From Tidjanibacter sp. (GTDB lineage: Bacteria > Bacteroidota > Bacteroidia > Bacteroidales > Rikenellaceae): a stretch of 45,443 nt of DNA. The stretch covers positions 1-45,443 of the forward strand of contig JAFXAY010000082.1 in assembly GCA_017521965.1 (NCBI GenBank). The letters run 5' to 3'. Made by a program: the position numbers and the translations under genes. Numbering within the stretch: position 1 is the first letter of the stretch; each line of letters starts with the position of its first letter. Below are positions 1 through 45,443 of this stretch, piece after piece. The notes beneath the pieces are model-generated. The model did not search any database and was not told where the DNA came from. It saw only the letters and a program-made list of their open reading frames with translations.

Positions 1-26
1 CAAAGTTCAAAATTCAAAATTGTTAA

Positions 27-57
27 GCCAGAGAAGAACATCGAGTTCTTCTCTGGC
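27..57. terminator. Hairpin, probable terminator
   Basis: A perfect 13-bp stem (27-39 pairs with 45-57) closes a 5-nt loop. It is followed on the plus strand by TTCTTTAG and on the minus strand by TTAACAATTTTG. It lies about 130 bases past the GH9 stop codon, so it could end that minus-strand transcript, or a plus-strand gene lying left of the window. The poly-U run is weak on both sides, so the direction is uncertain. Confidence 0.6.
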
Positions 58-61
58 TTCT

Positions 62-189
62 TTAGGGAGATTAGGGAGCGTTAGGGAACTTAGGGAGTGA
101 TGGGAATAATGAGAATAATGAGAATAATGAGAGAATCTTTAAACTCCTTAAACTCACTAAATTCCCTAAATTCACTAAATTCCCTAAAC
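62..189. repeat. Cluster of short tandem repeats downstream of the GH9 gene
   Basis: Three families of short direct repeats lie in a row. TTAGGGAG or TTAGGGAA occurs at 62, 71, 81 and 90 (period 9-10). GAATAAT occurs at 104, 113 and 122 (period 9). An 18-base unit, TCACTAAATTCCCTAAAT, occurs at 154-171 and again with one end change at 172-189, touching the GH9 stop codon. TTAGGGAA in the first family is complementary to TTCCCTAA in the third, so the two ends could pair in RNA. I see no ORF, RNA gene or promoter here. Confidence 0.8.
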
Positions 190-1844
190 TATCCAACAAA
201 CCAAGCGAGGGCGAAGACGAGGCCTGCTTGCCAGTTGATGGCTACTTCGTTGTGGGAGTAGCTATCTTGGTCGTCTATCCAGTCGGTTGCGGTGTGTCCG
301 CCGCCTACTACGTAGCCGGGCCAGGGCTGCTGTATGCCATCGGCTGCTGAGCGTCGGTCGTGGGGATAGAGGGGCGGGTTGAAGCCTATGCCGGTGACGT
401 AGGAGCGGTCGTAGTGGTTACGTCCGAAGAGGTGCGCCACTGCGTCGAGTGCTGCCGCTTGGTACTTAGCGTCGGGGGCGAGTATGTCGGCCACCTGCAA
501 GCCGAGGGTCTGACGACCTACGGTTCCATTGCAACCCCAGTAGTAACGACCGCCGAGGGGACGACCATATACGTCGGCGTCGGCTGTGGCTACTATCTCG
601 TCGGCTGCGGCGATGATGTTCTCTTTGATTTTGGCCTCTACTTCGGGGTTCTTGCCGGGTCGCTGGGACACTGCATAGCGGAACATACCGAGGTTGCGCA
701 TATTGTCCCAATCCCAATTCACGTCAACGACAAATTTCTGTTGCTCAGCCATCTTCTCGAACTCTTTGAGGTAGCGCTCGTCGCCTGTGGTCTCCCACAT
801 CTCGGCTGCTGCCCACATACGGTCGTCGGGGTCGATGGTGAAGTAGGCACCGGTGGTGAATTGGGGCTGCATCAGGAATTTCTGACCTGTGTAGCTGCTG
901 AGGAAGTCGTAGCTGACCTTGGCAGCCTCCAAGCACTTAGCGGCATATTCAGCGTCGTAGGGGGCAAAGGCGCGCGATGCCTGAGCCAGCAGCGCCACAT
1001 AGTCGGCAGTGGCTGCCGACGACCAATCGGTGTAGTAGCGATTCTGCAAATCCTCCTGAGGCATAGTGTAGAAGTCGGAGAAGTTGAGTGCGGTGAGCTT
1101 GTGTGACACCTTACCTGAGCCATCGGGATAGGCCATCTTCAAGAGCCAATCAATCTCCCACTTAATCTCTTTGAGGAATTCGGGATAGCCGGGTGCAGTC
1201 TCGGGGAGGCCGAGGGTGACGTTCTGCAAGGCTGGTGCGAACTGCTCCCACGCCCAGAGGAGGGTGAAGCCTGTGATACCTGCATTTACGACATACTTAC
1301 CGTAGTCGCCCGCATCGTGCCAGCCACCTGTACCGTCGTGGTGACCACCCTCAATGCCGATGTGGTCCTCGTGACCGTCGCCTTGGTGGCATATCTCCTG
1401 CTGGTAGCGGATACCTTTATAGGTATGGTCGATGGCGGTACCGCAACGCCAGAGGTAGAAGGCGCGCATAGCGGTAGCGTAGGCATCGTTGTAGGCCTGC
1501 TGACCGATGGTGAAGTCACGCGAACGACCCACACCGGGGATTTCGAGGTAGTACTTACCTTCGCGGGTCAGCTCCGAGAAGTCGGCAATGCGGACACTCT
1601 CGTTCACATCTTTCTGAGTGAGCACCTCGCCGAGAGTGCCCTCATAGACCACCTTGTCGTTGTCGGCACGACGTACACGAAACTCCTCGGCATCGGGGAG
1701 GTTGATTGTCATCTGCTTTTCGGCTGTGGGGAGGAAGCCGAGAGCGTTGTGGCGGAAGTTGCTGGTGTAGGTAGTCTCGGCAGGAGGTGTCGAGCAACCA
1801 ACCAACAGCACAGCCATTGCTGCGATAATTGTTCTTTTTTTCAT
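189..1844 (-). CDS. Glycoside hydrolase family 9 lipoprotein (endoglucanase-like)
   Basis: The 551-aa protein begins with a lipoprotein signal peptide (lipobox LVGC, Cys17), so it should be anchored in the cell envelope. Residues about 25-115 look like the Ig-like CelD_N domain that precedes many GH9 catalytic domains. The catalytic part carries the family motifs: DAGDYGKY at 177-184 (base/nucleophile aspartates), VTGIGFNPPLYPHDRRS (the histidine signature) and DDQDSYSHNEVAINW, with the putative acid Glu533. GH9 enzymes hydrolyse beta-1,4-glucans or related beta-glucans by inversion; the substrate here cannot be told. The gene starts 34 bases after the addB stop on the same strand. No terminator or clear promoter lies between them, so readthrough from addB is possible, although the functions are unrelated. 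No SusC/SusD genes lie nearby, so this is not a typical polysaccharide utilisation locus. Confidence 0.93.
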   Translation of the reverse strand: MKKRTIIAAMAVLLVGCSTPPAETTYTSNFRHNALGFLPTAEKQMTINLPDAEEFRVRRADNDKVVYEGTLGEVLTQKDVNESVRIADFSELTREGKYYLEIPGVGRSRDFTIGQQAYNDAYATAMRAFYLWRCGTAIDHTYKGIRYQQEICHQGDGHEDHIGIEGGHHDGTGGWHDAGDYGKYVVNAGITGFTLLWAWEQFAPALQNVTLGLPETAPGYPEFLKEIKWEIDWLLKMAYPDGSGKVSHKLTALNFSDFYTMPQEDLQNRYYTDWSSAATADYVALLAQASRAFAPYDAEYAAKCLEAAKVSYDFLSSYTGQKFLMQPQFTTGAYFTIDPDDRMWAAAEMWETTGDERYLKEFEKMAEQQKFVVDVNWDWDNMRNLGMFRYAVSQRPGKNPEVEAKIKENIIAAADEIVATADADVYGRPLGGRYYWGCNGTVGRQTLGLQVADILAPDAKYQAAALDAVAHLFGRNHYDRSYVTGIGFNPPLYPHDRRSAADGIQQPWPGYVVGGGHTATDWIDDQDSYSHNEVAINWQAGLVFALAWFVG

Positions 1845-1878
1845 AGGTGTTAGTATTAGGTTAGTATTTAGTTAATTG

Positions 1879-4806
1879 TTATCGTCCACAAATCTTTCGG
1901 AAGTCGCAGTAGGAGCAGTTACCCGCCAACTCGGAGCGCTGACGGAAAGGCACTGAGGGGTTGAAGAGGTCGGCAAACTTCTCCGCCACCTTGACTTCGA
2001 GTTCGGCTCGATAGTCGGAGTAACGCTCTACGGGAGTGTTGATTTTCACCGACTTACCCTTTTCGTTAATCTCCACGCTCTCTTCGTTGAGCATATCGCT
2101 ATACTCGGGATTATTCATCTTCTTGACATAGTAGAGCGCAGGACATACATCGCTACCCGAGAGTTCACCAGAGGCCTGCATACGACTCACCATCATACAG
2201 TAGAGCAGGGTCTGCACCACTGCTGCGCTACGCTTTTCGGGCATCTCGGCAAAGAGGTCGGTGAGGCCCTTGAAGTCGAGGTGAACACCGCCACTCTTGT
2301 AGTCGATAATTTTGAGCATACCGTCGTCGAGGATATCCATACGGTCCATCTTACCCTCCAAGGCCACCTCCAACTGCTCACCACAACACTCAAAGCCAAA
2401 ACTGCTCTTTATGGGTTGTTCGAGCAGGGTTATGGTGTAGCCCGTGCGACGAGCATCGTAGGGCAACAAGTTGCTGAGGATATACTTCTGCACCGCCTCG
2501 CAACTCATCTGCACCTGACCCGTGAACTCCGATACATCGATATCTTGGTCGCCACCCATCATATTTCGTCGCACAGCCTCCTCGGTAGCCTCGCGCACCT
2601 CGGTAGGGGTGATGGCAGCAATACGCTCACCGGGGTTGTGCGTACCGATTAGAGGGGTGTAGAGTGTCTGCATAGCATCGTGGAGGATAGTGCCGAACAT
2701 TGGGGTATCGACCTCTTCGGTTATCTCCTTGCGGGGAGCGATACCTGCAATATAGCGCAGATAGAACTTCATCGGGCACTCCAATAGCATATTGAACGAC
2801 GAGGGAGAGAACTTGCGACCGCCACCAACACGATAGTCGTGCAATTTCTTCATCACTCGTTCATCTTTCGCCACCGTCATCTCGACAGCAGCCCCCGTTG
2901 TAACATCGACCTTCAATTGATGGTGATAGACCGTGTGAGGCGACTCATAGTCGAGTTGGTAGATGAAACGACTCTGCTCACCTGTGGAGCCATCGTCGCT
3001 ACTCGAACAATATATCATTTCCACTCGCTGGGCACGAGAGATAAGGCGATAGAAGTAGTAGGCATAGACACCCTCCTGATATTGTCGGGTGGGCATACCA
3101 TAGGCAAAGCGCAGGTTGTGAGGAATAAACGACGAGGAGATAGAGCGACTACCGGGGAACATATCGTCGTTCATCGAGAGTATTATCACATTGTCGAAAT
3201 CGAGGTTACGCGTTTCGAGTACACCCATAATCTGCAACCCTTCGAGCGGCTCGCCCTCAAATGGGACACTCTGCGATTGGAGCACTCGGCGGATAAGGGT
3301 CGAGTAGGTCTTATTGTCAATCTCCACGCCACACCCTTCGAGAGTATTGCCCAGTCGGCCGAGAGCCGAGATGATACGCATAAAATACTCACGTTGGAGC
3401 ATTGTCTGGCGACGGTCGCCCTCGTCGCTAATGGACTCGACAACATTGAGGTCGATGATAGACAAGATGCGACAGAGATAGTCGGTGAGTTGATAGCGGT
3501 CGGCACAAGCCACAAAAATCTCGGCTATCACTCCCCCAGCCTCGGCAAGAACGCTCTGCTCTATATATATTCTACCGTCGGATATTACTCTGTCATACAG
3601 CCTATTAGACTCCTCACCCTGCACCGAGAGCATAAATGGGTGGGTGAGCAGACCTGTCACGTCGCTATGGTAGAACGATACTGCGCCCTCCTTGGAGCGA
3701 ACACGCTTTTGGAGGTTGAGCAGGCGCTCCGTGAAACTATACGCCAGACTCTGACGCAGGGGGTAGCCCATAGTTATATTGCTCTTCTCCGCTTGTTCGG
3801 GGAGCGCATAGAGGAGTGGCACAAGCAGGTTTTCGTCGGCCAGCACGATGGCTGTACGCTTATCGAGTGGCTCACCTCGTTCGGCGAGCTGACGGAGCAG
3901 TGAGCCTACACACTTGCACTGCAAAGAGTTGGAGGCGGCAGCCACTGCATTAATCAGCTTGGGGTGGGTGAAGTTATCTCCGGGGTCAAAGCCATCGGGG
4001 GCAGGGAAGCAACACAGGTTTTCGCGAATAAAGAGGCCCGCCTCCTGACGCTTGTCATTGAGGAAGTAGGGGTCGTAGTCCCAATAGAAATCGACCTCGT
4101 AGTTGCGTTTGAGGTAGGTGAAGAGCTCCTTTTCGGTCTCGGCAAGGGCATTAAAGCCCACCACAACATAGTGTTTGCCATCGGCCTCCAATCCCCCACC
4201 CGAGCGGATAATCTCCACCGCTCGTCGCTGCATCTGCCCTGTGTAGGCCACACCTTTCGAAGAGAGTGACTTGCCCAAATCGTGATAGATTGGGGCAAGA
4301 GTTTCCCAGATTGTCAGGAACTTATCCTGCTGCTCGGAGAGAGCACTGCGGTCAACAAATGAGGCCCAAAAGCGTTTGATGATGGCTATCTGTTCGGGAG
4401 TGAGGTAGTCCAATCGTGCATCGATGGCTTTCAGGTCGTTTAGGTTGGTGAAGAGTGCATCGGCATCAATCAGCTGTTTGTCGATACTGTCGAAGTCGGT
4501 GAGCAACATCTCTCCCCAAAAGTAGAACGACGAGAAATCCTCTTTGTGGTATTTGGAGTAGCACTTGTAGAGTTCGACAACTGCGAGTAGTCTATCGGCG
4601 TGGTCGAGGCCACTTATCTCGCAGAAGAGGTCATCGACCGAGCAGTGGTGAGGTTGCCAGAGAGGTTTGGTGAGTCGGCGGGTGAGTTCATCGAGGAAGA
4701 AGATGCGGGTACGACTATTGGGAAAGATAAAGTGGAACTCCGATATCTTCTCCCCATAGCGCGCCAGCAAATCGGCAGCAACAACACCTAAAAAACTACT
4801 CTCCAT
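1879..4806 (-). CDS. addB: AddB-like PD-(D/E)XK nuclease with Fe-S cluster
   Basis: The product (975 aa from the chosen start) has an inactivated helicase-like N-terminal part (SEFHFIFPNSRTRIFF near the start) and a C-terminal RecB-type nuclease domain with DRMD, then IIDYKSG (Asp835, Lys837). Cys677 in LLECPMKFY and Cys964, Cys967, Cys973 in CSYCDFRKIC make the four-cysteine Fe-S staple typical of AddB. AddB works with AddA to resect double-strand breaks for RecA loading. The addA homologue is divergently transcribed next door, which supports the call. The frame stays open to 4857, but a start at 4806 is preferred: GAGGAG lies 8 bases upstream and the promoter box at 4831-4838 would start RNA inside the longer version. 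Bacteroidota members of this family are diverged, so the gene symbol is a functional equivalence. Confidence 0.88.
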   Translation of the reverse strand: MESSFLGVVAADLLARYGEKISEFHFIFPNSRTRIFFLDELTRRLTKPLWQPHHCSVDDLFCEISGLDHADRLLAVVELYKCYSKYHKEDFSSFYFWGEMLLTDFDSIDKQLIDADALFTNLNDLKAIDARLDYLTPEQIAIIKRFWASFVDRSALSEQQDKFLTIWETLAPIYHDLGKSLSSKGVAYTGQMQRRAVEIIRSGGGLEADGKHYVVVGFNALAETEKELFTYLKRNYEVDFYWDYDPYFLNDKRQEAGLFIRENLCCFPAPDGFDPGDNFTHPKLINAVAAASNSLQCKCVGSLLRQLAERGEPLDKRTAIVLADENLLVPLLYALPEQAEKSNITMGYPLRQSLAYSFTERLLNLQKRVRSKEGAVSFYHSDVTGLLTHPFMLSVQGEESNRLYDRVISDGRIYIEQSVLAEAGGVIAEIFVACADRYQLTDYLCRILSIIDLNVVESISDEGDRRQTMLQREYFMRIISALGRLGNTLEGCGVEIDNKTYSTLIRRVLQSQSVPFEGEPLEGLQIMGVLETRNLDFDNVIILSMNDDMFPGSRSISSSFIPHNLRFAYGMPTRQYQEGVYAYYFYRLISRAQRVEMIYCSSSDDGSTGEQSRFIYQLDYESPHTVYHHQLKVDVTTGAAVEMTVAKDERVMKKLHDYRVGGGRKFSPSSFNMLLECPMKFYLRYIAGIAPRKEITEEVDTPMFGTILHDAMQTLYTPLIGTHNPGERIAAITPTEVREATEEAVRRNMMGGDQDIDVSEFTGQVQMSCEAVQKYILSNLLPYDARRTGYTITLLEQPIKSSFGFECCGEQLEVALEGKMDRMDILDDGMLKIIDYKSGGVHLDFKGLTDLFAEMPEKRSAAVVQTLLYCMMVSRMQASGELSGSDVCPALYYVKKMNNPEYSDMLNEESVEINEKGKSVKINTPVERYSDYRAELEVKVAEKFADLFNPSVPFRQRSELAGNCSYCDFRKICGR

Positions 4807-4830
4807 ATATACTCCTCTTTTTAGTAGTGA

Positions 4831-4862
4831 TAAAGGTAATGTTTTTTCGACAACCAAGCAAA
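4831..4862 (-). promoter_or_regulatory. Putative addB promoter
   Basis: On the minus strand TTTG (4859-4862) is followed after 20 bases by TACCTTTA (4831-4838), one base off the TAnnTTTG consensus. RNA would start near 4824, excluding the ATG at 4857 and supporting the start at 4806. Confidence 0.5.
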
Positions 4863-4866
4863 AACA

Positions 4867-4899
4867 TTGGCTAATTATGAATGTTTTTTACTACTTTTA
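4867..4899 (+). promoter_or_regulatory. Putative addA promoter
   Basis: TTG at 4867-4869 and TACTTTTA at 4892-4899 are separated by 22 bases. RNA would start near 4906, so the ATG at 4867 cannot be the addA start and the one at 4930 can. The last base of the -7 box differs from consensus (A for G), as in the addB, glgB and first ECF sigma promoters. Confidence 0.4.
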
Positions 4900-4929
4900 T
4901 ACCGTCGTATCATTTTTAGCAGACAACTG

Positions 4930-7900
4930 ATGGGAAAGGTTAAAATCATCAAGGCATCGGCAGGCAGTGGCAAGACCTACCGACTTGCACTCGAATACAT
5001 CATTCGGGTGTTGCAAGAGCCTACCCTCTATCGACACATACTCGCTGTGACCTTCACCAATAAAGCAACAGAGGAGATGAAACAGCGTATTCTCGACTAT
5101 ATCAACAACTTGGCTCACGGAAAGGAGGATAGTTTTATGGAAAATGTACTCCTGCGGAGTGGGCTTTCACGCTCGTTGGTCCAGGAACGTGCCGCCGAGG
5201 TACTCAACCTTATCCTCCACGACTACGACAGCTTTGCGGTGCTGACCATCGACAAATTCTTCCAGCGCATCATACGCTCCTTTGTGCGCGAACTCAGCAT
5301 AGATATCAACTACAACCTCGAACTCAAAACCGACACACTGCTCGACTTGGGAGCCGACAGACTCATTGAGGATCTGGCTACCGACAAGGATTTGCGTCAG
5401 TGGACCTTCGACTACATCAACGAGAACATCACCGAGGGCAAGCCCTACAACCTGAAAGAGAGTATCACCTCACTCGGCAAACAGCTCTTCTCGGAGAGTT
5501 ATCGTGCGGTGCAGACTGGCGACAACCCACGCCTATCGCTCGCTGCGCTCAACAAGGCTGCCCACGCCGAGGCCGCCACCTGCCGCAAGAGGCAAATGGA
5601 GCTGGCTGAGGAGATTATTGACAACCTGTCGAGTCAAGGTGTAACGCTCGATATGCTCCACTATGGGAGCAGAGGCGTTGGAGGCTATCTCACCAAGGCG
5701 ATAGGTGGGGAACAACCCACCACCAACTCCTACATACTCGCCACACTTAGCGAGGGTAAGTGGCTATCGACAGCCTATGCCAAGAAGATGGCCATTGGCG
5801 ACACCGCAACCCTCGGCGACCGACTCGCAAGGTTAATAGAGGCGGTGATGGCTACCACCATTGCCGAGAATAGCGCCTCGGTAATCGAGAAGCACTACCG
5901 CACATACGCACTGATTATCGACCTCGGAGGGCGTATCGACAAGGTGTGCACTGAGGAGAGCATACTCCCCATATCGGAGGTGACAAACCTGATTGCCGAA
6001 CTTATCAAGGGCAACGATGCCCCGTTTATATTCGAGAAGGTGGGCAACCGCTACTCCCACTTTATGATTGACGAGTTCCAGGACACAAGCACTGTGCAGT
6101 GGAACAACTTCCTGCCACTACTCCAAAATGCGGTGGCGCAGAGCGAGGAGAGCCCTGTGTTGCTGGTGGGCGATGTGAAGCAGTCTATCTACCGTTGGCG
6201 TGGTGGCGACTGGACACTGCTGGGCGAAAAGGCCGAGAGGGAGTTCCGAGAGTTGGAATTCGACCCACTACAAGAGAATCGTCGCAGCCGCAAGGAGATA
6301 GTGGAGTTCAACAACGACTTTATCGACATCTACAAGAAGCTGATTAACCTGAAACTAAACTCCGCACTCGCCGAGGGTGTCGATGGTGGCTACATCGGTG
6401 AGGATTGGGCAGCAGACTACCACGATATGGTAGAGCGTGCCTACCGTGACCACAAGCAGGAGAAGGTGTCGCAACAGAGCGGCTATGTAACAGCAACACT
6501 TTGTGGATACGATAGTTACAATATCGAAGAGGACCCGACAATCCGACGGGTCATCGACCTCCAAGAGCGTGGCTATCGGGCCAGCGATATAGCGATACTC
6601 GTCCGCACAAACCGAGAGTCGGAGCGAGTGGCCGACCTGCTGTTGGAGTACAAGACCCTCCACCCCACCTCGCCCTACACCTTCGATGTGATTACCCAGA
6701 CCGCCCTCAAAGTGGGTGCTTCGGACGTGTGCCAACGAGTGATAGCGTCTATGAAGTATGCCCTATCGCCCGACGACACCATCAGCGAGGCCATCATCAA
6801 GCAACGTGCAGGCTACGACCTGTCGCTGCCGCTCCCCGAGGCGGAACAGGAGTTCTACCTACGACTACGCTCACTGCCACTCCAAGAGGCCTTTGAGGAG
6901 ATTGTGCTCCATTATGGGCTACACACCGACCCCACCAACCACGCCTACCTGCAAGCACTCCACGAGCAGGTGATAGGCTTCTCCAAGCGCCGCATTGCCG
7001 ACCTTGCGCTATTTGTCGAGTGGTGGGAGGAAAATGGTGCCGAAGAGTATATCACAATGCCCTCAGGGGCAAACGCCATCACCGTAACGACTATCCACAA
7101 GTCGAAAGGTCTGGCCTTTAATGTGGTTATCCTCTACAACTGCAATTGGGACCTGACGACCAATGCACAACTCTCAAACATCATTTGGCCCAAGTTGGAG
7201 AACAACGATTTGAGTCACATACCCGTAAAATACAGCAAGGAGGTTGCGTCTTCGCGCTTTGCAGAGAGCTACTATCAGGAGAAGACACTCTGCTACATCG
7301 AAAACCTCAATACCCTCTATGTGGCCCTGACACGCGCACGCAGTGAACTACACCTGCTCATAGCCCCCACCAAGAGCAAGAGTATCGAGAGTAGCAGCAA
7401 GGTGGGCGATGTGGTGGAGTTGACTCTGGCGGCTATGGAGAGTAGCGGCAAGATAGGCCCCGCCACACTCCTGCCCAGAGCGGAACAGACACTACTCGAT
7501 ATGGAGGAGCAGCGAGGTATTGCAGTAGAGGCCGAGGAGAGATGCTACGAATATGGCACACCCACCTACCCCACCTCCGAAGATGAAGAAGAGGTTCAGC
7601 CCAAGGCTGAGAAACCTCACGACGACAAGCAATTAGACTATTCCAATATAGGCTTTCAGACCACTATCCCGTGGGAGAAGATACGCATACGCTTCCCCGC
7701 CGAGCGCTATATGGAACTTGGCGAAACAGCCCGCCTACACCCACTCAACATCGGCATTATGCTCCACAAGATTTTCGCCGAGGCGGTGACCAAGGAGGAT
7801 ATCTTCCGCCGCTTGGAGGTGGCAGCCATCGAGGGTAGTATCTCGGCCGATGAGTTCGCTCTGCTGAGTGAGCGTATCCGCACCGCCCTCTCCGACCCGC

Positions 7901-8166
7901 AGATTGCCGAGTGGTTCGATGGCCACTGGACGAGTGTTCGCAACGAGAACCAGATATTGCGTTCCACCAATGGTGGCCGACGACCCGACCGAGTGATGTT
8001 CTCCCCGGAGCGCACCGTGGTTGTTGACTATAAGTTCGGCCGCTACCAAGCCCCAGACCACCTGAGCCAAGTCCGCGAATATATCGACCTGCTCGACCAA
8101 ATGGGCTTCCCCACCGCCGAGGGATATATCTGGTATGTAACTCTCGGAGAGGTAGTTAAGGCGTAG
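4930..8166 (+). CDS. addA: AddA-like UvrD-family helicase/nuclease
   Basis: This 1078-aa protein has the SF1A helicase motifs in order: Walker A ASAGSGKT (residues 9-16), motif Ia LTIDKFFQR, Walker B DEFQDT (381-386), motif III GDVKQSIYRWRGGD, motif V TIHKSKGL and motif VI LYVALTRAR. The C-terminus carries a RecB-type nuclease with Asp1020 in RPDR and DYKFG (Asp1033, Lys1035). This is the helicase-plus-nuclease subunit that pairs with AddB to process DNA ends. The start at 4930 (MGKVKIIKASAG) puts the Walker A at the usual distance from the N-terminus; the upstream extension to 4867 has no family counterpart and lies in the promoter. The gene is convergent with glgB, with a strong hairpin between them. 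Confidence 0.92.
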   Translation: MGKVKIIKASAGSGKTYRLALEYIIRVLQEPTLYRHILAVTFTNKATEEMKQRILDYINNLAHGKEDSFMENVLLRSGLSRSLVQERAAEVLNLILHDYDSFAVLTIDKFFQRIIRSFVRELSIDINYNLELKTDTLLDLGADRLIEDLATDKDLRQWTFDYINENITEGKPYNLKESITSLGKQLFSESYRAVQTGDNPRLSLAALNKAAHAEAATCRKRQMELAEEIIDNLSSQGVTLDMLHYGSRGVGGYLTKAIGGEQPTTNSYILATLSEGKWLSTAYAKKMAIGDTATLGDRLARLIEAVMATTIAENSASVIEKHYRTYALIIDLGGRIDKVCTEESILPISEVTNLIAELIKGNDAPFIFEKVGNRYSHFMIDEFQDTSTVQWNNFLPLLQNAVAQSEESPVLLVGDVKQSIYRWRGGDWTLLGEKAEREFRELEFDPLQENRRSRKEIVEFNNDFIDIYKKLINLKLNSALAEGVDGGYIGEDWAADYHDMVERAYRDHKQEKVSQQSGYVTATLCGYDSYNIEEDPTIRRVIDLQERGYRASDIAILVRTNRESERVADLLLEYKTLHPTSPYTFDVITQTALKVGASDVCQRVIASMKYALSPDDTISEAIIKQRAGYDLSLPLPEAEQEFYLRLRSLPLQEAFEEIVLHYGLHTDPTNHAYLQALHEQVIGFSKRRIADLALFVEWWEENGAEEYITMPSGANAITVTTIHKSKGLAFNVVILYNCNWDLTTNAQLSNIIWPKLENNDLSHIPVKYSKEVASSRFAESYYQEKTLCYIENLNTLYVALTRARSELHLLIAPTKSKSIESSSKVGDVVELTLAAMESSGKIGPATLLPRAEQTLLDMEEQRGIAVEAEERCYEYGTPTYPTSEDEEEVQPKAEKPHDDKQLDYSNIGFQTTIPWEKIRIRFPAERYMELGETARLHPLNIGIMLHKIFAEAVTKEDIFRRLEVAAIEGSISADEFALLSERIRTALSDPQIAEWFDGHWTSVRNENQILRSTNGGRRPDRVMFSPERTVVVDYKFGRYQAPDHLSQVREYIDLLDQMGFPTAEGYIWYVTLGEVVKA

Positions 8167-8168
8167 AA

Positions 8169-8230
8169 AAAGCAAAAATGAAAAACCTGGGAGTGGTTCT
8201 AAACACTCCCAGGTTTTTCATTTTTGCTTT
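8169..8230. terminator. Perfect 27-bp bidirectional terminator
   Basis: Bases 8169-8195 are exactly complementary to 8204-8230, with an 8-base loop. A GC-rich core (CCTGGGAGTG) is flanked on both sides by A/T runs, so it gives a U-tract on either strand. It begins 2 bases after the addA stop and ends 6 bases before the end of glgB. Confidence 0.93.
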
Positions 8231-8236
8231 CTGCAT

Positions 8237-10273
8237 TTACTTATCAAACCTCCTTAACACCATTGCGGTGCGGCAGACTGCGTAGATGCGAATATAGTGT
8301 TGCACATTGCCATCTTTGTCGCGTTTGGCGAAGCTGTCGTGGGGCAGTTCGTCGGTCAGGCGGCCGAAGCCTCCGAAGCGTTCCTCGTCGGTCGAGAAGA
8401 TGGTGGCATAGCGGCCCTCGGCAGGCACGGGGATAACATAGTCGGTGATGCTACGCGTTGGGTGCCAATTAAATACAAACATCAAATCACCGTGGTTGTA
8501 GCCCATCACCTTATTCTCCACGTCCATCGCTTGTCGCCACGCATAGCCCTGAGCGGGGATATCGAAGCGTTGCGAGAGGCGCAGCATCTCCCTGTCGAAC
8601 TCGCCGAGTTGGTGGTAACGCAGGTTCTCGGCATCGACCAGCGACCACTGGCGACGTGCGTGCTTATAGCTCCAATCGTTGCCCTCGCGCGGAAAGTCTA
8701 TCCACTCGGGGTGGCCAAACTCATTGCCCATAAAGCAGAGGTAGGCCTGACCTCCAAGGGTGAGGGTCACAAGGCGTATCATCTTATGAAGTGCCATTGC
8801 CCTATCGACCACTAAACTCTTGGAACTGACCTCCATAGAGTCGTACATCGCCGCCCCCATCAGTCGGAAGGCTATTGTCTGGTCGCCCACCATTGCCTGG
8901 TCGTGCGACTCGCAGTAGGCCACAGTACCCACATCGGCCTTGCGGTCGGTCATTATGTTCCAGATGTCCCAGATGTTCCACTCGTCGTCGGGGATATCCT
9001 TAATCATCTTAATCCAGAAGTCGGGCACAGCCATCGAGAGGCGGTAGTCGAAGCCCACACCACCCTCCTCGGCTGGGCGACACATACCCGGCATACCACT
9101 CACATCCTCGGCTATGGTGACCGCTGTGGGGCGATACTGGTGAATAAGTGTGTTGGCCAGGGTGAGGTAGGTCAGACCGTCGCGATAGACGTCGTCGCCG
9201 AAGAATTTTTCGCGCGAGTCGAAATCGGTGTATCCGTGGTGGTGGTATATCATCGAGGTGACACCGTCGAAGCGGTAACCGTCGATATGGAACTCGTCGA
9301 GCCAATACTTCACATTGCTCAGCAGGAAGTGACGCACCTCGCGCTTACCGTAGTCGAAAATCATCGAGTCCCAATGGGGGTGATAACTCTGCTCACCGGG
9401 GAAGGTATAGCAGTGGTCGGTGCCATCGATACCGTTGAGTCCCTCGTTAAAGTTCTTCACGAAGTGAGCCTGCACAAGGTCCATAATCACAGCGATATTC
9501 AGCTCGTGTGCTCGGCGTATCATATACTTCAAATCCTCGGGTGTGCCAAACCTCGACGAGGGGGCAAAGAAGCTCGACACGTGATAGCCATAGCTGCCAT
9601 AGTAGGGGTGCTCGGCGATGCCCATCACCTGTATAGCGTTGTAGCCCATACGCTTGATGCGTGGTAAAATCAGGTCGGCAAATTCGCGATAGGTGCCCAC
9701 ACCCTCCTTCTCCTGCGCCATACCGATGTGACACTCGTAGATGTAGAGAGTGCCGAGGTGGGAGATGTCAAAGCCCTCGTCGTCGCCCCAATCAAAGGGC
9801 TGTGGCAGCCACACTTGGGCGGTGAAGTCTTTGGTCACCTCGTCCTGCACAGCACGTCGGGCATAGGCGGGCACTCTCTCGTGAGTACCGTTCTCGCCCA
9901 CCACAAGTATCTTGTAGAGCGACCCGTGAGGCAGGTAGTATTGGTCGTCGTGGAGGAAGATACTCCAAATGCCCGTCTGCGGGTTTTTGAGCATTGGCAG
10001 CGAATAGCGCTCCCAACCATTGAACTCACCAAAGAGATAGACCTCCTTAGCCCCGGGCAGCCACTCACGGAACCACCAGCCCGAAGCCTTCTCGTCGCGT
10101 TGGAAGCCGAAGTAGCGGTAGCCATTGGCAAAATCGACAATCGAGCCCGATGTGGCCTCAATATCTGCCAGGAGGTTTTTGTATTGTTGGTAGCGCAAAT
10201 TGATTTCGCCCTCCACAGGCTGCAACCACTCATCGTTCTCAATGATAGCCAGACGTTTATTCATATCACTCAT
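8237..10273 (-). CDS. glgB: 1,4-alpha-glucan branching enzyme
   Basis: GlgB makes alpha-1,6 branches in glycogen. The 678-aa protein has an N-terminal CBM48-type region (VYLFGEFNGWER) and a GH13 catalytic barrel with all active-site blocks: DLVQAHF, GYRFDGVTSM (nucleophile Asp336), AEDVSG (acid/base Glu389) and CESHDQA (Asp458). A C-terminal all-beta domain follows. ECHIGMAQEKEGVGTY resembles the eukaryote-like GlgB group common in Bacteroidota. The frame is open to 10339, but the leading residues are not family-like; I chose MSDMNKRL at 10273, and an ATG at 10264 is also possible. No other glycogen gene lies adjacent. It is divergent from the POT transporter gene, and their promoters interleave. 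Confidence 0.96.
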   Translation of the reverse strand: MSDMNKRLAIIENDEWLQPVEGEINLRYQQYKNLLADIEATSGSIVDFANGYRYFGFQRDEKASGWWFREWLPGAKEVYLFGEFNGWERYSLPMLKNPQTGIWSIFLHDDQYYLPHGSLYKILVVGENGTHERVPAYARRAVQDEVTKDFTAQVWLPQPFDWGDDEGFDISHLGTLYIYECHIGMAQEKEGVGTYREFADLILPRIKRMGYNAIQVMGIAEHPYYGSYGYHVSSFFAPSSRFGTPEDLKYMIRRAHELNIAVIMDLVQAHFVKNFNEGLNGIDGTDHCYTFPGEQSYHPHWDSMIFDYGKREVRHFLLSNVKYWLDEFHIDGYRFDGVTSMIYHHHGYTDFDSREKFFGDDVYRDGLTYLTLANTLIHQYRPTAVTIAEDVSGMPGMCRPAEEGGVGFDYRLSMAVPDFWIKMIKDIPDDEWNIWDIWNIMTDRKADVGTVAYCESHDQAMVGDQTIAFRLMGAAMYDSMEVSSKSLVVDRAMALHKMIRLVTLTLGGQAYLCFMGNEFGHPEWIDFPREGNDWSYKHARRQWSLVDAENLRYHQLGEFDREMLRLSQRFDIPAQGYAWRQAMDVENKVMGYNHGDLMFVFNWHPTRSITDYVIPVPAEGRYATIFSTDEERFGGFGRLTDELPHDSFAKRDKDGNVQHYIRIYAVCRTAMVLRRFDK

Positions 10274-10297
10274 AAAAGTAGGTGTGGAAAATTTTAC

Positions 10298-10328
10298 TAA
10301 AAGTATGGTTTTTTTATGGAATTTGCAA
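10298..10328 (-). promoter_or_regulatory. Putative glgB promoter
   Basis: Minus-strand TTG (10326-10328), a 20-base spacer and TACTTTTA (10298-10305, one base off consensus). RNA would start near 10291, 18 bases before the chosen ATG. Confidence 0.4.
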
Positions 10329-10355
10329 GAAAACCACAAATTTTGGCTATATTTG
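10322..10355 (+). promoter_or_regulatory. Promoter of the POT transporter gene
   Basis: TTTG at 10322-10325 and a full-consensus TATATTTG at 10348-10355, 22 bases apart. RNA should start near 10361, giving a leader of about 37 bases before the ATG at 10398. The -33 element overlaps that of the divergent glgB promoter. Confidence 0.7.
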
Positions 10356-10397
10356 CGTTTAGTGACACAAATTTTTATTCACTTAAATATCTAATTT

Positions 10398-12074
10398 ATG
10401 TTTAAAGGACAACCAAAAGGTTTGTATGCTCTGGCCCTCGCCAACACTGGTGAGCGCTTTGGCTACTACACTATGTTGGCGATTTTCTTGCTCTTTATCC
10501 AGGCCAAGTTCGGCTTCGATTCGGCAACCGCCACTCAGATCTACTCCATCTTCCTTGCATTTGTCTACTTTATGCCCCTCTTTGGTGGCTGGGTGGCAGA
10601 CCGCATTGGTTATGGTAAGTGTGTGACCCTCGGTATCGGCGTTATGTTCCTCGGTTATGCCTGCTTGGCTATCCCGACCGACCCGAACACTATGGGTAAA
10701 ATTTTGATGTTTGGTGCGCTGGCTCTGATTGCTATCGGTACCGGTATGTTCAAGGGTAACCTCCAAGTGATGGTGGGTAACCTCTACGACGACCCCCGCT
10801 ACTCCGCCAAACGTGACTCTGCATTCAGCCTCTTCTATATGGCTATCAATATCGGCGCTATGTTCGCTCCCTCGATGGCTAAGGCTGTGACCAACTTCTT
10901 CCTCGGCAAGCAGGGTCTGATTTATGATGCTAATATCCCCGCACTGGCTCACCAATATATGGACGGTGTAATCACCCCCGAGAATGCCGACAAGTTGCAG
11001 ACTCTGGCAAACTCGATGCAGGGTGGCGCAGGTATGGACTTGGGTCAGTTCAGCCAGTTCTACATTGAGAACCTGAGTAACTCTTACAGCTACGGTTTTG
11101 CTGTTGCTTGTATCTCGTTGCTCGTTTCGGTTGCCATCTACTACTCGTGCCGCAGCTGGTTTAAGCACACCGAGGCAAGTGCCGAGAAGGCTGCTGCCGG
11201 TGGCAATGCTGCTCCCGTTCAGGAGCTCACCGCAGAGCAGACCAAGAGCCGCATCGTGGCTCTGCTGATGGTATTTGCAGTGGTTATCTTCTTCTGGATG
11301 GCCTTCCACCAGAACGGTGCTACAATGACCATCTTCGCTCGCGACTACACCGCACAGACCGTAGAGGGCGTTACCCGTATCGGCTTCAACATCTGGTCGC
11401 TCGCGCTGATTGCTATCTCGATTTACACCCTCTTCTCGGTATTCCAGTCGGAGACCAAGAAGGCTAAGACCATCTCGGCTGTGGCTACTCTGGCTTTGTG
11501 GGGTGGTGCTTACGCTCTCTACGCAGGTATGGAGCCTACTATCAACATTCAGCCTTCGGACTTCCAGCAGTTCAACCCCTTCTTCGTGGTTGCTCTGACT
11601 CCTATCTCGCTGGCAATTTTCAGCTCGCTGGCTAAGAAGGGTAAAGAGCCTTCGGCACCTCGCAAGATTGGTTTGGGTATGGTGGTTGCTGCTCTCGGCT
11701 TCCTCATCCTCACCATCGGCTCGATGGGTCTGGCATCGCCCAAGGAGTTGGGTGGCACTGTTAGCCCCGACTTGGTATCGCCCACTTGGCTCATCTCGAC
11801 CTACTTGGTGCTCACCTTCGCTGAGTTGTTGCTCAGCCCGATGGGTATCTCCTTCGTATCGAAGGTTGCTCCTCCCAAGTACAAGGGTATGATGATGGGC
11901 GGTTGGTTTGCCGCTACCGCTATCGGTAACTACTTGGTAAGTGTTCCCGGTCTGTTGTGGGACAAGCTGCCTTTGTGGGGCGTTTGGACTCTGCTCATCG
12001 CACTCTGCTTGATCTCGGCACTCTTCATCTTCTCGATTCTCAAACGACTCGAAAAGGCTACTGCCGACTGCTAA
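10398..12074 (+). CDS. POT/PTR-family peptide transporter
   Basis: The 558-aa, very hydrophobic protein belongs to the proton-dependent oligopeptide transporter (POT/PTR2) family, inner-membrane symporters for di- and tripeptides. Family marks include NTGERFGYYTM in the first helix, FGGWVADRIGYGKCV (MFS motif A), AINIGAMFAPS, and the late LLSPMGISFVSKVAPPKYKG (family signature region) followed by MMGGWFAATAIGNYL. The first-helix motif is normally ExxERFxYY; here the first Glu is Asn16 while Glu19 and Arg20 remain. It has its own promoter and terminator, so it is probably monocistronic. Substrate specificity cannot be read from the sequence. Confidence 0.95.
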   Translation: MFKGQPKGLYALALANTGERFGYYTMLAIFLLFIQAKFGFDSATATQIYSIFLAFVYFMPLFGGWVADRIGYGKCVTLGIGVMFLGYACLAIPTDPNTMGKILMFGALALIAIGTGMFKGNLQVMVGNLYDDPRYSAKRDSAFSLFYMAINIGAMFAPSMAKAVTNFFLGKQGLIYDANIPALAHQYMDGVITPENADKLQTLANSMQGGAGMDLGQFSQFYIENLSNSYSYGFAVACISLLVSVAIYYSCRSWFKHTEASAEKAAAGGNAAPVQELTAEQTKSRIVALLMVFAVVIFFWMAFHQNGATMTIFARDYTAQTVEGVTRIGFNIWSLALIAISIYTLFSVFQSETKKAKTISAVATLALWGGAYALYAGMEPTINIQPSDFQQFNPFFVVALTPISLAIFSSLAKKGKEPSAPRKIGLGMVVAALGFLILTIGSMGLASPKELGGTVSPDLVSPTWLISTYLVLTFAELLLSPMGISFVSKVAPPKYKGMMMGGWFAATAIGNYLVSVPGLLWDKLPLWGVWTLLIALCLISALFIFSILKRLEKATADC

Positions 12075-12096
12075 GAGTAATTATTTGATAAATTGT

Positions 12097-12130
12097 GAGG
12101 GTTTTTCACCTAAGAAAAACCCTCTTTTTT
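12097..12130 (+). terminator. Terminator of the POT transporter gene
   Basis: An 11-bp stem (12097-12107 with 12114-12124), loop ACCTAA, followed directly by six T residues: a standard rho-independent terminator 22 bases after the stop codon. Confidence 0.93.
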
Positions 12131-12131
12131 A

Positions 12132-12139
12132 TACCTTTG
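12132..12139 (+). promoter_or_regulatory. -7 box of the MBL-radical SAM-SDR operon
   Basis: TACCTTTG matches TAnnTTTG exactly and sits directly after the preceding terminator's T-run. RNA would start near 12146, about 50 bases before the first ATG. No clear -33 element is visible; that position falls inside the terminator hairpin. Confidence 0.5.
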
Positions 12140-12195
12140 TTTGGTTAATAATACGAATAGACATAATACCATTAGGCTATTAGCCCCACAACCAA

Positions 12196-12966
12196 ATGAG
12201 CAAAAAAATAACATTTCTCGGAACGGGTACTTCGCAGGGTGTGCCGATGATTGGCTGCCACTGCCGAGTGTGCACCTCCGACGATGAGCGTGACCACCGA
12301 CTGCGCACCTCGCTGATGATTGAGGCGGCAGGCAAGAGGGTTGTGATTGACGCAGGCCCCGACTTCCGACAGCAGATGCTCCACCACCGTGTGGAGGACG
12401 TAGACGCCATACTGCTCACCCACGAGCACCGCGACCACACAGGAGGACTCGACGAGGTGCGAAGTATCAACTACTTCCGTCGCCACGAGATGCCCATCTA
12501 CTGCACTGCCCGCACTGCCGAGGCAGTACGCCGCGACTACGCCTACGCCTTTGGCGACAATCGCTACCCGGGTGCGCCGATGCTCTCGCTCCACGTGATA
12601 GACTCGCTCGACAGCTTCTCGATTGGCGAGTTGGAGTTTGTGCCTGTCTATGGGTCGCACTCCTTCCTGCCCGTTGTGGGCTACCGCTTCGGAGATTGTG
12701 CCTACCTGACCGACTTTAAGTCGATTGAGGCGGAAGAGGTGGAGAAACTCCGAGGCGTAGAGGTGCTGATTATCAACGGACTGCGCCACACGCCCCACCC
12801 TTCGCACTTCTCTATTGCCGAGGCCACCGAGGTTGCTCGACAGGTGTCGCCCAAGCAGACCTATTTCACCCACTGCTGCCACGAGATAGGACTCTACACC
12901 GAGGTTGAGCCTACACTGCCCGAGGGTATGCACTTAGCCTACGACGGACTAACAATCAGACTATGA
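12196..12966 (+). CDS. MBL-fold metallo-hydrolase (PhnP-like)
   Basis: The 256-aa protein has the metallo-beta-lactamase metal-binding motif THEHRDH (His76, His78, Asp80, His81). Its N-terminus, GTGTSQGVP followed by Cys21, Cys23 and Cys26, is the cysteine arrangement seen in PhnP-type phosphodiesterases. PhnP hydrolyses a cyclic ribose phosphate in phosphonate breakdown, but no phn genes are nearby, so the substrate here is unknown; a phosphodiester is a reasonable guess. Its stop codon overlaps the next gene's start (ATGA), implying translational coupling with the radical SAM protein. It is the first gene of a three-gene operon. Confidence 0.9.
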   Translation: MSKKITFLGTGTSQGVPMIGCHCRVCTSDDERDHRLRTSLMIEAAGKRVVIDAGPDFRQQMLHHRVEDVDAILLTHEHRDHTGGLDEVRSINYFRRHEMPIYCTARTAEAVRRDYAYAFGDNRYPGAPMLSLHVIDSLDSFSIGELEFVPVYGSHSFLPVVGYRFGDCAYLTDFKSIEAEEVEKLRGVEVLIINGLRHTPHPSHFSIAEATEVARQVSPKQTYFTHCCHEIGLYTEVEPTLPEGMHLAYDGLTIRL

Positions 12967-15077
12967 GCAAGATACTACTTATAACTCCTCCATTTGTTCA
13001 GCCCAACACCCCCTACCCTGCCACCGCCTATCTGAAAGGTTGGTTGGAGCGTAAGGGTGTCGAGGTCTGCCAAGCCGACTTGTCGATAGAGCTGCTTGGC
13101 GAGGTTTTCTCGCGCAGTTTCCTCGCCGACATCTTTGCCGAGCCCTACTCGGGTGACGACGAGAACTGCCGACGCATCTACTCACTGCGCAAGGAGTACA
13201 TTGCCACGATTGATATGGTTATGGCCTTTCTGCGTGGCGAGGACAGAGCACTTGCCAACCTCATCTGCGCTCCCGACTGGTTGCCTCAGGCTGGCCGATT
13301 TGAGCAGATGGTTGACCCCTCGGAGGTCTTTGGTGCAATGGGTGTGCAGGATTGTGCTGAGTATCTCGCCACTCTCTACCTGCAAGACCTGAGCGACTAT
13401 CTGCGCGAAGTGGTTACGCCAAATTTCGAGATTGTTCGTTATGGCGAACAGATTTCGGCATCGGTAGTAGAGTTCTCCTCGCTCGAACAGGAGTTGCAGA
13501 AGCCACTCAACGCCATAGAGAACAAGATGTGTCAGTTGTTGCGCACCAAGATAGAGGCCTTTGCACCCGATTGGGTGGGCTTTACCATACCCTTCCCCGG
13601 CAATCTCTTGGCTACTCTCCGTTGTGGTGAGTACTTGAAGACCAACTTCCCGAAGATACGCACAGTGATTGGTGGCGGCTATCCCTCCACCGAGTTGCGC
13701 AATATGACCGATAAGGAGATTTTCCGATATATAGATTATGTGGTGCTCGACGATGGCGAAGAGGCCCTGCTCAGGCTTATCGAGGGTCGTGAGCCACTGC
13801 GCACCTACTCTGCCGAGGGCTACACCGAGGGCGATGGCACCACCATTACCCACGCTGAGCGAGGCTGTCCCGACTTTGGCGGTCTGGATATGGGGCGCTA
13901 CTTCTCGCTCTGCGAGGTGACTAATCCGATGCACCGACTCTGGAGCGATGGCAGGTGGAACAAGATGTTTTTAGCTCACGGTTGCTATTGGGCAAAGTGC
14001 GCCTTTTGCGATACAACGCTCGACTACATCTGCCGATTTGAGCAGGTGAGTGCCTCACAGATGGTCGATTGGATGGAGCAGGTAGCCTCACAGACGGGCT
14101 CTCGCAGCTTCCACTTTGTCGATGAGGCTGCATCGCCACGAATGCTCAAAGATCTCTCGCTCGAACTACTCCGACGAGGCCACCGCTACACTTGGTGGAC
14201 CAACATACGCTTCGAGAAGGCCTTCACGGGCGACCTCTGCCAACTGATGGCACGCGCGGGTTGTATAGCAGTGTCGGGCGGTTTGGAGGCTGCACACGAC
14301 AGACTGTTGGCTATGGTCGATAAGGGCATAGATATTGAGCAGGCCACTATCGTGATGCGTAACTTCTACTACGCGGGGATTATGGTACACACCTACCTGA
14401 TGTATGGTCTGCCCACCGAAACATTAGGCGAAACCATTGATGCACTCGAAACCGTGCGACAGATGTTCAAGGCCGAACTTATCGGCTCGGCATTTTGGCA
14501 TCGCTATGCAATGACTCTCCATAGTCGCTCAGGTGCTGAGCCTGAGGCATTTGGCGTACGTCGTAAAGGCTCGGTGCTCAACCCCTTTGCCAACAACGAG
14601 ATAGCCTTTGCCGAAAATCGTGGCTACAATATCGAGGAGGTAGGCGAGGCTCTGCGCTTGTCGCTCGCCAACTATCTGGTTGGCAGTGGCTTGGATAAAC
14701 CTGTCGGTAAGTGGTTCAATATCAAGGTGCCACAACCCACCGCCCAGCCTACACTCATCACCGACCACCTGATTAAGCCCGATAGCAGTCGTATCTACTC
14801 CGACTCGGCGCGTATCGTCTGGATAGGTGCCGATGCTGTGGCGTGCGACAAGGGTATTGCAGTGGAGAGCAGCAGTGGCCGTAAGGAGATTAAGTTCTCA
14901 ACTGCCGAGCGCGACTTTCTGTTGAGCGTTATCGAGCGTTGTGCCGACCTCAGTCAGACAACACGCTTAGCCGACATCAAGACCCTCTACGCCGAGGTCA
15001 CCGAGGAGCCATTTGTGGTGCTCTACCACTCAAAGAGTTGGGACCGACTGCGCGCAATAGGTCTGTTACAGTTATAA
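12963..15077 (+). CDS. B12-binding-type radical SAM protein, unknown function
   Basis: The 704-aa protein starts with a Rossmann-like segment (KILLITPPFVQPNTPYPATAYLKG) of the type found in cobalamin-binding radical SAM enzymes, but I see no DxHxxG motif for the lower cobalamin ligand. The radical SAM core has GCYWAKCAFCD, with Cys341, Cys346 and Cys349. This is CX4CX2C, one residue longer in the first gap than the usual CX3CX2C. VSGGLEAAHDRLL and HTYLMYGLPTET are typical later barrel strands. It should bind a 4Fe-4S cluster and cleave SAM; the reaction is unknown. It overlaps the MBL gene by 4 bases and is followed after 19 bases by an SDR gene, suggesting a shared pathway. Confidence 0.88.
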   Translation: MSKILLITPPFVQPNTPYPATAYLKGWLERKGVEVCQADLSIELLGEVFSRSFLADIFAEPYSGDDENCRRIYSLRKEYIATIDMVMAFLRGEDRALANLICAPDWLPQAGRFEQMVDPSEVFGAMGVQDCAEYLATLYLQDLSDYLREVVTPNFEIVRYGEQISASVVEFSSLEQELQKPLNAIENKMCQLLRTKIEAFAPDWVGFTIPFPGNLLATLRCGEYLKTNFPKIRTVIGGGYPSTELRNMTDKEIFRYIDYVVLDDGEEALLRLIEGREPLRTYSAEGYTEGDGTTITHAERGCPDFGGLDMGRYFSLCEVTNPMHRLWSDGRWNKMFLAHGCYWAKCAFCDTTLDYICRFEQVSASQMVDWMEQVASQTGSRSFHFVDEAASPRMLKDLSLELLRRGHRYTWWTNIRFEKAFTGDLCQLMARAGCIAVSGGLEAAHDRLLAMVDKGIDIEQATIVMRNFYYAGIMVHTYLMYGLPTETLGETIDALETVRQMFKAELIGSAFWHRYAMTLHSRSGAEPEAFGVRRKGSVLNPFANNEIAFAENRGYNIEEVGEALRLSLANYLVGSGLDKPVGKWFNIKVPQPTAQPTLITDHLIKPDSSRIYSDSARIVWIGADAVACDKGIAVESSSGRKEIKFSTAERDFLLSVIERCADLSQTTRLADIKTLYAEVTEEPFVVLYHSKSWDRLRAIGLLQL

Positions 15078-15096
15078 ATAACCAATGTGAAGAGAT

Positions 15097-15921
15097 ATGA
15101 AAAAGAGTAAAAAATTTGAGGGTAAAGTAACCATCATCACCGGCGCATCGTCGGGCATTGGCAAGGCATTGGCCTACGAGTTTGCCGCAAGTGGCGCAAA
15201 GGTAGTGCTGGGTGCTCGTAGCGAGGAGAAGTTGGCCGAGATTGCAGCAGACATTCGCGCCAAAGGTGGCGAGGCTGTCTATTGCAAGTGCGACGTCACC
15301 CAAGAGGAGGAGTGCAAGAGGCTTGTGGAGTGTGCAGTGGAGAACTATGGCGGAGTGGATATTCTTATCTGCAATGCGGGTCTTTCGATGCGAGCACTGC
15401 TCGACGATTTGGACCTCAGCGTGATACGCCGACTTATGGAGGTAAACTTCTGGGGTTGTGTGGGTTGTACCAAGTATGCACTTCCCTATCTGCAAAAGTC
15501 GCGAGGCTCGGTGGTGGGTGTATCGTCGGTGGCAGGTCTGCACGGACTCCCCGCACGCACAGGCTACTCGGCATCGAAGTATGCGATGACCGGTTTTCTC
15601 GACACCGTCAGAGTAGAGAACCTGAAAAAGGGTCTGCACGTTATGATTGCCTGCCCGGGCTTTACTGCCAGCAATGTACGTTTCTCGGCACTGACTGCCG
15701 ATGGCACTGCTCAGGGCGCAACACCTCGCAAGGAGGAGAAGATGATGAGCGCCGAGGAGGTTGCCCACCGCATAGCGCGTGGCGTAGCACGTCGCAAACG
15801 TCTGGTACTGATGGAGTATGAGGGCCGACTGACTCACTTTATCAAGAAGTTTGCACCGGGCTTACTCGACCGCCTATTCTATATGGTAATGGCCAAAGAA
15901 CCAGACAGCCCGTTAAAATAA
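15097..15921 (+). CDS. SDR-family NAD(P)-dependent oxidoreductase
   Basis: This 274-aa classical short-chain dehydrogenase has the cofactor loop TGASSGIG (15-22), the structural CNAG (92-95), a catalytic serine in the GVSSVAG block (143-144) and the YSASK motif (Tyr157, Lys161). It should use NAD(H) or NADP(H) to interconvert an alcohol and a ketone; the substrate is not predictable, though the late region resembles DHRS7-like SDRs that act on lipids. It is the last gene of the operon with the MBL hydrolase and radical SAM protein and ends before a bidirectional terminator. Confidence 0.92.
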   Translation: MKKSKKFEGKVTIITGASSGIGKALAYEFAASGAKVVLGARSEEKLAEIAADIRAKGGEAVYCKCDVTQEEECKRLVECAVENYGGVDILICNAGLSMRALLDDLDLSVIRRLMEVNFWGCVGCTKYALPYLQKSRGSVVGVSSVAGLHGLPARTGYSASKYAMTGFLDTVRVENLKKGLHVMIACPGFTASNVRFSALTADGTAQGATPRKEEKMMSAEEVAHRIARGVARRKRLVLMEYEGRLTHFIKKFAPGLLDRLFYMVMAKEPDSPLK

Positions 15922-15930
15922 CCTTTAATA

Positions 15931-15966
15931 AAGAGCCTGAATAACTCACTTGTTATTCAGGCTCTT
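15931..15966. terminator. Bidirectional terminator, 15-bp perfect stem
   Basis: 15931-15945 pairs exactly with 15952-15966 around a 6-base loop. ATTTTAT follows on the plus strand and TATTAAAGG on the minus strand. It lies between the convergent SDR and uvrA stop codons. Confidence 0.88.
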
Positions 15967-15969
15967 ATT

Positions 15970-18798
15970 TTATAGCAAAGGTTTAAGATATTGTCCGGTC
16001 AGACTTGCGGGGTTGGCTGCTATCTCTTCGGGAGTTCCCTTGGCAACCACCATACCTCCTGCTGCACCACCCTCAGGGCCCATATCTATCACATAGTCGG
16101 CCAACTTGATAACATCTAAGTTGTGCTCTATAATCAACACCGTATTACCCCTATCGGCCAGACGGGCAACCACCTTCATCAGTTGGCGCACATCCTCAAA
16201 GTGTAGTCCCGTAGTAGGCTCGTCGAGGATATAGAGAGTGTGGCCCGTGTCGCGTCGAGCAAGCTCACCCGCGAGTTTAATTCGCTGACTCTCACCACCC
16301 GAGAGAGTAGTGCAGGGCTGTCCGAGTTTCAGATAGCCCAAGCCAACCTCCTGAATAGCACGGAGTTTGGTGTATATGTTAGGTATCGGCTCGAAGAACT
16401 CAACAGCCTGATTTATAGTCATATTGAGCACATCGTTAATCGACTTGCCCTTATAGCGTACCTCCAACGTTTCGCGATTGTAGCGGCGACCGTTACACAC
16501 CCTGCACGTCACATAGACATCGGGCAGGAAGTTCATCTCGATAGTCTGCACACCTGCACCTCGACACTCCTCGCATCGGCCACCCTTCACATTAAACGAG
16601 AAGCGACCTGAGCGATAGCCTCGCGCCTTGGCATCGGGAGTCATCTCGAAGAGTTTGCGGATATCGGTAAAGACATTTGTATAGGTGGCAGGGTTGCTCC
16701 TCGGCGAGCGACCGATGGGCGATTGGTCAACCACCACTAACTTATCGACAAACTCCGTTCCCCGAATCTCTTCGTAGGGCAGAGGCTGGTCGAAAGAGCG
16801 ATAGAGCAGGCGACTCAAAGCAGGTCGCAGAGTGCCACTCACCAGCGACGACTTACCCGAGCCACTCACACCCGTCACACAGACCACACCGCCGAGCGGA
16901 ATACGTACATCAATGTTTTTCAAGTTGTTACCCCTCGCGCCACAGATCTCGATAGACTCTTTGCCCACCTCGCGACGCTGTTCGGGAATCTCTATTTTGC
17001 GACGACCACTCAGATAGTCGGCAGTGATACCACCGCTTGCCAGCAGGTCGTCGAGGCTACCCGCAGCTACAATCTGACCACCCTTGCGACCCGCACCAGG
17101 GCCTACATCGACGATAAAGTCGGCACTACGCATCATCTCCTCGTCGTGCTCCACGACAATCACCGAGTTACCCGCATCGCGCAAGGCTTTGAGGCTATTG
17201 ATTAGTCGTTGGTTGTCCCTCTGGTGCAGACCGATACTCGGCTCGTCGAGGATATAGAGCACATTGACAAGTTTGGAGCCTATCTGCGTAGCAAGGCGTA
17301 TTCGCTGGCTCTCACCACCCGATAGCGACCCCGCAGAGCGGTTGAGCGAGAGATACCCCAGACCAACCTCCGTCAGGAAGCCCAATCGGGTAGAAATCTC
17401 CTTTACTATCTCGGTGGCTATCAGTCGTTCGCGGTCGTTCATCTGCTCCATCACTCCACCTATCCACTCGCGCAGTTCGGTGATGCTCATCTGAGCAACA
17501 TCGGCAATGTTCTTACCCGCAATACGGAATTGTAACGACTCCTTTTTCAGTCGTGCACCACCACACTCTGAGCAGGCTCTTCGCTCGATAAACTGCTCAC
17601 GCCACGCCGCACCCTTGCCCGATGTGGAGTCCTCCTCTTGGCTACGGATATACTCGCCAAGTCCCTCCCACATCATCATCTGCACTCCACCATAGGGTGA
17701 GAAGGAGTGGGTATCGACGGTCAGCGACTCACGCTCACCATTGATTATGGCGTTCATAGCCTCGTCGGAGAGAGTACTCACTGCATCGTCGAGCGAGAAG
17801 TCGTAGCGGTGAGCGAGTGCCTCCAACATAGCAAAGAGAGCACTATTCTTGCGCTTCCCGAAAGGCTCTATCGCCCCTTGATTGATACTCTTGCTGTCGT
17901 CAGGGATAAGTTTCGTGCGGTCGAACACCACCTCCTCGCCAAGTCCCGAGCAGTGGGGACAAGCCCCCTCGGGGGAGTTAAAAGAGAAGGTGTGAGGTGC
18001 AGGGTCATCGAAGGCAATGCCCGTAGTGGGGCACATCAGGTGGCGCGAGTAGTAGCGCGAACAGCCACTCTCATAGTCGAATAGGCTGATAGTACCTTTA
18101 CCCTGACGCATAGCCTCTTTGAGGCTCTTTACAAGTCGGTCGCGGTGGCTCTCGCCGACAATAAGCCTATCGACCACCAAGTCGATATTGTGAATCTTGT
18201 AGCGGTCGAGTTTCATATTGGGACCAATCTCCACCACCTCGTCATCAACACGAGCATAGAGATACCCTTTACGCAGAAATGTTTCAAAGAGTTCGCGGTA
18301 GTGACCCTTACGCCCCTTAACCACAGGTGCCATCAGTGCAACACGTCGCCCCGAAAAGCCCTTCTCGATGAGTGCTACTATCTCATCGTCGGTGTAGTGC
18401 ACCATCTCCTCGTCGGTGTGGGGGGAGTAGGCACGCGAAGCACGTGCATAGAGCAGTCGGAGGAAGTCATAGACCTCTGTTACCGTACCTACCGTAGAGC
18501 GAGGGTTCTTGTTGGTGGTCTTCTGCTCGATAGCCACCACAGGGCTGAGGCCTGTAATGTGGTCAACCTCAGGTCGTTCCATATTACCGATAAACTGACG
18601 CGCATAGGAAGAGAGAGTCTCCATATAGCGACGCTGTCCCTCGGCATAGATAGTGTCGAAAGCGAGCGACGACTTACCCGAGCCCGAGATGCCCGTTATC
18701 ACCACCAGCTCTCCACGCGGTATATCCACATCGACGCCACGCAAGTTATTCACTCGCGCTCCAAGCACACTGATTATATCTTTACTCTTCTCTGCCAC
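15970..18798 (-). CDS. uvrA: UvrABC excinuclease subunit A
   Basis: UvrA recognises DNA damage in nucleotide excision repair and loads UvrB. The 942-aa length is typical. It has two ABC ATPase halves: first Walker [11 protein letters not shown] (36-45), then a second GVSGSGKSS; signature motifs LSGGESQRI twice; and Walker B segments [11 protein letters not shown] and [11 protein letters not shown]. Zinc-binding cysteine pairs are visible as CPHC, CSEC, CEEC and CRVC. The start is 2 bases after the stop of the lytic transglycosylase gene, so it is the last gene of a three-gene minus-strand operon. Confidence 0.98.
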
Positions 18799-18800
18799 AA

Positions 18801-19700
18801 TTATTTACTATCGGTACGGAAACCCTCGTTAGGAATTTTCACCACAAATGTTCTGCCAGCCGAGTTTGTGCAGTCGTAATCTCTTATCCAGTGGTTGAGC
18901 TGTCGGAGCATCTTGTAAGTTGTGCCATTATCGCGTGCCACAGCCGCCCAATCTATCGGCTTGCCACTCACCTCTATTTCGTGATAGTCTGTCAGTGGCT
19001 CACGGTAGTCCGCCTTACTCAGTCGATAGCCATAGTGGTCGGGGTCTTCGATGAGCAACTTGAAGGACAATATACGGAACATATAGCGCAGTGTCTCTTC
19101 GGGCAGGAAGGTGTCGTAGTAGTTGGTAGCCTGCTGCTTATCCACCCTGCGGCGCAAACCGTTAGGGCCAAGATTGTAGGCAGCAGCGGCGTAGGCCCAC
19201 GAGCCAAACTCCTCGTAATAACTTTTCAGCAGAGTACAGGCCACACGGGTAGCCTTCTCTATGTGGTAACGCTCATCGGTCTGACTATCGACCACCAAAC
19301 CGTTCTCCTTGCCCACCGCAGGCATTATCTGCCACAGACCACCTGCTCCAGCAGTCGAGACCACATTGGGGTCTAAGCCACTCTCTGCCACACAGAGATA
19401 CTTCATATCCTCGGGCAGGCCATACTCAGCCAATATAGGCTCGATAATCGGGAAGTATCGGGTGGTGTTCATCAGAGTCTGCGAGGTACGCGAGTGCATA
19501 TAGAGGCTCACCAACATCTCGCGCATCAGGCTCTCGCGTGTGTCGAAGTTTTCGAGTGGCACACGCTCACCTGCAAAGACAAGTTCTTCGGGCAGAGTGG
19601 GAATTTCGACTACCGCACTCACCATAGGTCTTTCGGAGGGTTGAGCAGAGCAACCACACACAGCAAAGACTAAAAGACTAAAAATCAGTTTCTTATACAT
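18801..19700 (-). CDS. Lytic murein transglycosylase lipoprotein (MltD/SLT-like)
   Basis: The 299-aa protein has a short signal peptide ending VCGC (lipid Cys17), so it is probably attached to a membrane facing the periplasm. The SLT fold shows AESGLDP with catalytic Glu106, GLWQIMP and AAYNLGPNG. These enzymes cleave the MurNAc-GlcNAc bond of peptidoglycan, forming 1,6-anhydroMurNAc. The C-terminal segment ([20 protein letters not shown] ending in FVVKIPN) resembles a LysM-like wall-binding module. It lies between the nitrilase gene (6-base gap) and uvrA (2-base gap), so all three are probably one transcript. The link to DNA repair looks positional only. Confidence 0.9.
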
Positions 19701-19706
19701 TGTTCT

Positions 19707-20471
19707 CTATATTATTTCAAATTTATCGGCATCGGCCAGTGCTGGGAAACGACTGCGCAAACGCTCCACAACTCCCCTATCTATCAAGGCTACCGCACCA
19801 CCCTCCTCGTCATCAGCGACCGAGGCCACCACATCGCCGAGCGGAGAGAGCACCACCGAGCCACCCGAATAATGTGCCGAGGGGTCATCACCCACACGAT
19901 TAACACCAACCACGTAGGCCAAATTCTCGATAGCGCGGGCAGGTAGCAGCCTACTCCACGACGAGATGCGCGAAGCAGCCCACTCAGCCGAATAGACAAT
20001 CAGGTCGTACTCGTCGCCCTGCTGACGACTCCACACAGGGAAACGCAGGTCGTAGCAGACGAGCGGCAGGATACGCCAACCACGATACTCCATCACCACA
20101 CGCTCCTCTCCTGCCGAGAATACCTTACCCTCACCAGCCATACCGAAGAGGTGTCGCTTGTCGTAGAATTGAGGTGCAGCATCGGGAGCAAAGAGATAGA
20201 GGCGATTGAAGATAGCATCGCCCTCGCTCACTGCCACACTACCCATAACTGCCCTACCCGACTCATCGGCAAGGCTTTGCAAACGTGCGATATAGGGAGA
20301 ATTGGTAGGGATAGCAGCATCTGCCGAGCAGTGGTAGCCAGTCAGGAACATCTCGGGCAGCACCACCAAATCGGCCTCGACAGAGCGCACAAAACTCTCC
20401 ACTCGCTGCAAATTCTGATTGCAGTCGCCCCATACAATATCCATCTGAAAGATTGCTACTCGGAGTTTCAT
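19707..20471 (-). CDS. Carbon-nitrogen hydrolase, omega-amidase type (YafV/Nit2-like)
   Basis: The 254-aa protein has the nitrilase-superfamily triad: Glu40 in VLPEMFLTGY, Lys105 in YDKRHLF and Cys139 in LVCYDLRFPVW. Length and the motif DKRHLFGMAGE fit the omega-amidase group, which hydrolyses alpha-ketoglutaramate and similar amides; a general metabolite-repair role is likely. The frame is open to 20495, but the -7 box at 20493-20500 overlaps that ATG, so the internal MKLRVAIFQMD at 20471 is the probable start. First gene of the operon with the transglycosylase and uvrA. Confidence 0.9.
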   Translation of the reverse strand: MKLRVAIFQMDIVWGDCNQNLQRVESFVRSVEADLVVLPEMFLTGYHCSADAAIPTNSPYIARLQSLADESGRAVMGSVAVSEGDAIFNRLYLFAPDAAPQFYDKRHLFGMAGEGKVFSAGEERVVMEYRGWRILPLVCYDLRFPVWSRQQGDEYDLIVYSAEWAASRISSWSRLLPARAIENLAYVVGVNRVGDDPSAHYSGGSVVLSPLGDVVASVADDEEGGAVALIDRGVVERLRSRFPALADADKFEII

Positions 20472-20492
20472 TGGCAGGTGAGAATAATTTGA

Positions 20493-20500
20493 CAAATTTA
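20493..20500 (-). promoter_or_regulatory. -7 box for the nitrilase-transglycosylase-uvrA operon
   Basis: Minus-strand TAAATTTG is an exact match to TAnnTTTG. RNA would start near 20486, about 15 bases before the ATG at 20471. The -33 position is only T-rich. Confidence 0.55.
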
Positions 20501-20523
20501 CTAAAAAGATGGCGAAAAAACAC

Positions 20524-20531
20524 TACTTTTG
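20524..20531 (+). promoter_or_regulatory. -7 box of the cvfB-like gene
   Basis: TACTTTTG is an exact consensus match. It covers the upstream ATG at 20529, so that codon cannot be the start; RNA would begin near 20538 and the ATG at 20559 is left as the start. The -33 position (TTTA, 20497-20500) overlaps the -7 box of the divergent nitrilase promoter. Confidence 0.6.
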
Positions 20532-20558
20532 CAAAAATTTCAAACCAGCCCGAATAAG

Positions 20559-21671
20559 ATGTTATACACCGGACTATACCAAACACTCACAGTAGCACGA
20601 ATCTCAGAACACGGACTCTACCTCACCGATGGCGAGGGAGCAGAGGTGCTGCTCCCCAATCGTTATGTGAGCCTCGAAGATAAGGAAGGCGACCAGATAG
20701 AAGTATTTGTCTATCACGACTCATCTAACCGTCTGATAGCCACACGCGAGCGACCTGCGGCAACCATTGGCGAGGTAGCCTACTTGGAGGTAGTCGATAA
20801 GAACGTGCACGGAGCATTTATGAATTGGGGTATCACTGCCAAAGACCTCTTTGTGCCCAACCGCGAGCAGAACTTCCCGATGGAGATTGGTCGTCGCTAT
20901 GTGGTCTATCTCTACCGCGATACCGTCACCGACCGAGTGGTGGCAACTGCCCGTCTGGCAAAGCATATCGGCAATAGCGAGATTGTGGTACGCGACAAAG
21001 AGGAGGTGGAGATTGTGGTGGCACAACGCATAGAGCGTGGCTTCCGAGTGGTGGTCAACAACAAAAATTGGGGTGTGGTATATGACAACCAACTCTATGA
21101 GCCACTGCACGTTGGCGACCGACGTAGAGGTTATGTGAGTCAAGTGACCGACGAGCGACGTATTGATATTATGCTCCGCCAGCAGGGCTACGACGAGGTT
21201 ATCTCCTCGGCTGTGCGACTTGTTGAGTTGGCCAAGCAGAACAACAACATACTCCCTCTGAGTGATTCCTCGTCGCCCGAAGAGATTAAGGAGCAGGCCC
21301 ATATGAGTAAAAAGGTCTTCAAGAAGGCTGTGGGCTATCTGATGCGCCACGGACTGACCAATCAGACCGAGAGTGGTTTGGAGATTACGGGCGAAGTTGA
21401 CCCACAAGAGGTGAAGACGGTGATGCCTGTCGCACCCAAGCAGCACCCCGCCCCTATCAAGAAGTTCGAGCCAAGAGAGCCGAGAGAGCCAAAGGCCGAG
21501 AATAAACCCCGAACTCCTAAGCCCGAACGTACAGAGAAAAGTCAGCCCAAGGCCGAGCGTAGCGAAAGAGTTCAGCGCAAACCCGACGCTCCCATAAGTC
21601 AGAAAACACGCACCGAGCGCGAGGGAAAACACCACGCCTACACCAAATTCTTGCGCACAAAAAGCAATTAG
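20559..21671 (+). CDS. CvfB-like S1 RNA-binding protein with a charged tail
   Basis: The protein (370 aa from ATG 20559) begins with S1-like beta-barrel segments, for example ISEHGLYLTDGEGAEVLLP and NVHGAFMNWGITAKDLFVP, matching the CvfB/YitL family of RNA-binding proteins with tandem S1 domains and a C-terminal winged helix (SKKVFKKAVGYLMRHGL fits the latter). The last 80 or so residues form a tail rich in Lys, Arg, Pro and Glu (for example EPREPREPKAENKPRTP) that the family core does not need; it is probably disordered and may add RNA contacts. The role is likely post-transcriptional, but no target is evident. Transcribed alone between a divergent promoter and a long hairpin. Confidence 0.87.
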   Translation: MLYTGLYQTLTVARISEHGLYLTDGEGAEVLLPNRYVSLEDKEGDQIEVFVYHDSSNRLIATRERPAATIGEVAYLEVVDKNVHGAFMNWGITAKDLFVPNREQNFPMEIGRRYVVYLYRDTVTDRVVATARLAKHIGNSEIVVRDKEEVEIVVAQRIERGFRVVVNNKNWGVVYDNQLYEPLHVGDRRRGYVSQVTDERRIDIMLRQQGYDEVISSAVRLVELAKQNNNILPLSDSSSPEEIKEQAHMSKKVFKKAVGYLMRHGLTNQTESGLEITGEVDPQEVKTVMPVAPKQHPAPIKKFEPREPREPKAENKPRTPKPERTEKSQPKAERSERVQRKPDAPISQKTRTEREGKHHAYTKFLRTKSN

Positions 21672-21681
21672 AAATTAGCAA

Positions 21682-21721
21682 AATAATAATAGGTTGCAAT
21701 TCCTTGCAACCTATTATTATT
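21682..21721. terminator. Bidirectional terminator, 18-bp perfect stem
   Basis: 21682-21699 pairs exactly with 21704-21721 around the tetraloop TTCC. The outer half of the stem is all A/T (AATAATAAT), the core is AGGTTGCAA. It lies between the convergent cvfB-like gene and the lipoprotein gene. Confidence 0.88.
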
Positions 21722-21736
21722 TAATATGTTCGCTTG

Positions 21737-22294
21737 CTACTTCTTATGCTCGGCAGATGAACTATGCATCTGTTGGTAGGGTGCTGCGCACTGACGAGCA
21801 AGTGAGAGGATTTTCTGGTCGTCAACGGTGGAGTTAATGGCCGCTGCAACAAAAGCATCGAGCGAGCCATAACTCTTATTCACACTCGCCGCAAAGCAGT
21901 CGTAAAAGGCGCGCAACTCCTTGTGGTGCATACCCTCAGGCAGGATACTCCACTCTTTGAGCCACTCGTAGGGGAAGAAGTAGCGCATATTGTTATGGTT
22001 GGCTTGCAGGTCGTCCACAATGGTTTCGACAACCACCATATCGACCGTATCGCCCATACCAGTCATCTGGATAAACTCCACATAGTCAGGGTACTGATCT
22101 TCAAGCAGACCCGTCACATCGTCGGCAAAGATGATAAACTCGGCATCGTCCATACCGTCAAGATAGACCATTTCGCGGTAGTCGTTGAGCCAATGGCGGA
22201 AGTCCCGCACCTGTTGACGAGTCCAACGACCCTGCTGAGTACACGCCGAAGCAAATGCTGCAATAGCAATAAGTAGGATGTAGAATTTTCTCAT
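21737..22294 (-). CDS. Unknown lipoprotein
   Basis: I do not recognise this 185-aa protein. It has a clear lipoprotein signal (MRKFYILLIAIAAFASAC), then a soluble, acidic, mostly helical region (WLNDYREMVYLDGMDDAEF, DDVTGLLEDQYPDYVEF) and a C-terminal part containing FYDCFAASVNKSYGSLDAF and a second cysteine in LARQCAAPY. No TM helix or catalytic motif is visible after the signal. An alternative start two codons upstream (22300) is equally possible. It lies downstream of rsmA on the same strand but beyond that gene's terminator, so it likely has its own promoter, which I could not place in the 135-base gap. Confidence 0.75.
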   Translation of the reverse strand: MRKFYILLIAIAAFASACTQQGRWTRQQVRDFRHWLNDYREMVYLDGMDDAEFIIFADDVTGLLEDQYPDYVEFIQMTGMGDTVDMVVVETIVDDLQANHNNMRYFFPYEWLKEWSILPEGMHHKELRAFYDCFAASVNKSYGSLDAFVAAAINSTVDDQKILSLARQCAAPYQQMHSSSAEHKK

Positions 22295-22389
22295 AGTCAA
22301 ATAGTTATTAGTAAAACCAATCCGTTATCTGTCCTATCGGACACCCTACACAACTGCAATCCTTGTGCCAAGCCGGCCACAAAATAAAA

Positions 22390-22413
22390 AGAGAAGAACA
22401 TCTGCTCTTCTCT
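22390..22413 (-). terminator. Terminator of the recQ-rsmA operon
   Basis: An 8-bp stem (22390-22397 with 22406-22413), extended inward by one pair after a mismatch, followed on the minus strand by TTTTATTTTG. It lies 22 bases past the rsmA stop. The rest of 22301-22435 holds only a weak 5-bp hairpin (TGTCC/GGACA) and no gene. Confidence 0.8.
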
Positions 22414-22435
22414 CTCATATTACATATACTTTTTC

Positions 22436-23206
22436 TTATAGTCGTTCGGCAACCCAATTTGTCAACTCCACATAGTCCGACACCGAAAGATTCTCTGCAC
22501 GAAGCGTAAAAAATCTGTGTTCTTCGCTCCGCATCGGGCCAAACACCGCTTTCAGAGGATTTTTGAGCATCTTGCGACGCTGACTAAATGCAGCCTTTAC
22601 GACCTTTACGAATAGTTTCTCGTCGCAACCTAACTCCTTAACATTGTTGCGTTTGAGCCTTACCACCGCACTCTTCACCTTAGGAGGTGGATTGAACACT
22701 CCCTCGCTCACCGTGAAGAGGTACTCAATATCGTACCACGCCTGCAACAGCACACTCAGAATACCATAGTCGCGGTTACCCGCAGGCGAAGCAATACGCA
22801 GAGCAACTTCGCGCTGAATCATACCCACCACTTCGGGAATCAACCCCTTATAGTCGAGCACCTTGAAGAATATCTGCGACGATATGTTATAAGGGAAATT
22901 ACCGATAACCTTGACTCCATCCGGAAACAACTTCTCCAAATCCATCTGCAAGAAGTCGCCCTCCATCAGTCGGGGTGTAAATTCGGGATAGTGAACGTGC
23001 AGATAGTCAACACTCTCGGTATCAATCTCTGCACCCCAAGTAGTCAAATCGTTACGCTCCAACAGAAATTGGGTCAGCACACCCATACCACAACCAACCT
23101 CCAACGCAGCACCACCGCCCGAGAGTGCCTCGGCAATGCGGCGTGCGATACCCTTGTCGGTGAGGAAGTGTTGTCCTAATGCCTTTTTAGCCCTAACCTC
23201 TGCCAT
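22436..23206 (-). CDS. rsmA: 16S rRNA (adenine1518/1519-N6)-dimethyltransferase
   Basis: RsmA (KsgA) dimethylates two adjacent adenines near the 3' end of 16S rRNA using SAM and acts as a late 30S assembly checkpoint. The 256-aa protein has the family start KALGQHFLTD, SAM motif I LEVGCGMGVLT (from residue 35), motif IV NFPYNISSQ (from 103) and the late VFNPPPKVKSAVVRL block. It starts one base after the recQ stop codon, so it is translated as the second gene of a recQ-rsmA operon. Confidence 0.97.
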   Translation of the reverse strand: MAEVRAKKALGQHFLTDKGIARRIAEALSGGGAALEVGCGMGVLTQFLLERNDLTTWGAEIDTESVDYLHVHYPEFTPRLMEGDFLQMDLEKLFPDGVKVIGNFPYNISSQIFFKVLDYKGLIPEVVGMIQREVALRIASPAGNRDYGILSVLLQAWYDIEYLFTVSEGVFNPPPKVKSAVVRLKRNNVKELGCDEKLFVKVVKAAFSQRRKMLKNPLKAVFGPMRSEEHRFFTLRAENLSVSDYVELTNWVAERL

Positions 23207-23207
23207 C

Positions 23208-25400
23208 TTAGTTGCCCTGCTCGCAAATAAATTTAACCCTCACAAGACGAATCTCCTCCTCGGTGCAGTCACCAAGTTCCTCGATAGCCTCGTCGATAGA
23301 GTCGCTCGTTGCGTCCTCCTTGAAATAGAGGTAGATATCCTCTGCCTTATCCTCGTCAACCACCTGATTGATGTAGTAGTCGATATTGAGTCGGGTACCC
23401 GAATTGACAATAGCCTCAATCTCGGTCATCAACTCGTCGAAGTCCATATTCTTGGCTCGGGCTATATCCTCGAAGTCCATCTTGCGGTCGATGCTCTGAA
23501 TAATAAAGACCTTATTCACACTGCGGTTGACCACACTCTTAACGACCATATCCTGCGGACGGATAATATCTTTCTCCTCCACATAGGCCTTGATGAGTTT
23601 CACGAATTCCTCGCCAAACTTACGCGCCTTGCCCGCACCCACACCGCTGATATTCTGCAACTCTTCGATGGTAATCGGGTAGTGGATAGACATATCCTCC
23701 AACGATGGATCTTGGAAGACCACAAATGGGGGCAGTCCCTGTCTTTTAGCCACCTTCTTGCGGAGGTCTTTGAGCATCGAGAATAACTCCTCGTCGGCAG
23801 CACCACCGCCACCGCGACCTGCCATAGCGGGACCCTCCTCCTCTTCGATAGCGTCGTAGTCGTGGTCCTTGCTCACCTGCACATCGTAGGGTTTTTTGAG
23901 ATATGCCTCACCCGCCTCGCTAATGGAGAGCAGGCCATAGTTCTCGATATTCTTCTCTACCAAGCCTCGAATAAGTGCTTGGCGAATTACCGCACCCCAA
24001 AACTTCTCGTCGTGGTCGTGACCAGCCCCAAACTGCTCCAATTTATTGTGACCGTAGGACTTAATCATCTGGGTGTTACGACCATAGAGCACCGCTGTCA
24101 GGTGGTCCATCTTAAACTTACCACCAATTGCCTGCAATGTTTCGAGCATCAGCAGCATCTCCTCCTTGGCCTGAATCTTAGGTTTAGGGTTCAGGCAGTT
24201 GTCACACGCGCCACAGTTGTCGGCAGTGTACTCCTCGCCAAAGTAGTGGAGCAGCGACTTGCGTCGGCACATAGAGCTCTCGGCGTATGACACCGTTTCG
24301 AGCAAGAGCAATTTTCCAATCTCCTGCTCAGCCACGGGCTTACCCTGCATAAACTTTTCGAGTTTCTGGATATCCTTATAACTATAAAAGGTGATACACT
24401 TACCCTCGCCGCCATCGCGACCTGCGCGGCCTGTCTCTTGGTAGTAACCTTCGAGCGACTTGGGAATATCGTAGTGAATCACATAGCGCACATCTGGTTT
24501 GTCGATACCCATACCAAATGCGATTGTTGCCACAATCACATCGGCCTCCTCCATCAGGAAGGCATCTTGGTTGGCAGCACGTGTGGCAGCGTCCATACCC
24601 GCGTGGTAGGCCAAAGCCTTGATATCGTTAGCCACCAGCAGTTCGGTGAGTTCCTCGACCTTCTTACGCGAGAGGCAGTAGATGATACCGCTCTTACCCT
24701 CGTTCTGCTTGATGTATTTGATAATCTCGCGCATCTCGTCGTGCTTGGGGCGGAGCTCATAGTAGAGGTTCGGACGGTTGAACGACGACTTAAAGACTTG
24801 TGCGTCGAGCATTCCGAGGTTTTTCTGTATATCGAGCTGCACCTTGGGGGTAGCAGTTGCGGTGAGCGCAATGAGTGGCGCACGACCAATATCATTTATA
24901 ATAGGTCTGATTCGGCGATACTCAGGGCGGAAGTCGTGACCCCACTCCGAGATACAGTGCGCCTCGTCGATAGCGTAAAATGCGATTTTAATTTTGCGGA
25001 GGAACGACACATTGTCCTCCTTGGTGAGCGACTCGGGGGCAAAGTAGAGCAGCTTGGTCTTACCGGCCAAGACATCGGCCTTCACCTCAGCCACTGCCGC
25101 CTTGTTGAGTGAGGAGTTGAGGAAGTGAGCGATACCGTTATCGCTGCTGAACGCACGCATAGCATCTACCTGATTCTTCATCAGTGCAATGAGTGGCGAT
25201 ATGATAATTGCAACGCCATCCATCATCAGAGCCGGCAATTGATAGCACAAACTCTTTCCACCGCCCGTAGGCATCAATACAAAGGTATCGTTTCCGGCAA
25301 GCACATTGCGAATCACAGCCTCCTGATTTCCCTTGAAGGAATCGAAGCCGAAATACTCTTTAAGTTTGTCGTGAAGCAAAGTTTCTGTAACCTCTGACAT
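23208..25400 (-). CDS. recQ: ATP-dependent DNA helicase RecQ
   Basis: The 730-aa protein has superfamily 2 motifs MPTGGGKSL (43-51) and AIDEAHCISEWGHDFRPEY, the arginine-finger region QETGRAGRDG, and a RecQ-Ct zinc site whose cysteines appear in MCRRKSLLHY and CGACDNC. An HRDC domain follows (KDLRKKVAKRQGLPPFVVF, then ISGVGAGKARKFGEEF). A further acidic C-terminal segment of about 110 residues (EDIARAKNMDFDELMTEIEAIVNSG) resembles the helix-turn-helix tail common in Bacteroidota RecQ. It unwinds DNA 3' to 5' in repair and replication-fork rescue. The frame is open to 25463, but MSEVTETLLHDKLKEYFGF at 25400 matches family starts; the leader before it is unlike RecQ. Confidence 0.97.
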   Translation of the reverse strand: MSEVTETLLHDKLKEYFGFDSFKGNQEAVIRNVLAGNDTFVLMPTGGGKSLCYQLPALMMDGVAIIISPLIALMKNQVDAMRAFSSDNGIAHFLNSSLNKAAVAEVKADVLAGKTKLLYFAPESLTKEDNVSFLRKIKIAFYAIDEAHCISEWGHDFRPEYRRIRPIINDIGRAPLIALTATATPKVQLDIQKNLGMLDAQVFKSSFNRPNLYYELRPKHDEMREIIKYIKQNEGKSGIIYCLSRKKVEELTELLVANDIKALAYHAGMDAATRAANQDAFLMEEADVIVATIAFGMGIDKPDVRYVIHYDIPKSLEGYYQETGRAGRDGGEGKCITFYSYKDIQKLEKFMQGKPVAEQEIGKLLLLETVSYAESSMCRRKSLLHYFGEEYTADNCGACDNCLNPKPKIQAKEEMLLMLETLQAIGGKFKMDHLTAVLYGRNTQMIKSYGHNKLEQFGAGHDHDEKFWGAVIRQALIRGLVEKNIENYGLLSISEAGEAYLKKPYDVQVSKDHDYDAIEEEEGPAMAGRGGGGAADEELFSMLKDLRKKVAKRQGLPPFVVFQDPSLEDMSIHYPITIEELQNISGVGAGKARKFGEEFVKLIKAYVEEKDIIRPQDMVVKSVVNRSVNKVFIIQSIDRKMDFEDIARAKNMDFDELMTEIEAIVNSGTRLNIDYYINQVVDEDKAEDIYLYFKEDATSDSIDEAIEELGDCTEEEIRLVRVKFICEQGN

Positions 25401-25463
25401 AATGCAAAAATCCTTAAAATCACATTTAACAAGATAAAGATATAAAAATTTTCGGAAAAACAC

Positions 25464-25471
25464 TAACTTTG
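25464..25471 (+). promoter_or_regulatory. -7 box of the lptB-aroA-aroC operon
   Basis: TAACTTTG is an exact TAnnTTTG match 20 bases before the lptB ATG. The -33 region is A/T-rich with no clear TTTG. Confidence 0.5.
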
Positions 25472-25491
25472 TAGAAATTTTTAGAAAAAAA

Positions 25492-26232
25492 ATGAGACTT
25501 TACACCTCTTCACTGGTTAAGCAATACAAAAGCCGCACCGTTGTAAATAATGTTTCGATTGACGTACAACAGGGCGAGATTGTAGGTCTGCTCGGTCCTA
25601 ACGGTGCGGGCAAGACTACTACCTTTTATATGATAGTGGGACTTATCAAACCCAATGGCGGCGATATATTCCTCGAAGACGACAATGGCGTTTCGACCAA
25701 CATCACCCGCCTGCCAGTCTATCGTCGCGCCCAGATGGGTGTGGGCTACTTGGCACAAGAGGCCTCGGTCTTCCGTCGTCTGAGCGTCGAGGATAATATC
25801 CGCTCGGTATTGGAGATGACCGACTACTCCAAGGCTTACCAAAAAGAGCGTGTAGAGAGTCTGATTGAGGAGTTCCGCTTGCAGAAGGTGCGCAAGAGCC
25901 TCGGCATACAACTTTCGGGTGGCGAGCGTCGTCGTACCGAGATTGCCAGAGCAGTAGCCATCAACCCCAAGTTTATTCTGCTCGATGAGCCGTTTGCAGG
26001 TGTTGACCCGATTGCTGTGGAGGATATCCAGAGTATTGTCCGCACCCTGAAAGATAAGAATATCGGTGTTATCATCACCGACCACAACGTCCACGAAACC
26101 CTATCCATCACCGACCGCACCTACCTGCTCTACGAGGGTAGAGTGCTCAAAGCAGGCTCGGCCGAGGACTTAGCAGCCGACGAGGAGGTGCGCAGGGTCT
26201 ATCTCGGACAAGACTTTAAGTTAGACCGCTAA
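25492..26232 (+). CDS. lptB: LPS export ABC transporter ATP-binding protein
   Basis: LptB powers extraction of lipopolysaccharide from the inner membrane with LptFG. The 246-aa protein has Walker A GPNGAGKTT (35-43), the Q-loop region GYLAQEASVFRRLSVEDNI, signature LSGGERRR, Walker B LLDEPFAGVDPIAVEDIQ and switch TDHNVHETL. The LSGGERRR / FAGVDP combination is distinctive for LptB. Partner genes are not in the window. It begins an operon with aroA after a 14-base gap. Confidence 0.96.
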   Translation: MRLYTSSLVKQYKSRTVVNNVSIDVQQGEIVGLLGPNGAGKTTTFYMIVGLIKPNGGDIFLEDDNGVSTNITRLPVYRRAQMGVGYLAQEASVFRRLSVEDNIRSVLEMTDYSKAYQKERVESLIEEFRLQKVRKSLGIQLSGGERRRTEIARAVAINPKFILLDEPFAGVDPIAVEDIQSIVRTLKDKNIGVIITDHNVHETLSITDRTYLLYEGRVLKAGSAEDLAADEEVRRVYLGQDFKLDR

Positions 26233-26246
26233 ATAGAAGCCCGAAG

Positions 26247-27509
26247 ATGAAAGTTACAGTTGTTTCGGGCGAGGTAGAAGGCTCTCTATCAACGCCCTGC
26301 TCTAAGAGTTACGCACAACGAGCCTTTGCTGCTGCCCTACTCGCAGAGGGTCGCTCCACGATTCGTGGTTTGGAACTTTGCGACGACACTCGCTCGGCTA
26401 TCGATGCCATCACCGCACTTGGTGCGCGCGTGGAGTGGATAGACGAACAGACCTGCACAATAGATGGCGGTCTGTCGCCCCAAGCCGACACCATCAACAC
26501 CGGCGAGTCGGGGCTCTCAACACGACTATTTACACCCATAGCAGCCCTGTGCGACAAGCAGTTACGTATTGAAGGTCGTGGCACAATGTTGCGCCGACCG
26601 ATAGGTATGATGATTGCTCCGCTCCAAAATCTGGGCGTAGAGGTCGATTGCGATGGTTTTCTACCTATCACCGTCAAAGGGCCTCTGCGTGGTGGAGAAA
26701 CCGATGTCGATGGCTTTGTGAGCAGCCAATTCCTGACAGGTCTGCTGATGGCACTGCCGCTTGCCGAAGAGGAGACGGTGCTCCACATCAACAAACTCAA
26801 TAGCCGCCCCTATATTGCAATGACTATCGACGCTGCCGAGAAGTTTGGCGTACGCATCGAGCACAACGACTACCGAGAGTTCTATATCCCTGCCGGTCAG
26901 AAGTATGAGCCTGCCGATTACTATATCGAGGGCGATTGGAGCAGCGCAGCATTTATGCTCGTGGCAGCTGCTGTGGCCGGCAAGGTGACCATCAAGAATA
27001 TGTCGCCTCTATCGTTGCAGGCCGATGTGTCGATAATTGATGTATTGGAGGATGCAGGTGCCGAGATTGTCACCTCGCCCAATGATATTACCGTGGAGCA
27101 CAACGAGCTCCGCGCATTTGAGTTCGATGCAACCAACTCACCCGACCTCTTCCCTATTTTGACCGTACTTGCAGCGGCTTGCGAGGGCACATCTAAGATA
27201 ATAGGTGTCGGTCGTCTGGTGCACAAGGAGAGCAACCGTGCCGAGGCTATTGTTGAAGAGTTCAGCAAGTTAGGCATCACAATCTCGATTGACGACGAGG
27301 AGGACGCAATGATTATCGAGGGTGGCCCGATAGTGGGTGGCACTATCTCCTCGCGTGGCGACCACCGCATCGCTATGGCTGCCGCAGTGGCAGGTCTGAT
27401 TAGCAGCGAGGGTGTCACAATCGAGGGTGCCGAGGCGGTGAGCAAGTCCTACCCCACCTTCTGGGACGACCTCGCAAAACTTAACCCTAATTGCCTGCGC
27501 TATGAATAG
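26247..27509 (+). CDS. aroA: 3-phosphoshikimate 1-carboxyvinyltransferase (EPSP synthase)
   Basis: AroA transfers enolpyruvyl from PEP to shikimate-3-phosphate, the sixth step of the shikimate pathway. The 420-aa protein shows the N-terminal KSYAQRAFAA block, GESGLSTRLFTPIAAL, the substrate-binding DGFVSSQFLTGLLMALP, the signature RGDHRIAMAAAVAGL and the C-terminal KSYPTFWDDL. The PEP-site motif GESGLSTR differs from the GNAGTAMR of E. coli AroA, so this is not a classical class I sequence. It overlaps aroC by 8 bases, indicating coupling of consecutive steps. Confidence 0.95.
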   Translation: MKVTVVSGEVEGSLSTPCSKSYAQRAFAAALLAEGRSTIRGLELCDDTRSAIDAITALGARVEWIDEQTCTIDGGLSPQADTINTGESGLSTRLFTPIAALCDKQLRIEGRGTMLRRPIGMMIAPLQNLGVEVDCDGFLPITVKGPLRGGETDVDGFVSSQFLTGLLMALPLAEEETVLHINKLNSRPYIAMTIDAAEKFGVRIEHNDYREFYIPAGQKYEPADYYIEGDWSSAAFMLVAAAVAGKVTIKNMSPLSLQADVSIIDVLEDAGAEIVTSPNDITVEHNELRAFEFDATNSPDLFPILTVLAAACEGTSKIIGVGRLVHKESNRAEAIVEEFSKLGITISIDDEEDAMIIEGGPIVGGTISSRGDHRIAMAAAVAGLISSEGVTIEGAEAVSKSYPTFWDDLAKLNPNCLRYE

Positions 27510-28488
27510 ATTTTCGATTGGTAACAGTTTCAGCATCACGGTATTTGGCGAGTCGCACGGTGAGATGATTGGTGTGGTGATGGACGGTGTTCCCGTAGGA
27601 ATACCCCTCTCGCCCGACGATTTCACCGCCGACTTGGAGCGTCGCCGCTCAGGAGCAAAGGGTACTACCCCACGTAGCGAGAGCGACGAGCCCCACATCG
27701 TATCGGGCCTGTACAATGGCCACACGACAGGTGCGCCGCTTACGGTAGTTTTCTACAACGACAACACCCGCTCAGCCGACTACGAGGCTCTGCGCACCAC
27801 TCCGCGCCCTTCGCACGCCGACCGTGTGGCAGCAGTCAAGTTTGGCGGATATAACGACCCGCGAGGTGGCGGCCATTTCTCCGGCAGACTGACACTTACG
27901 CTGGTTGCCGCAGGAGTTGTGGCCAAGAAGATTATTGGCAGCAGTGTTGAGTTTTCGACCAGAATTACCGAAATTGGTAGCGAAAAGGATTCGGCAAAAT
28001 TTGCCGATACGATTGCTGCCGCTTTGGCCGATGGCGACTCGGTAGGTGGAAGAGTGGAGTGCACAGTTAGTGGTGTGCCGACAGGGATTGGTGAGCCATT
28101 TTTCGACTCGGTCGAGAGCGTTGCTTCGCATCTTCTCTTCTCTATTCCCGCAGTCAAAGGTGTGGAATTTGGAGCAGGGTTTGAGGTTTGCCGCCGACGA
28201 GGCAGCGAGAATAACGACCTGATAATCAACCCCGACGGAAAGACCGCCACCAACAACGACGGAGGCATCAATGGCGGTATCAGCAATGGCAACCCCATCA
28301 AAGTCAGTGTGGCATTTAAGCCCACAGCAAGCATCAGCCGCGAGCAGCAGAGTATCAACTTGGAGAGCGGCGAGGTTGGGCCGATGCAGATTCAAGGTCG
28401 TCACGACGCTTGTATTGCCCTGCGTGGTGCGGTAGTTGTAGAGTCGGTGATGGCAATAACGCTTGCCTCATTGGGCTTAAAGGCATAA
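27502..28488 (+). CDS. aroC: Chorismate synthase
   Basis: AroC uses reduced FMN to convert EPSP to chorismate, the last common step for aromatic amino acids. The 328-aa protein begins NSFSITVFGESHG (His19) and has RPSHAD (His105) and, near the end, QGRHDACIALRGAVVVE. The usual second signature (RSSARET in E. coli) reads HFSGRLTLTL (125-134), and the protein is about 30 residues shorter than E. coli AroC, mainly after that motif. I recall this HFSGRLT form from clostridial chorismate synthases, so it is probably an active variant type and not a broken gene. It starts inside the end of aroA; no terminator is evident before the next promoter. Confidence 0.92.
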   Translation: MNRFSIGNSFSITVFGESHGEMIGVVMDGVPVGIPLSPDDFTADLERRRSGAKGTTPRSESDEPHIVSGLYNGHTTGAPLTVVFYNDNTRSADYEALRTTPRPSHADRVAAVKFGGYNDPRGGGHFSGRLTLTLVAAGVVAKKIIGSSVEFSTRITEIGSEKDSAKFADTIAAALADGDSVGGRVECTVSGVPTGIGEPFFDSVESVASHLLFSIPAVKGVEFGAGFEVCRRRGSENNDLIINPDGKTATNNDGGINGGISNGNPIKVSVAFKPTASISREQQSINLESGEVGPMQIQGRHDACIALRGAVVVESVMAITLASLGLKA

Positions 28489-28502
28489 AACATTGAAAAA
28501 AC

Positions 28503-28533
28503 TTTGCAAATCAGAGAAAAATGTATAAATTTG
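28503..28533 (+). promoter_or_regulatory. Promoter of yceD-rpmF-plsX
   Basis: TTTG at 28503-28506, a 19-base spacer and TAAATTTG at 28526-28533 match the Bacteroidota consensus exactly. RNA would start near 28540, giving a leader of only about 13 bases. Confidence 0.8.
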
Positions 28534-28552
28534 CAGGCTCATTTTAGGGAAA

Positions 28553-29104
28553 ATGATAGAGGCACTGAAAGAATACACAATCTCCTGCAAAGGACTCAAA
28601 AACGGAGCGAGCAGTTACTCGTTCCTCTTGGACAATGATTTCTTCTCGGCATGGGAAGAGTCGGAGATTCTGAGTGGCGAGGTTCGCGCTGAGGTTGAGC
28701 TCATTAAGGCCTCCACATCGTACCACCTGAGCACCCACATTGAGGGTAGTGTAGTAGTTGAGTGCGACCGTTGTTTGGAGCCTCTGACCATCGAGGTTAG
28801 TGGCGACAGCGAGTCGGAGACCACCGCCGAGGGCTCCGCTGAGGAGAACGAGGGAGTGGTGTTCGACAGCATCGAAGAGGAGATTCTCCTGGCAGATTAC
28901 CTCTACCAGAGCGTACTGCTGAGCCTCCCTTACAGCCGCACCCACGCCTCGACAGAGGAGTGCAACCCCGAGATGTTGGCAAAATTTAAGATTGTCACCG
29001 AGGAGGAGTTCGAGCGACTCACCGCCAGCGAAGGCTCAATCGCCGACAGCCCCGAGGCAGACAAACTTGCTGAACTGAAACAAATGTTGGAAAACAAAGA
29101 ATAA
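28553..29104 (+). CDS. yceD: YceD-family (DUF177) protein
   Basis: The 183-aa acidic protein has the conserved DUF177 centre, VVECDRCLEPLTIEV, with its CxxC pair, and a later VLLSLPYSRTH segment. DUF177 genes almost always precede rpmF, as here (32 bases to rpmF), and the family has been tied to 23S rRNA accumulation and ribosome assembly in other organisms. First gene of the yceD-rpmF-plsX operon, next to an unusually clean promoter. Confidence 0.92.
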   Translation: MIEALKEYTISCKGLKNGASSYSFLLDNDFFSAWEESEILSGEVRAEVELIKASTSYHLSTHIEGSVVVECDRCLEPLTIEVSGDSESETTAEGSAEENEGVVFDSIEEEILLADYLYQSVLLSLPYSRTHASTEECNPEMLAKFKIVTEEEFERLTASEGSIADSPEADKLAELKQMLENKE

Positions 29105-29136
29105 ACAAAGAATAATCATCTAAAAATTTATTAACA

Positions 29137-29322
29137 ATGGCACATCCTAAACATAAGGTATCGTCCACCAGAAGAGACAAGAGAAGAACTCACTACACAG
29201 CTGAGGTTCCTACCGTAGCAGTATGCTCGAACTGCGGTTCGCCCGTATTGTACCACCGTGTATGCCCCGAGTGTGGCTTCTATCGTGGTAAGTTGGCAGT
29301 TGCTAAGAAGGTAGAGGAGTAG
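29137..29322 (+). CDS. rpmF: Large ribosomal subunit protein bL32
   Basis: The 61-aa protein begins MAHPKHKVSSTRRDKRRTH, as L32 proteins do, and has a four-cysteine zinc ribbon: Cys30, Cys33, Cys43 and Cys46 (CSNC and CPEC). It is therefore the zinc-dependent form, in contrast to the cysteine-poor type B L31 encoded at 34984-35247. Confidence 0.98.
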   Translation: MAHPKHKVSSTRRDKRRTHYTAEVPTVAVCSNCGSPVLYHRVCPECGFYRGKLAVAKKVEE

Positions 29323-29347
29323 TTTTCCACTAACTAAACGCCAAGCG

Positions 29348-30298
29348 ATGCTTCGTATAGGTATAGACGCAATGGGTGGCGACTTCGCTCCCGAGGCAGT
29401 TGTGATGGGTGCAATCGAGGCTTTGGAGGTAATCCAGCCCGAGAGCCGCATCGTACTCTTTGGCGACAAGGAGGCGATTGAGGCTATTCTCACCCGCGAG
29501 GGCTGCAACGACGAGCGTATCGAGATCGTACCCACTACCGAGGTGATCACTATGAACGACCACCCCGCAAAAGCCTATGCCCAGAAGGCCGATTCGAGTA
29601 TCAAGGTAGGTTTCAACTACCTGAAAGCAGGCAAGATTGACGGTTTTGCAAGTGCCGGTTCGACCGGTGCGATGATGGTAGGTGCGTTCTACGCTGCCGA
29701 GGTCATCGACGGTGTAATCCGCCCCGCAATCTCGGCACCTGTTGCCACTGCTATCGGTACTCAGTCGCTCTTGCTCGACGTTGGTCTGAATGCCGATTGT
29801 CGTCCCGACGTACTCGACCAGTATGGTCTGTTGGGCAGCGTATATGCTAAGTACGTGTGGGGCATTGAGAATCCGCGAGTTGGCCTCCTGAATATCGGCT
29901 CTGAGAGCGAGAAAGGCAACCTCACCACCAAGGCAGCACACGAATTGATGGCCGGCACTACCCGATACAACTTTATCGGTAATGTCGAGGGCTACGATCT
30001 GTTCAGCGGAAAGAAGGCCGACGTTATCGTCTGCGACGGTTTCATTGGCAACATCCTGCTCAAAGCATCGGAGAGCCTCTACCCCATCACCGCTGCTCAC
30101 GGTATCAGCAACAACTTCTTCAACGCACTCAACTACGAGGAGGTTGGTGGCACACCTGTACTCGGTATCGGTCGTGTGGTGATTATCGGTCACGGTTGCT
30201 CGTCGCCCAAGGCAATCAAGAATATGATTGTCAAGACAGAGTTGAGCGCTAAGGCAGGCTACGTGGAAAAACTCAGCGAGGCTTTTGCAGCACTCTAA
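29348..30298 (+). CDS. plsX: Phosphate acyltransferase PlsX
   Basis: PlsX converts acyl-ACP to acyl-phosphate at the start of phospholipid synthesis. The 316-aa protein starts IGIDAMGGDFAP and has ASAGSTGAMMVGA, LNIGSESEKGN and VCDGFIGNILLK, all family-conserved. The usual partner gene fabH does not follow; a terminator and a tRNA gene do. It ends the yceD-rpmF-plsX operon. Confidence 0.97.
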   Translation: MLRIGIDAMGGDFAPEAVVMGAIEALEVIQPESRIVLFGDKEAIEAILTREGCNDERIEIVPTTEVITMNDHPAKAYAQKADSSIKVGFNYLKAGKIDGFASAGSTGAMMVGAFYAAEVIDGVIRPAISAPVATAIGTQSLLLDVGLNADCRPDVLDQYGLLGSVYAKYVWGIENPRVGLLNIGSESEKGNLTTKAAHELMAGTTRYNFIGNVEGYDLFSGKKADVIVCDGFIGNILLKASESLYPITAAHGISNNFFNALNYEEVGGTPVLGIGRVVIIGHGCSSPKAIKNMIVKTELSAKAGYVEKLSEAFAAL

Positions 30299-30324
30299 GC
30301 GAGTGGTAGCAAAGCCAAGACTAC

Positions 30325-30361
30325 AAAGGGCTGTCCGATAAATGTTTCGGGGCAGCCCTTT
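30325..30361 (+). terminator. Terminator of yceD-rpmF-plsX
   Basis: AAAGGGCTG (30325-30333) pairs with CAGCCCTTT (30353-30361); the interior can pair further with a bulge (TCCGA with TTCGG). TTC follows. The T-run is short. Confidence 0.75.
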
Positions 30362-30386
30362 TCAAAAACACAACATCAAACATTGG

Positions 30387-30458
30387 GGGCTCATAGTTCA
30401 ACGGATAGAACGACAGTTTCCTAAACTGTAAATCCGGGTTCGATTCCCAGTGGGCCTA
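30387..30458 (+). tRNA. tRNA-Arg, anticodon CCU
   Basis: A full cloverleaf folds. Acceptor stem 30387-30393 with 30451-30457 (two G-U pairs); D stem GTTC/GAAC (30396-30399, 30408-30411); anticodon stem ACAGT/ACTGT with loop TTCCTAA (30418-30424), anticodon CCT at 30420-30422; T loop TTCGATT (30439-30445). The T stem has one C-A mismatch (30435 with 30449). The discriminator is A458 and CCA is not encoded (CAAG follows). It reads AGG codons. Confidence 0.92.
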
Positions 30459-30462
30459 CAAG

Positions 30463-30493
30463 AAAGGCTCTAACCCAAACAGTTAGAGCCTTT
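30463..30493. terminator. Terminator between tRNA-Arg and the four-TM protein gene
   Basis: A perfect 12-bp stem (30463-30474 with 30482-30493), 7-base loop, then TCTTCT on the plus strand. It can serve both the tRNA and the convergent minus-strand gene ending at 30498. Confidence 0.85.
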
Positions 30494-30497
30494 TCTT

Positions 30498-31121
30498 CTA
30501 TTTATCTGCGAGCATTTTCTCATTATCCTGCAACTCGCGGATCTGTTCGAGTATAATATCTACATTCTTAATTCCCTTTCTATGAGATCTGAGACCGATT
30601 ATTCCACCGACAATCAGACCAAACGAGCCACCACCGAAAAATCCGTTACGCATAGCTCCTTCAGGAATAATTGTTGCCTCTTCAAATACCAACCAAAAGA
30701 GCCATACCATCAGAACAGGCACAGAGTACATCGGCCAGTTAGACCAAATTTTACGGAATCTGGTAATCTCACTTGCAACTGTCAGGAGGTTTCGCTGCGA
30801 GATATCCACATCTGCCAGACGCTTATGCATCGTAAAGAAGAAAGTCGCCGCAACAAACATCATCAGCGAGGTGAAAATCGCAAAGTAAAGCGAGAAGTCG
30901 AAGAAGTAGTAGAATGCCCAAAAGCAATAGATTCCACCGATAAGACCTGTAATTGCCAACGGCCAGGTATATCTTTTATTAAGATCCTTCACGCCTTTGT
31001 GAATGGTAGCGAGCATCGCACGCTGCGAGATAATCTGCTGAGCATCAAGCTTATTTTTAAGCAGTTCAACCTGCTCACGCAGTGAGTCAAGTTCCCGATA
31101 ATCTGTATTATAGTTTTGCAT
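30498..31121 (-). CDS. Four-TM membrane protein paired with an ECF sigma factor
   Basis: I do not recognise a named family. The 207-aa protein has an N-terminal helical segment (about 1-48, heptad-like EQVELLKNKLDAQ), four hydrophobic segments (about 53-72, 76-97, 131-147, 160-177) and a charged C-terminal tail (VDIILEQIRELQDNEKML). It begins 18 bases after the ECF sigma gene ends, so the two are co-transcribed. That arrangement is typical of an anti-sigma or signal-sensing membrane protein, but no zinc-binding anti-sigma motif (HxxxCxxC) is present, so the regulatory role is inferred from position alone. Confidence 0.8.
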   Translation of the reverse strand: MQNYNTDYRELDSLREQVELLKNKLDAQQIISQRAMLATIHKGVKDLNKRYTWPLAITGLIGGIYCFWAFYYFFDFSLYFAIFTSLMMFVAATFFFTMHKRLADVDISQRNLLTVASEITRFRKIWSNWPMYSVPVLMVWLFWLVFEEATIIPEGAMRNGFFGGGSFGLIVGGIIGLRSHRKGIKNVDIILEQIRELQDNEKMLADK

Positions 31122-31139
31122 AATATCCGTTTCGTTTAA

Positions 31140-31628
31140 TTACTCCTCAGAGTTATTGTTTGACATTTGGCGCAACTGCTCCTTGATGCGGAAGAGTCGT
31201 ACCGATACATTTTTAGCCGATATGCCGACTATCTCGCCTATCTCCTCGTAGGTCATATTCTCCAACCACAAGAGCACAATGGCCCTGTCAAATGGGCCGA
31301 GTTGGCTGATACGATCGTGCAACATCTTAATCTGTCGGGTGTCGCTATCGGTATCGTTGTAGAGGTCAACCGAGAGCTCCAATGGCAGTCGCTTCTTACG
31401 GCTCTTACGTTGCCAAGTGATGCAGGTGTTGAGGCTCACCCTCCACACCCAGGTACGCACCGAGGAGCGACCCTCGAAAGCAGAGAAACCCTTCCATAGG
31501 TTGATGAGCACATCTTGGTATAGCTCTTCAACCTCTGTCGGATTCTTGGAGAAGAGGTAGCAGATCATATAGATAGTCTGTTTCTGCTCTTCGACCATTG
31601 AGGTAAATAATTTTTCTTGTTCCTTCAT
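31140..31628 (-). CDS. ECF-type RNA polymerase sigma factor
   Basis: The 162-aa protein has sigma region 2 (YMICYLFSKNPTEVEELYQD, then LWKGFSAFEGRSSVRTWVWR) and region 4 with a helix-turn-helix (MTYEEIGEIVGISAKNVSVR). It lacks the other sigma domains, so it is an extracytoplasmic-function sigma. In-frame ATG codons at 31667 and 31646 are alternatives; MKEQEKLF at 31628 best matches sigma N-termini. The downstream gene for a four-TM protein is the likely regulatory partner. Confidence 0.9.
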   Translation of the reverse strand: MKEQEKLFTSMVEEQKQTIYMICYLFSKNPTEVEELYQDVLINLWKGFSAFEGRSSVRTWVWRVSLNTCITWQRKSRKKRLPLELSVDLYNDTDSDTRQIKMLHDRISQLGPFDRAIVLLWLENMTYEEIGEIVGISAKNVSVRLFRIKEQLRQMSNNNSEE

Positions 31629-31691
31629 AAGTTTTAGTTTGGACATAATGTTTGAGATTGCTCTCACTATATTAGTCGCACATACACCCCA

Positions 31692-31725
31692 TAAAACTAC
31701 ACATTTTTAAACATTTTTACACAAA
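31692..31725 (-). promoter_or_regulatory. Possible promoter of the ECF sigma operon
   Basis: Minus-strand TTTG (31722-31725), 22 bases, TAGTTTTA (31692-31699; final base off consensus). The spacer holds a direct repeat of AAAAATGT with period 10. Confidence 0.35.
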
Positions 31726-31730
31726 AAAAG

Positions 31731-31760
31731 AGAGGAGCAGCCTAAAAAGGCTACTCCTCT
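31731..31760 (-). terminator. Terminator of the DUF1593 lipoprotein gene
   Basis: Stem 31731-31742 with 31749-31760 (12 positions, one C-A mismatch) followed on the minus strand by seven T residues. It ends 24 bases past the stop. Confidence 0.88.
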
Positions 31761-31783
31761 ATCTTCATATAATTAATAATCAA

Positions 31784-33325
31784 CTACTTAACGGTAACAA
31801 TAACTCTATGATACCTTGTCAGAGCAGGCTCACCATTATCGGTTGCCTCCAATACCAGATGGATCGTCTGACCACTCACAGCATCGGCAGGAACGGTAAA
31901 TGTTGTTCGGGCAGTATCGGGTGTATCGACCACAACATCCCCCTCGTAGCTACCCACCTTATACTGACGCCACGACAAATTGAGTGCGTCGCCATCGGGG
32001 TCAGAGGCTTTCACTTTCAGTTTAACGCTCTCACCAGCCGCAGCCTCAATTGCAAGAGGCCCCTCGATGACGGGATAGTGGTTGGCATCCTCATAGCGAG
32101 GAGTCACCGCCCAATCCAGACGGGCAGCAAAGCTATTCCACACTGCGGGTACATAGTTATCGGGGATTGCATCGTCGCGCATTCGACGCATATAGAGTGC
32201 AGCGACAGCCTCTGGATCAGAGAACGATGCAGCAGGCTGAGGAGCAGCCACACGCTTGCGACCCGACCAGCCACCATAGGTCTGATCCTCCCACGCACGG
32301 AGTCCGTTGTCGATGAAGTTCAGGAAGGTAAAGGTGTCGCCCTCTGCCAAGAACTCACCCTGAGGTCTTACAGGCGACCAGACGATGTAACCCATATCTT
32401 TTAGCTCTTGGTCGGTGTAGCCCTGCAAGCCAAAGTAGTCGAAGATATCGCCCTCGACCATCTGCTTACCGTCACCCCAATAGCGATAGAGTCCACCCAG
32501 AGCACCCTTTGAGTAGATGTTTTCTGTCTGCCACTCAGGCATATAGAAGTAGCGATACTCCTCTTTGGCTGAGCCTTGTGCGCCATAGGCCAAACCTACC
32601 GAGCCACCGCTGACACTCAACTTCTCGATGTCGCCCCAAACGGGAGTTATATACTTTGCCACGGTGTCGTCTTGGTCACCCGAAAGGCAGATAACAACCT
32701 TCTGGCACACCTTATTATAGATACTCTCCCACTCATCGGTCGCACGATATTTCTCCTCGATGGCTTTGAGCGCACGAGCAATGGTGCTTGCCCCACCCCA
32801 AGCGGTGATGAAGAGTTTGCCCGGCTCGTCGTCCATAATCTTCTCCTCGATGAGTAGCGAGCCGGGGCTGTCTTTCTCAAACTCGCCATCAAACTCAATG
32901 TTACCAAACTTCACCACCGAGCGCATATACTCGGGTGTGGGATAGCGGCTGTCGTGTACCACCAAATTGGGATAGGCCTCGGCGTAGGCATCGACCACAT
33001 CGTCAATAAAACGCTCACCCTCAGCCCATCGCCACGACTCCATAGGGCCATAATTTAATCCGTGGCGGGTATATTCTCTGCCCTCCACAAACCACTTTGT
33101 ACCCTTACCGTCGCCTTTCCAATGGAACTGACTGCTGGCATATATAAGTCCCTCAATGTCGAAGTCGGTAGCGTGTGCCACAAAACGGATTAATGAGTTT
33201 TGGTCGTCGAGCTCGGGGTCGCAAGTGACAATAATTCGGGGACGTGCCACCTCCTGTTCACTCTGGCAACTAACCGAGAAGAGTGCAGCAAGGGACAAGC
33301 ATACAAATAACAATCTGGTTTTCAT
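31784..33325 (-). CDS. DUF1593 lipoprotein, nucleoside-hydrolase-like (Sde182 type)
   Basis: The 513-aa protein has a lipoprotein-type signal (FSVSC, Cys20) and then RIIVTCDPELDDQNSL, the aspartate-rich N-terminus shared by DUF1593 proteins and nucleoside hydrolases (Asp37, Asp40, Asp41). WGGASTIARAL, CLSGDQDDT and YFGLQGYTDQELKDMGY are further DUF1593 marks. The last 95 or so residues (VKLKVKASDPDGDALNLSW onward) form an Ig-like domain. Sde182-type proteins were described as cellulose-binding, but the substrate is not established; a glycan or nucleoside-like ligand is plausible. It follows the carboxylesterase gene on the same strand beyond a terminator. A TATATTTG box (33327-33334) lies right before the ATG, so transcription may start almost at the start codon. 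Confidence 0.88.
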   Translation of the reverse strand: MKTRLLFVCLSLAALFSVSCQSEQEVARPRIIVTCDPELDDQNSLIRFVAHATDFDIEGLIYASSQFHWKGDGKGTKWFVEGREYTRHGLNYGPMESWRWAEGERFIDDVVDAYAEAYPNLVVHDSRYPTPEYMRSVVKFGNIEFDGEFEKDSPGSLLIEEKIMDDEPGKLFITAWGGASTIARALKAIEEKYRATDEWESIYNKVCQKVVICLSGDQDDTVAKYITPVWGDIEKLSVSGGSVGLAYGAQGSAKEEYRYFYMPEWQTENIYSKGALGGLYRYWGDGKQMVEGDIFDYFGLQGYTDQELKDMGYIVWSPVRPQGEFLAEGDTFTFLNFIDNGLRAWEDQTYGGWSGRKRVAAPQPAASFSDPEAVAALYMRRMRDDAIPDNYVPAVWNSFAARLDWAVTPRYEDANHYPVIEGPLAIEAAAGESVKLKVKASDPDGDALNLSWRQYKVGSYEGDVVVDTPDTARTTFTVPADAVSGQTIHLVLEATDNGEPALTRYHRVIVTVK

Positions 33326-33336
33326 ACAAATATAAA

Positions 33337-33365
33337 ATAGGGTGAGCCAATACAGCTCACCCTAT
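33337..33365 (-). terminator. Terminator of the carboxylesterase gene
   Basis: An 11-bp perfect stem (33337-33347 with 33355-33365), 7-base loop, followed on the minus strand by TTTATATTTG. Confidence 0.85.
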
Positions 33366-33380
33366 ATTTAGTTTAGTAAA

Positions 33381-34838
33381 TTACAAATTCCAACGGAAAG
33401 GCTCAGCGTTCTTCATACCTTCGAGGTACTCACCGCCCTCGTAAACCATCTCGCTCTTCACGTCGATAACCATAGTAGGTTTGGTCTCGGGGTTGTACTC
33501 CTCCCACTTCAAGCCCTTGATGCTGGGGTTACCACTCTTAGCAAAGTTCACCCACATATCACTCATCTGATCAGCCACCTTGTAGGCCTCCTTCTCGGTA
33601 CCGGTCATATAGCGACCAATGTAGATATTGTCAAATACGAAGGGAATCTCCATACAGTGCATCGAAGCCAAAGCGCCATCGAGGTTGGGCGAGTTCTTAG
33701 CGAAGATATAGATATACTCAGGAGCACCACCCTGCTGGTAGCGTACGTCAGCCTCAGCAGTTACGCCATTGCGCGACGAAGCCTCCGAATAGTTGTGACC
33801 GATGATGGCGGGAACGTGTGCCGAAATCTCAGCAACTCTGGGGTCGTCGAGAGGATAAGGAATTACCTCACCATCAACAACAGGCTGAGCACCACCCATC
33901 ATACCCAGACGCGAGCCACCTGCGGTCATAATCTCACGCTGAGCGGTATTGACAGCTGCCAAAAGCTCGGTGTAAGGTACGTTCTGAATCTCGTCGATGT
34001 TCTTTTCGTCGAGGCCGAGCACCTTTGCGGTAGCAACACCAAGCTGCTGAGCAGCACTCTTCTCGGCGATATTCATAATCGAGCCACTCTGTACAGCAGC
34101 CTTGTGGAACAGACCCTTAGCCGAAGGAGTAGCAAGCAGGATGTTGACCTTACCGCCACCACCACTCTGACCGAAGATGGTTACGTTCTCGGGGTCGCCA
34201 CCAAACTGAGCGATATTCTTGTTCACCCACTCCAATGCCTTCACCATATCCATAACGCCACCTACGCCCGAATATTTGTACTTCTCGCCGAAAGCCGAGA
34301 GGTCCAGATAGCCGAGCACATTGAGTCGGTGGTTGATAGATACGAGCACAACATCTTTCTTAGCCAAGTTAGCACCATCATAGAAAGGCAACTCGCTACT
34401 TGCGCCGGCCGAGAAACCGCCACCGTGGAGCCATACCATAACGGGGCGCTTCTTACCATCGTTGATGCCCTTAGTCCATACGTTCAGCACCTGGCAATCC
34501 TCGCTCTGGTAACCATCGTCCCACTGGAAGAAAAATGCCTGCTTGTCGCTACTCCACCCCGAGCGAACACCCTGAGGTGCCTGAGGGCCATAGCTGCGGC
34601 TGCTACGCACACCCTCCCAACTATCGGGGTCGGTAGGCGCCATAAAACGCTCAGCTTTTGCATAAGGAATACCCTTGAAAGTGTAGATACCGTCCTCTAC
34701 ATAGCCAACCAAATCACCATAAGTAGTCTTTACGACTGCGTCGGTAGATGAGGTCAAAAGTTCGGGACCGCCCTTGGGGCCACAACAGCCAACCATCAAC
34801 AAAGTAGCTGTTGCACAGATAGATAGAAATCTTCTCAT
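33381..34838 (-). CDS. Type B carboxylesterase lipoprotein
   Basis: The 485-aa protein (start 34838, MRRFLSIC) has a lipoprotein signal (MVGC, Cys18) and the carboxylesterase/lipase fold: oxyanion-hole MVWLHGGGFSAG, EDCQVLNVW, the nucleophile elbow GQSGGGG (Ser225), a putative acid Glu352 in HNYSEAS and His394 in MHCMEIPFVFDN. The Ser-Glu distance is normal, but Glu to His is 42 residues, against 89 in B. subtilis p-nitrobenzyl esterase (310 to 399). The helical segment usually between them is therefore mostly missing. It should hydrolyse carboxylic esters at the cell envelope. The open frame extends to 34949, but the promoter at 34907-34938 lies inside that extension. Monocistronic. Confidence 0.92.
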   Translation of the reverse strand: MRRFLSICATATLLMVGCCGPKGGPELLTSSTDAVVKTTYGDLVGYVEDGIYTFKGIPYAKAERFMAPTDPDSWEGVRSSRSYGPQAPQGVRSGWSSDKQAFFFQWDDGYQSEDCQVLNVWTKGINDGKKRPVMVWLHGGGFSAGASSELPFYDGANLAKKDVVLVSINHRLNVLGYLDLSAFGEKYKYSGVGGVMDMVKALEWVNKNIAQFGGDPENVTIFGQSGGGGKVNILLATPSAKGLFHKAAVQSGSIMNIAEKSAAQQLGVATAKVLGLDEKNIDEIQNVPYTELLAAVNTAQREIMTAGGSRLGMMGGAQPVVDGEVIPYPLDDPRVAEISAHVPAIIGHNYSEASSRNGVTAEADVRYQQGGAPEYIYIFAKNSPNLDGALASMHCMEIPFVFDNIYIGRYMTGTEKEAYKVADQMSDMWVNFAKSGNPSIKGLKWEEYNPETKPTMVIDVKSEMVYEGGEYLEGMKNAEPFRWNL

Positions 34839-34906
34839 AGTAGTAGAAATTAGTTTGTTAGTAGTGTTGCGGAGCAGCACTCTCAGATAGTGCCACTCTT
34901 CGATAA

Positions 34907-34938
34907 CAAATATAGCAAAAAAAATACGGAGTATGCAA
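34907..34938 (-). promoter_or_regulatory. Promoter of the carboxylesterase gene
   Basis: Minus-strand TTG (34936-34938), 21 bases, TATATTTG (34907-34914, exact consensus). RNA would start near 34900, giving a leader of about 60 bases. Its upstream half lies in the terminator of the ribosomal protein operon. Confidence 0.65.
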
Positions 34939-34956
34939 TAGATTTGCACACTCCGT
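34926..34956 (-). terminator. Terminator of the rpsF-rpsR-rplI-rpmE operon
   Basis: Stem 34926-34938 with 34944-34956 (13 positions, one A-C mismatch), 5-base loop, followed on the minus strand by eight T residues, 27 bases after the rpmE stop. Confidence 0.88.
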
Positions 34957-34983
34957 AAAAAATTATTGTTACAAACTCTTCGA

Positions 34984-35247
34984 CTATTTTTTCTTCTTGT
35001 CGTAGTGTTTTGCGTAACGCTGCATAAACTTGTCCACGCGACCTGCGGTATCGACGAGTTTCATCTTACCGGTGTAGAAGGGGTGCGAGGTGTTCGAAAT
35101 CTCCATTTTGTAAACGGGGTAAGTCTCACCCTCGAACTCGATGGTCTCCTTGGTGTTCACAGCCGAGCGGCAGAGGAACACGTGCTCGTTGGACATATCT
35201 TTGAATGCCACCAAGCGGTAATTTTTAGGATGGATATCTTTTTTCAT
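34984..35247 (-). CDS. rpmE: Large ribosomal subunit protein bL31, type B
   Basis: The 87-aa protein begins MKKDIHPKNYRLVAFKDMS and has ISNTSHPFYTGKMKLVDTAGRVDKF, as type B L31 does. It lacks the CxxC zinc site of type A L31 (one cysteine only, in FLCRSA). In some bacteria this form replaces the zinc form when zinc is scarce; here no zinc-uptake regulator site is visible. It starts 14 bases after rplI and lies before the operon terminator, so it is probably the fourth gene of the rpsF operon. Confidence 0.97.
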   Translation of the reverse strand: MKKDIHPKNYRLVAFKDMSNEHVFLCRSAVNTKETIEFEGETYPVYKMEISNTSHPFYTGKMKLVDTAGRVDKFMQRYAKHYDKKKK

Positions 35248-35261
35248 CTCTCTTTGTTCAA

Positions 35262-35726
35262 TTATTCGTTAGACTCATTGGCAGCTGCCTCAGCAACAAC
35301 AGCAAATTTAACAGCAGCCTTAACCTCGCGGTGGAGTTTTGCAGCAGCCTCATACTGACCGATCTGCTTAACAGCCTCTACCGAGATAACCTTGCGGTCA
35401 ACCTCTACGCCCTTAGCAGCGAGTGCCTCAGCCAGGTCAGCCGAAGTAACGGTACCGAAGATCTTACCCTCTTCCGAAGCCTTAACGGTGATAACCAACT
35501 CCAAAGCCTCGATCTGAGCAGCGAGTGCCTGAGCGTCAGCCAGGATCTTAGCGTCTTTGTGAGCACGCTGTTTGAGGTTCTCTGCCAACACCTTCTTAGC
35601 CGAAGCGGTAGCAGCAGTAGCAAAACCCTGAGGAATCAGGTAGTTATTTGCATAACCGGGCTTTACGTCAACGATGTCGTTTGCGTAGCCCAACTTCTCA
35701 ACATCTTTTTTCAGAATTACTTGCAT
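35262..35726 (-). CDS. rplI: Large ribosomal subunit protein bL9
   Basis: The 154-aa protein starts MQVILKKDVEKLGYANDIVD and contains VKPGYANNYLIPQGFA, the L9 signature, followed by a long central helix (NLKQRAHKDAKILADAQALA) and a C-terminal domain with GKIFGTVTSADLAEAL. L9 reaches out from the large subunit near L1 and supports reading-frame fidelity. Third gene of the rpsF-rpsR-rplI-rpmE operon. Confidence 0.98.
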   Translation of the reverse strand: MQVILKKDVEKLGYANDIVDVKPGYANNYLIPQGFATAATASAKKVLAENLKQRAHKDAKILADAQALAAQIEALELVITVKASEEGKIFGTVTSADLAEALAAKGVEVDRKVISVEAVKQIGQYEAAAKLHREVKAAVKFAVVAEAAANESNE

Positions 35727-35745
35727 AGCTTGTTCCTCCTCTGGT

Positions 35746-36024
35746 TTATTTCATCAAATCAGTTACGAAAGGCAGAATAGCGAGATGACGTGCACGCTTA
35801 ACAGCCTGAGCCACCTTCTTCTGATATTTCTGCGAAGTACCGGTCAAACGGCGGGGAAGAATCTTACCCTGCTCGTTGAGGAACTTTTTGAGGAACTCAC
35901 CGTCCTTGTAATCTACATACTTGATACCGCTCTTTTTGAAACGGCAGTATTTTTTCTTCTTCACGTCAACCGATACGGGGTTGAGGTAACGGATCTCCGA
36001 ATCGTGATTTCTGTTCTCAGCCAT
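35746..36024 (-). CDS. rpsR: Small ribosomal subunit protein bS18
   Basis: The 92-aa protein has the S18 core [40 protein letters not shown] and [11 protein letters not shown]. The N-terminal extension ([20 protein letters not shown]) is longer than in E. coli S18. S18 pairs with S6 on the small-subunit platform; rpsF is 3 bases upstream. Confidence 0.98.
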
Positions 36025-36027
36025 AGT

Positions 36028-36396
36028 CTATTCCTCCTCGTTTTTAACTTCTTCAACAACGGGTTTACCTGCCAACTTAGCGCGGCGTTTTACCGAATAC
36101 TCGACAGCGTCTTTGTCCTGGCGGAAGGTCAGGAAGCGGATAACGCGCTCGTCGCGACGGTACTGAGTTTCGAGGGTGTCAACGATAGTACCCTCAGCGG
36201 TGAACTCAATCAAGAAATAGTAGCCGGTGGACTTTTTCTGAATGGGATAAGCGAGTTTTTTCAAACCCCAGCTCTCAGCATTCACAATCTGTCCGCCGTT
36301 CTCGGTGATAACACCCTGGAATTTGCTAAACACCTCTTCCAACTGTGCCTCCGACAGCACCGGTGTAGCAATGAAAACGGTTTCGTAATTGTTCAT
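36028..36396 (-). CDS. rpsF: Small ribosomal subunit protein bS6
   Basis: The 122-aa protein starts [20 protein letters not shown] and has [20 protein letters not shown] and [17 protein letters not shown], the S6 core, then an acidic-ended tail ([10 protein letters not shown]). First gene of the operon; a near-perfect promoter and a leader hairpin precede it. Confidence 0.98.
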
Positions 36397-36423
36397 AAAT
36401 TAAACAGTTAATTAATAATTAGC

Positions 36424-36444
36424 GCACCGGAAACACTCCAATGC
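36424..36444 (-). promoter_or_regulatory. Leader hairpin of the rpsF operon
   Basis: In the minus-strand leader, GCAUUGGA pairs with UCCGGUGC (8 bp, two G-U) around GUGUU. It sits at the 5' end of the predicted transcript and 28 bases before the rpsF ATG. S6:S18 complexes repress their own operon in several bacteria through a leader hairpin that exposes CCG; a CCG is present here on the 3' strand, but paired, so the match is only suggestive. Confidence 0.4.
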
Positions 36445-36449
36445 GGGCG

Positions 36450-36480
36450 CAAAGATAGCAATTTATTCTTTTCTGGCAAA
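36450..36480 (-). promoter_or_regulatory. Promoter of the rpsF operon
   Basis: Minus-strand TTTG (36477-36480), 19 bases, TATCTTTG (36450-36457): both boxes match consensus with ideal spacing. RNA would start near 36443, giving a leader of about 47 bases. Confidence 0.85.
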
Positions 36481-36521
36481 CTTTTCCAAGTTATTTTTTC
36501 ACAAAATGGACAATAACAACT

Positions 36522-36551
36522 TTTGATTATCAATCAAATATACTATTTTTG
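36522..36551 (+). promoter_or_regulatory. Promoter of the BACON-transglutaminase gene
   Basis: TTTG at 36522-36525, 18 bases, TATTTTTG at 36544-36551. RNA would start near 36558, 27 bases before the ATG. Confidence 0.7.
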
Positions 36552-36584
36552 CATCAGCAACCTCTAATTAAAATGTAGATAATT

Positions 36585-37853
36585 ATGAAAAAACTTATTT
36601 TCCCGCTCATTTGTGCATTGGCACTTTTCGCTTGCAGCCCCGACAAGACCGATGACACGCCCAAGGCAAATCTATCCATAGAGAATCTTCCCGACGACAA
36701 CCCTTTAATATATGCCTCGGGAGGTGAAGCGGTGGTTAAAATTGAGTGCGATAGCGAGTGGCAGGTCGATATAGTGGAGTCAGATGCATCTCAGTGGCTT
36801 ACCATAACCCCTAAAATATCAACCGACCATAATGGCTCAGTCACCATCAAAACCGCACCCAACACCACCAATAGTGACCGCACTGCCACAATCAAAATCA
36901 CCGCAGGCGACAAAGAGAAAGAGTTGAAAATAAAGCAATTACAAAATCCCTTCACTCGTAGAGAGGTTAACTCCCGCGATGCCTACACCTCACTGACAAT
37001 CCACTACAACGGTTCTGTCAGCAACGTAACAAAACTCATCACCCTGCTGCCCGTACCCGAGAGCAACATCTATCAAGATATCACCAAATGGAAAGCCATA
37101 AAGGGCAACATCGGTACTGCCAACGACAACCAAACACGCTACATAGGCAGTGTGTTCACCACATCTACAATTCCCCCATCGGGTTCTGATGTGCTACGCC
37201 AAGAGTATCATATCACAAACTATGCTGTCAGCACCAACTTCGATGCCATCACCACCATCATAAAACCGGACACCGACTCAGATATATATAAAGAGTATGT
37301 GCTGAAAGATGATCAAATCAACGACCGCAACAACGCCACCATAAAAGCCAATGCCGACCGTATGTGGAATGAGAGCGGCAAGAACATCATCGATTACGCC
37401 CGCGCCTGCTATCTGTGGGTGGCCAACACCTTGAAGTACCTCAATCCCAATACCGGTCTACACCCCGTAGCGGAGATTTTGGCCAATGGCGGTGGCGACT
37501 GCGGCAATCAAGCGACCGTATTTATCAGCCTGTTGCGCAATAAAGAGATTCCGGCCCGTCACGTAGTTTTGGTGCGCACAGATGGCTCTTTCCACGTGCG
37601 AGCCGAATTTTATATGGCCGGTTATGGTTGGATACCTGTCGATGTTAATGCAAAGAATATGATACCTTCGGGCGACTTTTTCGGTCGAAACGAAGACTCA
37701 GCCGAGGTAGTAATGAATAGAAATTTGACATATCAAATCAATATCGACAACCAAAAGTTACCACTCGTGATGTTGCAAAATTACGCTTGGTGGTATTGGA
37801 TAAGTAGTGGCCAAACCTCCTTCTCCCTCTCCTACGAAACAAGAGAGAAGTAA
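36585..37853 (+). CDS. BACON-domain transglutaminase-like lipoprotein
   Basis: The 422-aa protein has a lipoprotein signal (LFAC, Cys17) and an acidic spacer (SPDKTDDTPK). Residues about 30-118 look like a BACON domain (SEWQVDIVESDASQWLTITP, then DRTATIKITAGDKEKELKIK). The second half is a transglutaminase-core domain with a complete Cys-His-Asp triad: GGDCGNQA (Cys306), SFHVRAEF (His337) and PVDVNAK (Asp353). BACON domains are usually ligand- or mucin-binding modules on Bacteroidota surface enzymes. Such transglutaminase-like proteins often act as peptidases or amidases and not as crosslinkers. Transcribed alone; surface exposure is likely but not shown. Confidence 0.9.
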   Translation: MKKLIFPLICALALFACSPDKTDDTPKANLSIENLPDDNPLIYASGGEAVVKIECDSEWQVDIVESDASQWLTITPKISTDHNGSVTIKTAPNTTNSDRTATIKITAGDKEKELKIKQLQNPFTRREVNSRDAYTSLTIHYNGSVSNVTKLITLLPVPESNIYQDITKWKAIKGNIGTANDNQTRYIGSVFTTSTIPPSGSDVLRQEYHITNYAVSTNFDAITTIIKPDTDSDIYKEYVLKDDQINDRNNATIKANADRMWNESGKNIIDYARACYLWVANTLKYLNPNTGLHPVAEILANGGGDCGNQATVFISLLRNKEIPARHVVLVRTDGSFHVRAEFYMAGYGWIPVDVNAKNMIPSGDFFGRNEDSAEVVMNRNLTYQINIDNQKLPLVMLQNYAWWYWISSGQTSFSLSYETREK

Positions 37854-37965
37854 AAATCAGGGAGGTTTGGGAGGTTGAGAGTTTAAAGAAACCGGCAGCG
37901 AAGAAAAAAATCCGCAAACAGCCCTAAAAGAAAACTCACTACTACACTCACCAACCACCCAAAAA

Positions 37966-38002
37966 AAACAATAAAGGCAGGTATCACCTGCCTTTATTGT
38001 TT
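37966..38002 (-). terminator. Terminator of adk
   Basis: A 17-bp perfect stem (37966-37982 with 37986-38002) around a 3-base loop, followed on the minus strand by five further T residues after the stem's own T-run. The stretch 37854-37965 before it holds no recognisable gene; the transglutaminase gene may use the same hairpin from the other side. Confidence 0.88.
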
Positions 38003-38019
38003 GGATATTTATCGCACTA

Positions 38020-38592
38020 TTAGAGTTTGTCAATCTCGGCGCAAAGACGCTCAAAAATCTCCTCAATCGAGCCTACACCATTAACCTCCACATACTTACC
38101 CTGAGCAGAGTAGAAGTCGGCAACAATGGCGGTCTGAGCCTTATAGACATCGATACGGTTGCGGATAACGCTCTCGTCGGCATCGTCCTTGCGGCCACTC
38201 TCCTGACCACGCAGAAGCAGACGTTTGATAAGCTCCTCGTCGGGTACGGTGAGGGCAATCATCGCATCGACTTTCTGACCGTTGGCGGTCATAATTTTGT
38301 CGAACTCCTCAGCCTGATGAGTGGTGCGGGGAAAACCATCGAAGATGTTACCTGCGCCCTCGGTGTGGCTCATAACGTAATCTGCAATAATATCAATCAC
38401 CAGACTATCCGGTGCAAGTTCTCCACGCTCGGTGTATGCCTTAACGCTCAAACCCAACTCTGTGCCAGCCTTAATCTGCTGACGAATAACCTCACCTGTC
38501 GAAATGTGATTGAAACCATACTTGGCAACAAGTTTGTCTGCTTGTGTACCTTTACCGGCCCCGGGAGGGCCAAATAATACTATGTTTTTCAT
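38020..38592 (-). CDS. adk: Adenylate kinase
   Basis: Adk interconverts ATP + AMP and 2 ADP. The 190-aa protein has the P-loop GPPGAGKGT (8-16), the AMP-binding STGEVIRQQI and FDGFPRTTHQAEEF, and RGQESGRKDDADESVIRNRI across a short LID that lacks zinc cysteines. It is divergent from thiL; the two promoters face away from each other within about 40 bases. Confidence 0.98.
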   Translation of the reverse strand: MKNIVLFGPPGAGKGTQADKLVAKYGFNHISTGEVIRQQIKAGTELGLSVKAYTERGELAPDSLVIDIIADYVMSHTEGAGNIFDGFPRTTHQAEEFDKIMTANGQKVDAMIALTVPDEELIKRLLLRGQESGRKDDADESVIRNRIDVYKAQTAIVADFYSAQGKYVEVNGVGSIEEIFERLCAEIDKL

Positions 38593-38616
38593 TGTTAGTT
38601 AAAATTTGTAGGTGCA

Positions 38617-38624
38617 CAAAGTTA
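38617..38624 (-). promoter_or_regulatory. -7 box of adk
   Basis: Minus-strand TAACTTTG, exact consensus, 25 bases before the adk ATG. No -33 TTTG at proper spacing. Confidence 0.5.
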
Positions 38625-38645
38625 GGTATTATTTTTCAATTGTTG

Positions 38646-38653
38646 TACCTTTG
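38646..38653 (+). promoter_or_regulatory. -7 box of thiL
   Basis: TACCTTTG, exact consensus; RNA would start near 38660, 28 bases before the thiL ATG. A possible -33 TTA lies 22 bases upstream, overlapping the adk -7 box. Confidence 0.5.
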
Positions 38654-38687
38654 CAGCGGTAATGAACATCATTTTGAGTGAAAAAAT

Positions 38688-39731
38688 ATGGAAAAACGTA
38701 CCGAAATCTCCACTCTCGGCGAATTTGGGCTGATAGATAAGTTGTTCAGCGGGGCAACCAAACACAATAAGACCACCCTCTGCGGTGCCGGCGACGATGC
38801 TGCGGTGCTCGCTTCGGGACAGAAGGCGATGCTACTATCGACCGACCTACTGTTGGAGGGCATCAACTTCGACCTCACCTACTTCCCGCTCAAACACCTC
38901 GGCTACAAGGCTGTGGTGGTGGCGTGTAGCGACATCTTGGCGATGAACGCCCTACCATCGGCAATCACCGTATCGGTCGGCGTATCCTCCAAATTTGGCG
39001 TTGAGCAGTTGGAGGAACTCTATGCGGGTATTCACGCTGCGTGTGACGAGCACTCCATCGACCTTGTGGGTGGCGACACCTCTGCCTCGGTAAATGGTCT
39101 TACCATTTCGATGACCGCTGTGGGCTATGCAGAGCGCAAGAAGATAGCCTACCGCAGTGGTGCCAAGCCCACCGACCTCATCTGCCTCACAGGCGACCTC
39201 GGAGCCGCCTATATGGGCCTGCACCTGTTGGAGAGGGAGAAACGCGCCTTGGAGGGCTCGCCCAATCCCGAGCCACAATTCAAGGGCTACGAGTATCTGC
39301 TGCGCCGACAGCTCAAACCCGACCTGCGTACCGACGTTGTCAAGGCTCTTGCTGACGATGGCATCGTACCGACATCGATGATTGACCTGAGCGATGGTCT
39401 GGCCTCGGACGTATTGCAGTTGTGCAAGGCTTCGGGGTGTGGTGCACACATCTACTTGGAGCGCATTCCAATCGCTCGCGAAGTACACTCCTTTGCCGAA
39501 GAACTCAATAGCGACCCCGTGGTGGCAGCCCTCAATGGTGGCGACGACCACGAACTGCTCTTCACCGTTCCGGTCGATATGTATGAGCGGGTAGTGAAGA
39601 TTGGCGGCATCGATGTTATCGGCCACATCACCGAGCGCGAGAAGGGCGCACTGCTCGTCACCCCCGACGGTAGCGGCATCCGCCTGCGCAGCCAAGCCTT
39701 CCCCGAAGGAACAGAGTCGTTCACAAAATAG
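38688..39731 (+). CDS. thiL: Thiamine-phosphate kinase
   Basis: ThiL phosphorylates thiamine monophosphate to the active diphosphate. The 347-aa protein has STLGEFGLIDKLF, GAGDDAAV, LLSTDLLLEGINFD, DILAMNALPSAITVSVG, DLVGGDTSAS and the late SMIDLSDGLASD, matching the AIR-synthase-like fold of ThiL. No thiamine biosynthesis genes or TPP riboswitch are adjacent; the predicted 28-base leader is too short for one. Confidence 0.95.
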   Translation: MEKRTEISTLGEFGLIDKLFSGATKHNKTTLCGAGDDAAVLASGQKAMLLSTDLLLEGINFDLTYFPLKHLGYKAVVVACSDILAMNALPSAITVSVGVSSKFGVEQLEELYAGIHAACDEHSIDLVGGDTSASVNGLTISMTAVGYAERKKIAYRSGAKPTDLICLTGDLGAAYMGLHLLEREKRALEGSPNPEPQFKGYEYLLRRQLKPDLRTDVVKALADDGIVPTSMIDLSDGLASDVLQLCKASGCGAHIYLERIPIAREVHSFAEELNSDPVVAALNGGDDHELLFTVPVDMYERVVKIGGIDVIGHITEREKGALLVTPDGSGIRLRSQAFPEGTESFTK

Positions 39732-39740
39732 CGCAACACC

Positions 39741-39785
39741 ATAATAAAAAAGGTCTGCCCTCTCGGAGCAGACCTTTTTTATTAT
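39741..39785. terminator. Bidirectional terminator, 18-bp stem
   Basis: 39741-39758 pairs exactly with 39768-39785 around a 9-base loop. A/T arms give a U-tract on both strands. Between the convergent thiL and the anti-sigma gene. Confidence 0.92.
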
Positions 39786-39795
39786 ATTGTCAGGC

Positions 39796-41076
39796 TTAGA
39801 TACCTCCGTCCAATATCCAACCGCCACTTGGAGTATCATTGCGCATAGCAACCATCAACTCCTCGCTCTTGCCATTGCGATACTTCACCTTCATCGGCAC
39901 AAAATAGCCTACATAGAGTCCTGAGCGCACAGCCTCTTTAACCTCCAAAATCTCTACACCTTGATAGTCATCGCGCAAACGCTCTATATCTACAAAAGGT
40001 ATCGCCTCGGCGAGTAACTCTTTATCCCACACCTTCATCGCCTCAAAGGTCTTAATTGCTGCCTGTCGAGCAGAGATGCCGACAAACGAGGAGCCGGAGT
40101 CAGCCTTTAATGGCTCGACAAATTCAATACTTTCGGGCAGATGGCTAATATCGTCTGCAACCATCGGGGCATTGTAGATAATCTGGTCGAGTGTGAGGAC
40201 CTTCACCTGCTGCTCACCTTGCAACATATAGATACTCGCCGCCAACAACTCTTTTGTACGTCGGTCAAATGCATACTCCCTGCGCGAATCCGATTCGAGG
40301 ATAGAACTCATATACATATAGTTACTCTCCACCCAATCGCCCAAAGCAGGCGAAGTGACCGTCACAAAATAGCACCCACCATCGGTTCGGGTTTCATATA
40401 CAACTCCACTAAATTCATCAGCCAAACGCTGCTCAAATTGGAGCAACAGATGGGGATTAACCATCAGCGACACCAGTTCCGAGGGAGAGCCATAACCCTT
40501 CCAACCATTATTCCAACTCTCTACCCATTGCCACCACTGGCCACCATCACTATAAGCAACACGGTCGCCTTTATCGACACGCCAAGCCTCGCCAACTCGC
40601 TGAATGGTGTGCTCAACAAACTCCGCACTCGGGTCGGTATAATCAAAATTCTCTGCGGGTAGAGTGCGCATACTCAGTCGCATAAAGAGTGATTGTGCCT
40701 GACCGAGTTTGGTAGCCGCTCGCTCAAAGTAACCGCTTGCTGCTTTTGCAGGAGTGGCAGGTAGGATATTCACCACCACCAAGAACATAGCAGCAATAGA
40801 GGCCACAGCTCCACCTATTCGGAAGAGCACTCGACGCACAGGCTGACGCTTAGGCTCGGCAGCAGCAATAGCCTTGTCGAGTCGTGCGGAAAACTCCGCA
40901 GAAGGAGTAATCTCCTGCTTGGGAGTCAGCGCCTTGATAGCATTGGAAAACTCCTCATAGAGTGCCTTGCAATCGTCGCAACTCTCAATATGTTCAAGCA
41001 TCTCACGCTTGATCTCCGCCGACAGTTCCTCATCGAAGAGGTCGGCAATGTTCAGTTTAAAATTCTCGCAATTCAT
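39796..41076 (-). CDS. Anti-sigma factor with large LolA/RseB-like periplasmic part
   Basis: The 426-aa protein starts with a zf-HC2-type anti-sigma zinc-binding helix (His29, Cys33, Cys36 in HIESCDDC; Cys3 may join). One TM helix follows at about 86-105, so the rest is periplasmic. Residues about 110-330 look like a LolA/RseB-type half-barrel (EAWRVDKGDRVAYSDGGQWW, YAFDRRTKELLAASIYM, VKVLTLDQIIYNAP). The last 90 residues form another small domain ending GGWILDGGI. In E. coli the anti-sigma RseA and its periplasmic partner RseB are separate proteins; here both roles may be fused. It starts 7 bases after the ECF sigma gene ends. Domain assignment beyond the zinc motif and TM is by eye. Confidence 0.82.
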   Translation of the reverse strand: MNCENFKLNIADLFDEELSAEIKREMLEHIESCDDCKALYEEFSNAIKALTPKQEITPSAEFSARLDKAIAAAEPKRQPVRRVLFRIGGAVASIAAMFLVVVNILPATPAKAASGYFERAATKLGQAQSLFMRLSMRTLPAENFDYTDPSAEFVEHTIQRVGEAWRVDKGDRVAYSDGGQWWQWVESWNNGWKGYGSPSELVSLMVNPHLLLQFEQRLADEFSGVVYETRTDGGCYFVTVTSPALGDWVESNYMYMSSILESDSRREYAFDRRTKELLAASIYMLQGEQQVKVLTLDQIIYNAPMVADDISHLPESIEFVEPLKADSGSSFVGISARQAAIKTFEAMKVWDKELLAEAIPFVDIERLRDDYQGVEILEVKEAVRSGLYVGYFVPMKVKYRNGKSEELMVAMRNDTPSGGWILDGGI

Positions 41077-41083
41077 AAATTCA

Positions 41084-41569
41084 TCACTTTTTGTCGTTTA
41101 ACATTTTTCTTACTTTGTCGATACCATAGGTAAATCTCGACTTGGCTGTGGAGATAGGCACATCAAGCACCTCGGCAATCTCGGCGAACGATAAATGTTG
41201 TGCAGTTCGCATCATAATCACCTCCGACTGCTCGGCGGGCAACTCACGGAGCAGCCTCTTGATACGTTCAACCTCTACTTCTGCCTCGTTCTCCTCGGCA
41301 ACATCGAACTTATCGCTCAATGGTACAACAGATAGGCTCCTTCGACGCTGGCGGTCGATGCAGAGATTACGCAAACTTCTTATCAAGAAACTACGCGGAG
41401 AGGCCACAGCAGAGATGTCGCTACTCGACGAGGCAAGCCTCACAAAGAGGTCCTGCACAGCATCTTCGGCATCGGCAGCAGAGCCAAGAGAAAACCTCGC
41501 AAACCTGTATAGGTCAGCTTGGTAAGCCTCAGCCCATCGGCCAATAATTTTGTTTCTTTCGGGTTTCAT
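41084..41569 (-). CDS. ECF-type RNA polymerase sigma factor
   Basis: The 161-aa protein has sigma region 2 (YRFARFSLGSAADAEDAVQD, then SPRSFLIRSLRNLCIDRQRR) and region 4 (LPAEQSEVIMMRTAQHLSF, then HTH AEVLDVPISTAKSR). The frame is open to 41611, but MKPERNKIIGRW at 41569 fits the family better. The downstream membrane anti-sigma gene is coupled by a 7-base gap. Two palindrome-like elements (41596-41605, 41632-41649) precede it and might be operators. Confidence 0.92.
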   Translation of the reverse strand: MKPERNKIIGRWAEAYQADLYRFARFSLGSAADAEDAVQDLFVRLASSSSDISAVASPRSFLIRSLRNLCIDRQRRRSLSVVPLSDKFDVAEENEAEVEVERIKRLLRELPAEQSEVIMMRTAQHLSFAEIAEVLDVPISTAKSRFTYGIDKVRKMLNDKK

Positions 41570-41667
41570 AATTTGTGAATAATTGTTCTGTTTCAAACAC
41601 GTGTTCACCAATTAAGACGACAAAAAGTGGCTTTGGACTTAAAGTCAAACGGAAATATGGAAAATAG

Positions 41668-42165
41668 TTACAGAATTTTCAGCGCAATGGCGGCGCAAGC
41701 CTCAGCATCGGCAAGGGCGTGGTGGTGGTCGGCAAGGTGATAGCCACACGCAGCAGCCGAGGTGTGAAGTTGATGGTTGGGCAGTTGTTTACCAAAGGCT
41801 CGGCGCGACGCAGCGAGGGTATCGAAGAAGGTGTACTCCTTGTGCGGCATACCGTAACTTGCCCTCACCGCACTCAGACAGCCACTATCGAAGCCTGCAT
41901 TGTGTGCCACAAGGGGCAACTCCTCAATCAGCGGCTCGATTTTGGCCCACACCTCGGGGAAGGTGGGGGCAGAGCAGGTATCGCAGTCGGTCAGACCGTG
42001 CACATTGGTGCAAAACCAGCTATAATAATTAGGTGTGGGGTGTATGAGGCTGTAAAACTTATCTACCACTACCCCATCGCGCACCACAACAACACCAACC
42101 GAGCATACACTCGACCGATTACCATTTGCAGTCTCAAAATCTATTGCAGCAAAATCTCTTAACAT
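41668..42165 (-). CDS. DnaQ-family 3'-5' exonuclease (DEDDh)
   Basis: The 165-aa protein consists of one exonuclease domain. ExoI: IDFETAN (Asp9, Glu11); ExoII: LVAHNAGFD; ExoIII: HHALADAEA with the histidine of the DEDDh class. Such stand-alone domains resemble the proofreading subunit of DNA polymerase III, but many act in RNA or DNA turnover; the exact role is open. It lies 51 bases after tsaC on the same strand and probably shares its transcript. Confidence 0.92.
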   Translation of the reverse strand: MLRDFAAIDFETANGNRSSVCSVGVVVVRDGVVVDKFYSLIHPTPNYYSWFCTNVHGLTDCDTCSAPTFPEVWAKIEPLIEELPLVAHNAGFDSGCLSAVRASYGMPHKEYTFFDTLAASRRAFGKQLPNHQLHTSAAACGYHLADHHHALADAEACAAIALKIL

Positions 42166-42216
42166 CTCTTGTAGGGTTGGGGTTACAGTTTATTCGGGCT
42201 ACCTTACCGAAGGGCA

Positions 42217-42777
42217 CTATCTAATCATTTTAAACAATCCCGTTCCGTCAATCATCATAATCGATGATGCGGTGCGGGTAGGATTTCCCTCGCACGAAGG
42301 GGGCACAACGAAATCCACACCACTCTTAATCTCGCTCGATATATCACCGAAACGGGTAGGAGTAGCCTCGCCCGAAATGTTGGCCGAAGTCGAAACAAGT
42401 GGTCGACAAAGCCTGCCAATCAATCGGCGACAGAAGTCGTGGTCGGGAACACGCACCGCCAAAGTGTGCTCCTCGGGGATAAGATTCTCGGCCACACCCA
42501 CAGCCTCGGGCATTATGAGCGTAAGGGGCGAGGTGGTGAGTTCCATCAGGTCCCACGCCACATCGGGTACGGTGCGGAAGTAGCGCCCCACCTTCTCCAC
42601 CCTGTCGAGCAGTATAATCATACCTTTCTTATTCACCGAGCGTTTGAGTGAGTAGATGCGCTCCACTGCTTCGGGGTTGGTGGCATCGCAGCCAATGCCC
42701 CATACCGTATCGGTCGGGTAGAGGATTATTCCTCCACGACGGAGCACCTCGACAGCCTCTTTGATAATCTCGTCCAT
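42217..42777 (-). CDS. tsaC: Threonylcarbamoyl-AMP synthase (Sua5/YciO/YrdC family)
   Basis: This enzyme makes threonylcarbamoyl-AMP for the t6A37 modification of ANN-decoding tRNAs. The 186-aa protein has GGIILYPTDTVWGIGCDA, KRSVNKKGM, PLTLIMP, LAVRVPDHDF and PLVSTSANISGEATP, all typical. It is the short form without a Sua5 C-terminal domain. The frame is open to 42810, but the -7 box at 42810-42817 would start RNA inside that extension, so MDEIIKEAVEVL at 42777 is the start. Confidence 0.95.
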   Translation of the reverse strand: MDEIIKEAVEVLRRGGIILYPTDTVWGIGCDATNPEAVERIYSLKRSVNKKGMIILLDRVEKVGRYFRTVPDVAWDLMELTTSPLTLIMPEAVGVAENLIPEEHTLAVRVPDHDFCRRLIGRLCRPLVSTSANISGEATPTRFGDISSEIKSGVDFVVPPSCEGNPTRTASSIMMIDGTGLFKMIR

Positions 42778-42809
42778 AGTAAATGATACTAAATTCCTAT
42801 TCTGACTCA

Positions 42810-42817
42810 CAAAAATA
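42810..42817 (-). promoter_or_regulatory. -7 box of tsaC
   Basis: Minus-strand TATTTTTG, exact consensus, with TTTA 21 bases upstream as a weak -33. RNA start near 42803. Confidence 0.55.
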
Positions 42818-42825
42818 TAGATTAT

Positions 42826-42856
42826 TTTGCCATTTTTGTAAAAAATGATAATTTTG
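42826..42856 (+). promoter_or_regulatory. Promoter of yebC
   Basis: TTTG at 42826-42829, 19 bases, TAATTTTG at 42849-42856: full consensus. RNA would start near 42863, 40 bases before the ATG. Confidence 0.8.
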
Positions 42857-42902
42857 TGGCACTTTACGACTACGAAAACATAATAAATAAAAACAATATA
42901 CT

Positions 42903-43631
42903 ATGGGAAGAGCTTTTGAATACCGCAAAGCGCGTAAGCTGAAACGCTGGGGCAATATGGCCCGTACATTTACCAAAATCGGCAAGGAGATTGAGATCGC
43001 TGTTAAGGCTGGTGGTCCCGACCCGGGCGGTAACACCCGTCTGAGAATCTTGATGCAGAACGCCAAGGCAGCCAATATGCCTAAGGAGAACGTAGAGCGC
43101 GCCATCAAGCGTGCTATCTCGAAGGATACTGCCGACTACAAGGAGATGGTATATGAGGGTTACGGTCCTTATGGTATCGCAATGATTGTCGAGACTATGA
43201 CCGACAACACCACCCGTACCGTTGCCAATGTTCGTGCCTGCTTCAACAAGTGCGGTGGTACGCTGGGCAATAGCGGTAGCGTAAGCTTTATGTTTGAGCA
43301 CCAGTGCGTATTTAAGACCCCCGCAAAGGAGGGTATCGATATGGAGGAGCTCGAACTCGACCTCATCGACCTCGACCTCTCGGAGATGTTCGTTGAGGAG
43401 GGTGTAATCAACATCTACGCCGCTTTCGAGGCTTACGGTAAGATTCAGGCCTACTTGGAGGAGCACGAGATGGAGATTATCAGCGGTGAGTTTATCCGCA
43501 TTCCCAACGACCAGAAGGAGCTCACTACCGAGCAGCGCGAGTCGATCAACAAACTCATCGAGCGCTTGGAGGAGGACGACGACGTTGTGAACGTATATCA
43601 CAATATGCAGGAAGAGGAGAGCGAGGAGTAA
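42903..43631 (+). CDS. yebC: YebC/PmpR-family protein
   Basis: The 242-aa protein opens MGRAFEYRKARKLKRWGNMA and has FTKIGKEIEIAVKAGGPDP, NMPKENVERAIKRA and YEGYGPYGIAMIVETMTDN, as YebC/TACO1 proteins do. The family was long called transcriptional regulators; recent work on homologues supports a role in translation, helping ribosomes through difficult stretches. The N-terminal MGRAFEYRK differs from the MAGHSKW start of E. coli YebC, as in other Bacteroidota. Monocistronic, bounded by its own promoter and a strong hairpin. Confidence 0.96.
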   Translation: MGRAFEYRKARKLKRWGNMARTFTKIGKEIEIAVKAGGPDPGGNTRLRILMQNAKAANMPKENVERAIKRAISKDTADYKEMVYEGYGPYGIAMIVETMTDNTTRTVANVRACFNKCGGTLGNSGSVSFMFEHQCVFKTPAKEGIDMEELELDLIDLDLSEMFVEEGVINIYAAFEAYGKIQAYLEEHEMEIISGEFIRIPNDQKELTTEQRESINKLIERLEEDDDVVNVYHNMQEEESEE

Positions 43632-43642
43632 TCGCATAACCT

Positions 43643-43689
43643 ATATAACAACAACGCCCGAAGAAAAACTTCGGGCGTTGTTGTTATAT
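43643..43689. terminator. Bidirectional terminator, 21-bp perfect stem
   Basis: 43643-43663 pairs exactly with 43669-43689 around the loop AAAAA. The GC core CGCCCGAAG lies next to the loop and the outer stem is A/T-rich. Between convergent yebC and the alpha/beta hydrolase gene. Confidence 0.93.
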
Positions 43690-43701
43690 GCAAGCATCTG
43701 C

Positions 43702-44676
43702 TTAGTAACCGAAATATGTTTTAGCAAACTTGAAAAACTCCTTGTAGTATTCGGCAGTCAGTTCTGGCGCACCATAGAGCGAATGGTCGGCCTCGGGGAA
43801 TAAGAATAGTGTATGCTCCACCCCGGCGGTTTCATAAGCCTCTTTCAGCACATCATAATTATACTTGCGCACAATCGGGTCTTTACCACCGTAAGCACCC
43901 AAGAGTGGCACACTCTCGGTGTCAACAAAGGTAATAGGCGAATAGTCGGCCAGGCTCTCGGCGATGGACTCACGCGTCACAGAGCCTGCATCTGCGGCCA
44001 CACCGGAGAGTGTTTGCAACAACTGACCACTCTCAATAACCTGCTCATCGGTGAGCGCATCGACATCCACTCCCAACACATTTGAAAGGTCGGCCGGTCC
44101 CACCATACTCACCACAAACTTAATAGGCACCACCGAACGCTCAGGCGACTTCAAGGCAAAGAGCATTGCCAGATGCGCCCCTGCGGACTGGCCACTAATG
44201 GCCATTTGGGAGATGTTGTAACCTCTTGCAGCCGCCTCGGATTTAATAGTGGCGATAGCAGCAGCAATATCGTCGAGCATAGCCTGAATAGAGGCCTCAT
44301 AGCTCTTGCCCAACAGGCGATAGTTCATAGTAGCGGTAATATACCCCTGCTTAGTCAATCGGTGGCACTCGTCGTCACGATCAGCCTTGTCGCCCCCAAG
44401 CCAACTACCACCATGTATGAAGAGTATGAGTCCAGCGTTTTCAGTAGGCCCTTCACTGGGATAATAGATATCCAGGCGGTGTCGTTCGTTATCACCATAG
44501 ACAACATTTTCTACCTTTATACCATCTTTTGCGCTCCACTCCTCATAGAAGCCACTCTCTCGGCTCTGCTTCTCCATACCGTGGGCAAATAGCACAAAGA
44601 AGAGAACAACCAAAACTACACCCAATCCTAAAATGGAGCCGAGTGCAATCAACAAAATCTTCATAAACTTTTTCAT
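43702..44676 (-). CDS. Membrane-anchored alpha/beta hydrolase (esterase/lipase-like)
   Basis: The 324-aa protein starts with one hydrophobic helix (about 6-31) that likely anchors it in the membrane with the enzyme outside the cytoplasm. The hydrolase core has the oxyanion HGGSW (88-92), nucleophile GQSAGAH (Ser164), Asp266 in GGKDP and His298 in EADHSLYG, a complete triad. This is the BD-FAE/esterase type, related to enzymes that remove acyl groups from sugars; the substrate is unknown. In-frame Met1 and Met5 are both possible starts. No partner gene shares its transcript. Confidence 0.92.
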   Translation of the reverse strand: MKKFMKILLIALGSILGLGVVLVVLFFVLFAHGMEKQSRESGFYEEWSAKDGIKVENVVYGDNERHRLDIYYPSEGPTENAGLILFIHGGSWLGGDKADRDDECHRLTKQGYITATMNYRLLGKSYEASIQAMLDDIAAAIATIKSEAAARGYNISQMAISGQSAGAHLAMLFALKSPERSVVPIKFVVSMVGPADLSNVLGVDVDALTDEQVIESGQLLQTLSGVAADAGSVTRESIAESLADYSPITFVDTESVPLLGAYGGKDPIVRKYNYDVLKEAYETAGVEHTLFLFPEADHSLYGAPELTAEYYKEFFKFAKTYFGY

Positions 44677-44722
44677 AATAGTAATAATGTTTGGACTATA
44701 TAATATAGACGACTAACGTCAC

Positions 44723-44730
44723 CAAATATA
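44723..44730 (-). promoter_or_regulatory. -7 box of the alpha/beta hydrolase gene
   Basis: Minus-strand TATATTTG, exact consensus, 46 bases before the ATG. No clear -33 element. Confidence 0.5.
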
Positions 44731-44783
44731 ACACTAAATATTGATTTTTGGAGCATTTATAGAATATCATATATCAAAAAAAC

Positions 44784-44808
44784 TGAGAGTAGTATCAAAC
44801 TACTCTCA
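44784..44808 (-). terminator. Terminator of guaA
   Basis: A perfect 10-bp stem (44784-44793 with 44799-44808), 5-base loop, followed on the minus strand by GTTTTTTTG. It lies 138 bases after the guaA stop, so the structured element at 44850-44911 would be part of the guaA transcript. Confidence 0.88.
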
Positions 44809-44849
44809 TTGTTTTCAAAAAAAGTCATATGATTGAGGAAATTTTAGGC

Positions 44850-44911
44850 GGAGGGGTCTGGGGAGCCGCGCAGCATACTTGTCGTATGTAAGCGGTTACC
44901 CAGGCCCCTCC
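44850..44911. other. Strongly structured element in the guaA 3' region
   Basis: An outer 13-bp stem (44850-44862 with 44899-44911, one G-U/T-G position) encloses CCGC/GCGG (44866-44869 with 44892-44895) and, inside that, CATAC/GTATG (44874-44878 with 44884-44888) around a 5-base loop. Short asymmetric internal loops separate the three helices. The GC-rich composition stands out in an A/T-rich gap, and no long T-run follows on either strand, so it is not an ordinary terminator. It lies between the guaA stop (44946) and the guaA terminator. It could be a small RNA, a processing or stability element, or a dispersed palindromic repeat. A TAAATTTG box (minus strand, 44917-44924) lies just upstream but without a good -33. 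Confidence 0.7.
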
Positions 44912-44945
44912 AACACCAAATTTACCAATCAGATGGCTTTTTTAC

Positions 44946-45443
44946 CTATTCCCACTCGATGGTAGCATTCGGCTTTGGCGACAAATCATAGCAAACACGA
45001 TTTACCGTCTTAACCTCTGCCAAGATGCGGTCGGTGATGCGCTGCAAGATGGGCCAATCGATCTGCTCGATTGTGGCAGTCATTGCATCGATAGTGTTCA
45101 CCGCACGGATAATCACGGGCCAGTCGAACGAGCGGGCATTGTCGCGCACACCCACCGACTTAAAGTCGGGCACTACGGTAAAGTACTGCCATACCGTCTT
45201 GTCCAAACCAGCCTTGGCAAACTCCTCGCGCAGGATAGCATCGCTCTCGCGTACTGCCTCCAAGCGGTCGCGAGTGATAGCGCCCAAGCACCTTACACCC
45301 AAACCGGGGCCGGGGAAGGGCTGACGATACACCATCTCGTAGGGCAAGCCAAGCTCAACACCGCAAGCGCGCACCTCATCTTTGAAGAGTTGGCGCAGGG
45401 GCTCAACGAGTTCGAATTTCATATCCTCAGGCAGACCGCCTAC
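44946..45443 (-). CDS. guaA: GMP synthase (glutamine-hydrolysing), C-terminal part only
   Basis: The reading frame runs to the window edge, so only the last 165 residues or so are present. They contain [40 protein letters not shown] and the final PPNATIEWE-like end (here KPNATIEWE), the GuaA C-terminal dimerisation domain. GuaA aminates XMP to GMP. The ATG at 45422 is internal and not a start. The catalytic glutaminase and ATP-pyrophosphatase domains would lie to the right of this window. Confidence 0.96.

Follow-up and report, generated by a model that had tools for sequence, protein, structure and literature searches.

Fusion of LolA-like and NTF2-like domains to a predicted membrane anti-sigma factor in an ECF sigma operon of Tidjanibacter sp.

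The window, i.e., the whole 45,443-nucleotide stretch of a Tidjanibacter sp. contig that was analysed, carries a gene for an ECF sigma factor followed, 7 bp after its stop codon and on the same minus strand, by the reading frame of a predicted membrane anti-sigma factor (Table 1). Since all 40 distinct homologous loci keep an ECF sigma gene directly upstream in the same orientation, the pairing of the two genes is not due to chance. A longer sigma reading frame could begin at a TTG codon at 41611, but it would cross the palindrome described below, and the ATG was therefore taken as the start. The neighbouring genes are of other kinds than the sigma/anti-sigma pair; a Pfam scan identifies a converging AIR-synthase-type gene and, upstream, an exonuclease gene and a Sua5/YrdC gene. 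Elsewhere in the window (36585-37853, plus strand), a protein with BACON and transglutaminase-like domains is encoded. A 13-mer, CACTTTTTGTCGT, is present at the sigma promoter (41617-41629), and an inverted copy of it lies at the 3' end of the sigma gene (41085-41097).

Table 1 Positions of the genes, predicted domains and control elements of the sigma/anti-sigma pair in the window.
Feature	Position	Strand	Basis
ECF sigma factor, 161 aa (ATG at 41569)	41084..41569	-	Pfam Sigma70_r2 E 9.9e-14, Sigma70_r4_2 E 5.2e-12
Membrane anti-sigma factor (predicted), 426 aa, fused to LolA-like and NTF2-like domains	39796..41076	-	ORF, Pfam, profile, model
Zinc head, residues 1-36 (Cys3, His29, Cys33, Cys36; zf-HC2)	40969..41076	-	Pfam and residue reading
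Residues 46-74 (AIKALTPKQEITPSAEFSARL...), proposed helix 4 of the anti-sigma domain	40855..40941	-	Weak RsiW match (5wuq_C, E 0.043); kept in truncated homologues
Single transmembrane helix, residues 87-105	40762..40818	-	Hydropathy maximum
LolA-like domain, residues ~110-311, predicted periplasmic	40144..40749	-	hhalign to Bacteroidales LolA, E 1.7e-6, with controls
NTF2-like C-terminal domain (predicted), residues ~332-426, ending in MRNDTPSGGWILDGGI	39799..40083	-	AF2 pLDDT 83.3, pTM 0.78; VIA-align Z up to 9.0
Predicted autoregulatory promoter: -35-like AAGTC (41636-41640), 16 nt spacer, -10-like CGTCTTA (41613-41619)	41613..41640	-	Relaxed pattern match, relatives
Palindrome AACACGTGTT about the predicted transcription start; centre varies in relatives	41596..41605		Dyad in 21 of 31 regions

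The nearest named relative, at 75% identity, is a Tidjanibacter MAG that, according to its title, comes from yak caecum. With the window's own genome included throughout, matches were obtained in 6 of 23 genomes of the genus, in 28 of 200 genomes and 2 of 19 genera of the family (completeness at least 80; the second genus is g36, presumably Alistipes), and in 14 of 294 genomes, 11 of 179 genera and 10 families of the order Bacteroidales (completeness at least 85). In the phylum sample, which was searched with a 32-row query set, the own genome was the sole match among 392. The set of 40 homologous loci excludes L005, L010 and L011 (the same places as L009, L003 and L004), L034 (the same ORF as L030), L008 (the same match as L002) and the repeats L056 and L057. 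L033 is counted in the spacing and adjacency tally of this set and is absent from the profile and the tree, from which L069, a near-copy of L068, was also left out. The 35 upstream regions exclude L012, L017, L025, L031 and L033, and the sigma alignment excludes L015, L021, L025, L033, L065 and L069.

A cytoplasmic head, a single transmembrane helix and an outer part of ~320 residues, predicted to be periplasmic, follow one another within the one reading frame of the partner protein. The zinc-binding model PF13490 (zf-HC2) matches residues 3-36 above the Pfam cut-off (E 5.3e-5, 23.7 bits, cut-off 22.2). The initial annotation, made from the DNA letters, had named His29, Cys33 and Cys36 as zinc residues within a fused one-protein design with one transmembrane helix, a periplasmic part of more than 300 residues and a further C-terminal domain, encoded next to an ECF sigma gene. 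The adjacent reading frames with their two sigma-70 domain matches, the single hydropathy maximum and the NTF2-like model presented below bear out this description, to which Cys3 is added as the likely fourth zinc ligand. Two features of class I (zinc-type) anti-sigma factors, an Hx3Cx2C/zf-HC2 head and a gene beside that of an ECF sigma factor, were found, the latter at all 40 loci. In known complexes, helices 1-3 of the anti-sigma domain bind sigma4 and helix 4 binds sigma2, as described in PMC7406223. Searches of the PDB with the head returned RsiW, by sequence at E 0.25 and, again weakly, by profile (5wuq_C, E 0.043, RsiW 27-77 aligned).

The complete zinc motif of the window protein raises the question of a zinc or redox switch, in which oxidation of the Cys3-His29-Cys33-Cys36 site would free the sigma factor in the cytoplasm, leaving the outer part the role of an anchor or of a second input. 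In keeping with such a switch, the protein weakly resembles the RsrA model, below its cut-off (E 0.0011, 19.1 bits against 62.5), and ChrR is described as requiring zinc to inhibit, whereas RsiW is described as binding its sigma factor independently of zinc (PMC7406223). However, the Hx3Cx2C motif is present in 25 and missing in 15 of the 40 homologues (24 versus 15 of 39 loci, plus L033), while the outer part stays conserved. Because these 15 homologues do without it, the design does not depend on the zinc motif, and we regard a zinc or redox switch as very unlikely.

The loss of the motif is mostly part of a larger deletion. In 14 of the 15 motif-less homologues, the region of helices 1-3 is also gone and the presumed sigma2-binding helix segment is kept; this segment, L(T)P...PSxxLxxRIL, can be aligned, though weakly, with the terminal stretch of the RsiW domain. 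The truncated proteins comprise a clade of 11 (nine from g36, two from the window's own genus), L032 and L065/L066. Between the sigma stop codon and the outer domain, they have 78-88 residues (clade of 11), 77 (L032) and 63-68 (L065/L066), as compared with 98-119 in the zinc-bearing rows (183 in L030). L062 has kept the full length (112 residues) and lost the zinc ligands. A tree built from 38 rows of the outer part requires four changes of the zinc label, at least three of which are forced by well-supported branches; the head has been lost repeatedly. The sigma4 end of the cognate sigma factors carries an SRFxYG motif, in which Ser stands for Tyr in 10 of 10 aligned sigmas of the clade of 11, while Tyr is kept in 20 of 21 zinc-group sigmas, the exception (L027) coming from the sister zinc clade. 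Among the other motif-less rows, this position is Ser in L066, Tyr in L032 and L062, and Ala in L065. The exchange of Tyr for Ser fits a relaxed sigma4 interface, although as a sequence pattern it is only suggestive.

The C-terminal domain was modelled by itself with AF2, using the window and L008 sequences. Two of the five models exceeded 80 pLDDT (the best is given in Table 1), and the other three reached 60, 43 and 41. VIA-align relates the model to 3f40 (Z 8.4, 2.0 A over 82 residues), to the N-terminal region of PBP5 (Z 8.5) and to RsgI9 (7sjy, Z 8.1), values to be read with the caveat that Z 7-8 is common for unmatched models. We accept an NTF2-like assignment because one superfamily recurs among these matches: NTF2 appears in the title of 8 of the 50 rows listed, and the PBP5, CaMKII-hub and ketosteroid-isomerase rows share the NTF2 fold. 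A Foldseek search with this domain returned nothing below E 0.001 (best E 0.036). The C-terminal domain is, as modelled, an NTF2-like alpha+beta fold. Its closing motif, AxRND...WxxDGG, does not vary among 27 members and hardly varies among 32. DUF4878 as a candidate parent of the domain gained no support in a weak test, with Prob 0.2 against three ORFs at PF12870 hits (that of L072 lying in the wrong frame) and no PF12870 match in the 27 members.

For the middle domain, hhalign comparison of the 38-sequence family profile with nine Bacteroidales LolAs gives a match of Prob 89.9 and score 51.3, which is collinear over 178 columns and spans the whole domain. In 150 column shuffles of the LolA alignment, the highest score was 20.0 (mean 14.0, sd 2.3); the reversed LolA control abolished the match (score 13.7), and the sigma alignment, used as a natural decoy, scored 15.3. 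The C-terminal domain alone scores 13.9 against LolA, so the match stems from the middle domain. Upon removal of the two LolAs of the own genus, it is still obtained (Prob 65, E 5.9e-5). With the first, 27-sequence profile, the same nine LolAs gave Prob 18 (E 0.0013, 185 columns), and the match became clear because eleven more divergent order-level rows were added. The LolA-type sequences were taken from PF03888 and PF03548 searches in relatives; the own-genus LolAs, L039 and L041 (FtsK-linked), matched PF03888 only below the cut-off, and PF03548 had no match in the 13 genus genomes searched.

These controls also bear on the possibility that the middle domain adopts another beta-rich periplasmic fold and resembles LolA in profile only, which we consider quite unlikely. 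Modelling gives some room for it, as AF2 on the whole 319-residue outer part (two sequences) reached pLDDT 35.8 and no usable model, so that it is the profile comparison that carries the LolA fold. Neither Pfam LolA (PF03548) nor MucB_RseB (PF03888) matched any of the 27 members, NCBIfam and Pfam returned nothing credible for the outer part (the best stray hit was T9SS_PorE, in one member, E 0.0031), and sequence and profile searches of the PDB with it gave chance-level matches. Among the LolA-type sets tried, only the nine Bacteroidales LolAs matched: four Bacteroidales MucB_RseB-type proteins gave Prob 5.7 over a short stretch, a four-sequence variant LolA set gave no match (Prob 0.8), and the single E. 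coli LolA sequence did not match the family profile in hhalign. The single E. coli RseB sequence did not match either, a comparison for which the yardstick is itself only Prob 35 (Bacteroidales LolA versus E. coli RseB by the same method; Prob 96 versus E. coli LolA). A collinear alignment over 178 columns, scoring well above the shuffled, reversed and unrelated controls, nevertheless speaks against a resemblance in profile only. The comparison supports a LolA-like middle domain, which would probably fold as a half-barrel. With respect to the LolA/RseB-like character proposed in the initial annotation, these comparisons support the LolA component and show, with the sequences compared, no tie specific to RseB.

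Of 35 regions that precede the sigma gene in homologues, 31 fit a common rule, with a -35-like [AC][AG]TC, mostly a T-run, then a spacer (16 nt in 23 regions, 17 nt in 8) and a -10-like GTC element; two of the four non-fitting regions carry CGTCCTA by eye. The promoter is conserved across the homologous operons, and it would be the one used by the window sigma factor, whose own -35 is without the T-run found in most relatives. Counted from the first base of the -10 element, the centre of the dyad falls 17-20 nt further on, near the expected +1 position. A perfect palindrome of at least four pairs is present in 21 of the 31 regions and lacking in 10. Nine different 4-nt centres are found (ACGT, TCGA, AGCT, GGCC, GCGC, CGCG, CATG, TGCA and GATC), along with odd-centred forms; symmetry is kept while the bases change, which argues for a structural or dimer-bound element. 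The mean best dyad has 4.2 of 5 pairs versus 2.72 in shuffles (sd 0.13, max 3.3, 2000 shuffles; 30 distinct regions), a comparison that gives no probability because the rows are related. A scan of 39600-41800 returned six sigma-70-type promoter-like sites versus 1.7 in shuffles, one of which (41568-41596, minus strand) overlaps the palindrome, and three terminator-like sites versus 2.1.

Because the upstream scan took the best site per region, searching genomes provides a cleaner test. The strict pattern GTCTTTTN{11,13}CGTCWTA has 19 sites in 18 of 40 genomes, versus 6 for the reversed control; 16 of these sites, in as many genomes, are those of the sigma operon of the family itself, and the other three fall within long ORFs. 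It was not found in the remaining 22 genomes, among them the window's own, in which a relaxed pattern has two sites, one being the window operon (reversed control 4). Allowing two mismatches yields 20 sites in 12 genomes, 11 of them at own operons, but the reversed control yields 17; the number of such sites is therefore meaningless, and only their positions count. Seven of them, in six genomes, are upstream of a sister ECF sigma gene. The site at L104 is upstream of a gene for a ManC-type nucleotidyltransferase (PF00483, E 4.2e-38), and that at L108 is without a clear target. The pattern searches of the 40 genomes established no regulon beyond the sigma operons.

The sister sites (L105, L106, L107 and L109-L112) have nearly the same promoter and a start-site palindrome, near base 1501 of each, and the combination of promoter and near-+1 dyad marks most family operons and sister operons. 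The sister partners that were read (L105, L106, L107, L111 and L112) consist of a short cytoplasmic LLTPRF stub, a transmembrane helix and an outer part. In L105, L106, L111 and L112, the outer part matches the window-family profile (Prob 86-96), is without the NTF2-like domain, and reaches Prob 0.7-5 against LolA itself. In L107, it is a TonB_C domain (E 3.6e-17). As far as these sequences indicate, the sensor end appears to be exchangeable among the sister operons.

FecR-type proteins act as pro-sigma regulators, and the partner could be a dual regulator of this kind, whose freed cytoplasmic stub is needed to activate the sigma factor and does not only inhibit it; the signal would perhaps come from an outer-membrane protein. 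Such a mechanism would best suit the truncated homologues, in which (14 of 40) only a short cytoplasmic segment is left, and the same kind of stub is joined to TonB_C in L107. At L065 (2490-3953), a gene for an outer-membrane beta-barrel protein, with a CarboxypepD_reg-like start and a PF14905 match above the cut-off (E 2e-7), follows 32 bp after the stop codon of the truncated anti-sigma gene, which slightly raises a FecR-like role and slightly lowers our preferred reading, a membrane-held inhibitor. In L066 (2484-3908), a sister of L065, a similar barrel-type gene, judged by position and resemblance only, occupies the same place. However, the window protein has an inhibitor-type zf-HC2 head, Pfam gave no FecR family match for it or for the outer part of any of 27 members, and at the loci checked (the window, L003-L006 and L008) no barrel gene accompanies the pair. 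On balance, we consider a FecR-like dual regulator unlikely.

We think it probable that the locus is a two-gene autoregulated envelope module, consisting of an ECF sigma factor and a membrane anti-sigma factor with a fused LolA-like sensor, probably with proteolytic release. As a plausible mechanism, the sigma factor would be held at the inner membrane by the single-pass class I anti-sigma factor, and the input would come through the outer part, in which an NTF2-like domain would follow a LolA-like half-barrel. A hydrophobic ligand (e.g., acyl chains of mislocalised lipoproteins, or lipid A) or an interdomain change would make the juxtamembrane stretch accessible to a site-1 protease. An M50 site-2 protease would next cut within the membrane and free the sigma factor, which would transcribe its own operon from the GTC(TTTTT)...CGTCWTA promoter. 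In the 14 truncated homologues, the sigma4-binding bundle region is gone, and inhibition should therefore rest on the helix-4-like, sigma2-binding segment. The initial annotation had suggested searching the genome for site-2 protease homologues, and an M50 homologue is indeed found; it carries little weight because all 14 control genomes have M50 matches too. Lipid sensing by the LolA-like domain is borrowed from a distant analogue, MucB, and may or may not extend to this protein: the N-domain of MucB, likened to LolA and LolB, is described as binding lipid A, and RseB as covering the anti-sigma stretch that is cut by DegS (PMC7400510).

The module resembles E. coli RpoE-RseA-RseB and P. aeruginosa AlgU-MucA-MucB in having an ECF sigma factor, a single-pass anti-sigma factor and a LolA-like periplasmic component followed by a second domain. 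In those systems, however, the periplasmic component is a separate protein, whereas the window sensor is fused to the anti-sigma factor, its C-terminal domain is NTF2-like in the model, and the E. coli RseB sequence is unmatched. The membrane anti-sigma factor RsgI9 of Clostridium thermocellum likewise has an NTF2-like domain, but its neighbouring outer domain is S1C peptidase-like rather than LolA-like, and its partner is a sigma factor of a different class, SigI. RsgI release is described as involving autocleavage, RseP and ClpXP (PMC12203970). Bacillus RsiW and other zinc-type class I anti-sigma factors share the Hx3Cx2C head, and RsiW also the weak domain match that includes the RsiW domain end; in contrast, the window family has a large two-domain outer part, and its relatives have repeatedly lost the head. 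RseA, unlike the window protein, is described in PMC7406223 as not reliant on a zinc motif. The Bacteroidales LolAs (FtsK-linked in L039 and L041) match over the whole domain in profile, yet they are separate proteins at their own loci, without an anti-sigma head or NTF2-like domain. We assign the protein to the class I anti-sigma factors, as one with a new architecture, and not to RseB. In the titles and abstract openings listed, a scope that leaves subscription papers mostly outside and a prior mention possible, we found no LolA-fused or helix-4-only anti-sigma factor.

More speculatively, and as a doubtful though possible generalisation, the family and its sisters may represent a class of Bacteroidales envelope sensors, each made of a single protein, whose shared sigma-binding stub and transmembrane helix are combined with exchangeable outer heads (LolA-like, LolA-like plus NTF2-like, or TonB_C). 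Several lineages would have shed helices 1-3, giving minimal anti-sigma factors that act via the sigma2-binding helix alone, and each operon would read its own promoter, with a start-site dyad whose centre changes while its symmetry is kept.

To our knowledge, envelope-damage sensing in Bacteroidota is poorly known. Class I anti-sigma domains are described as lying near only 6% of Bacteroidetes ECFs (PMC7406223). If the proposed module is correct, the anti-sigma factor itself would bear a fold akin to the part of RseB that senses lipids, and ligand binding and sigma release would become testable within one protein. The repeated loss of helices 1-3 provides naturally occurring deletions against which the dual-interface model of how anti-sigma factors act can be examined. 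This switch of a gut bacterium may thus be viewed as a natural experiment in how anti-sigma factors work, one in which relatives have shortened the inner, holding part on several occasions.
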